NCBI GenBank assembly: GCA_027919835.1
Contig: JANVFP010000009.1
Location: 1,364,001 to 1,428,000, forward strand
Source: Lentinula raphanica
Taxonomy: Eukaryota > Basidiomycota > Agaricomycetes > Agaricales > Omphalotaceae
Direction: 5' to 3'
DNA: 64,000 nt
Under the pieces are notes generated by a model. It did no database searches. It saw only the letters and a program-made list of their open reading frames with translations, and was not told where the DNA came from. This document shows, piece after piece, positions 1 to 64,000 of this stretch. A program made the translations under genes and the position numbers. The stretch's first letter is position 1, and each line of letters opens with the position of its first letter.

Positions 1-549
1 CGTCCGGAGGCAAGCCCAAGTCTGCGAGTGCGGTCGGGATAGACAAAAGTCGGATGTAGGAGTAGGAACTTGAATGCGAGTCGAGGTTGGGTTGGGCTTG
101 AGGTTGCTTGTTCTCAGTTTCCTCGGGGAGGAGCTCGGGATCGTCTATTATAAACCCTCCGCCGCCGCCTCCTCCTCCTTCGTCGTGCGCGGTTGTGTCT
201 GGGAGTAAGAATCCACCACCACCACCAGTATCTGTCATCTCAGAGTTGGGATCTATATCCAGACCTTGGGCTTGGCCTCCGAGCTTTCTTCGCTTCGATG
301 GTCGTTCGTCTGGATCCTCACGGCCGTTCAGAGAGCGTTCAGGATCTTCAGCACCTTCGACGCGTTTTCAACGCGTTTAACGCGTCCGAGTGAGCGAGTG
401 GTATCATCAAGAGTATCAATAAGAGCAGCACCTAACGCAAACGCATGATCGATTCGCCGTTGGAGATCTTCCGGGAGCGCGAAGAATGCTTGGTCGTGAT
501 CGTGTTCGGTCTCGGCGTGGTTGTTGTTGGGGTTGTGGATGGGGTCCAT
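1..549 (-). CDS. Partial gene, unidentified, acidic and glycine-rich protein (continues past left edge)
   Basis: The ATG at 549 opens a reading frame beginning MDPIHNPNNNHAETEHDHD. It continues with LPEDLQRRIDHAFALG and then stops near 328. If a ~78-bp GT..AG intron is removed at about position 430-350 (donor GTGCTGCT, acceptor TCGAAG), the frame runs open to the window edge. The continuation has a basic stretch (RPSKRRKL), two glycine runs in acidic context (TGGGGGFLLP and EGGGGGGGGFIIDD) and a segment ending IPTALADLGLPPD. The C-terminal part is missing because the window begins here. I do not recognise the family. The basic cluster could be a nuclear localisation signal, which is inference. 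The start and the intron are plausible rather than proven. Confidence 0.5.
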
Positions 550-1172
550 GACCTTGAGGCTACAAAGCTTTGGAATAGACGTTGAGTACTGAGTTTGAAA
601 GTTATCGAGAGCGAAGGTGGATATAGTGGACCGACCTGAGAGAATGGATGGATAGATAATATTAATAATATTGGGGAAAGCAGAGTGTAAGCGCCGAAAG
701 CATTTCATTCGGACTCCGCTTGCAAGCTCGGCACTGAATCAAGCCGTGGCATGCGCCCACTAGTGCTCCAAGTTCGACGCAAGTACTATGCCATGACCAT
801 CTATCAAGTCATCGCACAGTCTATATCTGTGTTGGGTACTTATGTAGATGTGGAAAAGCTCAATAATCCTCGAAATCAACTCAAGGACTAGAAATTCGAG
901 TGAAGAAACCAAGAAGCACTACGGCGGGTTGACGAGTTTTTACCAGACACTGTTTCACAAAGATCTCCGGTGCATCACTGTATGTCGTTCGCAGAGGCCT
1001 TAGAAAATCGGCTAGGATGGACATGTTTGCATCGATTAATCGTTTAGCAATTGTGTAGTATATTTTACAGGTATGACCATGAACTTGAACCTAATCGACA
1101 GTATTTCTTGCGGAATACGTGTCACTGTTCGATAGGAGGATCCAAAAGATATTCAAATGTTGCGAGCTGGCC
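550..1172. other. Intergenic, 5' region of the left gene and 3' flank of the thaumatin-like gene
   Basis: Reading frames here are short and show no family resemblance. The stretch should hold the promoter of the leftmost minus-strand gene and the 3' untranslated region of the next minus-strand gene. I see no repeat or RNA gene. Confidence 0.5.
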
Positions 1173-2214
1173 TTAGGGGCAGAAGGTGATGGTGAACGCG
1201 ATATTCCCAGCGCCGCAAGCACGAACGGGCAAGTCGCTACCGCAGCCAGATAAATCCTGTAGGAAAGTGTGAAGGAGATGAGCAAAAAAGGATCTGGGGT
1301 AAAAAGGAAAATTGACGTACGCCAGGTGGGTAAGCTTCGCTGCACTGGGAAACGAGAAGGAAAGAAGTCAGCAGGTTGATTCGAAAAGAGCGAGAGAGGT
1401 TGGGAAGGGAAGACGGGGAGGAAAGGGATCAAAGAGGAAGAGGAGGAAAAGAAAACCACATACACCACAGTTCACATTGGTGCAAGTCACTGTGTCGCAA
1501 CCCGCGGCGGCGATTTCAATGGATTGAGTGAACCCTTGGATGTTGGAGATGTCATATGCTTGGGGAGTGTAGAAGTCGCCGGTGTCTAAGGTATAGACGA
1601 GAGAGGGAAAGGAAAGGTTAGAATAAGGATTATAGGAATGCGAGGTAATCAGCTGGATGCGTACCCAGGTTGAATTCGGTGATGGTGCAGTCTTCACCGC
1701 TAGCACCGCAAGCGCCGTTTTGGGCAAAGATACGACCGACCCACTGGACAACGTATAAGCATTTGAGTGATGATCCAATGAGGGAAGGAGGATATGCTGC
1801 GTACGTCGACGGGTATAGTGATCGTTTCACTCGCTCCGGCACCGAGGGTACCAGGCTGAGCGGCAGCTACAGGTGTTGATTCATTTCAGCAACAGAAGGC
1901 ATTGTTTGGCGTCTTGCACTCACTGTAGTAACCAGCACCAGAGCAACCTGAAGACGAGTGGGAGGTGAGTAGATGGACAGGATGGGTTGTTTAACGATAG
2001 TGTACGCACGAGGACTATAACCACAAGCTGTGTTCGCAACTCTGGGGGTGATGGATGAACCACATTTGTTGACTAGCGTGAACTACGTAGAAATTCGGTT
2101 TGAGAACACGGATCCAGGACGGGAGAAGGAGATGACACGAAATCTCACCGCATGTTGGGCAGATACCAAGGTCGAGGCAGAGGCGAGAGCAGAGAGGAGG
2201 AGAGAGAGCTTCAT
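1173..2214 (-). CDS. Thaumatin-like secreted protein
   Basis: This multi-exon gene starts at the ATG at 2214. Exon 1 (2149-2214) encodes a classic signal peptide, MKLSLLLSALASASTLVSAQ, followed by HA and an intron with donor GTGAGA. The next exons give FTLVNKCGSS, VANTACGYSPR, GRIFAQNGACGASGEDCT and DFYTPQAYDISNIQGFTQSI. The last parts are GCDTVTC, CGCSEAYPPG, and a final exon reading CGSDLPVRACGAG and ending FTITFCP at the stop 1173-1175. The closely spaced cysteines, the GRI(F)..NG block and the CP end are the hallmarks of the small fungal thaumatin/osmotin-like family. Members are extracellular, disulphide-bonded, and in some cases bind or hydrolyse beta-1,3-glucan. That activity is family knowledge and is not shown here. 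About six exons are needed and exact borders of the middle ones are approximate. Confidence 0.82.
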
Positions 2215-2646
2215 TGTCGTGTAACAGGTACTACTGCGGATCGGATTGAGGAGATTGTTACTGACTGAGGTTTGGCAAAGAGTGGTGTGGTTTTTGTAAG
2301 TTCTGCAAACTTCGACAGAGCCGAAAAGAAGAGCTACTGAGAAAAGAAGGGGAGATCTGTTGCGACCCGTCTTTATACCGCTGGGGTGATTGAATGTTCT
2401 CCTTAGGAGCCCGTCCTACTGTTCGCATTGCCAGCAGACTACATAGATGTGGACACACGTTTCAAGCTGTTTCAAGAGGACTAATTTCCAACAAAACCTT
2501 GCACAATTCCAAATTCATTCCGAGAGCCTCCAGCCCCGCAGTTCAGTCGAGCAACGCGGAACAAAAGATCTTTCACCGCTTCAATCCAGTGGAAAGAGCT
2601 CTAGGAGTATAACAAATGAGAACGAATTAGAACACATGCTTCGGTC
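2215..2646. other. Intergenic; upstream region of the thaumatin-like gene
   Basis: This should contain the promoter of the minus-strand thaumatin-like gene. A 72-codon plus-strand frame (2394-2612) resembles a mitochondrial presequence (MFSLGARPTVRIASRLHRCG) but has no continuation, so I do not call it a gene. Confidence 0.4.
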
Positions 2647-3430
2647 CTACCGTGCCATTCGGAAGACCCGTCGTAATGTAATTGCATTTTCAGCTGGATC
2701 TTACCCATTCAAGGTAACTCATGCTTCAGTAATGTGGTGAGGACAGGACAGTATGGACAATCAATTACTTACCGAGTCCAATGATGAGTGTGTTGTCTGA
2801 TGTTTCTTGTAAGATCCCACTGACGGAACGGAGCGAAAGATTCTGCCTAATGTTGGCCGGTTTCGGAGATTGTGTGCCATCGTGTGTGCACCGAAGCTGG
2901 CTGAGCAAAGTCAGTGGCTGCTGAGTACCCCGAGTTGTAGGGACCTTAGATGCTGGATGTTATGGGATCAATCACCTTTGACAGCGGCGGTGTGGTGCTG
3001 AAGGATACCGGTAAAGTCTTAATATAATTCTCGCGGCGATTTCTTGACAATTTTGTGATGTAGTGTTATACACACCTGGTCTAGTAAGGTCTATTCGCGA
3101 TGAGCCCGTGATCCTTTCGCAATCTGGGGCTCGTTGAGAATTGATGTGGTGTTTGATATATGGCCAAAGATCTCTATAAGAGCTTGAGACTTGAAAAGCT
3201 TTGGGTCTCGGGGAAAATGAAGTCGCATATGGAGAGTAAGGTGTGATACAAAAATGCGGCTGAGTCACATACCTGGGGGGTCCGATCGAAGGCGCTTGGG
3301 CGATCATCTGTGGCCCACTGCCGCCAACACTGAGGGTTTCTCCCAATTTACATAGCAGTTTGTGAGTTATCCAGGAGAAAATTAGATCTTGCTCTCCACC
3401 TGAGGCAATGGCATTGGACGATATCGGTCA
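2647..3430 (-). CDS. Tentative multi-exon gene, unidentified
   Basis: Several minus-strand blocks look coding and join through plausible introns. One block near 3430-3280 reads SGGEQDLIFSWITHKL then GETLSVGGSGPQMIAQAPS and ends at a good donor (AG|GTATGT). A block near 2950-2790 reads QLRCTHDGTQSPKP and ends SGILQETSDNTLIIGL at donor G|GTAAGT. Splicing that to an acceptor (GATCCAG) near 2690 gives AENAITLRRVFRMAR and the stop at 2647-2649. The region between (3000-3250) has open segments but I could not settle the frame. The 5' end is not determined. I do not recognise the family. A degraded gene is also possible. Confidence 0.35.
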
Positions 3431-3745
3431 ACGACAGTCGAAAAGCTGCAGAAAGTGTTAGGTATGTATATGAGCATTCACAATGCTTGATTAGTCGTGG
3501 AATGTGGCAAACAGCAACGTGCATGTCCAAATTGTTATCTGACGCGTATAATTCAGTTCATCAATCTCCTGACAGAAGTCAATGTTCTCGGGTTTGGTTC
3601 TGGATCTTTGGGATAAGTTATCCTTCGCCTTTGAACCTTGCCCCGTGTCCATTGGAAAGAATCACAGCGGCTCTCAGGTGAAATGACACAAAACACTAGT
3701 CATGTTCAATATGCTCACGATGATAGCCTGATATTTATTTACATT

Positions 3746-6700
3746 CTAAGGCTTCATCTTGATGTTGCTTACGATCAAGTTCTAGAAAAGATCAAACTTC
3801 AGACTCAGCATCTGGCAAAGAGTGTTATAGAAAAGACCTTGTAGCTCTGAACATCTCCTTTGAACTTGCTGACTGTCTCATTGGCGCATACCCACAACTA
3901 TGTTCAAGTCATGAATGGTGAGATACTGGGTCAAGGCCTTTTCTTACCTCTTTGGCAACATTGGTGATAAATCTCTCATCATGCGAAATGATGATGACGC
4001 CTCCGTTCCACATGTTCAAGGCGTCCATGAGTGCGTCCAGACCCTTAAGATGTTTGATGGGAATCATTGCTCGGTAGTAAAAACTTCAAGGGTTTTACCT
4101 CGATATCCAGATGGTTAGTGGGCTACGTGAAAGATGATGAGGTTTGATTATGTGTTGGGCGATGGCAATTGACATACTTCGTCCAATAGTAGAACATGTG
4201 GTCTTTGTAGCGAGAGCACTGCGAAAGCGACACGAGACTTTTGTCCTCCACTCAACGTACCAATCAATTGTAGGCTAGACAGAGAATATCTTGTTCAGAG
4301 ATACCTTCCAATCTAACGATGCAGAACAAGGACAGACCCAGTCATGCCGCTGATTTGAAAATTACCCAGATGTTGACGGTACTCCTGTTCAGTTTTTCCA
4401 GGGAACTTCGAAGCTAGAAATTGAACGGGTGTCATTGTCGGTACAAGTGAGTCGACGTGATGCTGGGCAAAGTATCCCCTGCCAATAGTCAGTTTTTGAC
4501 AAAACACTCCGATGAACTCCTGCAAACTCACACTCGTAATCGACCATTCCGATTGACCTGGCCACCCAAAGGATTGAGGTCACCGGTTAATATTTTGACT
4601 CTGTAAAAAGAGTTCGATATCATTATCTAATGTAACTTTAAGACTTGGAAGTATGACATACAGTGTAGATTTCCCAGAACCATTAGCACCGACAATGGCT
4701 ATCCTGGAGTCCAATCCGACATCGAAGCTGACATTTTTGAGAATCATTTTCTCGGGTGTATACCCGAATGTTACTTCCGACATCTGCAGCAGAGGCGGTG
4801 ATATTTTCTCCGTTTCAGGGAACCTGGTGTTTATCTCAATAATTTCAGTAGAGATATCTACAGATCCATACACACTTGAAGTTTTCGGTTTCATCCTCCT
4901 CGGGTGGTTGGAGATCAGGTAGCTACAGAGTCTCTGAATGTCAAAGATTGTTCCCAGTCTTGTGTAATCAGGACGTCACCTTTTCCAGTATCTTGATTTT
5001 CGATTGAGCCTGGGCAGCTATGAAGAATCACAACATTACTCTCATTAGGGATTCGAGTTGAATGCTCACCGCGATTAGCATTGTACCGCCACCGATCGAT
5101 AAACGCTTGCAGATGTTTTCGATAATCCATCTGAGCATCGTATTCCTTGCGAAGGTTTCGATCTCGTTCGGATTTGGTGGAATAGAATTGCGTGAAGTTT
5201 CTATAAAGGCATCACATCAGAAACTCTGACCCTAGCCGTTTATCCGTCGTACCCTTTGTAGTAATCCAATCTGCCAGAATGTTGATGAACGATGTCCGTA
5301 GCAACTGCGTCGCTATACATACAGCACAGTCAGTATGATCAGTCATGCACGGTATGTTGAGCCTACAGAAATGCACGGTCATGAGATCTACACATATATG
5401 AACATCATCAAGTGCGGTTTAAAATGGCAAACTGAGCTTACACGACTAATAGGGTTCCTTGCCAGGTTTGAAGATAGTCCTCCAACCAGGCCAGGGCGTT
5501 CAAATCAACTGTTTCTGAGATCAGCAAAAACTGCCCACTCGAAACACGATTTGGACTTACTATGATTTGAAGGTTCGTCGAGTAACAAGAGCGATGGCTT
5601 GATTTGTTGCAATGAGTATCTGTACAAAACATTTGACAAGATATAAATCACCTTGACGAACAGCGCGCGCGCCAAAGCCAGACGCATACTTGGTTCTCGA
5701 TGAACGTTGTCGCTCGATATTCAATTATATACTTACCGCCAACCACCACTGAATGACTTTGTGGGTCTTTTTTGATCAGCTTCATCGAATCCCAAACCTA
5801 TAGACAAAGTCAGCAATAGGTCCTAAAAGACTATCTTACGGTGTATACATACCGGCAAGCAGTGCTGCAGCTCGTGCAGGCCCACTTTCAGCATCCATTT
5901 CAGCCAGCCGCCCATGCACCTCGGCCAACCGCAACGAGGCTTCTTCCCGTGCATCCTCAAATCGTTTATCATCACCCTCGCTTTCCAGTTCGTTCAATTT
6001 GGCGTTGAGCAAGGCTTCCTCCTTCAGAAGATGGTCACGCCAGACGTCGGCTTTCAGTACTGAGTCGAGAGCGATGGTGTCGTCTCCGACAATCTGACTT
6101 CGGATTAGATATAGCAAATCTAGGAGAATGTCATACAAAAGCACAGACCTCTTGTTCGACGAACAGAATCGTGATGTGAGGTGGGATAGGAACCTCCCTC
6201 ATCGCAATGTGGCGCAGTAGTGTTGATTTACCGACACCTGTGTATATGAGCACAGAATATTGCAAGAATTCAGCGGTGCGCGTACCGTTTCGACCGATTA
6301 AGCCATATCGTCTTCCATAAGCGAGCGTTAGAGTTGCACCAGACCTTCCCAAGATTGATTTGTTTCTAGCTTCAATTAAGAAAACAACGTACAATATGCG
6401 ATTCGAACCGAAATTGACGTCGATTGAAGGAAGATGAATGTCTTTGCTCTTGTTCCTTGAGTTGACTGCTTCTAGGGGATTGATCTTGAGAACATGATGA
6501 GAATTCAAAATAGAAGGTCGTAAAGATTGAGCCCACTTTCATGAACATCTCCTCGTACGTTTGCTATATGACCAACATGATGAGTGGTCGAATACTTGTA
6601 AAACTAACGAAAATGACGCACCTGTTTCCGGTGAGCATCCAACAATTTTGATCCTTCATAGAGATCTCTTCGTGCACGCTTTTCTATCTTCGCCTATAAC

Positions 6701-7207
6701 AGCGGGAAGATGAGTATCTGGTTTGACAACTCGATTATTCGTCTTGCCTTCAGTTTTGCTTCTTGTTTCTCGAGTTTCTTCACGTCGACTTTGGATGCTC
6801 TAGAATGTTGCATCTGAGGATCAAGAATATATGACACCGTGTTACATGACATACTTTCCTTTGTTGATTGACTCTAAGTCAACCCCTTCGCCCAATCCTA
6901 TTGTACTTGAAATCTGGGTTTTGCTCATATCCATGACTTTCTCCAACTTTTGAAGCTTGGGTCCTGTCTTACTCTTTTGCCTAGCAGTGAGCATATCGTC
7001 AAGCAGATCTCCCAGGCGAATCATGAGTTTCTCCAGAGTTGCACTTCGGCCTCCAGCTAATGACTCCAGCATTTCACGAGCGACTTGTAGAACATCCTCC
7101 TCTTCGCCGGCATCATCAACCAGATAGCCAGATAGATACTGCACGATAACTTCTTCAGTACCAGGGAAGTAGTTCCTGATCTCTTCTGCGATGTCTTCTG
7201 AGGACAT
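3746..7207 (-). CDS. GCN20: ABCF-family ATPase, GCN20/ABCF3 orthologue
   Basis: A minus-strand gene with many short introns. The start at 7207 gives MSSEDIAEEIRNYFPGTEEV, the usual start of fungal GCN20. An in-frame upstream extension is not family-like. The N-terminal ~200 residues are the ABCF3-type extension. The first ABC domain follows, with Walker A GRNGVGKST (split by an intron near 6240-6290), signature SFSGGW, Walker B LLLLDEPSNHLDLNALAWLE, and the linker DYRKHLQAFIDRWRYNANR. The second domain has GANGSGKST, signature LSGGQKSRVAF and LLLDEPTNHLD, and ends SHDERFITNVAKE. The last exons read KFKGDVQSYK and LIVSNIKMKP, with the stop at 3746-3748. ABCF proteins have no membrane segments. 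Yeast Gcn20 works with Gcn1 on the ribosome to activate the eIF2-alpha kinase Gcn2 during amino acid starvation. Both ATP-binding cassettes look intact. Confidence 0.93.
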
Positions 7208-8089
7208 ATTTCGGACTGAGATGAAAAGGTGTTTAAAGTACAGGAGGAAAAGGCGGCCTCCCTTCGGAGCGCTTGCGCGCTTAATTTTTGCGCGTCTGTT
7301 TGGCCACCGTTTTGGGTTACTCATGATCAAGCTACTACTACTAGACTTCGGGATAGAGTCCGTCACGGTGCCACCGCCTGCCACCGCGCACTTGTTCTGC
7401 CAACTGCCTTTACAGGAGAAAAATGGGAAACGTGTATCGTCAGATTACTTGGGTGTGGCTTACCCTATGCGTCCTCATCAAAACCTCCTGCCAAATTCTG
7501 GGGAAATGGCTTTCACCGACTCCAACTTACTAGGGGACCCCCGAAGATGTCCAACACGGTATCCTCATACTGATCATCTGTGACTACCGCTGATCCCGAT
7601 TCCATGGTCCTCTAGCGCTGTAATCACTAACTTCTTTCCCTTGAACCCTTGCATATTACAGGTGACTTTCGAGGTTCCGAATATATGATTGGTCGAAAAT
7701 GTTCGAATGTGATTTAACTTTAGATTATGTTCACCCAAACTGAAAGGTCCTGTCGGGATACCGATTCGGAATATTCAACTTGTTGACATATGGAGCGACT
7801 CAAGAGCTTCGGGCTCGCATCCGTTATGCATACGTCTCCAGGAAACTGCTTTGATTTCGATCCGAATCTCAAGTCAACCAGGGTTTCAAACACGACAGAT
7901 GTGTCATTGATGCAAAAGCGGTACATGCTTGATACAGTTCATGGCCTTTGAAAACCATATTGATCTCTGCGCGGATTTGACAATCTTGCAAAGGCAGTGA
8001 TTGGACCATTCATAAAACATCGCTCACCAATAGCCCACCTCATTGTCATCGCCCACCCTTTCATTCAGACTCGAGTTCAGGTCGACTTC
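7208..8089. other. Divergent intergenic region between GCN20 and a membrane-protein gene
   Basis: This region carries the 5' sides of two divergent genes, GCN20 leftwards and the 8090 gene rightwards. Frames here are short overlaps of the GCN20 leader and show no family signal. I see no repeats. Confidence 0.5.
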
Positions 8090-9380
8090 ATGCGGTTACA
8101 ATTCTTCACGTTCTTGTTCTTTTTTACCTTATTTCATCGTCAAATTTCAGCCTCAACAACAACTACGCTCGTCAATGTTACCGTCGACGACCAATTCGGC
8201 GATCCTCACACTCATTCTCAAATCATATACACCCCTGCCGAGGCCTGGAGCATTGCGCCGAATTGCAGTCATTGTCCGGATGGCATATCATCCTTATCTC
8301 CATCGCGAGCTAGCAATGGAACTTGGCATGGATCGTATTTTGTGAGGTTCAACCATAGGTCAACTCGATGTAACGTGGGCGCTGAACTGCTTGAACAGTC
8401 GTCTGAAACCGCCAGCGGTGCCATCAGGGCTGGGGCTCCTCGTTATGCAGAACTCCAGTTTACAGGTGAGTATCAGGTGCATGCTGCAACTGGCAATCTC
8501 CGATGCTCAAAGAAACCTCTGAAAACTTTTAGGGAACGCGATCTATGTCATCTGTATCATACCCCCGTCAACAAAGTGGGTGATGAAGAAGTTCCTGTTC
8601 TCCTGATATTAATCGTATCCTTGCTTAGTATTACGAACCGGCTGAATTTCTCCATAGATGGAACTGAGGTTGGTTCGTATCCTCCAGCGCCTGCCATCGC
8701 CACTGACCTGGGCGGATGGCAATACGGGGTTGTTGTATATCACAATACCTCAATACCAATGGCAAGTCACCAGTTACTCATACAGAGCGGCGAGGAAGAC
8801 GGTCCAGATGCTATCATACTACTTGACTCTATTGTGTATTCAACGTGAGCACATGTATCATGCTTGCTCGAACACCTCCCTGTTCTAATATTGAAACATG
8901 TTTGACCACAGGTATATAAACCCTGATACTGTCACTCGTCCCCTTCCTCGAAGAGAACTTTTAGCGGCAATTGTTGGAGGATCAGTCGGAGGATTTACCC
9001 TCGTTCTGGTTTTCGGAATAGTTATCTTTGTGTACCGACGCAGACAAATGTCTTTGACCGTGACGGTTGGATCATCCAGCCATTGGAGAAGGCTGCTGAT
9101 TCCTCCTCACCGACAGTCAATCAAGACACAAACCAGGATGTCGCTCGAGGGTCCCGAGTCAAGCTCAAGAATCACGAGCTTGACCGAGGTTGATAATCGC
9201 ACACAGTCTATTCTAGCTTGGCAACAACGTGCACAACAAGGGAGTAACTCATCTGTTCTCGCACCACTGGATATGTCCGAAGAATTGTCCAGCTACTATG
9301 ATAATGCTACCACAACGGAAAGCCGCCGCGTACACACACCACCCCCGCCGCCCAGACGATATATTGTCGCCAACAGGTAA
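8090..9380 (+). CDS. Single-pass type I membrane protein, secreted ectodomain, unidentified
   Basis: I start at the ATG at 8090 because MRLQFFTFLFFFTLFHRQISAS is a good signal peptide. The frame also has an ATG at 7997, but that would bury the signal. The ectodomain has several N-glycosylation sequons (LVNVT, NCS, NGTW, NTS) and the block YGVVVYHNTSIPMASHQLLI, a shape common in agaricomycete surface proteins with a lectin-like fold (inference). Introns are needed near 8345-8400, 8466-8660 and 8846-8911. After the last one comes a membrane segment (LLAAIVGGSVGGFTLVLVFG) with a basic stop-transfer YRRRQ. A ~110-residue serine-rich cytoplasmic tail follows, with a PPPPPRR motif near the end. The stop is at 9378-9380. 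The layout suggests a cell-surface receptor or adhesion-like protein. The family is not recognised. Confidence 0.72.
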
Positions 9381-9540
9381 CACCGTTGACTGATTTTCCG
9401 CTTGTACAAAAGTATATAGAATGGTTACAACGATTCAGGCTTGTGATCTCAGAGAATTTTTGGGGATTGGTTCATATCAGACTGTACATTGGGCAATGTA
9501 ATTTATTTGTATATATCTGTAGCAGTGCCCACACTGGGAG

Positions 9541-10413
9541 CTACTGTGTTTTATCCAACTTCAGTTGCCCATAATAGTATCGCTGTCTTCCAATGCCGAG
9601 AAACCATGCAATTCTGTAGCAGAGAGTAGTATATAAGAATAATATATTGGTCCTTGAGCCAAAAGTTTGCATACCTTGTAGAAAAAAGGAACAGCGTGAA
9701 AGTGATATTTCCATGTGTCGTACCATTCCACGACGCAATCTCAAATCTCAGATGGGAAGGAAGCCCAATGAAGGTTGCAAGAACACTGTTGAAAATGAAT
9801 GAGCAAGTTGGATACATGGATCACATCAATCATCACTAACTGAGTGACCTGTTGATAACATTCCAGGATCCGTCAGTAAGCACAATGAATGATATGATGA
9901 AGATAGCAATGAGAGTCCACAATGAACTTGAACCTACGTCTGCAATTGCCAAAGCAGTGAGGGTGGAACCAACAATCCGCTCCTGCGCAACAGGATTTCC
10001 ACCGAGTGCGTCTCTTATTGCTCTGAATACTAAGGATGAGAGCAAACCCAGGAGCATGTAACCTATGAGTTTGAATGATTCAACTATCACATCAGGTGTG
10101 AATAGCATGATGTGCTGCGGGTTTGTACGAACAGTTTCCCAGTTGCCATACAGCGAGAGCGGTACGCGGATCCAAGTGATTCGAAGGAGGTGAGGGTTCA
10201 AAAGCAGGGACCAGTTGATGATGAAACCAAGATGCACCAGGCCATAACCAGATGAGAAGAGCAGGACTGATTGTGGAAACTGAAAGGCAAAGAGCCAAAT
10301 TCGAACAGGTTATTCGAGACTGAGCTGTACTGATAATCAAGGAATTCACCAGGTTCAATATATAGAAAAAGGAGTTTGTAGAATCCAGTGAGTGCTGGAA
10401 AGGTAGAAGCCAT
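9541..10413 (-). CDS. DUF7704-type four-helix membrane protein
   Basis: The start at 10413 gives MASTFPALTGFYKLLFLYIEP. Later exons give SPALLIWLWPGASWFHHQLVP, LDPRTALAVWQLGNC, then LLGLLSSLVFRAIRDAL and NPVAQERIVGSTLTALAIADV. The remaining exons give HGNITFTLFLFSTR and AWFLGIGRQRYYYGQL, ending at the stop 9541. Four hydrophobic segments are evident. The order of blocks (IEP, a WFHHELVP-like motif, WQLGNC, NPVAQERI, NITFTLFLF) is what I recall of the fungal DUF7704 family, which has no established function. Introns are needed near 9700-9840 and 10090-10370, with exact borders uncertain. The gene is divergent from the CofD-like gene, with starts only 67 bp apart, so the two probably share a promoter region. 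Confidence 0.78.
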
Positions 10414-10479
10414 TGTCGTGACTCGTGAGAAAAGACTGGATGCGTGCGGGCTGTCGCCAGTGGCAGCCGGGCCGCAAAA

Positions 10480-12438
10480 ATGGATTCTAACACGACCTCA
10501 TCTTTGACTCTCAGCATTCAACGAGATGGCATCGACAGTCCTGGATCATCAGTCTTCGATCTCCCAATACATAACTCGACACAGGCTCTTCAGACCTCTA
10601 ACGCTGATACGTTGGCTAGCCTACGCCCACCTGTCCCTCATCATCATGAACCAACCTCACTGAATTCGGACTCGTTTGTTCTCATTTCTGGAGGGACAGG
10701 CGGGAATGCAATATGTACAGCCTTCCCTGATGCATGCTACGTGCTACCTGTATCAGATGATGGTGGTTCCTCGAGCGAGATCATTCGCGTACTCGGTGGT
10801 CCATCTGTCGGTACTTGTCAATTTCGCACTAATGAAATAATCTCCGTATATTGACTGTTGCTGAAAGGTGATATCCGGAGTAGGCTCGTGCGTCTCATAC
10901 CTCCAGCTCCAGCATCGTCGCCGTTGAATGCAATCAGGACCCTTTTTGCTTACCGTCTTCCGCATTATTACTCAGAACGCCAGGCTCGGGAAGAGTGGAG
11001 AGACATTATCGAAGGAAGAAGCCCTCTTTGGAATGGTATACCGACGGATAGAAAAGAGACCATACGCGGTAGAAGTGTTACCTCCAGCTTGCAATGGGTT
11101 GCTGAACATGTTTCCAGGTTTCTTGGTATACTTTGAAAGCGAAATTTTGAGACGTGCACACAAGAACTTCACTTTCGTCAACGGGAGGCTAGTATCTCTA
11201 TTCATTACATTCATCGAACTCGACTGACAATTGAGATTGATACTAGTATTGGCAACTACTTCATAGCTGCCGCTCAAGGGTTTTTTCGCTCTCTACCTTC
11301 GGCGATCTTCCTCTTCTCTTCTATCACCAACAGTCAGGCGAACATACTTCCTGTGATTGTCACAAACCATACGGTTACCATTGCTGCTGAGATGGTATGC
11401 CTCTTTCAGTTGATTGGAATGTTCGAACTTTGATTTGACAGGTGAACAGGAAAACGGAGAAAGAATCGTCGGACAATGTGATATTTCTCACCCCGTCGCA
11501 ACTGCGCAAGCCCCTACTATCAACGTCGTCGATGAATGGTCTCCTAGCGATGATTCGAAAGGCCAAGCAACGAACGTCCTCTTTGGAGCGCAAAGTAAAG
11601 ATCAATATGAACCTCTGAGTTCGCGAATATCTAGTATGTTGCCTAACACGACCACATGTGTCGATAGTATGATCAAACGGCGTACATACTCTCAAATTTA
11701 GGGTTGTTGTACATCAACGCATACGGGATTGAGATACATCCCTCACCCAATCCGGATTACCTCCTAAGTCTTAGGACCAGCAAGGTGCTGGTGTATTCTT
11801 GCGGCTCGCTTTGGACAAGGTCCGCTTTGCGATTGTCTAAATGTTATGTGGGCTCATGAACACCGCAGTATTATGCCGTGTTTAGCGCTGCAAGGGGTAG
11901 CTAGTGCTATTGCTCGTTCTGGCTCACTTCAAGCCAAGATCCTGTTGTGTAAGTGGTTCCATGCCCTTATATGCACATGCACTGATTTTTTATTGCGTCC
12001 AGTGAACAGTAAGAATGACAGAGAGACAGCTGGATATACAGCAGTTGACTATATACAGTTCGTTACCTTTTCATTGCCGCGAAGTCTAATATGAGACATC
12101 ATGCTAGAGCCATCGCCCGCACACTCAATACACAGTACCAACATCAACCGTATGGTCTAGGAAACGCTCAGACGATGTATCCTATCTCCGCGTTCATAAC
12201 GGATCTCATACATCTCAGAGGAGGTGCGGTAGTTGTTGACGTGGATCGCATAACGGTGAGTCTACGATGTACCTCAAACGGGCTTTCTGATTCCTAAAAT
12301 TCCTTGCAGGCTCTTGGCGTTCGTTGCACAGAAGTAGATCCTGAAGAGGACGATGAAAGCAATGGGGATCCTAAGCTCTCTGCGAACATAGTGCGACGTG
12401 CAGTCAACGGCATAGTTGTTCGCTTCTCTGATTTCTAG
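10480..12438 (+). CDS. CofD/YvcK (UPF0052)-like protein
   Basis: The chosen start gives MDSNTTSSLTLSIQRDGIDS; an in-frame ATG 36 bp upstream is possible. After ~70 polar residues the core begins FVLISGGTGGNAICTAF, then VLPVSDDGGSSSEIIRVLGG and, after an intron, GDIRSRLVRLIP. Later exons give FESEILRRAHKNFTFVNG, SIGNYFIAAAQGFFRSLPSA, VTNHTVTIAAEM, ACLALQG-like CLALQGVASAIARSG, and a last exon near LGVRCTEVDPEEDDESNGDP ending RFSDF at the stop 12436-12438. The GGTGG, SDDGGSS and GDIRSRL motifs are the nucleotide/phosphate-binding signature of the CofD/YvcK superfamily. Bacterial CofD makes coenzyme F420 precursors, and YvcK is a metabolic regulator that binds UDP-sugars. The role of the fungal branch is not established. 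About six introns are present and the gene appears intact. Confidence 0.85.
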
Positions 12439-12761
12439 GAGCCCAGGAAATTGCCATAGCTAAGAAGTGCTGAAGCTGACCTGGCCAGACTCGCTCGATA
12501 CATTATGCTTCGCCTGCAATGTTCTGTGATCGCGGGCTGCCATGCACTAGTGTTATGTACATAGACGTTTGGAACAAGTTGAGATCGAATTTGGCTATAG
12601 CCTATGATACATATAGTCGATGTGGAGCTTGAGCTTGAGGCATCGAACCAATTTTGGCGCCGGCCACCAACTACTTATATTCTTAACCTTGACCATCAAA
12701 ATCAATTTCTCCAGCTTCACGCCTTCATCCATTCACGAAAGCAAGACGACGATCTCACGAA
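12439..12761. other. Intergenic between CofD-like and SEC14
   Basis: A 3' flank and the SEC14 promoter/leader. The last 100 bases are pyrimidine-rich, as is common before fungal start codons. No other feature is seen. Confidence 0.5.
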
Positions 12762-13837
12762 ATGGCTACGACCGATACTCAAGGAGGTTACCATCCGCCA
12801 TCCGGATATCTGGGCAATCTCAGTTCCGAACAGCAATCTGCGCTCGATCGACTGAAGAAGGAATTGAAGGAACAGAAAGAGACTGAGTTTGCCTTGGAGG
12901 GCGAGGATGGTTTCGTAGAAAATAGGATGGGTGATGCAGGGCTTCTTAGGTGTGTCTGTCGCACTTGAACAGGGTTGATCTCCCCGCGATCATCCAGCGA
13001 CCTTATACGAGAATATTGACAATCTTCACGATGGCTTCAGATTCTTGCGTGCGAGGAAATTCAACGTTCCTGCTGCAAAGGCGATGTGGTTAGCTAATGA
13101 GAAATGGAGGAAGGAATTTGGTGTAGACGAGATTGTGAGGTGAGTATTCGTCGGAAAAAACATCTAGGAACCCCGGATTGACACAGACCCTCGTACTCGT
13201 AGGAGTTTTGATTATCATGAAAAGGCAGATGTTGACAAGTATTATCCCCAGTTCTATCACAAAACAGACAAAGTGCGAAACCTTCCTCGCACTGAACTAT
13301 CTATCATTGATAGGGTTTATCATATAGGATGGACGCCCACTGTATATCGAGCGACTAGGATCGCTCGACATCGACGCTCTTTACTCTGTCACTACTCCAG
13401 AACGTCAACTCAAACGTCTGGTATACGAATACGAAAAGTCCATGACTGAACGCCTACCAGCATGTTCTGCTGAGGTTGGACATCCTGTCTCCACCTACTG
13501 CACCATCCTTGACCTCAAAGACGTATCCATCCGTAGTTTCTATCGGGTCAAAGATTATGTTATGTCCGCTGCATCGATAGGACAGGACCATTACCCGGAA
13601 ACTATGGGCAAGTTCTACATCATCAATGCCCCTTTTCTGTTTACTGGTGTATGGGCTGTCGTGAAACCATGGTTGGACGAAGTTACGGTGGCGAAAATAC
13701 AAGTTTTGGGTGCGAAGAATAAGGATGTCCTTTTGGCGCAGATTCCGGAGACGAATCTACCTAAGTCTCTCGGTGGCTCTTGTCAGTGCCACGAGGGATG
13801 TTCGTTGAGCGATGCAGGGCCTTGGAACCGATCCTAA
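12762..13837 (+). CDS. SEC14: SEC14-like phosphatidylinositol/phosphatidylcholine transfer protein
   Basis: The start at 12762 gives MATTDTQGGYHPPSGYLGNL. Next comes the CRAL-TRIO N-terminal helix region (LKKELKEQKETEF, then LLR joined over an intron to FLRARKFNVPAAKAMWLANE and WRKEFGVDEIVR). Two further introns lead to FDYHEKADVDKYYPQFYHKTDK and DGRPLYIERLGSLDIDALY. The lipid-binding lobe follows: YEYEKSMTERLPACS, TILDLKDVSIRSFYRVKDYV, GQDHYPETMGKFYIINAPFLF, VKPWLDEVTVAKIQVLGA. It ends with the family motif LPKSLGGSC and a short CHEGC tail, stop 13835-13837. Length and motif order match yeast Sec14, an essential Golgi protein that couples phosphatidylinositol and phosphatidylcholine metabolism to vesicle budding. 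It appears intact. Confidence 0.92.
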
Positions 13838-14713
13838 ATATTTAATCTCTTCAACTTACACAAGTTGTACAATGTCTGGAGTCAATAATCAATACAAGGT
13901 ATTCACCGTAGCACGATGATGTGCTCGAGACGCTTAATCCTAATTGAGAGCAATTTCTAAAGAGTCTGATTGAGTACTCTGAAAAGCATTTGAGTAAGGG
14001 GAAAAAGGACAAAACTCACCCAGATGTGGCGGCACCTCTGAATCTTCCAATTTCTCTCAGTAAAATGCACAAAGCTCAAAAATTGGAAGAATCACATCAT
14101 TCAAAAGTGTGTAGACTGCTTCAGGCACTTGAAGCGAGCATACTTCTGAGAGCATTAGGAAAAATATGAGGAATTGAACGCAGAAGCAGGCATATATCTC
14201 AAAACGAGCAAAATTCTATCGTTGCCCTGTTTTTGCCAAACAAGTACAAACTCAGACCACACTCTACGGTCCTCACATGAACCCAGTTGCTTCGCTTCGC
14301 TCGCAATCAATAATCAAAGTCTTCCTCTACTATAGTATGAGCCCAGCGGCCAGTTCCAGTTTCAACTCAAGATAGGCTAAGGCTGGCTAATAGTAAGGTA
14401 GGCGGCAATCACTAGCACGTGACTGGGTGGAGGTCGAGCCGGTCCGTTTCCTCCGAGTCTTGAACACTTCTGTTTTCAACTTTCATCGGTCAACGTTGTT
14501 AACTCTCTTACTCCACGACGCACTTCACCACGCTCAGACTGACTTTCCTCTTCGTGAATAATCCATACACCGAAACTTTCTCAGACCGAACAAGGACACG
14601 ACAACGGAAGCTTTTTACCAACTTGTAGACCGTAGTGGCGCACTTGTAACACAAAAGAGTAACAGTTTTTCTTCATCAGATTGGACTTCTGCTGAACACC
14701 TTCACCACAGGAA
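13838..14713. other. Intergenic between SEC14 and DCP1
   Basis: A short imperfect inverted repeat lies at about 14035-14095 (TCTTCCAATTT facing AAATTGGAAGA), possibly a terminator-like hairpin for SEC14 or a remnant repeat. The last 250 bases are pyrimidine-rich and look like the DCP1 promoter and leader. No gene is seen. Confidence 0.45.
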
Positions 14714-17700
14714 ATGCCTTACAATGCAGTTAGACGTTCTCGGAATCGATCGTCGTCAACTGCTCTTCCTAAACATGAACCTCCTTCCAATCCCAATAAT
14801 CGGAACCAGTATTCCACCCCTCTTATGCACCATGCCTCCGCGGTGCATCAACCTGTGACGTTGACGACTTCTCCCCTACGACCAGCCTCTGCTGCGCAGA
14901 CCAGCACCACAATGTCTGCTGCCTCGCGCTACGCTCACAATCTCAAAGTTCTACGACGTCGTGATCCGTCAATACAACGTATCATCGATCAATTCTCCCA
15001 TGTGTGTGTCTTTCACCATAACGGAAAGAGTTGGGAAAAGCAAGGCTTCGAGGGACCTATGTTCGTTTATGAAAGGGCTGACTACCCTCCTTATGGATTC
15101 TATGTCCTGAATCGCATGGGAATGGACGACTACATACAAAGATTATGGCCGGAAGATATCCTGGGTGTCCAAGGAAACTATTTGTGGTTGAGATCCTGGC
15201 CCGAATGGAGTCGGAAAAGAATATGTGATATCGAAGCTTCTTGCGGTGGAAAGGAGCTCAATCCCTTTGACGAACGGTACAAATGGGATCAACAATCTCG
15301 TCCCATTGAAGGAACAGAGGTCTATCTGACAATTGGGCTGTGGATGTTCACCACTGAAGTTAGGGAACCTTTGATGACTGTTATGCTCAGGTGTGTGTAC
15401 ATATAGCTGGTCTGATCACTTTCGTCTCAAAATTTCAAGGTTGCATGATTTTATCGCAAAGAATCTGCCTTACCCGGAGGAATACTGCTATGGTCCTGAC
15501 AATCCGCCCCCGCCCAATCCTTTCCCTTTCATGACTAATGGAGCGCCCAAGCGCACTCCTTCTGCTGCTTCAACCGCAAGTGGCGTTAGCGCGAGCAGTT
15601 CTACTCATACCGGAAGTGCTAACACAACATCGTCAACTCGTTCGCGGCGACACTCTCCTGATATGGCATTTGTAAGCCCTTCGATTCACCAGATGTCTCA
15701 ATCAGGGTCCATGAACTCGAACCCTCCAGACCCCGACGTAGAAACCCCAAAGCTTAGGAGCAAAAGCTTGAAGCGTAAAGGCCAAAGGGAAACCTTTCCA
15801 ATCGGAAGTGGTGATGTGACACCAATGGGACATGGCTCAAAGCAGGTGTCTGACCTGACCACTCTTTTCGCCAGACTGGCTCAACCATCGGTATCTGCAC
15901 GCGCGGTGAATGCAGAACCTGGTTCTAGTTCCCCATCCACCATGAATGATCAACCTTCAATGCTGGAAAATCTGATGGGCCAGCGAGACTCTATCAGACC
16001 CGTGCTCAGAACTTCTTTCATGTCGTCCTCTCATCTACCGCTCGACGATCTATCGATCCCCACCAAAATCACTCTAGAGAGCCTTTTCGCTTCCGTCCTC
16101 AAGTCGCCGGTTGATAACGAAAGCTCGAATTCACCTCTCAACCAAAATACAGAAGACGGTTCGATACCGGACAGGCAATCAAGATCTCATTCCGAATCCT
16201 TCCATGGCTCGATAGCACCTGAAACGACGAGACTACCAGCCGGAGATGATCCTGATTATCGTAAATCACCCGCGACTGGCACAGGATTGGCACTGTTAAA
16301 TGATATTTTCGCTTCAGCGTCGAACTCACATCCTGTCTCTTCTGGCGCAATCCCATCCACCTCACAATCACACGGAAATTTTGACACGGAAAATCATCAT
16401 GCTCTTGCTTCCGTACGTCCAGCGAATTCGGATACCCAGGACGAGCCGGAGACGATTGAAATATACTCTCCTCGACCTCAAGCACCTCTGAGCCTGGCGT
16501 CTATGTTCGATGCGGCTGCTCTCGACGACAGATCTACTCCAATCACTGGTCTTGGCCTCGAGGTAAACGGCGTTGAGCACGATCATCAAGCAATCCTCAC
16601 TCAAAGCGTCCTGGACACCTTGCTGGGCACAGGTGGATCAATGAATAGAGAAAACGATCGTTCGCAGGTGGATATTAGGGAAGAGCCTGTGGAGATGGAT
16701 GGTGCCAAAGTAGAAGGTGTGAAGAGGAGGAGGTTGCTTCATATCATTGGCCTACGGGGCTCTTCCCAATCACCTCATGGACAAACAAACGCCAACGGCA
16801 ATATTACTCCTCGTGGGGCACTGGATGACTCCGCGGAATCTGGTCCTTCGTCGTATGCGGAGCCGGTTCTGCTGAACCAATCTGTGCCACAGACTGCTGT
16901 TTCTTTTGCCGATACCGAAATCATGTTTGCTGAGGAAGATGACGACGAGCCCATCGTCGAATTGGATTTCTCGGATACTCAAGCGTTGTCCGATATTCGG
17001 GTTTTCGAGAGAAGAGAGCGCGTTCTCCGCGAACAGCTTATTGAGCGTAGGGTCGCCAGTCGAAATGCGAGCAGATCTACCACTCCAGCTGTTGTCAATT
17101 TTGAACAAGGGACACAACCGGATGAGATTAAAGGAGCACATTCCGGGGCCGAAGTTGCCATCATCGATACCCATAGTGACCCAGAGTTTACAGGGCCTGT
17201 ATTGGTTGATCTGACGCCAAGTTCTCAACATCTTCCGTTTGTTAAAGCAAATGTTCTTCCTACTTCTCCTGCACAAATGCTTCAGCCTCGGGTATCACCC
17301 CACCATGATCCTCCCGTCACAGGTTATTCACAACGTGATTCTTTGGTAGAGAAGACGTCAACTGGATCCTCCTCCAAAAAGAAGATTCGTCGTGGACGAG
17401 GAAAAGGGAAAGATAGAGGAGAGAGTCAAGAGGAATCCTTTGTCTCCGCTGTTCGTGGAACCGTTGCTCTCAACACTGTCGTCGACAGCTCAACTCGTAT
17501 TGATGCTGATGGTGTCATCTCTGACCTGCATCAGGAACAATCAAATAATGTTGTGTTGGAAGATGAGCTTTCTGACACATTTCCATCTATCGGTAATAAG
17601 CTGCTTGCGGACGTGAAGGCGCAGCTGAATGCATCTTTGTCATTTGCTCTTTTGGAAAGAGATAAAAGTAAGTTGGACAGCAAGAAAGGCGTAGCGGAGC

Positions 17701-18136
17701 TCGCCTTGACGCTATTACAGGTCCGTGTGATTTTCGCACTGGTTTTTGCATGAAATAATGTTTGTTTCAGACGGACGATGATTTTGTAGATGGTCTATGG
17801 GAGACATGGAAATGCTTATCAAGCAAGACTGTTGATGATTTCAACGCTGAAGTTGCTGCCAGCGGCTCAACACTCACTGCTCCAGTAGATGTCACCAATG
17901 ATCATCGTCAAAAACCAGATCCACTACATCTTTCCCTCTCAAGAAGTGCATCAGCACAATCACCGGCAGCAGTTCATAGTGCTTCTGATTCATTGAAACC
18001 AGCTCTGCTTTCAAATGTTGCCAATCTAGTTACAATCAAGGATACAGTACATGTAGAAGGCAACTGGGAATGCTCTCCAGCAGTTGGAAAGGAACATGTA
18101 GAAGAGGAAAGCCTTATTGTTGAGATTTTGCTTTGA
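14714..18136 (+). CDS. DCP1: mRNA decapping activator DCP1 with a long disordered C-terminal region
   Basis: Three exons read cleanly: 14714-15390, 15440-17720 and 17771-18136. The introns are 49 and 50 bp (GTGTGT..CAAG and GTCCGT..TCAG), and the protein is 1107 residues. Residues ~75-245 are the DCP1 EVH1-like domain: YAHNLKVLRRRDPSIQRIID, FHHNGKSWEKQGFEGPMFVY, YGFYVLNRMGMDDYIQRLWP, and LHDFIAKNLPYPEE spanning the first splice. The next ~850 residues are serine/threonine/proline-rich and predicted disordered, with acidic patches (EEDDDEPIVELD) and a lysine/arginine block (KKKIRRGRGKGK). Yeast Dcp1 is only ~230 residues, so the tail is long, although long tails are common in agaricomycete homologues. 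DCP1 binds DCP2 to remove the 5' cap in cytoplasmic P-bodies. The tail probably holds interaction motifs (inference). Confidence 0.93.
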
Positions 18137-18497
18137 TTATCGCAGTTTGTCTCATTACATATACAATGAATATTGTACTATATAGTAGTGTCAATTGTAG
18201 CTTGTACAGATATTGTAGTGGTTCGAGAGGAGGGGTATATTTCACAGTAGACCAAAACAAAGATTTTGAACTGCTTTTGCTTTTGGAGCCAGCTGAAGTC
18301 TGTGAAGCATTGGTGTAGAAAGGAACTCTGTGTACACTGTACTTGCAATAGTGGGCCATTGCAAGGCATGGCATAAACAAGTCCAAATTGAAGACAGGTA
18401 ACTGGCATGTGCATGTGCATGAATTTGGAGCTTCTCACAAAATATTAGAGGCTCGTCTCCCATGTCCGTGGATGGCCATGTCCATATAGGGACATAG

Positions 18498-19449
18498 GTC
18501 TCACCAGGGGGCCCCACATAAGCAGAAAACATGGTATCGCAAAACCTGTTGCCAAGTTGGGGTGACCGGGTCTGTTTAGCTTTTCTTTGGTAATCCATCA
18601 AGCCAAATATAAGCCAAATCTGCCGACTTGAGTGCCCTGATCTTTGTTGTATTAATTTCTCCACCATTATCATTGATTTTTGTCCATCCATACTCGATCT
18701 AGTGCTATGATATATTGCTTTTTGACACTATGCCATCTATGGCCTTTTCTCATGCCATCAACAACTCAACACCTAACCCACCTCCAGAATATGTGTATCA
18801 CAACACAGGAAATAATGTCCTTCGGTTCCCAACTTTCAGTGAGAATGAGAAACTCATTGTACATTGTGATTTATGTGGAGCATTGATTGGACTTGGTCAA
18901 TGCAGTAGCACAGTCAACTTTGGCAATCATTGAAGGGCTTGTGGGTGTTCAATTGCGCAGGTATGTAAACTGCTTGTGTTCCATTGGTCTTTTTGATTGA
19001 ATGTTCTTTCACATCCAGAATAGATCCAGAGCTTCATTAACTCCAGCAAAGCCTGCTAGTGCAACAGTACCTTATCCTTTGATTTCTATGTGTCTTGGAC
19101 CCATCACAACACTGATTCAATTCACACAACTATCCCATGTACCCGCAAAGTTTTGAGACACACTCATTGCCTATCTTTTGGATAATGGTGTTGAAGAGAG
19201 TCAGTAGCATTGTAGCAATGATAGTCATGTAGTTATAGCCCTCCAATACTATGAAAATCCAAACATTGCCTTTCCTTTGCTACATTTTGATGATTTCTTG
19301 CTGCACTTTTGCAACATGGCTCACTCACAGCACACTCACAGCTAGCTCACGGCAAGTCTGGCATGTGCATCGCCTCTGTTGACCAAACAGACCCCAACAG
19401 GTTTTGCAATACCATGTTTTCTGCTTACGTGGGGCCCCCTGGGTCTCAC
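18498..19449. mobile_element. Inverted-repeat-bounded element remnant (~55-bp ends)
   Basis: The stretch at 18498-18562 (around GGGGGCCCCACATAAGCAG and ATGGTATCGCAAAACCTGTT) recurs in reverse complement at 19391-19449 with only a few differences. The two ends face each other ~830 bp apart, as expected for a non-autonomous DNA transposon or a palindromic remnant. A short coding fragment lies between them. I found no convincing target-site duplication, so the true outer ends may lie a little further out. Confidence 0.6.
18730..18933 (+). pseudogene. Short cysteine-motif fragment inside the inverted-repeat remnant
   Basis: This 67-codon frame starts MPSMAFSHAINNSTPNPPPE and carries VHCDLCGALIGLGQCSSTVN followed by FGNH and a stop. 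Just past the stop a shifted frame reads RACGCSIAQ. The C..C and later H/C residues look like half of a zinc-binding module from a fungal transposon protein, perhaps of the KDZ type, but that assignment is a guess. It is too short to be functional. Confidence 0.3.
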
Positions 19450-19753
19450 AGCCACAGATAATATGCTTTGACTTTGCCTGCTATCTGTATTACTTAATAC
19501 TATCTTATTGCTGTGGGAATTATATGAGCCCAATGCATGTCACCAAGTGGCAAGGACTCAGTGGTAACTTACAAGCTCTTGCAAGTACACACTGCACACT
19601 GCACAGTGCCCATTGTGCAGATCCAATGCAGCTCATATGATATCTTCTGTGCTCTCATTCATATCTTGTCTTTCACTGAATTTGAAGATTCAGACACTAA
19701 ATGCACAATGTTTATAGTAATTAGTTGCATGAGTACATAGTTTGCAAGCAGCA

Positions 19754-19977
19754 CATCAGGAAAATCACACCTGTCTCTGGAGACTCCAGGGACACCCCCC
19801 AAATCCTAGAGAGATTTTATCTCTTTCAGCTTTTTCAGAGAAATTTTGGCATCCTCAGAGATCTTCAAAGATGCCCAGAGATGCCCAGAGACTCTAAAGC
19901 ACTTTTATTACTTTGAGGCTGCTCAGGATTTGGAGGGTGTCCCTGGAGTCTCCAGAGACAGGGTGATTTTGCTGATG
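19754..19977. mobile_element. CATCAGG-family MITE, copy 1
   Basis: A 224-bp element with ~53-bp terminal inverted repeats. The left end begins CATCAGGAAAATCACACCTG and the right end finishes with the reverse complement pattern GGTGATTTTGCTGATG. Each arm contains TCTCTGGAGACTCCAGGGAC and a run of C (left) or G (right) next to AAATCC. It shares the terminal CATCAG and sub-terminal GACACCCCCCAAA plan with five other copies in this window. No coding capacity. Confidence 0.75.
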
Positions 19978-20374
19978 CAAATTGCTAAATTTTACAAGAT
20001 ATTCATGTTCTGAGTCAAGAGATTGAGACAGGTCTAAGAAAAGTTTAATCCAACCAAATCTTGAATCCCTGTGAAAAATGTGTCAATTTGCCTAGGTCCA
20101 GATCATGTGACAGCTGTTGGGATTAAGCGAACTGATAATATAAGTCCATCGGCTACTTCTAGCCAGAGGACATGGAGTAAAGAGTATGAATATATTTAGT
20201 GAGGGTTTGCCTGGGGCTTGGCCCCACATTACCCACCCATGAATGGGAGAGTAGCTGGGACACCCAGACAGAGCCCAATGCTCCACTGAGGCTACTCCAC
20301 CCCCAAACAGAGCAAGGGCGATGTAATTGTGAAACACAATGTATTTTCTGCAAGAATTACAAGAATTACAACAG
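19978..20374. other. Unassigned AT/GC-mixed spacer
   Basis: Nothing recognised. It flanks the recombinase remnant on its 3' side and is probably old transposon or intergenic sequence. Confidence 0.35.
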
Positions 20375-20837
20375 TTATGTGTCTGAGAGGGTGAGTTTGG
20401 TAATTAATGAGTCCGAAATTTTATTCTCTTTCTGAAAGTTATTAATTGCAAGTTGTATACAGCCCCAGTCATTCTTATAAGCGTCCAACATCTGCGAGAA
20501 TATGATGTCCTTGATCCGTCTCCAGTAGACCAGGAATGCAAGTGACAACCAGCCTCCAATGGCTGCCACAACATGAGGCGGGACACCTGCTAGCAGAAGT
20601 TCAACCACTCCACTGATCTGGAAGCTATGACCTAAGACATGCTTCATGCTTGCTGAATTCCATATGCTGGTGACAAACTTGAGGAATTTAGACTTTGTCA
20701 TGTGTCTAGGCGTGCCGTGCTCATCAATGAATGCAAAAAGGGAGAAACCGTCTGGTACTGCCTGATTCCATGACCAGTGGAGTTCAAATGCCTCACATGG
20801 GCAGAGTGCAGTGATGTTCGACAATGCTATCACATTC
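20375..20837 (-). pseudogene. Tyrosine recombinase (Crypton/phage-integrase type), C-terminal half; split by an LTR element
   Basis: The frame reads NVIALSNITALCPCEAFELHW, then VPDGFSLFAFIDEHG, GHSFQISGVVELLLAGVPPH, VVAAIGGWLSLAFLVYWRRI. The HSF(R/Q)I, GVPP.VVAA.GGW and AFL.YWRR blocks are the catalytic C-terminal region of fungal tyrosine recombinases. Here the usual HxxR arginine is Q (HSFQ), which would impair catalysis if the alignment is right. The 5' part of the gene lies 24.8 kb away at 45665-45878, on the other side of the LTR retrotransposon, and joins in frame at the 5-bp duplication CATTC. It is a dead copy. Confidence 0.75.
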
Positions 20838-21145
20838 TGTCACGGTAGCTTAGCGAACTAAGGTAGCGAGACACGAATAGAGATCGTTCTTTAAAACTTA
20901 GCTCTGATTCCTTTGAGAACCTGCAAGTGACAAGAATACGTTGTGGATTCAAGAGATTCGAAAAGAGGAAGAATCCTCATACAAGACGTGGTAGCTAAGT
21001 TTATATAGTCCATCAGATATCAAATAAGTATGGCCAGAGTTCTACTCGGCGTTGAGAGTCCATAGCGGCGAAGGATAAGAGTTCGGATGGAGCTCGGAAG
21101 CTCGGAAATGTCAGAAGGAAGGGATTAAGTGACTCGGTCGTGGCA
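20838..21145 (-). repeat. 3' LTR of retrotransposon A
   Basis: 308 bp, matching 45357-45664 with about five mismatches counted by eye. The left flank is CATTC, the target duplication. Confidence 0.93.
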
Positions 21146-21254
21146 TACGCCCTCCCGGAATTCGAAGAATTTCGTATCTGTAAAACAAGCGAAAGTATCT
21201 GTCAAGGAAAGTTAGTAGAATAGAAAGAGCTCAAAGATCAACACGAGCCTGCAC

Positions 21255-22016
21255 TCAAACAGTGCTGGGACCAGCAGAGGGACCAGCAGAAGAGGAACCA
21301 GCAGCCATCGCCTCGTCATCCTTGCCAGCAGAATCATTGTTGATGCGCCACCTGTTGATACGGTCGCTCAGACCAGCGGCAGTGCTACTATCACCGTGGA
21401 TTGACTTCTGATAAGCTTCTGCCCCACGAACGGACTTAGGCATACGATGTTTTCGACGGCCCTGAGATTCATTCTCGCGAACATAAGACATGAGACCCAA
21501 CACCATGATGTCGCGGTCAGCCTGAGAGTGACGGAGGCAATCAAAGAGAGCCGAAGAGCCACCAGATCGGCGGTTGTCGCGACGGTTGTCATGACCAGTC
21601 GAAGAACGAGGAGGCTTTGGGAAGGTTTTGTTGACATCAACTTGAAGCTTCTTGCTGATTTTACCAGCCTCTCGAAGCTGAATTTGCTGAACAGTGGTGA
21701 AGAAGCAGTCATAGCCAATGACCGCTTTCGAGTTGTGAGTCTTCCCGTCATGAACAAAGGAAAACCAAGCAATGGTTTTGAACGGTAGAAAGTGGTTAAT
21801 AGCACGAGTGATCTCGACATATTGAGGAGTGATAGGTATCTTCCAACCCCGACGAAGAGCAGCCGACGTCTGAATCACAAGGATCATTTCGTCAACAGGA
21901 ATTTGGATAGGAGGCTGGCCTTCGTGGGTAACCTCAAAAAGTTGCTCTTTCCACTTGAGCACAATTCCCGGGAGGTCCCTGGGAGCGAAGAAGGGAGTAT
22001 CAGGCGCTGTAGACAT
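21255..22016 (-). pseudogene. Retrotransposon A: C-terminal tail of Pol, cut off by the inner element
   Basis: The open frame from 22026 down to 21255 reads MSTAPDTPFFAPRDLPGIVL, then PIQIPVDEMILVIQTSAALR and WKIPITPQYVEITRAI, with a serine/glycine/alanine-rich end. It is continuous with the Pol frame at 30720. Joining at the GAAAT duplication places the preceding residues LNLIGF directly before PAMSTAPD. It lies after the chromodomain-like segment and is an extra C-terminal domain seen in some basidiomycete gypsy Pols. Its function is unknown. Confidence 0.75.
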
Positions 22017-22026
22017 TGCAGGAAAT

Positions 22027-22613
22027 TGTTACGACCATAATCCTCGGAGCTCCGTCGGAGCTTCACTCGGCGATTGGACTTAGAGATTTCCTGAATCTCT
22101 CTAGTTATGCCTAGCAGTGTCCGCCTTGTCCCTCTTTCCGATTCCGTCGGCGCATCGGTCTGGTCTTATACTTGATTATGATCTTATTGTTTTATTCTCT
22201 GACAGCTCAGCTGACCTTTATATTGATTTATTTTACAATAGCTTATTGTCTTTCTCACCTCCGATGCTGTAGTACCGAGATGTGTATCGTCTTATTGTAC
22301 TTTAGATTAGACTGACTATCCGTACAGTATATAAGGAGCCTGTACATACTTACATACCTCAGTTTTAATATCAACTTGGATTACCTCGTTAACGTTAACA
22401 CTCCCCTCTGTGCTCTTGGTGTCGTCTTGATCGTTGATCATCGCCGACTCCGAACCTCCGTCGGACTTCGTACACGTTGTACTCGTCCTCCTCTGCTCTC
22501 TTGGTTGAACACGGTAACGTGGCGAGGGTGTTGCTCAATAACAACACCAACGTTCAACAATCCTCTGTGTCTCTGATCGGAGCTCCGACTCCGTCGGTGG
22601 CACGGTCCTAACA
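22027..22613 (+). repeat. 5' LTR of retrotransposon B
   Basis: 587 bp, TG..CA ended. It contains a palindromic AGCTCCGTCGGAGCT near its start and four CCGTCGG motifs. Short frames within it are not genes. Confidence 0.95.
22328..22335 (+). promoter_or_regulatory. TATA box in the 5' LTR of retrotransposon B
   Basis: TATATAAG lies ~285 bp before the LTR end, repeated in the 3' LTR near 30429-30436. It is the best candidate for the element's core promoter, which is inference from sequence alone. Confidence 0.6.
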
Positions 22614-22664
22614 GTATATTAAAACTGATCTCGTCAACGTTGCACTGATTCATCTCTATTCCAT

Positions 22665-24419
22665 ATGGATCGCACTCAACGAACACTACGGGCTCAAACT
22701 CGTGCTGCTCGTCGTCCTCGTACCCCTTCTCCCATTCGGGATGAAGAAAATCCTTTTGTCGCAAATGCTCAGGCTTTGACGGCTTTCAACGAATCTATCT
22801 CTGCAGTTGGTAACCGGAGACCGCGCATTTCTGCGTTCGGTCCCGCTCCTGTTCCTCTTCCGACGGTTACTACTGAAAACGTTCGCGGTGTTTCGGAATC
22901 TACGGAGTATGTCTATCAGACTGCTATTCTGCCTAGTGGTGAACACGTTCGTGTATTAACTCCGAAAGCTAAACGGGTTATCGAAGGTGAACCTGTTCCT
23001 CCACTACAACCACCTCCTACTCCGTCTCGTGCAGCTGCTAGACCTACCCAAGTTCCTTCTCTACCGGGACATTCGCAAGGTAGTCATCATTCCAGGGATC
23101 CGGAACCTCGACGTGATCCTCCGTCGGATCCGCCGGGTTTTCCGCCAGGTTTTCCTGGTGATGAACCGGACGATGAAGGACCTCCCGATGGCCCGAGACG
23201 TGATCCTCCTGAAGGTCCACCAGATGATGGTCCACCTGATGATGGTCCTCCTGAGGGTCCTCCCGGAGGCCCTGGCGACGATCGAGATCCTCCTGACCCA
23301 CCTCCTAATCCACCTCCGTCGGTTCGAAGTCGCTCTTCGAGCTCTTCTCGTTCGTCAGATAACTTGGCTCTTAATGCCTTGATGTCCTTCAACGACACTC
23401 TTGCGGATTTCACATCGGCCTTACGTCCGAAGGAGTCGGAATCGGACTCTGGAAAGACGAAGGTCAAAGACCCTGAACCATTTGATGGTTCTAACCCCCG
23501 AAAACTCAAATCTTTCCTGGTATCTTTGTCTTTGGTATTCATTGATCGTCCGAACTATTTCACTGATCAGCGGAAAATCAATTACGCCTTGTCATACTTG
23601 ACCGGCGCTGCTCGTGAATGGTTTGAACCGGACATCTTGGATCCAAATGTCGAAGCTCTACCTGCTTGGACCACGTCATACGCTGCTTTAGTCCAGGAGC
23701 TGCAGGAAAACTTTGGTTTGTACGATGCGCAGGGTGAGTCCGAAGACAAACTCGGAACCCTTCGGATGCGCAACGACGATAAGGTCGGAGCGTACAATAT
23801 CAAGTTTAACACTCTGGCTGCTGCCTCCGGTTGGGATGTGAACGCTCTCCGATGGGCGTATCAGAAAGGACTAGCACCCCGACTCAAGGACGAAATTGCT
23901 CGTATGCCGGAACCTCGGACTCTTTCCGAATATCGGAGAGAAGTGTTACGGTTGGATAACCGTTACTGGCGCAGAGAAGAAGAGAAGAAGCGGGAAAGTC
24001 ATCGGTTTTCGGAGCCTTCGGACCAAAAGAAAGGAAAGAAGGATGGCAAGAAACCGGTACCGTTTAACTCCTCTCAGAACTCTGGTGCTAATCCGTCCTC
24101 TTCGTCCTCTGGTTCGAACTTTAACAATCAAAAGAAGTTCGGTAATTCCAACAACAACAAAGGCAACTCTGGCAACAAGTTTCCGAAGAAATCGATCGCA
24201 GACAACCTCGGCTCCGACGGCAAGCTTACTCCTGCGGAACGGGAACGTCGTAAGAAGTTTAATCTCTGTCTTTTCTGCGGACAAGGTGGTCATGTCCTTA
24301 AGGACTGTCCCCGGAAGAAGTCCAAAGAAAATGCTGCTAAAGGCAGAGCTGGCGTTCTCGAGGATGTAGCTGAAGAAGAAGAGATTCCGGACTCTCCGTC
24401 GGAGGAACCGGAAAAATAG
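22665..24419 (+). CDS. Retrotransposon B Gag
   Basis: This 584-residue protein begins MDRTQRTLRAQTRAARRPRT. Residues ~130-220 are a proline/aspartate/glycine-rich low-complexity region (DGPPDDGPPEGPPGG). Residues ~265-430 are the Ty3-type capsid, with DPEPFDGSNPRKLKSFL, ALSYLTGAAREWFEP and LGTLRMRNDDKVGAYNIKFN. A basic, asparagine- and serine-rich stretch leads to a CCHC zinc knuckle, CLFCGQGGHVLKDC, near residue 545. The last residues are acidic (EEEEIPDSPSEEPEK). It packages the element RNA into virus-like particles. The TAG stop follows a run of five A residues and the pol frame is open across it in the -1 frame, which suggests Pol is made by frameshifting. Confidence 0.92.
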   Translation: MDRTQRTLRAQTRAARRPRTPSPIRDEENPFVANAQALTAFNESISAVGNRRPRISAFGPAPVPLPTVTTENVRGVSESTEYVYQTAILPSGEHVRVLTPKAKRVIEGEPVPPLQPPPTPSRAAARPTQVPSLPGHSQGSHHSRDPEPRRDPPSDPPGFPPGFPGDEPDDEGPPDGPRRDPPEGPPDDGPPDDGPPEGPPGGPGDDRDPPDPPPNPPPSVRSRSSSSSRSSDNLALNALMSFNDTLADFTSALRPKESESDSGKTKVKDPEPFDGSNPRKLKSFLVSLSLVFIDRPNYFTDQRKINYALSYLTGAAREWFEPDILDPNVEALPAWTTSYAALVQELQENFGLYDAQGESEDKLGTLRMRNDDKVGAYNIKFNTLAAASGWDVNALRWAYQKGLAPRLKDEIARMPEPRTLSEYRREVLRLDNRYWRREEEKKRESHRFSEPSDQKKGKKDGKKPVPFNSSQNSGANPSSSSSGSNFNNQKKFGNSNNNKGNSGNKFPKKSIADNLGSDGKLTPAERERRKKFNLCLFCGQGGHVLKDCPRKKSKENAAKGRAGVLEDVAEEEEIPDSPSEEPEK

Positions 24420-24754
24420 TCCGCAACTCCTGTCCCTCCGCACGAAGCAGGAGTTGCGTTGACCTGGTTCGTGCTCTACCAGAGGTGCTAACTCTCAACG
24501 CGTCCGCTCTTTCTAATCTCGAGAAATCTTTCATCATACCTCTGTCTGCCAAAATTTCTACTATTACTTCTGATTACATTTCCATCTCTTTTGATTCTTT
24601 ACTTGATTCCGGTTCTACTGATTGTTTTATTGATACTTCATTTGTTCGCCAAAAAGAATTCCGACAAAACCTATCCTTACTCCGATCAATCTCCGATTAT
24701 TTGATGGTTCACTTTCTCCGACTCCGATCTCGGAATACGTTTCGTTATCGGTAG
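24416..24754 (+). CDS. Retrotransposon B Pol, protease segment (-1 frame relative to gag)
   Basis: The frame is open from before the gag stop, reading VRNSCPSARSRSCVDL then SNLEKSFIIPLSAK. It carries the aspartic protease core LLDSGSTDCFIDTSFV. It then runs into YLMVHFLRLRSRNT and stops at 24754. The expected protease continuation (LRLFDGSLSPTPISEYVSLS) is in the next frame from about 24670. The shift falls near CAAAAAGAATTCC at ~24650-24665. In a copy with near-identical LTRs this is either a fresh single-base indel or a second frameshift site. Confidence 0.7.
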   Translation: MVRNSCPSARSRSCVDLVRALPEVLTLNASALSNLEKSFIIPLSAKISTITSDYISISFDSLLDSGSTDCFIDTSFVRQKEFRQNLSLLRSISDYLMVHFLRLRSRNTFRYR

Positions 24755-24801
24755 TTTTTCCTTCAAACGAGCAACTACCTCTGGACTTTTATGTCACACC
24801 T

Positions 24802-27800
24802 TTGGATTCTTCTTGTAAAGCAGTTTTAGGATATAGTTTTCTCTCCCGCTGCAATCCGTCGATTGACTGGGTAGCGAAAACAATTACAATCCGAACCACT
24901 GATCAAGTTTTATCACAGACGTCTTCTTCTGAGATACCCTCCGACGGATCGGAGGACTCAGAGAATCTTGATCCGACTCGATACCCTCGGTCACCTCCAG
25001 ATGATCCTCTTCCTACAAGAGCTGGTCGATCTGCCTTCACCTCCCGTTCTCGTTTGAAACCTCGTCCTCTTTCGGACAAATTTCCTTTCGAACCATTGTA
25101 TACTTATCCCTCCGTTGTTCAGATGGCTTCAAAATTGGAATACTCCGGAGTCGATATAGCCTTGGTCGGTGCTACGGTTTTTCATCATGCCTGCAAGATG
25201 TCTGGTATGGAACCCCTTCTACTCTACGCTGTACACTCCGAAGTAGCGGCTAGAGCCTCTCAACCAGCACCGCCGACGGCGACGTCGGACTCTAAATCTC
25301 CTCCTATTCCTAAAGCTTATCGGGATTTCGCTGATGTCTTCGACGAAGTCGAGTCAGAAGTGCTCCCAGAACATAGGTCTTACGACCTGAAGATTGATCT
25401 GGAGGAAGGTGCGGAACCTCCGATCGGAAGGATTTACCCTCTCTCCCCTCGTGAGCTGGAAGCTCTACGAGAATTCATCGACAAACAGTTGGTTAGCGGA
25501 GCTATTCGTCCTTCGACTTCTCCTCACGGAGCTCCTGTTCTCTTCGTTCCGAAGAAGGATGGCTCTCTCCGACTCTGCGTCGACTTCCGAGGACTAAACC
25601 GCATCACCAAAAAAGATCGGTATCCTCTCCCACTCATTTCCGATTTACTTGACGCCCCGAAGAAAGCGAAAATCTATACGAAGTTGGATCTCGCTCATGC
25701 TTATCATCTCGTTCGGATCGCCGACGGAGACGAATGGAAGACCACGTTCCGAACCCGATATGGTTCTTTTGAATGGCTGGTCATGCCGTTTGGTCTCACC
25801 AATGCTCCTGCTGCGTTTCAACGTTTCGTCAATGATATCTTTGCTGACTTACTCGATGTCTGTGTTATAGTCTATCTTGACGATATTCTCATCTACTCCG
25901 ACGATCCGACGGCGCATGAGGAGCATGTCAAAGAGGTTCTTCGACGTCTTCGCAAACACAAACTTTTCTGCAATCCGGCGAAATGTGAATTCGGAATTGA
26001 TACGGTTGAATATCTTGGGTATATTCTCTCCCCCGACGGACTTTCCATGGCCGAGGACAAAATCAAGGCTATTATCGATTGGCCCACGCCAAGGAAGGTT
26101 AAGGACATTCAGTCCTTCCTAGGTTTTGCGAATTTCTATCGTCGTTTTATTCACAATTACAGTGATATCGTCGTTCCGATGAACCGACTCACTCGGAAAG
26201 ATACTCCATGGGTGTGGACTTCGGAATGTCAAGATTCCTTCGATACGCTTAAGCACGCTTTCACTCATGCCCCTATTCTTTCTCATTGGGAACCTGATAA
26301 ACCTCTTATTGTCGAAACAGATGCGTCGGATTATGCTCTAGCAGCTATCCTATCCATCGTCGGCGCCGATGGAGAAATTCATCTGGTGGCCTTCCTTTCT
26401 CGCACTTTCCATTCTGCCGAATTGAACTATGACACTCATGACAAGGAATTGCTAGCTATCTTCGAAGCTTTTAAAGCTTGGCGGCATTACCTTGAAGGTT
26501 CGGGCACTCCGATCGACGTCGTTACGGACCACAAGAATCTGGAGTACTTCTCCACTACGAAGATTCTTACCCGACGGCAGGTCCGATGGTCCGAATACCT
26601 TCATCAGTTCAACTTCGTTATCCGTTTCCGTCCTGGAAAACTCGGTGCGAAACCTGACGCTATGACTAGACGATGGGACGTCTATCCCAAAGAGGGGGAT
26701 ATCGGCTACGCGCAAGTTAATCCTCACAATTTTAGACCCATATTCACTAATGATCAACTCACTACATCACTTCGTGCTACCTTCCTTGAAGGTCCTGTTC
26801 TTCGAGCGTCGGTTGTTATGGACTTTGAAGCAGTTCATCAATCGATCCGAGAACACTATTCCTCCGACGGCGAAGCGATGGCGGGATTGAAGTTGGTCGA
26901 TGATCCTTCTAACCTCCGATGGACTATGGGTTTAGATGGTCTCTTGCGTCTGGATGGTCGAATCTACGTTCCGAACTTCGGAGATCTCAGGTTGCAGATC
27001 CTCCGATTCTTTCATGATCATCCTCTGTCTGGCCACTTTGGTCAGAATCGGACTCTCGAAGCTGTACGTCGTCAATATACCTGGCCAAAGGTACGAGAAT
27101 TCGTTAAGGACTATGTTTCGTCTTGTACGATTTGCGGTCGGAATAAACCCCGTCGGCATCGTCCCTACGGACTTCTCAAACCTCTCCCTGTGCCTTCTCG
27201 TCCTTGGGATTCAATCTCAATGGATTTCATCGAACAACTTCCTGACTCCGACGGCTACACCGCTATCTTGGTCGTAGTCGACCGTGCTTCCAAACAAGCT
27301 ATTTTTATTGCCTGTGACGACAAAATCACCTCCGAACAATTGGCGCAACTTTTCGTTATTCATGTCTTCTCTAAACACGGTGTTCCGAATCATGTTACCT
27401 CCGACCGAGGATCGGAATTCGTTTCGGCGTTTTTCCGAGCTTTAGGTCAAGCTTTGTCGATGGAATTACACTATACGTCTGGTTATCATCCGGAAGCTGA
27501 TGGTCAAACCGAACGAGTAAACCAAACTCTGGAGCAGTACATCCGGATCTATTGTTCTTATCAACAGGACGACTGGTCATCCCTTCTTCCGATTGCGGAA
27601 TTTGCTTATAACAACGCTCCTAACGCTTCTACTGGTCTTACTCCGTTCTTTGCTAACAAAGGCTACCATCCGAACATCACAGTCCGACCGGAGATTGATA
27701 TTCGCTCCGACTTAGCCAAGGATTTCGTTGTTAATCTTGATGAGCTTCATACTTTTCTACGTGATGAAATCACTAATGCTCAAAAGAAATACAAGGAACA

Positions 27801-28293
27801 GGCTGATCAAAAACGAATTTCTCCGCCGGAGTTCTCCGTCGGATCGGAAGTCTTCGTTCTAGCAAAATACATTAGATCCACTCGACCTACAGCGAAGTTT
27901 GCAGAGAAGTATCTTGGACCTTTCACGGTTCTTGAGAAGATCGGCTCTCTCTCATACAAGATACAACTCCCCGATTATCTTCGTCGCATTCATCCTGTCT
28001 TCCATGTCTCACAACTCGAACCCTCCTATCCGAATCCGATTCCGAATCGGACCCAAACACCTCCACCTCCGATCGAGGTTGAAGGTGAAGTTGAGTACCT
28101 CGTTGCTGAAGTACTTGATTCAAAGCTGGACCGTCGGTTCAAACGTTGTCCCCTCCGGTACTTCGTTAGATGGTCTGGTTATGAAGGTACCGATGAGGAG
28201 TTCTCTTGGGTTGCTGCAGACGACATTCATGCCGACGAACTCATTCCGGCTTTCCACCTCCGATATCCAGACAAACCCGGACCTTTGACTTAG
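24802..28293 (+). CDS. Retrotransposon B Pol: RT, RNase H, integrase, chromodomain
   Basis: The frame is open from ~24670, with the first ATG at 24802 (MDSSCKAVLGYSFLSRCNPS). Domains in order: end of protease; RT with VPKKDGSLRLCVDFRGLN, WLVMPFGLTNAPAAFQ and catalytic YLDD in VIVYLDDILIYS; RNase H with IVETDASDYALAAILS and VVTDHKNLEYF; integrase HHCC zinc finger (H..H in HDHPLSGHFGQNR, CTICGRNK); DDE core with SISMDFIEQLPDSDG, VTSDRGSEFVS and HPEADGQTERVNQTLE. A C-terminal chromodomain reads EYLVAEVLDSKLDRRF and YFVRWSGYEGTDEEFSW. That makes it a chromovirus, whose integrase may be guided to modified chromatin. All catalytic residues I can place are present. The stop is at 28291-28293. Confidence 0.95.
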   Translation: MDSSCKAVLGYSFLSRCNPSIDWVAKTITIRTTDQVLSQTSSSEIPSDGSEDSENLDPTRYPRSPPDDPLPTRAGRSAFTSRSRLKPRPLSDKFPFEPLYTYPSVVQMASKLEYSGVDIALVGATVFHHACKMSGMEPLLLYAVHSEVAARASQPAPPTATSDSKSPPIPKAYRDFADVFDEVESEVLPEHRSYDLKIDLEEGAEPPIGRIYPLSPRELEALREFIDKQLVSGAIRPSTSPHGAPVLFVPKKDGSLRLCVDFRGLNRITKKDRYPLPLISDLLDAPKKAKIYTKLDLAHAYHLVRIADGDEWKTTFRTRYGSFEWLVMPFGLTNAPAAFQRFVNDIFADLLDVCVIVYLDDILIYSDDPTAHEEHVKEVLRRLRKHKLFCNPAKCEFGIDTVEYLGYILSPDGLSMAEDKIKAIIDWPTPRKVKDIQSFLGFANFYRRFIHNYSDIVVPMNRLTRKDTPWVWTSECQDSFDTLKHAFTHAPILSHWEPDKPLIVETDASDYALAAILSIVGADGEIHLVAFLSRTFHSAELNYDTHDKELLAIFEAFKAWRHYLEGSGTPIDVVTDHKNLEYFSTTKILTRRQVRWSEYLHQFNFVIRFRPGKLGAKPDAMTRRWDVYPKEGDIGYAQVNPHNFRPIFTNDQLTTSLRATFLEGPVLRASVVMDFEAVHQSIREHYSSDGEAMAGLKLVDDPSNLRWTMGLDGLLRLDGRIYVPNFGDLRLQILRFFHDHPLSGHFGQNRTLEAVRRQYTWPKVREFVKDYVSSCTICGRNKPRRHRPYGLLKPLPVPSRPWDSISMDFIEQLPDSDGYTAILVVVDRASKQAIFIACDDKITSEQLAQLFVIHVFSKHGVPNHVTSDRGSEFVSAFFRALGQALSMELHYTSGYHPEADGQTERVNQTLEQYIRIYCSYQQDDWSSLLPIAEFAYNNAPNASTGLTPFFANKGYHPNITVRPEIDIRSDLAKDFVVNLDELHTFLRDEITNAQKKYKEQADQKRISPPEFSVGSEVFVLAKYIRSTRPTAKFAEKYLGPFTVLEKIGSLSYKIQLPDYLRRIHPVFHVSQLEPSYPNPIPNRTQTPPPPIEVEGEVEYLVAEVLDSKLDRRFKRCPLRYFVRWSGYEGTDEEFSWVAADDIHADELIPAFHLRYPDKPGPLT

Positions 28294-28623
28294 CTATGTG
28301 TTCATTTTATATCATTGATTTTACTTCTGTTTTCATTGTTGTACTAACACTACACTTCGGTGTATTTTATTCAACACTCTCGGTATTTATACTGATTGAG
28401 TATAAACGCGATGATAGCAAATTGAGCGTTTATATTTTTTTCTTAAATTTTTCTAAGTCAAATCCGACGGATTTCCGTCGGACTTATCGTTGTTTTATTT
28501 ACTATAGTTACTTTACTATGTTTCTTTCAGTTGGACTTCACAATTAACAAACTTTAGTATATACAAATTGGACTTCAAGAAAAAACCAAGAAATTTATAT
28601 ACAATAAGTATTATTACAAGTTC

Positions 28624-29862
28624 TTACTCCTCTTCCTCCTCCGAGTCCGATCCCTTCGGCGCTTCCTTGGTTCCCTCCTGTTGTTCCTCTTCATCTTCCT
28701 CTACTCCCAAGGCTTTCTTCATCAAGTAAACGAGAGTTCCTTCGAGGTTTGAAAACCTCCTCTCGATCGCCTGTAGGCGTCCGTCGGTGTTGGATGCGGA
28801 GTCTCGGACCAACTCCAAGATTTCATGTTGGCCTTGGACGATGTCGACGAAACCCTCCTTGAGGGCTTGGATATCCACCTCCAAGTTATTCAACCTGGAG
28901 GCGGTGTCGGTTTCCTTTCGGCGAGATGCCGGAGCTTTGGCCTTTCGAGGTTTCGACTTTCGAGTCGGAGCGACGGCGGCGATGGAACCGGACCACGTAC
29001 ACTGCTGCTTATTGTCGTGGCAGGGCTGGCAAGCAGTGGCGTTTTTCCTCTTCTTCTGAGGAACACACTGTTCCGCTCGTTCGAGCCGGATACACCTCTC
29101 GCATGCTCCTCGTTCCTCCGGCGATTCTTCTCCGCTGGGGTGCGGCTCGTCGTCCGAGCTGTCGTCCTCTCCGTCGTCTCCTCCCGGATATTCGTCGTCA
29201 CTGGGATCTCCACCAGTTCCGACGTTCTGTCTTCAAGTTAGGAAAAGGCATTGAAGAAAAAGATCAGTAACTTACCACAAAAGGAACAAATGGAAACTCG
29301 GGTACATACCTTATACGAGAGGGTCCCGCTTCTGGAATGGCCTCTGTCGGCGATGCTCGGGTAGAGGCGTTCTATAAGGCAATTTAGTGTTATCAGAGGA
29401 AAAGGAGCTGTTACTCACCGAGGTCCTCGAGAACCGACGAAGTCGAGCAGCTCGAAGCTGCTCCGACGACGGTCCCTGACCGGAGTCAGCGACTTTGGTC
29501 CTTTTGGCCTTCCCGGCCTTCTCCTCCTCTGCCTTCCTCTTCTTTCCCTCTTTAACCTTCCGGCGGCGTTCCGCCTCTGCTTGTTCCTCCGCCTCACGTT
29601 GGAGCTTCTCCTCCTCCGCTCGGCGTGCTGCTTCTTCTTCCTCCTTTTTCTTTTCCTCCGCTTCCTCCTCCTCACGTCGGCGTTGGTTTTCCTCCCTCCG
29701 CCGCTGCATTTCTTGCAGGGCCGCCTCCTCCTCCTCGGCCTCTCGTCGTCGTCGTTCGGCGGGCGTTTCAGTAGTTGGCTGGAGGAATATCCGAAGTTCT
29801 TCCTCCCTGCCGACGGCGGTGGTGGTGGTGATGGTACTGATGTTTGGGCGAGGGCGCGACAT
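28624..29862 (-). CDS. Antisense accessory gene of retrotransposon B: Zn2Cys6-like, coiled-coil protein
   Basis: Three exons join in frame: 29862-29419, 29371-29310 and 29230-28624. The introns are 47 bp (GTGAGT..TATAG) and 79 bp (GTATGT..TGAAG), giving 1113 nt and 370 residues. Residues ~35-125 are a highly charged coiled coil (ERRRREAEEEEAALQEMQRR). Near residue 220 a cysteine cluster reads CERCIRLERAEQC and then CQPCHDNKQQC, spacing C-x2-C-x8-C-x11-C-x2-C-x6-C. That is close to the fungal Zn2Cys6 pattern C-x2-C-x6-C-x5-12-C-x2-C-x6-8-C. A basic patch (RKSKPRKAKAPASRRK) follows, then a second leucine-rich coiled coil (NNLEVDIQALKEGFVDIVQG) and a glutamate-rich end. It lies between pol and the 3' LTR and is transcribed towards pol. 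Clean introns and an unbroken frame argue for function. Function is unknown; a DNA-binding regulator is inferred. Confidence 0.8.
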
Positions 29863-30114
29863 GACGTAAGAGGGAAATTTTGGCTAAGTCCCTTATTCAC
29901 CTTCGGCTTTTATACCTTTGGATCGGCGCACGGACCATGCTACTTTAGGGCCGGTCGATTCGCGTTTAGTTTTGAGACCACCATCAAAACGTTTTTCCAA
30001 ATCGGGCACCCCGATTCCATCGTTCTAGAATCGGACCGACGGAGTCATGTGATCGGATCAACCTAGTCATCTGATCGTGGTGATGATGTCATCGGCTTTC
30101 GAGGGCTCAAGCCT

Positions 30115-30124
30115 AAGAGGGGGA
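30115..30124 (+). other. Polypurine tract of retrotransposon B
   Basis: AAGAGGGGGA lies 4 bp before the 3' LTR, the expected position of the plus-strand priming site. Confidence 0.7.
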
Positions 30125-30127
30125 TAC

Positions 30128-30714
30128 TGTTACGACCATAATCCTCGGAGCTCCGTCGGAGCTTCACTCGGCGATTGGACTTAGAGATTTCCTGAATCTC
30201 TCTAGTTATGCCTAGCAGTGTCCGCCTTGTCCCTCTTTCCGATTCCGTCGGCGCATCGGTCTGGTCTTATACTTGATTATGATCTTATTGTTTTATTCTC
30301 TGACAGCTCAGCTGACCTTTATATTGATTTATTTTACAATAGCTTATTGTCTTTCTCACCTCCGATGCTGTAGTACCGAGATGTGTATCGTCTTATTGTA
30401 CTTTAGATTAGACTGACTATCCGTACAGTATATAAGGAGCCTGTACATACTTACATACCTCAGTTTTAATATCAACTTGGATTACCTCGTTAACGTTAAC
30501 ACTCCCCTCTGTGCTCTCGGTGTCGTCTTGATCGTTGATCATCGCCGACTCCGAACCTCCGTCGGACTTCGTACACGTTGTACTCGTCCTCCTCTGCTCT
30601 CTTGGTTGAACACGGTAACGTGGCGAGGGTGTTGCTCAATAACAACACCAACGTTCAACAATCCTCTGTGTCTCTGATCGGAGCTCCGACTCCGTCGGTG
30701 GCACGGTCCTAACA
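30128..30714 (+). repeat. 3' LTR of retrotransposon B
   Basis: 587 bp, one visible difference from the 5' LTR. The right flank GAAAT is the target duplication. Confidence 0.95.
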
Positions 30715-30719
30715 GAAAT

Positions 30720-32211
30720 CCAATAAGATTCAGAGATAGAGGAAAGGCCAAGTCCTTATCCAACGGATACTTATACTCCAGGAAATCCACGGAACTGGCA
30801 AAGAGACCTTCCGTACCCTCTATCGGACCCTCTCCGCTGACAACAGGAGGTAACTGTGCAATATCATTGATACCCAGAGTTTCGAAGTACTCCCTCAGGG
30901 GCTGTAAATGCTGAACTTTCGAGTAGGGAAGCCAAGTTTTATCCCCCGACTTCCAGAGGAGCAAGAACATTGCATCAGACTTGAACCCTTTGTGAGCAAG
31001 AATCTTGTCAACCTGCCATTCCTCACTGTCAATCCCGACGACTTGTTCATAGGAATGACCAGGAAAAAGTTGATCGTCGTTCGGAATGTGGATCCGCAGA
31101 AGAGAGGAGTGAAAAACATCATGAACACCGCGTTTCTTGAGGTCCGCGGGTAGATCCAGTTTACAGGAGGTCTCACAAGGATAGCGGTGATTTTGAAAGG
31201 ACCGATGAACTTCGGGATAAGTTTCTGAGCAAGTCCTTTAGGAAAAGATATGTTCGCCGTAGATACGTATGCAAGGTCACCCTCTTTGAAAGGCGATGCG
31301 ATTCGATGGCGGTTCTCATTCCGGGTCTGTTTCACGCGATGAGTGAGGAGACTGTCATGAGCAGACACAAGAGCAAGTTTCATGTTATTGGCAAACGTAG
31401 TGACACCAGGAAACTCAGAGGAGGATGGATCGTTCCAGATGAATGAACGAGGCAGTCTACCTGAGTTTAGAAAGAAGGGAGAATATCCCGTCGTTTCCAA
31501 GCGAGCGATATTCAGAGCAAACTCCACAGCAGGAAGTTTCAATACCCAATCATGTTGCAAGGTACTAACACACTGGCGGAGCATCTGTGTTATGGTACGA
31601 TTAGCGCGTTCAGTTAATCCATCTGTCTGAGGATGATAAGAACTCAACATGCGCAATCGAGTACCAATCAGGCCATGCAAATGTGACCAGAATCGAGAGG
31701 TGAACAGTGAATCTCTGTCACTCACAATTATCCTAGGTAAGCCATGCAGACGATGGACTTCCAAAAACACGAGTTCAGCCACGTCCTTAGCACCGTAGTC
31801 AGTTCGGCCTGCGACGAGATGCACCATACCTGTGAGATGGTCAACAATCGTTGCAATGGAGTCAAAGGAGCCATGTCGATTCTTACTGAGAGGGAGAGGC
31901 CCCACAAAGTCAATACCAATGACCTCCCATGGTTCCTGAGGCACTGGTAAGCTCTTCAAAAGCCCATAAGGCTTGTGGTTAGACAATTTTGATGCGGCGC
32001 ATGTCACGCACGACTCACAGAACTTGTGTACATCAGTTGCCATGGAACGCCACCATACGTGGTCTCTGAGGTAGGCCAAAGTCTTCCTACTTCCAAGATG
32101 AGCCAAAACAGAATGAGCTTCATCAATCACTAGCTCGTGGATGCTCCGCCCGTTCACCAGAAAGCGTGGTACACAGAGGAGTCTACGTCCGTCAAGGTTG
32201 ATAAAAATTCA
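30720..32211 (-). pseudogene. Retrotransposon A: integrase and chromodomain-like region of Pol
   Basis: On the minus strand the frame reads VNGRSIHELVIDEAHSVLAH, with the HHCC finger (H..H here, then CESCVTC). Next come EVIGIDFVGPLPLS, IIVSDRDSLFTSRFW and HPQTDGLTERANRTITQ, which are the three acidic positions of the DDE core. Beyond KFIGPFKITAIL the frame shifts near 31170. In the next frame it continues DLPADLKKRGVHDVFHSSLL and SEEWQVDKILAHKGFKSDA, then FLLLWKSGDKTWLPYSKVQH, which resembles a chromodomain. It ends at LNLIGF, where element B has inserted. A TGA at 32209-32211 separates it from the upstream Pol segment. Confidence 0.85.
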
Positions 32212-32652
32212 CCCGTCGTCAACCACGAAGTTTCGGAAGTGATTAGGGTCATCCAATATTGCAGCAAAAGTTGCATCCGACGCGTATTTGTCCTTAACGA
32301 GCTGGAAAATGTCTAATCCCGAGCGAGAGGCTGACAGGACCGAGAGCAACGAAGAAGGAGTTAACCAAGAGTCTCTGTCAGCAACCGGATTGGGATTCGC
32401 AGATCCTGAGGCCGAGGCTGACACATTTGACTCTGCGGGAGCAATAGCTTCCGGTAGTTCAGTCGAGGTTTGATCCCCGTGATTCATATCAACGCGTTCT
32501 CTCTCAAGCTGAGGTTGAACTGTGTTTTTCAACCTACGACTCCTCGTGGTCGATGGTCGACGACCATGAGTGAGCTCATCATCAATCTTCTGCATCTCCA
32601 TCTCAGCCCTCTTAGCCAAAGGCTTTTGGTTTCGCCTCAATTCCATTGCATT
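32209..32652 (-). pseudogene. Retrotransposon A: Pol linker between RNase H and integrase
   Basis: The frame reads MELRRNQKPLAKRAEMEMQK, a polar linker, then SLLSVLSASRSGLDIFQLVK and ATFAAILDDPNHFRNFVVDD before a TGA at 32209-32211. It continues in the same frame into the integrase. Its 5' side joins at the TTGCATT duplication to the RNase H segment ending VVYSNA at 37062. Confidence 0.8.
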
Positions 32653-32785
32653 CAGCTGATACTGTAAAGCTTTTGTAAAAAGACCTGATGAGTTATCCAG
32701 GAGCTTTTGAAAATAGTTGTGACGACACAGAGGGGGCTCCGGAAATGGCTCCGGGGGGTGAGCATGCCTGTCACCACCTGTCACA

Positions 32786-34095
32786 TCCTATACTATAAAT
32801 CATCTATTTTCGAAGTCCGCTTATTAGTCATTTTTAGTCAGCAACTCTAGCGCTTCCGTTGATTTAGTCAGCAAAATCCAGCGCTCCCTTTGATTTAGTC
32901 AGCAACCCAGCGCTTCTTTTACATGGCGCTGTGCCGCCTGAAGACCTGTAAAGATAATTTAGACCCAAAAAATTATCAAAAAATGTTGAAAAAATACTGA
33001 AAAAATCAGAGAAGGTTCAGAAAATATTGAGAGATTCATTGGGGATCAGAGAGGCATGTTATATAGATATGCTTCATAAGAACAACCCCCAATATTATAG
33101 CAATGCATCCAATAGAGCTTATCAGCAATGTGTTTCAAAAACTTTTGGACTCAAACTCATACCATTACATTTTTGAGCTCAAATTTGGAGCAGAAAAATG
33201 TACACATTGAGTTTTTGAATGGAATTTCGAGTCAAATCTGGGCTCAAGTGGCTCTAAATCTTGCCTCGAAATATTTTTGAAACATGTGGCTAATAAGCCC
33301 TAATGCAGCAGGCTCAAGCTGATGAAGGGATTGTCAAGTTCTTCATCTGAGGAAATGTAATGAGGAGTCGAGTAATGTAACTATTGAAGACACATCATAT
33401 GCAAGATAGTTATGTAAAACTGGCCATGCATCAATTAATGACCAGAAATTTGATTGATTGAATTGGAACTTGCAAGGAGATGTAGAAATACTATTGATCT
33501 GATTATCTGCTTTCTGTTCAACCTGAAGTACAACTGATTTAGTAGAGAATAATAAGCAATAATTTTTGGAGCAATCAATAGTAAATGCTTTGTTCAGGAA
33601 GTTTCATACAGTAACAGCAGATTGTGATTTCCCATATCCACAAGTTTGAGTTTCTGAATTTGATCAATGGATCTGAACTGTGTTTGTTAATAAGTGTAAA
33701 TGACATATGGCAAATTTCTTTATTTTCAAAACTACCTACTGGAAAATTCTGACAATGTCAGTGGTCACAATTGTATGAGTAAAGTTTATCAAGTTGCTGT
33801 ACAATATGTTCCAGTGCAATTGAGCTGGAAGTTCTGGGGTGTACTAACAATTTTTTCAGACTTCTATACTTACTTCAAGAATTCTAAAAGCAAGAGTACA
33901 GTAGTTAGTGTACACTGGACAGTGGAGACAACTTTTCACCAGCTGATATTGATGATTACACTGATTCTATCTGATATAGACATGCCAATGTAGACCCTTG
34001 AGCCTCAGGATGCTCAACAAATATGTAGTGGTTTGATATTCACTTGCAAATCAAGATATATACTACCGTGACGTAGGCACGGGTAAAGGAGCTTG
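32786..34095 (+). mobile_element. Helitron-like non-autonomous insertion in the left arm of P1
   Basis: Comparing the P1 arms shows 1310 bp present only on the left. The insert begins TCCTATACTATAAATC directly after an A. It ends ACGGGTAAAGGAGCTTG directly before a T, with no target duplication. A 5-bp GC-rich hairpin, CCGTG..CACGG (34066-34082), lies ~13 bp before the 3' end. A 5' TC, a 3' hairpin, insertion between A and T and no duplication are Helitron hallmarks. The terminal CTTG departs from the canonical CTRR. Near the 5' side a ~35-bp unit based on TTTAGTCAGCAA and CAGCGCT recurs about three times. No coding capacity. Confidence 0.7.
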
Positions 34096-36917
34096 TCTGA
34101 CCTATATTTACTGTTTTGGGTAATCAATAATTATCCAGATATTAAATAAGCGGTACATTTGTAAAAAATCCTGATAAACTATAAAAATTCAAAAAAACCC
34201 AAAAAAAACCTAATTAGGTCAAATCGGGGTATGTAAACAAAATAGCCTTATATGGTAAAAAATGCTGTAGGATCTATCTAGGTGCTAAAAATAGCCAAAA
34301 AATCACTGAAAATACTAAAAATATGTAGGAATGGTATATAGCCTATTGTAGATCCAGGCATCCAAAAATTACCAAAAAAGGAAATTTTTGATGATGATGT
34401 CATCTTGTAGTAAAAAATCTGAAAAAAATTCTAAAAATAGTCAAAAAATTCAGGGGTGCCTTGTTGGCCCTGAAAATGCAAAATAAAAAAAAAATACGCG
34501 ACAAGTATAAAAATTTTTGTTACTCCAAATCATACTAAATCCACTATATAGTCAGTATATATAATGTATATGCTATATTTAGCATCCTAGTACCCTCATT
34601 GGGCTAAAAATAGAACTTGATCTCATCTGGTAGCAAAAAATCTGAAAAAATCATAAAAAATACTCAAAAAATTTAGGGGTGCCTCATTGGCCCTGAAAAT
34701 GCAAAATAAAAAAATTTACACGACACAATTGAAAAACAACATCATTCCAAATCTTATCAAATTTACTATATAGTTAGTATATATTATGTATATACTATTT
34801 ATAACATCCCTAGTACCCTCAATCACTTATATCACTCAAGAATCCTACCAAACTGACAACATTGAGTAAATGTAATGTACATGGTATTTTTAGCACACCT
34901 AGTACCCTTAAAAACTCAGAACAATTTATATCACTCAATATGTTCAGTATACTTAGTACTCATCACATTTAACACACTAAAACTTGGAACAGTACTTATA
35001 TGTATCATACTTGACACAGTTGGCAATGAAAATACTCAAAACAGTGTTATCAGTCACTATACTTAACACACTTAACAGTCAAAAAGTCGGAATAATGTTA
35101 CTTGATATACATAACACACTCATTGTTATACTATAACACACTTATAACAATGAGTTTTGGGCGCTTATGGGCGCTTATTTGGTGTTTTTGAGTCGAAATT
35201 CATTAATAGTACACTCAATAATTTTTGTGTGGGGTTTATACTGTGTCAGGATGTTGTCTATATCATACTCCTCTAGATACAATTCAGAGAACTCGAAAAT
35301 TCAACCTGTGGGGCTGGCTATATTGTGATCTATTGAAATATAACAGTGTTTTATGTAAATATCAATGCATACACCCATGTTATGAAGTCAAACTGCGACT
35401 GGGTCATGGAAAGAGTCATCCTACAACCTATTCCATGCTAACTCTATGTGATACAGCCAAGAGATCTGTAATGGGGGTCATTGAATATGACATCTATTGT
35501 TACATGTAGGTGTAGACATCTATAGTGTACATGAAACATGTACATATATATCACAGAGTCCAATAGTCATAGTGAGTATCTGAACCATGTCCAGACACTT
35601 CTAGTAGACTGTAGGAGTCATTCCTTCATGAACCACTATCAGTATACTTGCATTACATGGACATATGCATTGACATTTACATAAAATACTGTTATATTAC
35701 AAAAGATCACAATATAGCCAGCCCCACAGGTTGAATTTTCAAGTTTTCTGAATTGTATCTAGATAAGTGATATAGACAACATTGTGACACAATATAGAGC
35801 CCACACAAAAATTACTGAGTGTGCTATTAATGAATTTTGACTCAAAAACACCAAATAAGCGCCCAAAACCCGTTGTTATAAGTGTGTTGTAGTATAACAA
35901 TAAGTGTGTTATGTATATCAAGTAACATTATTCCGACTTTTTGACTGTTAAGTGTGTTAAGTATAGTGACTGATAACACTGTTTTGAGTATTTTCATTGC
36001 CAACTGTGTTAAGTATGATACATATAAGTACTGTTCCGAGTTTTAGTGTGTTAAATGTGATGAGTACTAAGTATACTGAACATATTGAGTGATATAAATT
36101 GTTCTGAGTTTTTAAGGGTACTAGGTGTGCTAAAAATACCATGTACATTACATTTACTCAATGTTGTCAGTTTAGTAGGATTCTTGAGTGATATAAGTGA
36201 TTGAGGGTACTAGGGATGCTATAAATAGTATATACATAATATATACTAACTATATAGTAAATTTGATAAGATTTGGAATGATGTTGTTTTTCAATTGTGT
36301 CATGTAAATTTTATTTTGCATTTTCAGGGCCAATGAGGCACCCCTAAAATTTTTGAGTATTTTTTATGATTTTTTCAGATTTTTTGCTACCAGATGAGAT
36401 CAAGTTCTATTTGTAGCCCAATGAGGGTACTAGGATGCTAAATATAGCATATACATTATATATACTGACTATATAGTGGATTTGGTATGATTTGGAGTAA
36501 CAAAAATTTTTACACTTGTCGCGTATTTTTTTTTATTTTGCATTTTCAGGGCCAACAAGGCACCCCTGAATTTTTTGACTATTTTTAGGATTTTTTTCAG
36601 ATTTTTTGCTACAAGATGACATCATCATCAAAAATTTCCTTTTTGGTAATTTTTGGATGCCTGGATCTACAATAGGCTATATACCATTCCTACATATTTT
36701 TAGCATTTTCAGTGATTTTTTGGCTATTTTTAGCACCTAGATAGATCCTACAGCATTTTTTACTATATAAGGCTATTTTGTTTACATACCCCGATTTGAC
36801 CTAATTAGGTTTTTTTGGGTTTTTTTGAATTTTTATAGTTTATCAGGATTTTTTACAAATGTACTGCTTATTTAATATCTGGATAATTATTAATTACCCA
36901 AAACAGTAAATATAGGT
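34096..36917. repeat. P1 giant palindrome (arms 34096-35371 / 35663-36917)
   Basis: The left arm begins CTGACCTATATTTACTG and the right arm ends CAGTAAATATAGGTCAG. The two arms match at nearly every position I compared, with scattered single-base changes and small indels. The unmatched loop 35372-35662 includes GGGGTCATTGAATATGACAT and is conserved in the other three copies. Confidence 0.88.
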
Positions 36918-37061
36918 CAGATGTGACAGGTGGTGACAGGCATGCCCACCCCCCGGAGCCATTTCCGGAGCCCCCTCTGTGTCGTCACAACTATTTTCAA
37001 AAGCTCCTGGATAACTCATCAGGTCTTTTTACAAAAGCTTCACAGTATCCTGTGTTGCATT

Positions 37062-38441
37062 GGAATAAACAACGTCCAGCAACGAGCAAGAAGCTTCCAC
37101 ATCGACACGAAGAGGCATTGTAATGCTCGAGAGTTCAACCGCGTCGTTGTCGATAACGTCGTGGTAGGTGTATTCAGAACGTGCTCTGACTGTCCCAGGG
37201 GCATCATTCGAGTAGATTCGGGATAACGCGTCAGCAAACACATTTTCCACCCCAGGTACATATTCAATATTGAAGTTGAATTTGGAGATTTTTTCTAACC
37301 AACGAGCTTGACGTCCAGAGAGGTCCTTCTGCTCTATGAGATGAATCAAGCCCTTATGGTCAGTTATCCATGTGAAGGCAACACCCTGTAAGATGTCCCT
37401 ATGTCTGAGCATTGTCTCAACCCCCGCTAACATCTCAATCTCATGTACAGGATAGTTCTGTTGAGCCGGATTCAGCTTCGCAGAGTAGAAAGCGGCGACA
37501 GTCGCTCCCTCCTTCCAAGACTTCCCTTGGAGAACACAACCCAAAATTCCAGTTGCACACCCATCCATAACCAACCACACAGGCGGCGCCGAAGCAGAGT
37601 AATCCAAGGGAACACAATGATGCATCTTGGAAGCACAGGTGAGCTCCTTGACTTGCTGGAATGCACGCTCCTCGTTGTAACCCCACCGAAAAGGAACCCG
37701 ATCTCCCGTTAATGCACTTAAATGGCCCATCGGAATTCGAACGCTCGCGATGTTGTCCGCGAGATATCCCACTGAACCCAGGAAGCCCCTTAGCAAATCT
37801 CTATTCGTGGGGGTCTTCCATTTGGATACCGCGTCGACTTTCTCAGGATCCATTCGAATACCATTGTCGTCAACGATTCGACCCAAAATTCGGAGCTCAG
37901 AAGCCAGAAAATTCAGCTTAGATTCACTCAGGTAAAGCTTCTCGCGAACAAGGATATCAATTATGAGCTTAACATGTCTGATGTGATCCTCCAGTGTGTC
38001 CGAATAGATGATAATATCGTCGAGGTAAACGTCCATGAATCGGCCCAGGTATGACGAGAACAAGAAATTCATCAAGGTCTGATAGTAGGTAGAAGGTGCA
38101 TTACAGTCACCCTGCTGGATAACTAGACTAACCATGTTTCCATCAGGTGTAGATACAGCTGTTTTAGGTACATCATCTGGCTCAATACGAATCTGCTCGT
38201 ACGCATCTTTGCCATCCATCGTCGACCGAAACTTTGCGCATGCAGCTCTTCTCAAGATTCCATCAATATCAGGCAGGGGAGAAGCAAGTTTTCTGGTGTT
38301 CGCATTTCGACGACGAAGATCCGCGACAACGCGGAGACAATTTTTCTGAGCACCATGTTTTGGAATCAGCAAAAGTGGAACGGTATTGTTAGAGGTGGTG
38401 ATTTTCCACCTACCACTCTTGATATATGTTTCTCGACCCAA
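37062..38441 (-). pseudogene. Retrotransposon A: reverse transcriptase and RNase H of Pol
   Basis: The frame reads WKITTSNNTVPLLLIPKHGA, CLRVVADLRRRN, FRSTMDGKDAYEQIRIEPDD and QGDCNAPSTYYQTLMNFLF. The RT catalytic motif is YLDD in FMDVYLDDIIIYSD. The thumb has GFLGSVGYLADN. RNase H follows with VWLVMDGCATGILGCVL, EIEMLAGVETMLRH and FTWITDHKGLIHL, then ADALSRIYS. RT and RNase H residues are recognisable. The segment is out of frame with the protease upstream because of an extra AT in a short TA run near 38425. Its 3' side is cut by foldback element P1. Confidence 0.88.
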
Positions 38442-38942
38442 TCATCTTTAAACTTTTCAGGTAATCGAGAAGGTCGCCATGGGATAATCAAAGACTCGTC
38501 AATGAGAGGAATGCGATGGTTGATGTCCCTTAATGGAGGTAAGTCAGTCTCTGCCATGGTTCGACACAAAGGCTTAGCATACCTCCTCAGTTCCTCCCGC
38601 ACCTGTTCAAGGTCATCGTTCTCTAGATGAACAGCCAAGGATGCGATTTGGGAGATAGTAGGACCCTTCAAAGGTAGACGTGCATTGCTTCCCACTACCA
38701 CTCGAGCATCATTGAATCCCAGAGTCACAGAATGTTCAAACATCCAATCGGTGCCAAGGATAATTGGGTAGTTTATATTCGCAACATCGAACTCCCGTTC
38801 CTCGTCTATGGACTGGTACTGAAATCTCGCCGTTACCTTGCGGTTGATCTTTGAGCGAGAACCCTGGACAGCAAGCTGCAAGGTCAGTGGAGAAGTAAGG
38901 AGTTCCTCCTTGAACTTGAGCTGATCCACAAGAGTGGTACTC
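38366..38942 (-). pseudogene. Retrotransposon A: protease C-terminal part and RT leader
   Basis: It reads STTLVDQLKFKEELLTSPLT, INYPIILGTDWMFEHSVTLG, then EVREELRRYAKPLCRTMAET-like text (VREELRRYAKPLC, TDLPPLRDINHRIPL). The ILGTDW motif is the second conserved block of retropepsins. The catalytic DSG is on the far side of foldback element P2, at ~41950. The frame ends in SPPLTIPFHFC because of the 2-bp shift near 38425. Confidence 0.8.
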
Positions 38943-41915
38943 CACCCGTAGCTGTAGAATCTACGCGAAGTAGCCCAATAAGTCTCGAGCACAGCTTCGC
39001 GAAGTACACCGATACTCTCTCGAAGGGTCAAATTTTGGCTCTGGTGGCTATTATTTTTTAATAATATATATATATTAATTGTATTTTCCATTAAAAAAAA
39101 TAGAAAAAAAAATATACAGCTTTACAAAGCGGTGTGGCAAATGTCACAAATGATGGCATCAGCCAAAATGATGAGATCTGCATCATTGATTTGCCTTTTT
39201 AGGAAAAAAAAGATTTATATTGAAACCAGGGGTCATGAGAGTGCATATGAGTGTTTAAAAATAGGAAGCATATAGGGTATCCCAGGCACATCAAAGTTGC
39301 CTAAAAAGGAAATTGGTCTAAAAAATAGAACTTGATCTCATCAGGTAGCAAAAAATCTGAAAAAATCATAAAAAATACTCAAAAAATTCAGGGTCACCTC
39401 GTTGGCCCTGAAAACGCAAAATAAAAAAAAGTACACGACAAATGTAAAAAATTTTTATCACTCCAAATCATACCAGATCCTCTATACATTGAGTATATAT
39501 GATGTGCATGCTATTTTTAGCACCCCTAGTACACTCAAACACTCAGAATGGCTTATATCATTCAATATATTCAGTACACTCAATGCTTATTATACTTAAC
39601 ACACTTAACAATGAAAAAACTCGGAATAGTAGTAATGTATATTATACTCAACACACTCAACAATGAAAAACCTCAAAACAGTGTTCATGTGTATTATACT
39701 TAACACACTTAACACACTTAACTCGGAATAGTAGTAATGTATATCATACTCAACACACTCAACAATGAAAAACCTCGAAACAGTGTTCATGTGTGTTATA
39801 CTCAACACACATAATGCACTTAACAATGAAAACTTTCAGAACAGTGTCCATGTGTATTATACTTAACATACTCAACACACTTAACAATGAAAAAACTCAG
39901 AACAGTGTTCATGTGTGTTATAACACACTTCATCAATCAATATAACATACTTAACAATCAAAACTCGGAGTAGTGTTATCACAAATTATATTTAACACAC
40001 TTCATCAGTAAGTATAACATACCTTCAATAGGACACTGTTATACTATAACACACTTATAACAACGAGTTTTGGGCGCTTATGGGCGCTTATTTGGGGTTT
40101 TTGAGTCAAAATTCATTAATAGTACACTCAATAATTTTTGTATGGGCTCTATATTGTGTCAGGATGTTGTCTATATCATATTCCTCTAGATATAATTCGG
40201 AGAACTCAAAAATACAACCTGTGTGGCTAGCTATACTATAATCTTTCATCATATAACAGTGTTTTATGTAAATGCCAATGCATATGTCCATGTAATGCAA
40301 GTATACTGATGCTGGTCCATCAAGAAAGCACTCCTATAGTCTACTGGCAGTGTCTGTACATGATTCAGATAGCTATCATAAAGGTTGGACTCTGTGATAC
40401 ACATGTACATGTTTCATGTACACGATAGATGTCCACACTTACATGTAACAATAGATGTCATATTCAATGACCCCCATTACAGATCTCTTGGCTGTATCAC
40501 ATAGAGTTAGCATAAAATAGATTGTAGGATGACTCTTTCTATGACCCAGCAGCAGTTTGACTTCATAACATGAGTGTATGCACTGTCATTTACATGACAC
40601 ACTGTTATATTACAAAAGATTATAGTATAGCTAGCCACACAGGTTGTATTTTTGAGTTCTCCGAATTATATCTAGAGGAATATGATATAGACAACATCCT
40701 GACACAATATAGAGCCCATACAAAAATTATTGAGTGTACTATTAATGAATTTTGACTCAAAAACCCCAAATAAGCGCCCATAAGCGCCCAAAACTCGTTG
40801 TTATAAGTGTGTTATAGTATAACAGTGTCCTATTGAAGGTATGTTATACTTACTGATGAAGTGTGTTAAATATAATTTGTGATAACACTACTCCGAGTTT
40901 TGATTGTTAAGTATGTTATATTGATTGATGAAGTGTGTTATAACACACATGAACACTGTTCTGAGTTTTTTCATTGTTAAGTGTGTTGAGTATGTTAAGT
41001 ATAATACACATGGACACTGTTCTGAAAGTTTTCATTGTTAAGTGCATTATGTGTGTTGAGTATAACACACATGAACACTGTTTCGAGGTTTTTCATTGTT
41101 GAGTGTGTTGAGTATGATATACATTACTACTATTCCGAGTTAAGTGTGTTAAGTGTGTTAAGTATAATACACATGAACACTGTTTTGAGGTTTTTCATTG
41201 TTGAGTGTGTTGAGTATAATATACATTACTACTATTCCGAGTTTTTTCATTGTTAAGTGTGTTAAGTATAATAAGCATTGAGTGTACTGAATATATTGAA
41301 TGATATAAGCCATTCTGAGTGTTTGAGTGTACTAGGGGTGCTAAAATAGCATGCACATCATATATACTCAATGTATAGAGGATCTGGTATGATTTGGAGT
41401 GATAAAAATTTTTTACATTTGTCGTGTACTTTTTTTTATTTTGCGTTTTCAGGGCCAACGAGGTGACCCTGAATTTTTTGAGTATTTTTTATGATTTTTT
41501 CAGATTTTTTGCTACCTGATGAGATCAAGTTCTATTTTTTAGACCAATTTCCTTTTTAGGCAACTTTGATGTGCCTGGGATACCCTATATGCTTCCTATT
41601 TTTAAACACTCATATGCACTCTCATGACCCCTGGTTTCAATATAAATCTTTTTTTTCCTAAAAAGGCAAATCAATGATGCAGATCTCATCATTTTGGCTG
41701 ATGCCATCATTTGTGACATTTGCCACACCGCTTTGCAAAGCTGTATATTTTTTTTCTATTTTTTTAATGGAAAATACAATTAATATATATATATTATTAA
41801 AAAATAATAGCCCCCAGAGCCAAAATTTGACCCTTCGAGAGAGTATCGGTGTACTTCGCGAAGCTGTGCTCGAGACTTATCGGGCTACTTCGCGTAGATC
41901 TTACAGCCTCAGCTG
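38943..41915. mobile_element. Foldback element P2, inserted inside the protease of element A
   Basis: It is flanked by the 7-bp duplication GGTACTC (38936-38942 and 41916-41922). Ends read CACCCGTAGCTGTAGAATC and, reversed, CAGCTGAGGCTGTAAGATC. The arms (~38943-40280 and ~40580-41915) are near-identical reverse complements, including an AT-rich block with TTAATATATATATATTA. The loop ~40290-40570 is the same as in P1 but in the opposite orientation. Length 2973 bp. Insertion separated the catalytic LLDSGS of the protease from its continuation STTLVDQ. Confidence 0.9.
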
Positions 41916-41922
41916 GGTACTC

Positions 41923-43265
41923 ATCAGAGTACACAGTGACCCCGAATCCAGCAAAGCCGTCACCGGATGGCCATTGATCCGAACGACTATTACCAGCGGT
42001 CATGCGATCTGTCGACCTGGCTCTTTCACCCTGGCAGCATTGCGTTGGAGACCGGCATACTGATTTGCAGGAATTTGAACACCATTCAGCTCAAGGTCAA
42101 CCGCCAAAGCAAGATACAACACATGAGGTGAGTCAAACAAGTTCCCGAGCATTGAACGCATCTCCCACATGTTCCAATGTAGGCACTGGCGAAGGACGCG
42201 CACCAGCTGTTTACAAACCCAGCGATACACGTCAAAACGAGGATCGTCCAAGAGCGACGTAGGGAGTGGCCAACGAAGACCGTACATGCGGTCTTCCACA
42301 ACATAGATACTCGCCTGGTGCCCAGACAAGAAACAGTTGAAACGGTTTGCATTGGAGAGAAGCTTTCCCCGTCGCGGATGAAAGTCTGGTAAGTCATCAC
42401 CAGGATACAGATCAGCTTGATGCAAAATTTGAAGGATACGTTGCGCTCTAGGATCACCCATTGCACGACTAGGAAGTTTCCCCAATTCAACGGGACATCC
42501 ACAATCCTCCCGAAGTTTCTGTGCAAACCAAAACACCGGGTCAAAGTCAGGATTAGCAAGACATGGAGATGCGATACTGTAGTCCCTCCCGTCATATGCT
42601 GAATCCAGTAAGACGTGATGGGTCGGCGACACTCGAACGGCAACAAATCGATCAGGACTTGTAATTTCCTCATCATCCACAGGCTCTCCGGGAAAAGGAG
42701 AGGTCGTGTGCAGGATGAACTCAAGGTGCTCTGTTAAAGGATCACTGAAACGACGCTGCATCGGATCATCCTCAAAACCAAAATGAGCGTTATTCATCTC
42801 GCTATGGAGACCCCGGGCAAGGGTCGCATCCGCGTCCCATCAGTGAGTTTCCTTTGGCCATGCAAACACCGAGGATGCACCTTCAGAGTCCCGTAAGTAC
42901 TTGATTACCGAGCTCGCGTACAAGTTCCTGATCTCAAGGAAGTATTCCACAGAGTTAGCCCACTCTGGGACATCCGGATTCATCCCAGAGCTCCCCATCT
43001 CTATTAAACTGGAGTCAGAGGTCACCGAGCAGGAGCAATCAGACTCCCACCCGTTACACCTAGGACATTTGTCATCCACATCCATAGGTTCACCGTCAAA
43101 GGCCTCACTCTCAGACGCGCTGTCTGAGTTCCAGTCAAAGTTAGCCTGGCCTTGATAGCTATCATAGCTGTCAGACCGTGTGTATACAGATCCCATGTCA
43201 GATTCACGGTTCACCACTCTGACTATCAGAATAGTAGGTCTCCTCGACATCCTGGAACCAATCAA
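41923..43265 (-). pseudogene. Retrotransposon A: N-terminal part of Pol up to the protease active site
   Basis: Reading leftwards from 43265 the frame gives NFDWNSDSASESEAFDGEPM, CPRCNGWESDCSC and PDVPEWANSVEYFLEI. It is broken by TGA at 42840-42842, then continues FGFEDDPMQRRFSDPLTEHL and FVAVRVSPTHHVLLDSAYDG. A second TGA falls at 42000-42002. After that the same frame gives NGHPVTALLDSGSLCTLMST, the retropepsin active site. It overlaps the end of gag in another frame near 43204-43265, consistent with a natural gag-pol frameshift. Confidence 0.78.
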
Positions 43266-45261
43266 TGGAATTTAAAGATAACTCAAATACACCGTCGGTA
43301 TCATCTGGCATGTCTACAAGCTCGAACTCCATGTTGTGAGTGGATAATCCTGGAGGTCCACCACTTCGCGAATCAGTCTTCACCGCGTTTCGCTTCGGGC
43401 AATCGCGAGAACGGTGGCCAGTCTCGCCACACTCAAAACACTTTCCCGCCGCCCGGTACTCGTTCTTTTGGGTTTTGGACAAATGAGACTTCGGTGTCTT
43501 CTCATGATTGACTTTCGCAGAATATGCACCACTCTTCTCGGATTTCTGGTCTTTAGCTCGTTCCGGCGTACGCTCAGTAATTGCAGGATTCCAACGCTTT
43601 GCAGAATTTCGCGAATCCTCAGGCTTTCTTTGAGAATCAAGTTTCCCATTTGGAGAACCAAAACGCCCTCCAGAACGCTCCTTATATCCATTAGAAGAGC
43701 TGCCTTCGAACGAGCCTCCTTTCTGACTGTTTGCATAGGTGAACTTGCCAACACCTTCGATAAGCTCAACCTTCTCTGCATCGTCAACAAGGTCCTCCAA
43801 GGAGCTCGTCTCAGGTGTGTGTCCCATACGCAATAGTCCTTTTGTGATCACTGAATCCAGACTATCCCACAGGAATATGACTTTATGGCGCTCGTCGAGC
43901 GTTCCAGTGGTATTACATAGGTCATTGAAGATTCCTACATGATTGCGTACACGGCGATTCTTTTGTTGCAAGGTCACAAGCTTTCGACGTTGCTCCGTAC
44001 GGAAATCAATAGGGAAAGCGAAGTCATAAAGCTTCTCGTAGAATCACTTCAAGGTCCAATCACCGGCATTGTCTCCACAAGTCCTCTCAAAGAAAGTATA
44101 AGCTTTCCCCTTCAAGAACCTAGAGGCAACTTCAACCTGACGATACTCGGGCACTTGGCCATCCTCGAGGTAAGCAATGATCTCGCGCATATTCCTCTGA
44201 AATGAACGGAGACTTGCAGTGCCATCATATATTTCAGTGGGCTTGAGTGGCTTGATTCTCATTCCTTTTGCCTTCGGAACTTCGTCAACATCCATCAGCT
44301 CAAAATTGCCAGGATTCCCGTCGGGATTAGGGTCATCGACTCTCGCAGTCTGCATTTGGTCGAACAATCTCCCAACGTGACTTGTAGGTGCAATAAGCTC
44401 AGAAGGCTGTCCTGGAAGCTTACGAGTGTCCTCATTTGAGGTCTTCGCTACACGTTCCTTGTCTTCAGTAGGTGTACTCGTCTGGAGATCCAGGTCAGCA
44501 TCGCTGATCCTTTTTTGCTCAAGAATCTTTGCTTTGAGCTCATCAATCTGGGCCTGATACTTGGCCCCAATTCGCTCAGATTCACAATGCTGCCATGCTT
44601 GAAACTCCTCAAACATGTCATGCATTTGAGCTCGACGTTCCGGCGAAGGCTCTTGTCTTTTGTGAGCTTCACGAAGACTATTCAGAATTTGTCCCTGGAT
44701 CTCGGGACTCACTTCATCGTGATCCAGGTCCATGGCTCCCCAATTTTGGGGATCCACACCTTTTCCTTTCCCTGATAATGGGCCAGCTTCCTGGCTTTCG
44801 GCCTCATCATCAAGAAGTTTTACGGACCCCTGGCAACGATCAATCATTTCGCGTTGAACATCAGTAAGGGTGGCTTCCGCCAGTCGAACGGTATGTTCTT
44901 GTTCAGAACTCAAAGAATTCTCATTTTTATGTACAATATTTTCATCTAGATATTCTAAAGGCTCGTCAGCCTGCGAATTCCCAGGGGCACCATTCCCTGT
45001 GGAATTGACCTGCCCTCCAGACATTCCACCAAATTGTGGAGCCTGTTCGACAGGGTTTTCTGCTGGTCCAGTTGACTCAGCATTGTCCGGCTCAGATAGC
45101 GCGGACTCGTAACCTTGCCCTTTCGGCGAAGGTCCTCTCTCGGACTCAATAGGAGTCAATGGAGATTCAGAACGAACATCAAGCTCACCATTTCCCTGGG
45201 AAACACCCGGAACAGCCGGGTCGCTTTGGGTTTGTCATGAACGTAAAATTCTTCGAGACAT
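43204..45261 (-). pseudogene. Retrotransposon A: Gag
   Basis: The likely start at 45261 gives MSRRILRS followed at once by TGA (45235-45237). The same frame then continues QTQSDPAVPGVSQGNGELDV through an acidic, glutamine-rich N-terminal half. The capsid-like part reads PLKPTEIYDGTASLRSFQRN, EVASRFLKGKAYTFFERT and, after another TGA (44044-44046), FYEKLYDFAFPIDFRTEQRR and KVIFLWDSLDSVITKGLLRM. The zinc knuckle is CFECGETGHRSRDC near 43430. The two TGA codons are the only breaks in ~2 kb. Confidence 0.85.
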
Positions 45262-45356
45262 TTTGATTCGATTCGACAGCTAGAGGCAATCTTCAGTTGA
45301 TCAGACTGAAGGGGTTCCGTCTAGCATAGGAAAACACAACAAGAATGTCAAAAATA

Positions 45357-45664
45357 TGTCACGGTAGCTTAGCGAACTAAGGTAGCGAGACACGAATAGA
45401 GATCGTTCTTTAAAACTTAGCTCTGATTCCCTTGAGAACCCGCAAGTGACAAGAATACGTTGTGGATTCAAGAGATTCGAAAAGAGGAAGAATCCTCGTA
45501 CAAGACGTGGTAGCTAAGTTTATATAGTCCATCAGATATCAAATAAGTATGGCCAGAGTTCTACTCGGCGTTGAGAGTCCATAGCGGCGAAGGATAAGAG
45601 TTCAGATGGAGCTCGGAAGCTCGGAAATGTCGGAAGGAAGGGATTAAGTGACTCGGTCGTGGCA
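45357..45664 (-). repeat. 5' LTR of retrotransposon A
   Basis: 308 bp, matching 20838-21145. It is followed at 45665-45669 by the target duplication CATTC. Confidence 0.93.
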
Positions 45665-45878
45665 CATTCGCTCCCTGTTCCCTTGTTGTTTTGGACCAGG
45701 GAATATGGAATTTCAAATGACGGCGGTTGGAGGTAATGAGGAAATCGTGAATTGTCCCTGTTTGAATTATGTGATGCGCTGGATTGAATTTGGATTGGGA
45801 AGGGACTGTCAGTTCTCCACCTGTAGCTGTAGGTTTTATGCATAACAAGTGGGCAAGTGCCTGAGGCCCGTTTTGCAT
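45665..45878 (-). pseudogene. Tyrosine recombinase, upstream fragment (continues at 20837)
   Basis: The frame reads QTGTIHDFLITSNRRHLKFH and IPWSKTTREQGANV, ending exactly at the CATTC duplication. It joins in frame to VIALSNITALCP at 20833. The IPW(S/T)KTTRE.GA block precedes the catalytic region in fungal tyrosine recombinases. The rest of the N-terminus is missing, replaced by the TIR element starting near 45870. Confidence 0.7.
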
Positions 45879-46346
45879 AACAGTGGGGCACTAATCCACT
45901 CAGTCAATAAATGAATATTTAAACTGAGATTAAGCACTGAATCAGGACCCTCCAATTGGGGTTAGCTATGCTAACCTCAACATTAGGGAGGGGTCTGATT
46001 CAGTGCCAAACATGAGCCAATAAGGATTAGGGGGTTAGGGTTGGGTTGGGTTAGGGTTAGGGTTAGGGTGGTTAGGGGTTGGGTTAGGGTTGGGTTAGGG
46101 GTTAGGGGTTGAGGATATATTGATAGACCTTAAAAAAAGACCCCCTATAGGGATGTCAGTTTTTTCCAAAAATGGATATTTCAAGAGATACAATTAATTC
46201 TTTTTTTCAAAAATATTGAAAAATGTTCTTGCCTATATGTTATACATTACATGTTGCCCAAGTTGTTATGCATTACATCCACTGCTATAGTGAGCTATAG
46301 TGAGGCTTATTGAGTGGTCAGCAACTGCCCCGCTGTTATGCAAAAC
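45870..46346. mobile_element. TIR element with GTTTTGCATAACA ends, containing telomere-like repeats
   Basis: The left end GTTTTGCATAACAGTGGGGC (45870) faces the right end GCCCCGCTGTTATGCAAAAC (ending 46346). An inner, similar pair (GCATAACAAGTGGGCAA at ~45840 and its near reverse complement at ~46250) suggests two nested or duplicated ends. It is ~480 bp with no coding capacity. Foldback element P3 starts at the very next base. Confidence 0.6.
46026..46108 (+). repeat. Interstitial telomere-like TTAGGG repeat block
   Basis: About 80 bp of TTAGGG units with variants (GGTTGGG, TTAGGGG, GGTGG). TTAGGG is the telomere repeat of most filamentous fungi, including agaricomycetes. The variants and the position inside a transposon-rich region mean it is not a chromosome end. 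Confidence 0.85.
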
Positions 46347-48377
46347 CAGCTGAAGCTGTAAAGTCTCCGTGAAGTAGTCTGATAAGTCTCCACCACAGCT
46401 TCGCAAAGTAACAGGACTCGCTCTCAAAGCTCAACAAACCCTTCCGGGTAGGCCAGTAGAGCTCCGGGGAGTGCTCGGCTATTTAGTATATTTAATAATA
46501 TTTAATAATTCTTTTATTATTTAATAAATATATTATAATAAATTTACTTTGCAAAGCTGTACTGCACTTTGCAAAGTGACTATGTTTACAGCAATTATGA
46601 AATCAGGTAAATTAGGGTTAGATCATTATGTCATTGATTTCCTTTTTGGGTTATAATATTTTTAGTAGAAAAAAGTATAGAATGATATTATTGATCTTGA
46701 GGTGCTAAAACATGATAGAGGAAACCAAAAATAGCTACAATGAGGTATTGGCTACCTCAGGCACATTGAAACTGCCTAAAAAGGAAATTGGTCCAAAAAT
46801 AGAACTTAATCTCATCAGATAGCAAAAAATCATAAAAAATACTCAAAAAATTCAGGGTTGCCTCGTTGGCCCTGAAAATGCAAAATAAAAAAAATATGTG
46901 ACAAGTGTAAAAAATGTTATCACTCCAAATCATACTAAATCTAGGTATATATGATGTACATGCTATTTTTAGCACACCCAGTACCCTCAGACACTTAGAA
47001 TGGCTTATATCATTCAATTTATCAAACTTAACACACTTGACAATGAAAAAACTCAGAACAGTAGTAATGTATATTATACTCAATACACTTAACACACTCA
47101 ACAATGAAAAACCTCAAAACAGTGTTCATGTGTGTTATACTTAAAACTCATAATATACTTAACAATGAAAAGTCTCAGAACAATACTAATGTATATCATA
47201 CTCAACACACTTCACAATAAAAAAACTTGGAACAGTGCTCATGTGTGTTATACTTAATACACTTCATCAATCAATATAACACACTTCACAATCAAAAACT
47301 TGGAGTAGTGTAATCACTCATTATACTTATCACACTGCACACACTTCATCAGTAAGTATAACACACCTATAATGGGACATTGTTATACTAAAACACACAT
47401 ATAACAACGAGTTTTGGGCGCTTATTTAGTGTTTTTGAATCGAAAATCATTGATAACACACTCAATAATTTTTATGTAGGCTTTATATTGTGTTAGAATG
47501 TTGTTTATATCATAATCTCCTAGATAAAATTTGAAGACCCAAAAAATACAGCCTATAAAGCTGGATATATGATGATCTTTTATGATTTTAAAATTTATAC
47601 TGTTTTGTATAAATCACAGTGCATACATCCATGTTATGAAGTCAAACTCCTTCAGGGCAATGAAAGGAGACATTCTACAACCTATTCTATGCTTACTCTA
47701 TGTCATAAAGCCAAGAGACTTACAATGGGAATCATTGAGTATGACATCTGTAGTTACATGCAAGTATACATATCATCAATATACATATCACCAATATACA
47801 TGAAATATGTAGATGTATATTACAGAGTTCAATGGTCATGGTGAGTATCTGGATCATGTTCATACACTGTTAGTAGACTGTAGGAGTGCTCTCCCCATGA
47901 GACAGCTTTGGTATCTATGCAATACATTGACATATGTATTGTCATTTACCTAAAACACTGTTAAATCATAAAAGATCATGATATAGCCATCCCTACAGGC
48001 TGTAATTTTGAGTTCTCCGAATTGTATCTAGGGGAGTATGATGTATACAACATCGTGACACAACAGAAAGTCCTCACAAAAATAATTGAGTTAGGTATTA
48101 ATGAATTTTGACTCAAAAACCTCAAATAAGCGCCCATAAGCGCCCAAAACTTGTTGTTATATGTGTGTTATAGTATAACAATGTCCTATTAAAGGTATGT
48201 TATTCTGACTGATGAAGTGTGTTCAGTGTGATACGTGTTATGAGTGATTATACTACTCTGATTTTTTATTGTTAAGTGTGTTATATTGATTGATGAAGTG
48301 TATCAAGTATAATACACATGAGCACTGTTCCGACTTTTTTCATTGTAAAGTGTGTTGCGCATGATATACATTAGTAT

Positions 48378-50744
48378 TAGTGTTTCTTTTGGGTGGGCCG
48401 GGTTCAGCCGGGTTCTGGGTCGGGTGCTAGTCTCGGGTCAGGTCGGCTCCAGTACTTAGGACCCGGCACCCGATCGGCAAACCCGGCACGCCCAATCAGC
48501 ATCCTGGCCCTCGCAATGTTTTACATACTTCAACATGATACAAATATATATTATTACTAAACGTATTGAGGAAATACAAAGCTTTTCAGTTCTACTTACT
48601 GACAATGGGTAAACGAATAGCAGCACCGTCAGGCTCTGGCACAGCAAAAAAAAGACAAAAGAAAAGTATTTTGACACATCAGGAAAAATGTTCCTGGCTC
48701 TGAAGTCTTCTGAGACACCCCCCCAAAGCCTGGAGACACCAGAGATTTTGAAAGCACTTTGAGTTTCTCCAGGCATCCTCAAAGTGCTTTCAGATTCTCT
48801 AGAGCACTTCAAAGATCTCAGGGCTTTTGGGGGTGTCTCTAGAGTCTTTGGAGCTGAGGTATTTTTCCTGATGCATAAACCACAGAACTGACCACATACT
48901 GGCAGTCAACCCAATGTCAAGCCAAAAGAATTAGACCCGACAACCGTCAAGGTCGGGTACCTGGCACCCGACACCTAGGGTACGGGTGCTGGCCGGGTGC
49001 TGGGTTGGGCTGGCTCCGAGGACACCCGACCCAATAATACGCCCATTTTGCGTGCAGGCATGCAATGGCCTAATTCTAACGATTGGAGCCTTGTAGAGTA
49101 CTAAAGAACTGTAGTGAGTCCGAGCTGATAGTCAAACTTGTATCATGTTAATGCCAGGACGTCAGATCCAGACAGGAAAACACATCCTGACGAATAATAA
49201 GAGTTAACACTCGAGTCCCTTGGTCAGGGAGTCCTTCAAGACAAAGCCACCTCTGATATGAGCTATCAAGGGATTATCAACTTAGTTTTCAACGCCTAAC
49301 GGCCAACTGAGTATGATACTGCACTGAGACGAGCTTAGAACCAATAGATCTATTCGTATTACCATTGGGGATGGATTATCCAAGGCCCAGACTCAACAGA
49401 TCTGTTCACTTAGATCGAGTTTTGGGATGGATCAGGTCGCAGGAATGTGACTAAACGGAGAAACAACCAAAGTGTAGCATCCCAGTTACATGTGGACGTT
49501 TCCTAAATGGGAGATAGACACCTGAGATGTACAGCTTTGACCAGGAGTGTTGCAAGGGTAGATCTTTCGACTTCACCATTGTCAAACCTCTGGATCTATT
49601 CGATATATGCATATCGTTGGAAAGCTAGAAGCCAAATGAACCTATTGGGACAGGTTTCCCCCCTTTATATGTACTCCCATTCAGTTGGAGAGGCATACAA
49701 CCGTCCACATAGCGGAATCAAATGAGGAAACGTTTGAGTTACCTGTGCAGGAGCTTATCCATGCCCTTTAACCACCAGCATGTGGATGGACGCACAGACC
49801 AGGTCCGGATTCAAAGGTCAGGCAACTAGATCTCGACGAAGGACCACCAGAAATGGACATTTTTACTTGTTTTCATCCTTTTACTCTCTGTTTCTCTGGT
49901 GTTTGTATCGTTTCTTGTCCTATCTTTCCTTATTTGTATCAGATCTCGGACTCTATTCTCTCAAATCTATAGATCTATTCCATAAAATAGTAAATTGGCT
50001 ACAGATCTATTCGTAGAAGTACTTAAGGACGTAGCCTACAAAATATATTCAGGTTTTGTGCCCAGTTTCTCTGACTAGCTAACCTTTGCTCTCATACGTG
50101 AGGAGTAAAGGCTTTGTAAGCCGGGCGGTCTTCGAAAGTGGTTGTGATATTCTCATCTCGTTAGGCCCGATATCTTGTCAGTTGATAAAGTCTCAGCTAG
50201 ATTTGAATCGAAGGTAGACTCCTATCGTGGAGATACAGAGGGCTTGGTTCTCGGTTGTTCCAAGTGAGCGTTCAGAGTTTCGGTGGCTCTGTTCAAGCAG
50301 ACGTGTGGTGATCGGTGATCCATACGAGCTGTGAAGGTTTCCTGTGATCGGTGATCAGTAGATCTTCAACCTGGTTCTGATAGTATTTGTGTGGTCATAA
50401 AGTCTGATCTATACGAGTTCTTTCGTTCCTTGTAAACCCTTTGAGTGGATCACTCACCCCCTTCGAGTCCAGATCAAAAGATCTGTACTTCCGTGTCACT
50501 TCGCTCTGTTGACCTGTATTGCAGATCCAGTAGATCTTTTAAGACTACCAGTTCGTTCTAAGGTATAAGATCGTGCGGAATCTCTGACAACGCCCCACAC
50601 CTTGCTTAAATACATTGACAAACGACATAAGAAGTATATTGGTGATCAGTGTTCAGTGATAAAGTCACTAGGTCATTAGATCTATCCAACGAAGCATTAA
50701 ATTGCACCCTTCATATCCTCGTTACCAACCCAAAAGAAACACTA
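48378..50744. mobile_element. Non-autonomous hAT element in the right arm of P3
   Basis: It begins TAGTGTTTCTTTTGGG and ends with the exact reverse complement CCCAAAAGAAACACTA. The flanking 8-bp duplication is ATTAGTAT (48370-48377 and 50745-50752). Sub-terminal CGGGT-rich repeats (48400-48490 and 48930-49045) resemble those of the 52974 hAT. It contains MITE copy 2 and ~1.7 kb of non-coding DNA rich in AGATCTATTC-like words. No transposase is seen. Confidence 0.9.
48677..48873. mobile_element. CATCAGG-family MITE, copy 2
   Basis: 197 bp, from CATCAGGAAAAATGTTCC to GGTATTTTTCCTGATG, with sub-terminal GAGACACCCCCCCAAAG and the reverse at the other end. It is nearly identical to copy 6 at 58031-58227. 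Confidence 0.85.
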
Positions 50745-50848
50745 ATTAGTATTGCTCTGAGACTTTTCATTGTTAAGTGTATTATGTGTTTGAACTTGAA
50801 GTATAACACACATGAACACTTTTTTGAGGGTTTTCATTGTTGAGTGTG

Positions 50849-51545
50849 TTAAGGAGTAGTAGGACGAGGAACCTGAGGACCTTGAACAGCAACTGGGAGT
50901 TGGTACTGGTCTGCAGGATGGATAGGACCTTCAGGAACAGGAACAGGGGCCACTCTGCACATTGATCAACAAGAATGTTCAAGTCGCCAGAATATCACTC
51001 ACTTAAAGAAGGGGTGCCCCACTAAGTCATCCACTGAAGGATACCTCTGTTTGGATACCCTCTCTGCCAATTTACGATCAGTCCTGGTGACACTGCTAAG
51101 TCCAACAATGGAGAGGTGAGCAGAATCGAGATGGAAACGTTCAAGTTCGATGTTGGAGACCATCTCCTCAATGCAGTAAGAAGCAGCCACAAGGTTGGCA
51201 TTGTTGGTGTTGGTGCTCAGATGACGCATATGGAAGGCCTCTCCAGACAGGAAGCCAAGATGGGACTGAATCATGGTGGAATACAAGGTAGATGCATCCG
51301 CCTGGGCCATTGAACAATGACTATAGGCAGCTAGTTGACTAGCTTGCTGATCCAAGACAGCCCTCTTGGCCTGAGAAGTCTTCAAGGCTACCAGATTCGA
51401 ATCAGGAATAGAGGAAGAAACCAAAAGTTCACAAAGTACACACCCATCAAGCATTGAAAGGCCAATTTCTCTGCACGTCTATGCCTCCTCACAGCATCTT
51501 TCCACTTGTCTTCATAGAATCGGGCCCTTTGGGCTTGCAGGACCG
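50849..51545 (-). pseudogene. C-terminal fragment of an unidentified spliced gene
   Basis: Three exons join in frame: ~51545-51444, 51387-51003 and 50954-50849. The introns are 56 bp (GTGTGT..GGTAG) and 48 bp (GTGAGT..TGCAG). They give LQAQRARFYEDKWKDAVRRH, then LKTSQAKRAVLDQQASQLAA and SNIELERFHLDSAHLSIVGL, ending VAVQGPQVPRPTTP. The 5' side is cut off by the MITE at 51551. The stop codon (50849-50851) is formed right at the junction with the truncated foldback arm, so the natural C-terminus may be lost as well. The family is not recognised. Intact splice sites suggest it was a normal gene or a captured gene piece. Confidence 0.55.
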
Positions 51546-51550
51546 AATAT

Positions 51551-52972
51551 CATCAGCAAAAATGTTCTGTGCTCAGGGCTACCCAACATAGATCTCAAAG
51601 AATTCCAGGTTGCCTGGGGTCTCTAGAGTCTTCAGTGTCTTTGGTGTCTCCTGAGACACCCCCCAAAATCTAAAGCCTTCAGAGTTCCTTGAATGTCTTT
51701 CAAAATCTCTGAATTTCTTTGGATATCTTTGGGCATCTTTGAATATCTTTAAAAATCTTTGAATATGTTTGAGAATCTCTGAGAGTCTTCCAGAGATATT
51801 TAGATATCTTTCAAAGATTTTTCAAAGCTCTCTAATGAGTTCAAATGATTCAAAAACTTATTCAATCACTTTTACTTCACCATATGATATTCTATCTATT
51901 CCTCTTATATTGACTATATCTACTAACACCTATATATTATGATATACTGTATTTGAACTTGATAACTATTAATTTTGGAACACATTGTGATTATATGTAT
52001 CATAATATATTATTACAACCATTATATATATATAATGTTAACAAATATAATAGATAACAATGTATATAGTATATGTTATTATAGCTATATTCAGATTTTG
52101 ACCTGGTGAAGTTCTTTTTGATTGTACACAGTCCACAGTGGCAGGTCATGTGACCACCTATATTATTGACAACAGTGAGTTATAATATTTTAACTGATAT
52201 CTACACTGTATTACTACACTATACTATCTTTTAGATGTTAAGATGCAATAGTATCTTATTTCATATTCAATATCTCAAATTTCAAATTTTTGAAAATACT
52301 CAAACATCAGGAAAAATATTTCCATCTCTAGAGTCCCTAGAGATACCCCCAATTCCTAGGCTGCTCAGAGATTTTTGTGAGCTTTGAAAGATAAAAAAAC
52401 ATCCTAGAGATCCTGAAAGATCCTGAAAGCATCTGAAAGCACCAGAAAGCACTAGAAAGCACCCAGAGAACTTTTAGAAGCCTCAAAGAACTCAGATACT
52501 CTAGGCTCTCTGAGACTACCTAGGAATTGGGGGGTATCTCTGGGGACTCTAGAGATGAGAATATTTTTCCTGATGAAGTCTTCAGAGAAGCTTAAATATC
52601 TTTCAAAGATGTTCAAAGATATTGAAAGATATTCAAAGATTCCTTCAAAGATATTCAGAGAACATGAAAAATCTCAAGAAATCTTCAGAATATTGGAAAA
52701 AACTTAGGCAGCTCAGAGTATCCAAGCTCTCTAGAGTATCGGAAGAGCTCAGGTTATTCCCAAAAACCTGGAGCATTTTGAGGATCTCTGAGTTACCTTT
52801 GAACAACTCAGAATCAATTCTAAAGAATTTTAAGAAAACCAAATTTTGAGCCCTTTTCCCAAAGAGTTCTGAGAGTCTAGATACTTTAAACTATTTGAAA
52901 GACTTTAGAATTTTGGGGAAATCTTTGGTGTCTTTGAAAGACTTCTGGTCAGGGGTATTTTTCCTGACACTG
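51551..52972. mobile_element. CATCAGG-family element, long copy 4, with copy 3 nested inside
   Basis: The left end is CATCAGCAAAAATGTTC with GAGACACCCCCCAAAATC ~100 bp in. The probable right end is GGGGTATTTTTCCTGAC at ~52966, preceded by a matching AATTTTGGGGAAATC. The interior is AT-rich and full of degenerate TCTTTGAAAGAT words, with the separate MITE 52305-52575 inside. The pairing of these two ends is by eye and less certain than for the short copies. Confidence 0.5.
52305..52575. mobile_element. CATCAGG-family MITE, copy 3
   Basis: 271 bp, from CATCAGGAAAAATATTTCC to GAATATTTTTCCTGATG. The arms share CTCTAGAGTCCCTAGAGATA and CCCCCAATTCCTAGG with their reverse complements. The core is AAAGCACC-type tandem words. 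Confidence 0.8.
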
Positions 52973-52973
52973 C

Positions 52974-55900
52974 TAGTGTTTATCCCGGCTCGGGTCGGGT
53001 GACCCAAACATCAGCCCGACCCGCAACCGATTCTATACCCGTACCCTACAAGCCGGGTCCGGCTGACCCGGCACACCCGGCACACCCGTTGAAATTTTCT
53101 CTATCTGACACAATAAGTCGGGTGCCACAGTGAAGTACATGCCAAAAAATTATTATACGAGAGACTACGAGTCAGATATACACAGTTACACTTGGAGTAG
53201 ACTAAGGGTAGGTAAACTGTAGCTAATATCAAATAACATCATCATCTACTAAAATGTCCTCATCATCATCTGTGTCTGCCATTAAAAATTGTACAAGCTC
53301 TTCATTTGAGACATAGTCGTCCCGAGACCAATCTCCGAAACACATCAGGGCTTGGATCGAAGATGCGCGAAGCCGATTTCGTAGATGGGAAACAAGAATG
53401 CGGCCTCGCAAGAAGGAGCGCTCTACGGCGACGGATGTAGCTTTGAACAGATTCAGTGTTGGAAGAATATAAAATAACAATTGTACTCACCTGGTATAGA
53501 ATGTACAGATATTGCCATTTTTGCAAGGTTAGGATAGAGCTTTCGGTTGGCAAGCCACCACTGAAGTGGATCATCGGCAGCCACACAACCATCAGCCAAA
53601 TAGCGCGCGAGTTCGTCAAGATCATCATGTTGAGAGTTGTTGATATACTTGTGTTTGTTCATGAGCGTTACGAAAGAATTTTGTCGCGAGAGGAGGGTGC
53701 CAGTATCCGGCTACAGGAGCCTCAGTATTTAAGGATGAAGATGGAATTTTTATATACGCACCATAGACGAAGGCAGGGAATTGTCAGCTGTTGGCTTGAA
53801 TTCATCTTCCCAGACCCTGCATGTAACAGCTGAAGCAGCGTCAATCCACTCCTGAACCCATTTTGCTTTGCGAAAGTAGTCCAGTTTGTAAGAAGGGTGA
53901 AGAACTGTCAACGAACATTTCAGTAAGCGCAGTAGATGGATCATAACTGAGCGAAAACTTACCCATAGCCACACGGTAGAGATCAGAGTCGTCTGTCAAA
54001 GAATAATACTTGTTAAGAGTTTTTTTGCCAATAGAGAGAGCATGTCGAATTGGCTCTGTAACTTGAACATCTTGGCTGAGTATCCCGCTCGCAAACGCTT
54101 TGTCAATGACATCCATTGCCGGGATGACAGAGGCAATGTTGGCTCCTTTTGTCGAAAAAAAGAGAGTAGCATCGTTGAGAATCTATGGCCGAGCGAGAGT
54201 GAGCGCAAGCACTGAGCAATGGTGACAACACTTACCTGCAGTACCGTCACAAGATCCTTGATTACATCCCACTCTTCGTCACTTAGCATGTACTCTGAAA
54301 CCTTATAGGAGGCACGGTCGAGGAATGACGAGACTACGGTCTTCATTTCCAGAAAACATTCCAGCATATTGTGTGTCGAATTCCATTGTGTTGCTACATC
54401 TCGACGAAGGGTACGTCCGGCGAATTCGGTATCTGAGAGGTGCTCCCGCCATTTAGGCAGGAGCCCCGTTGAAAAGTTGATGAGTTTATAGGATATCTTG
54501 TGGGTCTGTCGTGGAGTCAGAGATGTGGAGAATAGAGAAGGAGGAGGAAGGAGATAACGTTGGAAATGGGAGGTGAAAGATGGAAAGAACCAGATGAACC
54601 AAAAATACAACTGCTGCGCACCCGTATCACATATAGAAATGCGGGACCACTCGGATCTCATGTAGTTGAAACGCGGGAGTGCACAGACCATGCGGGAGAA
54701 TTAGGGCTTTTACATACCTTGAACAAGGCACTCTTCACAGGCTCTACTGCACGTTGCCAGTTTTCCTTCTCCTCAACGCTCATCTCGTCTAGCACAGCTA
54801 CAAAACCCTCTACATTATCCTTATCTTGATCTCCAAACTCCTCGATATCTTTCAGCTCTGCATATAGCTCTTCTAAAGCTATATTCTCTGGACCGGTATG
54901 GTCGCCAACAGCCTCGTCAAGGTCGGCGTTGGTGGCTGTTTTGGATTTGGTTGGCTCGAACGGGCGAAGAACCCCCTTGGCCATGAGATTCACTGTATGG
55001 GTAAAGCAACGTACATGCGCTTTTCGGCCTGGAAACCCGGGGAGGATTTCTTCCAACTCATCCATCAGAGAGGTATTAGCAGATGCGTTGTCACACGTTA
55101 TAGCCATTATCTAGCCAGGTGAGTTAACAACAATTCATGCAACGACTACACGTACTTACTTTGTCTTGGATACCGAATTCTTTTAGTACGTTCAGCACCG
55201 CCTCCGCCATGTTCGCGCCCGTATGGGAACAGGGCAGCTCAAGGAAGTCGAGGATTTTCGTCGTAAGTTCTTCTTTATCTTCTGTATGTTTGCGGACCCA
55301 CGAGACCGTAATGCTCATGATTGCATGGTGGTTAGGTGACGTCCAGCAATCAAGAGCCAGAGCGAGCTTATATTCGCATACCTCCGGAGTCCTGTAAGTA
55401 TCATGTACTCCCTTTGATATGCTCAATCACTTACTTGTAGTTCGTCGGCTAGCTTTGCTTTCGTTGCTTTGTACAGCTTTTTCACGTCTCTCGCGACTGT
55501 ATCCTTGCTGGGAACGTAGTGATTCGGTCGACCTTCCTTTTGGAGCCAACGATATCCTCTATCTTGAACCGTCAGAAACGGGCGAGCATTTTCAGCAATC
55601 CAACGCGCTGTCACAACACTTCAATGCAATCATTCAGTTGTCGTCTCTATTCACACAAATGCAGGGCTCGTACCGAATCATTTCCTTCTCTGGAGGACGA
55701 GTCGAGAACATTTTTGCCCAGCTCTTTGTTGTCTTCAAAGCGGCGGTGAGTTTTGCCTGGCCTTTCTTTCCAAATGTTTTGACAGCCATCCGTGCTTTTT
55801 CTAGACTCGAGTCCTTTGCAGCATTGAAGGCTTCCTCCCCCCAGCACTTTTTGACATGGATAATCAAATTTCCAGTCGACCCTTTGTCCGAGGTATTGAG

Positions 55901-56575
55901 GCCTTGTCTAACCTTGGTTCGGCAATGACTACAAGAGAAGACCAAGTAGTCTGGGGTCGTGCCATCCTTTTTGAAGTCGATTTCGGGCTCGGGATTGAAA
56001 AAAGCATATACGCTTGACTTTCGTCGAGCGACGTCGCGCTCTGTTCAACAATAGGTGAGTTTCTTTTTTCATATGAGATATAGCCAGCATACTAATTTTT
56101 TCAATCGCGCTTTTCTTAGCATTCTCCTTCGCTTCAGTTACATACTCGAGTTCTTCATCACTGACCTGCTCCTGGTCGTTGTCATCGTTATCACCTGTGG
56201 CCGGTGGTGTTTTTTGAGGTGGCTCGGGATCTTTGTATTAGCGGACATCAGTTGGTTTATATATATATGTATTTGAATAACACATTACCGCTGCTGTCGT
56301 CGTCGTCGATTCGGACCCTTTTAGCCTTTTTTTTCTGCACAGATGTGGTACGAGCCCTCCGCTTCATGGTTGTAAAAAAATGACCGTTGTTATTACATGT
56401 AATTATTCAATGGGTTGTGGCAATACCTAAAATAGTAACTACGAACACCGTCCCGCCTTCTTGAAGGCCGTATGAAATGTCGGGTGTCGGGTGCCCATAA
56501 GTGGGACCGACCCGACCCGGCTCATGACACCGACCCGGAACCCGTACCCACCCGGCGCACCCGGGATAAACACTA
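52974..56575 (-). mobile_element. hAT DNA transposon, full length with transposase gene
   Basis: 3602 bp. The ends are TAGTGTTTATCCCGG and its exact reverse complement CCGGGATAAACACTA. The 8-bp duplication GACACTGC flanks both sides (52966-52973 and 56576-56583). Sub-terminal CGGGTCGGGT-like repeats are present at both ends. It contains a minus-strand hAT transposase gene that looks complete. It may be a currently or recently active copy. Confidence 0.95.
53229..56367 (-). CDS. hAT-family transposase
   Basis: The multi-exon gene starts at the ATG at 56367 (MKRRARTTSVQKKKAKRVRI, a basic nuclear-localisation-like start). The next exon has a BED-type zinc finger: FSCSHCRTKVRQG then GNLIIHVKKCWG. 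Then come ARWIAENARPFLTVQDRGYR, LALALDCWTSPNHHAIMSIT (probable first catalytic D) and ITCDNASANTSLMDELEEIL (second D). CFTHTVNLMAKGVLRPF follows, then LRRDVATQWNSTHNMLECFL and VLHPSYKLDYFRKAKW. The end is the hAT dimerisation domain: WWLANRKLYPNLAKMAISVH joined to ATSVAVERSFLRGRILVSHL and the stop 53229. About eight introns are needed. I saw no premature stop within the exons I joined, but not every border was resolved. It would cut and rejoin the element ends in the nucleus. Confidence 0.88.
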
Positions 56576-56583
56576 GACACTGC

Positions 56584-57832
56584 AGGGATTGACCCGTTGA
56601 CTTGGTCCTGAAAGGCTGATTATATGAGGTTGTTATGTACAAAAACATGGCAGTGGACATTGTAAATGTTCGCCTCAAGGTTAGGTCGATTATATCAAAG
56701 GGAAATTCAGAATTTCCGCGCCCCCACCCAGGTTCACCGTAACCGCTGCGAGGAAAGTCAGAAAACCTACACAAAAAATGTGGACATCATTTTTGGTAAG
56801 TTTTGTACTAAACCGCTGGATAACCGCTGCAAGAAAATCGGCCGATCCCCGCAGTGTGATGATTCTCATCCATTGGAGACCTCATTAATAAGGCTACATC
56901 AAAGGATTAGGTCGAGGAATGATTAGAAGAGAAGGAAATACCTACTTGGCGACATGCCTTTCAAGTGACCTTTCATGGTCAGCTGAAGGTGGAAGTTCAG
57001 GCTGTTAGTAGGGGGGAGGGCTACCAGAAGTGTTGGGCACAGCATCAGAGCAATGGGAGTCAAGAGTTTGTTCCATGGGGACATTAGGCATAAGGTCTAC
57101 AGGCACTGGCAGTAGGGGGAGAAAAATGAAGAAAGGACCACAGAAATTTAACTTTTTAGCGAAATAAAGGACGGACAAGACAGGCAATGACACTTATGGG
57201 CTGCCCATGAATGTCAGGACTCGTTAGTGTGATCTGTCAAGGATAAAAGGGCCTTTTGGAGGATAAATGTTGAGTCAAAAGCAATAATTCAGGGTCCTCC
57301 AGAGTTCACAGGCAAGAACAAGGGGGAAGTAGCCTGGAGGAGGGGGTAATGCTATGAAGCATAACACCCCCCAGCCTTCCACTAATTTTTCCTAATTTTT
57401 CCCTATTTTTCTGAGCCTTTATGAGCTCCAGAACAACGAGAACCCCTATAAACTGCACGAATGCTGAACCGGCACTAATTCAGCATTGGCATTTATCCTC
57501 GGTGTTTAATCCCTGATCTCTTGTTCTCTCTCGCTTACCACCACCTCTCTGTTCCCTTTTTGATCCATTCCCTTGTTTCCTCAAACATTCAAGACCGACG
57601 GAGCCTTTAGAAGAATGTGGGAAGGACTTGGGAACTACCTAGAGGAGTGGAGACTTCAGCTCAAAGTCTGCCACTCATAATCCTTCGTGCATAATTCATT
57701 TGTTTGAATGGATTACTACCACTGAGGGGAGACGTGTCGTCGGCATCCCTACATCTTTCCCCTCATCCTCCTGCCGGGTCTACGACGTCGCATCGGCGAC
57801 TTTTTCTTATGCCACTCGTTTCAGATCTCAAG
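56584..57832. other. Unassigned region right of the hAT
   Basis: No gene is recognised. A palindromic GCTATGAAGCATAACAC lies at ~57352, followed by TTTTTCCCTATTTTTCTGAG. This pattern recurs inverted near 63290-63375, so this may be the left end of a large old TIR element. Confidence 0.4.
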
Positions 57833-58036
57833 CATCAGGAACATCAGCAAAACTGATCTGGTGCTAGGGCTGCCTAGAGATACCCCCCAAAACCTCAGCA
57901 GTTTAAAAACTTTGAATTTGCCTGAAAAAGCCTGAGCAAGCCTGAGTTTGCCTCAGATTTCTTTGGGTGCTTTGGGAGAACCTAGGTTTTAGGGGGTATC
58001 TCTGGGTTACCTAGGCCAAGGGTACTTTTCCTGATG
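57833..58036. mobile_element. CATCAGG-family MITE, copy 5
   Basis: About 200 bp. The left end has CATCAGGAACATCAGCAAAA and GAGATACCCCCCAAAACC. The right end has GGTTTTAGGGGGTATCTC and ACTTTTCCTGATG. It abuts copy 6 head to tail. Confidence 0.75.
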
Positions 58037-58227
58037 AAAAATGTTCCTGGCTCTGAAGTCATCTGAGACACCCCCCCAAAGCCTGGAGACACCAGAGATT
58101 TTGAAAGCACTTTGAGTTTCTCCAGGCATCCTCAAAGTGCTTTCAGATTCTCTGGAGCAATTCAAAGATCTCAGGGCTTTTGGGGGGTGTCTCTAGAGTC
58201 TTTGGAGCTGAGGTATTTTTCCTGATG
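58031..58227. mobile_element. CATCAGG-family MITE, copy 6, sharing its end with copy 5
   Basis: It starts CTGATGAAAAATGTTCC, so its own CATCAGG is replaced by the last bases of copy 5. It ends GGTATTTTTCCTGATG. It differs from copy 2 (48677-48873) at only a handful of positions over ~190 bp. Confidence 0.82.
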
Positions 58228-58846
58228 AGGTTCCTTGGAACGTCGAGTCAACATTTTGACTCGACGACTACTAACTTCCATCACCCACGACGACCCTGGA
58301 GCCCACTCTATAGCCCTTCTCAATCTGTTTGTGGATCTATACCAAGTCCCCAACATTCGCACTTCCGGAGAGACACAAGAAACTTTGGCACGCCGCACGA
58401 ATGTCCATTTGTGTAATCAATCTTATGACGAACCTCGGCCTGCCAGGTAGATGACACGAACAGCCGTTCGTGTCATTTCCATTATGCAGAATACACGAAC
58501 GGGTCCACTTCCTCACAACCGAGTACACCCTCACTGGGTTGTCCTTCCCTTCATCCCTCTACCCCTCCCCTTATCCTTTCCTAGCATGGAACCTCGTGTG
58601 GACTCTGAAATCTGGCAACAAAATCTGGCAACAACTCCTTCAACAATGACAACGCCACCTTCAGCGTTAACGTTGAATGCCGGCGACGTTTTGCTAGCAC
58701 GGCTGGGTTTGCCACTCCCTTTAGCTCTTTGTGACTCACCCCTTTCCCTTAGTCCCGGACTTTGACAATTCACAAAGGCTCGTCCCTCGGATCTTTGTTT
58801 TCCCCTGTTTACGAATTCTTTCCTTCGTTACCTACACTTAACAGCC
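58228..58846. other. Spacer with possible coding remnant
   Basis: A plus-strand frame 58235-58450 reads NILTRRLLTSITHDDPGAHS and IALLNLFVDLYQVPNIRTSG, which looks like an exon remnant of an unknown gene. A short palindrome GACACGAACAGCCGTTCGTGTC is at ~58455. Nothing else is recognised. Confidence 0.35.
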
Positions 58847-61800
58847 ACCTGTAGCAGTAAAGATACTTTAAAACAAGCTGTGAACTTCACAGTGGTGTAT
58901 TGTAATCCATACCGTGAACTTCACAGTGCACTAAAAAGTTCACCGGGGCTGCTGGAATAGCTCCGGGAACCTGCTAAAAATTGCCGGGGGGCCCTCATAT
59001 AATTCCGAGAGCTCTGTAGATTATTTCCTTTTTGGTTATATTATTTAAATAAATGTATATAGGTAAATAAAATATATATAAAATCAGTAAAATACTCAAA
59101 AATTAGGAGAAAAATGATTTGCTTAAAAAAGGAGAAAATAACCTGATTGATACATTACCTTTTTTTGGTAAGAATACATATAGGGTCTAAATAGGTCCCT
59201 AAAAATATGGGGGAAAAATCATAAATAATCCAAAAATATACACAGTAGGCAATTCTATTTTTAGAAGACATATGTCTAGGGTATATATTGGTGCCTGATA
59301 ATAGAAAAATATCATATGGAATCCAGAATTGGCTAACACAGGGTACTGATTACCTTAGGCACATTAAAACTACTCAAAAAGGAAATTGGTCTAAAAATAG
59401 AACTTGATGTCATCTTGTAGTCAAAAATCTGAAAAAATCATAAAAAATATTGAAAAAATTCAGGGGTGCCTCATTGTCCCTGAAAATGCAAATTAAAAAA
59501 AAATACGCGACAAGTGTAAAAAATTTTATCACTCCAAATTATACTAGATCCTCTATTCATTCGATATATCTGATGCACAAGCTATTTTTAGCACCCCCAG
59601 TACCCTCAGGCACCTAGAATAGCTAAAATCATTCAATATATTCAGCATACTCAATGCTTATTATACTTAACACACTTAACAATGAAAAATCTTAGAATAG
59701 TATTCATGTGTATTCTACTCAACACACTCAACAATGAAAAACCTCGAAACAGTGTTCATGTGTATTATACTTAACACACATAACACACTTAACAATGAAA
59801 ACTCTCAGAACAGTGTTCATGTGTATTATACTTAACATACTCAACACACTTAACAATGAAAAAACTCAGAACAGTGCTCATGTGTGTTACACTTAACACA
59901 CTTCATCAATCAATATAACACACCGGAATTAGAAGAAATTCTATCGAGCAGAATTTCTTCATGATAGCAAATAATTCAATAAATAATTTATGAAGTTTGA
60001 AATTGAGTATGAATTGTTATTCTTCTACATAAGTTAAATAAGAGCTAAAATTCCACAGTTCAGCACACATTTTTTATTGTTCAAAAAGTGTATTGAGATC
60101 ATATGTTTATATAAGGTAAAAATCTATGTAGATAGGAAACCTTTTAATACACATTTTGACCGGTGTGAATTAGAACCTTTTGCATGAGGCAAAATTGCAT
60201 AGGAAACCTGTAAAATTGATAGAATAGAGATGTATGCTGAATTGAGATATTTTGAGCCCTATATAGTAACATTTAAAAATTTTGTAGAAAATCTGAGTTT
60301 CAAAGCTGCTGAAAAGGGAAATTCAATTCAATTTAGGGTTTTCAGCAGATCTGAATCCCCGGCTTTCTGCGAGGTTTTTGTCTTTCCCAATAGTACAATA
60401 GAAATGATTCAATTCAGAGGATATCTCAGCACTAAAGAAGTCATAGATTTTCACCATATTTTCTAATTATTTGAATCACAAAAATCCAGTTGGGCAGAAA
60501 TATGTGTGAAAACTTCTCCTTTCCACATTGTTTTTTTCCAACAATATTTGTAAGCTCTCAATAGCCTTTCCACTTGATTAGATACATTTTACTATATATG
60601 TACTTTTGAATATATTTTTGACAGTGTAGAAATTTCCTATTCCAGTTGTAATTTCTAATTTTATGAATGTTTGTACAAAAATTTTGATTTCAGAAAGGGA
60701 TTCTGCTCGATAGAATTTTTTCTATTTTCGGTGTGTAATATACTTAACAATCAAAAACTCGGAGTAGTGTTATCACACATTATACTTAACACACTTCATC
60801 AGTAAGTATAACATACCTTCAATAGGACATTGTTATACTATAACACACTTATAACAACGAGTTTTGGGCGCTTATGGGCGCTTATTTGGTGTTTATCAGT
60901 CAAAATTCATTAATAGCTCACTCAATAATTTTTGTGTGGGCTCTATATTGTGTCAGGATGTTGTCTATATTATATTCCTCTAGATATAATTCGGAGAACT
61001 CGAAAATACAACCTGTGTGGCTAGCTATACTATGATCTTTTGTGATATAATAGTGTTTTATATAAATGCCAATGCATATGTCCATGTAATGCAAGTATAC
61101 TGATGCTGGTCCATCAGGAAAGGACTCCTACAGTCTACTGGCAGTGTCTGTACATGATTCAGATAGCTATCATAAAGGTTGGACACTGTGATACACATGT
61201 ACATGTTTCATGTACACTACAGATGTCTACACTTACATGTAACAATAGATGTCATATTCAATGACTCCCATTACAGATCTCTTGGCTATACCACATAGAG
61301 TTAGCATAGAATAAGTTGTAGGATGACTCTTTTCATGACCCAGCAGCAGTTTGACTTCATACCATGGGTGTATGCACTGTCATTTACATAAAACACTGTT
61401 ATATCACAAAAGATTATAGTATAGCTAGCCACACAGGTTGTATTTTTGAGTTCTCCGAATCATATCTAGAGGAATATGATATAGACAACATCCTGACACA
61501 ATATAGAGCCCACACAAAAATTATTGAGTGAGCTATTAATGAATTTCGACTGAAAAACACCAAATAAGCACTCATAAGCGCCCAAAACTCATTGTTATAA
61601 GTGTGTTATAGTATAACAATGTCCTATTGAATGTATGTTATACTTACTGATGAAGTGTGTTAAGTATAATGTGTGATAACACTACTCCGAGTTTTTGATT
61701 GTTAAGTATATTATATTGATTGATGAAGTGTGTTAAGTGTAACACACATGAGCACTGTTCTGAGTTTTTTCATTGTTAAGTGTGTTGAGTATGTTAAGTA

Positions 61801-62722
61801 TAATACACATGAACACTGTTTCGAGGTTTTTCATTGTTGAGTGTGTTGAGTAGAATACACATGAATACTATTCTAAGATTTTTCATTGTTAAGTGTGTTA
61901 AGTATAATAAGCATTGAGTATGCTGAATATATTGAATGATATTAGCTATTCTAGGTGCCTGAGGGTACTGGGGGTGCTAAAAATAGCTTGTGCATCAGAT
62001 ATATCGAATGAATAGAGGATCTAGTATAATTTGGAGTGATAAAATTTTTTACACTTGTCGCGTATTTTTTTTTAATTTGCATTTTCAGGGACAATGAGGC
62101 ACCCCTGAATTTTTTCAATATTTTTTATGATTTTTTCAGATTTTTGACTACAAGATGACATCAAGTTCTATTTTTAGACCAATTTCCTTTTTGAGTAGTT
62201 TTAATGTGCCTGAGGTAATCAGTACCCTGTGTTAGCCAATTCTGGATTCCATATGATATTTTTCTATTATCAGGCACCAATATATACCCTAGACATATGT
62301 CTTCTAAAAATAGAATTGCCTACTGTGTATATTTTTGGATTATTTATGATTTTTCCCCCATATTTTTAGGGACCTATTTAGACCCTATATGTATTCTTAC
62401 CAAAAAAAGGTAATGTATCAATCAGGTTATTTTCTCCTTTTTTAAGCAAATCATTTTTCTCCTAATTTTTGAGTATTTTACTGATTTTATATATATTTTA
62501 TTTACCTATATACATTTATTTAAATAATATAACCAAAAAGGAAATAATCTACAGAGCTCTCGGAATTATATGAGGGCCCCCCGGCAATTTTTAGCAGGTT
62601 CCCGGAGCTATTCCAGCAGCCCCGGTGAACTTTTTAGTGCACTGTGAAGTTCACGGTATGGATTACAATACACCACTGTGAAGTTCACAGCTTGTTTTAA
62701 AGTATCTTTACTGCTACAGGTG
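58847..62722. mobile_element. Foldback element P4 with a nested small TIR element
   Basis: Ends are CACCTGTAGCAGTAAAG and its exact reverse complement. The outer arms include the palindromic GTGAACTTCACAG twice, then AATTGCCGGGGGGCCC-type sequence. The arms (about 58847-61080 with the insert, and 61390-62722) are near-perfect mirror images and share the tandem units and the ~300-bp loop with P1-P3. Without the 819-bp insert it is ~3.06 kb. I found no clear target duplication, unlike P1 and P2. Confidence 0.88.
59918..60736. mobile_element. Small TIR element nested in P4
   Basis: It is absent from the mirror arm. Ends are ACACACCGGAATTAG and, reversed, ACACACCGAAAATAG. Both continue with AAATTCTATCGAGCAGAAT, giving ~37-bp inverted repeats. 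A possible duplication AATATA flanks it (59912-59917 and 60737-60742). A 78-codon frame at 60230-60466 (MYAELRYFEPYIVTFKNFVE) has no known relatives that I recognise and may be chance. Confidence 0.72.
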
Positions 62723-64000
62723 AAAGATGACAACGACGAGCCAATGAAAGGGTAAATGGAAGAAAGGGAGGCCAACGACGACGTGGATATAGCAGGACCG
62801 AGGGGGTTTAGCACAAGAAGCGGGACCGAGGGTTCTTGTGGGGTTCTTGAGACCCGGATGTGCATGGAAAATTTTGGAAATTGTCGACTTGCGTCGACGA
62901 TGCCTCCATCCTGACGACGGGACCTCATTAGCCTAGGTGTAATCTGTTCTGTGAACGGATTACGCACTGATTATGATACTGGCTGGCAGACCATGTCCTC
63001 GCGGTCCCCAGCCCTCTATATTTGTCCTAACCCATCCTGTATCCTCCCTAGTCGTCTTGTGGTCCCGATGTGTTGTCCCGATGGTCCTAGCGTGTCGAGG
63101 AAGAAAGTGGTGGTCGAGGAGGAAAGAAGCAATGAGGAAGAAGAAGTGTGGGAAATATAGAAAGGCGGCGCTTCTGCGTTGAGATGCCGAGACGCCAAGT
63201 AAGTGCCAGCTCGGCGTAAGCTCGGCCAACGATAACAGGGGCTTGTAGGGCTTGCTAAGGCCTAGGAAAATAAGGAAAAATACCAGAAAAATAGGGAAAA
63301 ATGCCAGAGATATTCAGGGAATATTTGTAAAAATTGTGGGGGTGGCAGAGATCATGTTATGCTTCATAACATCCCCGGTGCACAAGGCTCAGCATTATTC
63401 ACTTTCGTGTAAAGCGTTGATATTTTATTGAGGGGTACATACTTTACCATAGTAGATCTATTTCTTAGCGTAGCCATGTGCAAATTGAGTAATCCATGTG
63501 TTGTCCAGATGAATGCATGTCTGAAGAGAATCAAGAGGAACCACCTGTCATCGTTAGAAGGAGCCGTCATCATCATTGTCAAAAACGCATGTGAAGCTGA
63601 GATTTGATTCGAAGGGAACTTGCTGTCATTTGAAAATGATTCGAGGGAAACTAGATATTGCTGTTGTAAACAACATGGAGGAGGCTGTTGCTATTATTAT
63701 TGTCAAGAACGAGCATGAGGTGATACAGAGTAGAGCCAAAATATGCCTGAATGCTTTCCAGCCTCTAATGGATGTCCTTACCGCTAACCATCCCATATCT
63801 GCCTCTCCTTGTTGTCCTTGCAACAACATATATCAAAGTAAATGCAAGCCTTGCCTTCGCCAGAATCAGGATATAACCAAGGTCTCAAGATTCACAGTGG
63901 ATTCATCGCTGGAGGCATAGGCTCTACGCCACTAGAACGTCGCGAATGAAATCAACACGGTGGTGGTGGTTGAAAAAACAAGACCAGTTTCTGTACACAA
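62723..64000. other. Unassigned right end of the window
   Basis: No gene could be supported. A TATGCTTCATAACATCC palindrome near 63357-63375 mirrors the one at ~57352. The last 400 bases contain open frames without family resemblance. A gene may begin beyond the edge. Confidence 0.35.

Follow-up and report, generated by a model that had tools for sequence, protein, structure and literature searches.

What would a retrotransposon gain from a spliced gene placed on the strand opposite to its own gag and pol? This question is raised by a locus of Lentinula raphanica within the window, that is, the whole stretch of 64,000 nucleotides analysed here. The earlier note that drew attention to the locus had assumed that Ty3/gypsy elements normally carry only gag and pol. 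An extra antisense gene was indeed found, but the slot that it occupies has precedents (in Grande, RIRE2, Retand and, reportedly, Boty), and the note needs amending on this point.

The features of the locus are listed in Table 1. The host element was assigned to the Ty3 type because its pol encodes RT, RNase H and then integrase, between LTRs with a target-site repeat. The chromodomain match in pol (PF00385, E = 1.1e-4, 22.5 bits) was under the cut-off of 25.1. Priming of the element is of the Tf1-like kind, and the LTR pair differs at 1 of 587 positions (99.83% identity), in agreement with the near-identical LTRs previously claimed for this element (then called element B). From the look of the flanking ORFs, it appears to be nested in an older retroelement of opposite orientation. 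The pol ORF of the window copy has 1219 codons versus 1306 in at least a dozen copies, so that copies with the longer frame exist, and a protease-like motif was noticed by eye in another frame; these observations concern 24374-24754 / 24634. Because of the shorter frame and the displaced motif, the window copy may be non-autonomous.

The antisense gene matched its earlier description with regard to the three exons and two introns, the 370-residue product (369 aa if an alternative acceptor 3 nt on is used), the cysteine pattern and the location between the end of pol and the start of the 3' LTR. A promoter of its own had also been postulated, and a TATA box was kept 45 nt before the ATG in all of the 15 copies inspected, which included both types A and B of the gene (see below). 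As judged from sequence, transcription would start from this promoter, immediately internal to the 3' LTR, and two introns would be removed from the transcript. Intron 1 of type B is 54-56 nt long and apparently GC-AG where that of type A is GT-AG (e.g. L026, L027 and L041).

Table 1. Features of the host element and its antisense gene, in window positions.
Feature	Position	Strand	Description
Host element	22027..30714	+ (pol sense)	Ty3-type retrotransposon, flanked by 5-bp repeat GAAAT
5' LTR	22027..22613	+	sense TATA 22328-22335, placed from 3' LTR
Primer-binding site	22616..22628	+	13 nt complementary to LTR 22359-22371, self-priming
gag open frame	22665..24419	+	Ty3_capsid; weak zinc knuckle
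pol stop-to-stop frame	24634..28293	+	RT, RNase H, integrase, Tf2-like SH3, weak chromodomain
Hypervariable cassette	28440..29880		divergence between copies rises sharply; in type B to about 30300
Antisense gene	28624 (stop)..29862 (ATG)	-	three exons, two introns, product 370 aa
Exon 3	28624..29230	-	acidic stretch, six-cysteine cluster, basic linker, long helix, acidic tail, stop
Long helix after cluster	28711..28911	-	likely coiled coil; from exon-3 structure model
Basic linker, cluster to helix	28909..28962	-	from sequence
Six-cysteine cluster	28999..29103	-	C-x2-C-x8-C-x11-C-x2-C-x6-C, Zn2Cys6-like in predicted fold
Intron 2	29231..29309	-	79 nt, GTATGT...AAG, GT-AG
Exon 2	29310..29371	-	62 nt
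Intron 1	29372..29418	-	47 nt, GTGAGT...TAG, GT-AG
Exon 1	29419..29862	-	start codon, Ser/Thr-rich N-terminus, Glu/Arg/Lys-rich region, basic patch
Glu/Arg/Lys-rich long region in exon 1	about 29488-29763	-	coiled-coil-like by eye
TATA box of antisense gene	29907..29914	-	TATAAAAG, ATG 45 nt further on
3' LTR	30128..30714	+	sense TATA 30429-30436
CCG-N-CGG array	22027..30714		mostly CCGWCGG; 32 sites vs 4 in the window's other 55 kb

A search of the genome with exon 3 gave 43 matches, a few of which are pieces of one copy. The gene was antisense to pol in 25 of the 30 loci first fetched and in 7 of 9 further loci (L040-L048); at the remaining 7 loci, pol or the gene was absent from the stretch read. 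Wherever both were found at these loci, they were in antisense orientation, in line with the earlier note. The search with the pol end gave 40 matches, 32 of them spanning the whole query. A gene match lay within about 1.4 kb of 28 of these 32 and 3.4 kb away from the one at C19. Among the three full matches with no gene match nearby, one has an internally deleted gene, and the other two retain 17 and 76 nt of its 3' end followed by a break, which probably reflects a nested insertion. With the gene near 28 of 32 matches and traces of it read at these three exceptions, pol copies truly devoid of the gene were rejected as a class. Most likely, the antisense gene belongs to a family of Ty3-type retrotransposons as an accessory gene.

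Of the 34 copies aligned (the window, L002-L030 and four longer loci), 21 keep the frame open for more than 360 codons with the splice positions conserved, L023 being counted only via a shifted stretch; L021 yielded no model. The exon/intron layout was kept where the exon-3 proteins were only about 56% identical, and the splice positions were kept even between the window and type B copies, whose first introns share only 36-43% identity. The selection proposed previously is borne out by dN/dS values indicating purifying selection. They were 0.11-0.25 for 20 pairs with the window; over 210 pairs of 21 copies, medians in rising dS classes were 0.28, 0.16, 0.12, 0.14 and 0.21 (0.12-0.21 in the classes above 0.05), with ranges of 0-0.45 in the first class (4 pairs), 0.10-0.81 in the second and 0.07-0.30 in the others.

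An open antisense frame alone would be little proof of a gene, because sense frames of up to 267 codons are present in the same stretch of other copies. These long sense frames would fit the view that no protein is made, the frame being due to chance or to an antisense RNA and the low dN/dS to sense-strand constraint. Such an explanation is hardly credible, considering that most changes fall at third positions when codons are read in the antisense frame (127, versus 35 and 36 at the other positions, between the window and L010), that splice positions outlast the divergence of intron 1 and that the cluster cysteines are conserved. Through its conservation across copies, seen in splice positions, cysteines and dN/dS, the gene stands above chance, and we are highly confident that it is real and under selection.

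With regard to the product, the previously proposed Zn2Cys6-like nature of the cysteine cluster received some support, at low scores, from the predicted fold: among the structures listed as similar to the exon-3 model, all seven from the PDB belong to Zn2Cys6 domains (GAL4 twice, LAC9, Pho7 twice, Leu3 and PPR1). The long helix corresponds to model residues 108-174 (pLDDT of the block mostly 88-95), and a model limited to the cluster was of lower quality (pLDDT 58.9). The canonical Zn2Cys6 spacing is C-x2-C-x6-C-x(5-12)-C-x2-C-x(6-8)-C, from which the cluster departs at the first loop only (8 residues). PF00172 (Zn_clus) was below the Pfam cut-off (it matched two of the five members, with E 0.3 at best), and the full window protein matched no Pfam family. 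Matches of the helix region, such as that to Pfam SKA2 in all five members (lowest E 0.0012), and the eight matches of a PDB sequence search (best E 0.095) were taken as coiled-coil noise. All six cysteines were kept in the 29 sequences chosen for alignment A2, including a relative with only 31% identity; among the sequences left out (P0001, P0002, P0007, P0012-P0014 and P0016), the annotated protein P0002 lacks part of the cluster. Cluster, basic linker and long coiled coil together form the layout of GAL4-type dimers, the fold being predicted with low confidence, and CGG half-sites are present in the element; on the other hand, the first loop of 8 residues, the Pfam scores below cut-off and the retrotransposon-borne location set this protein apart from GAL4-type factors. 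We moderately favour the reading that the antisense product is a zinc-cluster DNA-binding protein.

Palindromes of CGG half-sites are the class read by Zn2Cys6 dimers, and CCG-N1-CGG ranks first among triplet-gap-triplet pairs in the element (gaps of 0-12, at least 8 seen). One LTR plus the interior contained 28 such sites where 3.4 were expected, and dinucleotide shuffles gave a mean of 2.2 and a maximum of 7 (500 shuffles). The middle base was A or T at 25 of the 28 sites. They are dispersed, 18 of them lying within gag and pol, compared with a mean of 3.7 and a maximum of 11 in 1000 synonymous permutations. Across 18 loci (L031-L048), 266 sites were present in 89.8 kb of element DNA (2.96 per kb) and 6 in 88.5 kb of other DNA (0.07 per kb). 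Similarly, the fetched loci, which amount to 0.52% of the genome, held 192 of the 538 genome-wide occurrences of TCCGWCGGA, a number close to that of the reversed control pattern (561). A site-conservation test was negative, in that single sites were no better conserved than other CpGs (28 of 161 instances lost), and a search for a spaced double-site pattern gave no match. By triplet-pair score, CCG-N1-CGG of the window element (13.3) was exceeded by palindromic pairs in L033 (19.6 and 14.0); L047 reached 10.4, and scores ranged from 3.6 to 9.0 in the remaining loci and segments of the window. The enriched palindromic pairs are GTA-N1-TAC and GGG-N2-CCC in L033 and GGG-N4-CCC in L047, perhaps originating from tandem repeats.

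Related elements were also present in the genome, among others at about 60% and 48% RT identity. One of the 60% elements (L052, 939-2238) has antisense ORFs of 107 and 315 aa in the equivalent slot, coiled-coil-like by eye, in which the six-cysteine motif was absent and no Pfam match above cut-off was found. The 315-aa ORF had 19 matches at 18 places, 18 of them without a stop, and at each place the match was on the strand opposite to the neighbouring pol match. Between the closest copies this ORF did not diverge faster than pol (98-99% versus 96-99% identity); at larger distances its identity fell to 76% versus 95% for pol, 46% versus 86% and 32% versus 79%. The L052 family has an antisense gene too, and therefore the slot is not confined to the zinc-cluster family. 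A single CCGNCGG was found in the 4-kb stretch of L052, the only sister element with the 315-aa ORF that was read, and none in the 4.46-kb stretch with the nested 48% element. In the few cases seen, the site array thus appears to go with the zinc-cluster version of the gene.

It might be argued that the array serves a host DNA-binding factor, or RNA packaging or integration, and that the antisense protein is unrelated to it, for example escorting cDNA into the nucleus. Sites filling gag and pol would be needless for an ordinary promoter-binding factor, a scaffold role would agree with the acidic, basic and coiled-coil parts, and the sister element has a coiled-coil-like protein without the cysteine cluster in the equivalent slot. 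However, the site belongs to just the class recognised by Zn2Cys6 dimers and is rare in both related stretches that lack a Zn2Cys6-like gene, and we consider this explanation unlikely.

The antisense gene lies in a hypervariable cassette, and 25 of the 34 aligned copies could be sorted into types A1, A1 hybrids, A2, A3, A4 and B. Mean p-distances at the pol end (L002 and L018 dropped from this comparison) were 1.9% for copies of one type, 1.7% across the A types and 1.8% for A versus B, with up to 3.5% for a single pair. In the same order, they were 4.7, 19.7 and 38.9% for exon 3, 5.0, 17.6 and 36.3% for exon 1, 13.0, 26.7 and 38.6% for the introns plus exon 2, and again only 1.2, 1.3 and 1.2% for the LTR (30301-30660). 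Within types, the higher value for the introns plus exon 2 than for exons 1 and 3 also speaks for an accessory gene. The introns being no less diverged than the exons, the cassette types are old and not merely fast. Judged by LTR pairs (99.66-100% identity in 4 of 4 measured), type B copies are of similarly recent origin to the window copy. The antisense TATA and the sense TATA in U3 of the 3' LTR flank about 500 bp; type B departs from type A in two parts up to 30300 (18.5% and 14.1%), and the remaining LTR shows no such departure. In L003 and L006, an A1 exon 3 is joined to a different exon 1. Several old versions of the gene have been swapped between otherwise near-identical copies of the element, and such mosaics probably arise by template switching between co-packaged RNAs. 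As for CCG-N-CGG in the cassette, some positions are type-specific and some shared, with 3-5 sites per CDS in 7 of 7 copies (permutation fractions 0.004-0.024 in four copies and 0.118-0.164 in three).

This pattern raises the possibility of self-restriction, in which the protein limits copies with the same or a similar cassette, rare cassettes escape and old lineages persist on a shared backbone. It would account for pol ends that are equally similar within and between types despite differences of 18-39% in exons 1 and 3 from type to type, for the recent activity of both A and B, and for the reshuffled exons of L003 and L006. A precedent is given by Ty1, whose copy-number control factor p22 is gag-derived and encoded in sense; as far as the account in PMC7055915 goes, mosaic Ty1 elements break at gag, the source of the factor, and likewise combine a divergent gene with a near-identical backbone and breakpoints near the gene. 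The Lentinula protein, on the other hand, is encoded by a separate antisense gene and not derived from gag, which is an open frame of its own. In addition, most sites and the cysteine cluster are common to all types, and therefore type specificity would have to sit elsewhere in the protein. The divergence of the introns speaks for age and recombination instead of fast amino-acid change, and mosaics could also stem from introgression between species. Self-restriction is therefore regarded as doubtful, though it deserves mention.

A lone relative of the antisense protein was found in L048 (6786-8431; C37:142585-144230, minus strand), with 31% identity, matching six cysteines and a similar layout; the genome holds no closer match. 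By eye, the start of its first exon is similar to the N-terminus encoded by the neighbouring ORF (5296-6591), which has a SNARE match below cut-off. This shared start suggests that the relative is a fusion with a partial duplicate. Possibly, it is a host gene derived from, or ancestral to, the gene of the element. A search of the protein database with the antisense protein gave 16 matches, all named Lentinula raphanica, and among viral contigs searched with alignment A1, 72 stretches fitted the pattern and none encoded a relative.

The relative would be the natural witness if the element had captured a host zinc-cluster gene and carried it as ordinary passenger cargo: no copy of the zinc-cluster element was found in the 9.9 kb around it, its cysteines are kept and the first exon looks like the 5' end of the adjacent ORF. 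However, the host may just as well have taken it over from the element. A passenger would also hardly be expected in all cassette types, under long-term purifying selection and beside nearly every full pol-end match, and simple capture seems quite improbable.

Taken together, we propose that an antisense gene of this Ty3-type element encodes a zinc-cluster dimer that acts in trans on CCG-N-CGG sites spread over the whole element, a statement which, in its full form, we regard as evenly balanced between right and wrong. The dimer would bind paired CGG half-sites across the element, including U3 of the LTR, and would act on every copy of the family, either by activating U3 or by excluding silencing chromatin. 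Bound in U3, it could regulate its own gene as well as gag-pol, the latter through the U3 of the 5' LTR, and the sites in the body would spread its effect over the entire copy. The introns of the gene should survive retrotransposition because they are antisense to the genomic RNA. We infer the expression of the gene, the binding of its product to CCG-N-CGG and the regulatory effect. Among the roles suggested by the earlier note, the array would favour those of transcription factor and anti-silencing factor, and the diversity of cassettes would suit copy-number control.

A more far-reaching version, put forward only tentatively, is that a paired CGG "address" is kept in LTRs and in gag and pol codons so that one zinc-cluster dimer coats all copies, that ancient cassettes are kept on a homogenised backbone by rarity selection and form compatibility types, and that the antisense slot is a replaceable module of a retrotransposon clade, filled by a zinc-cluster protein here and by an apparently unrelated coiled-coil protein in the sister element. 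The gene offers a recognisable predicted DNA-binding fold together with a candidate site across its own element, and therefore its role is testable by one binding assay. The cassettes provide a natural system for asking why old gene versions are kept while the element is otherwise homogenised.

Several known systems are comparable. In Botrytis cinerea, an ascomycete, the Ty3/gypsy element Boty is said to carry an antisense extra gene, brtn, reportedly described by Zhao and co-workers in 2011; the likeness is one of description. HBZ of HTLV-1, a human retrovirus, is likewise spliced and antisense; it lies near the 3' LTR, and its product is a basic, coiled-coil nuclear regulator of the bZIP class, whereas the Lentinula protein has a zinc cluster, and no homology is claimed. 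The HTLV antisense promoter is placed in the 3' LTR in PMC7264820, according to which antisense accessory genes of LTR elements have no settled function. Plant aORF-3R genes (Grande gene23, RIRE2 and Retand TRP28) are, according to PMC7264820 and PMC11963269, likewise antisense between pol and the 3' LTR in most copies; gene23 is driven by a promoter of its own and yields a nuclear product, and TRP28 is predicted to bind DNA. The Lentinula gene shares their slot and prevalence but encodes a different protein in a fungal element; two introns, a site array and a hypervariable cassette are further features that may set it apart. A literature search, limited to the terms and library searched, brought up no antisense gene for a zinc-cluster protein in any element of a basidiomycete.

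VANDAL elements are DNA transposons. Their Arabidopsis anti-silencing protein VANC is element-encoded and associated with a short motif that is found mostly within the family encoding it, mainly in noncoding tandem repeats, as described in PMC5735166. The Lentinula motif is similarly dense in its own element and rare elsewhere, but its putative binding sites are dispersed through gag and pol. Elsewhere in the window, at 35023-36000 (scanned up to 36000), a large inverted repeat was observed, with nested arms of 146, 101 and 164 nt that are 81-97% complementary.
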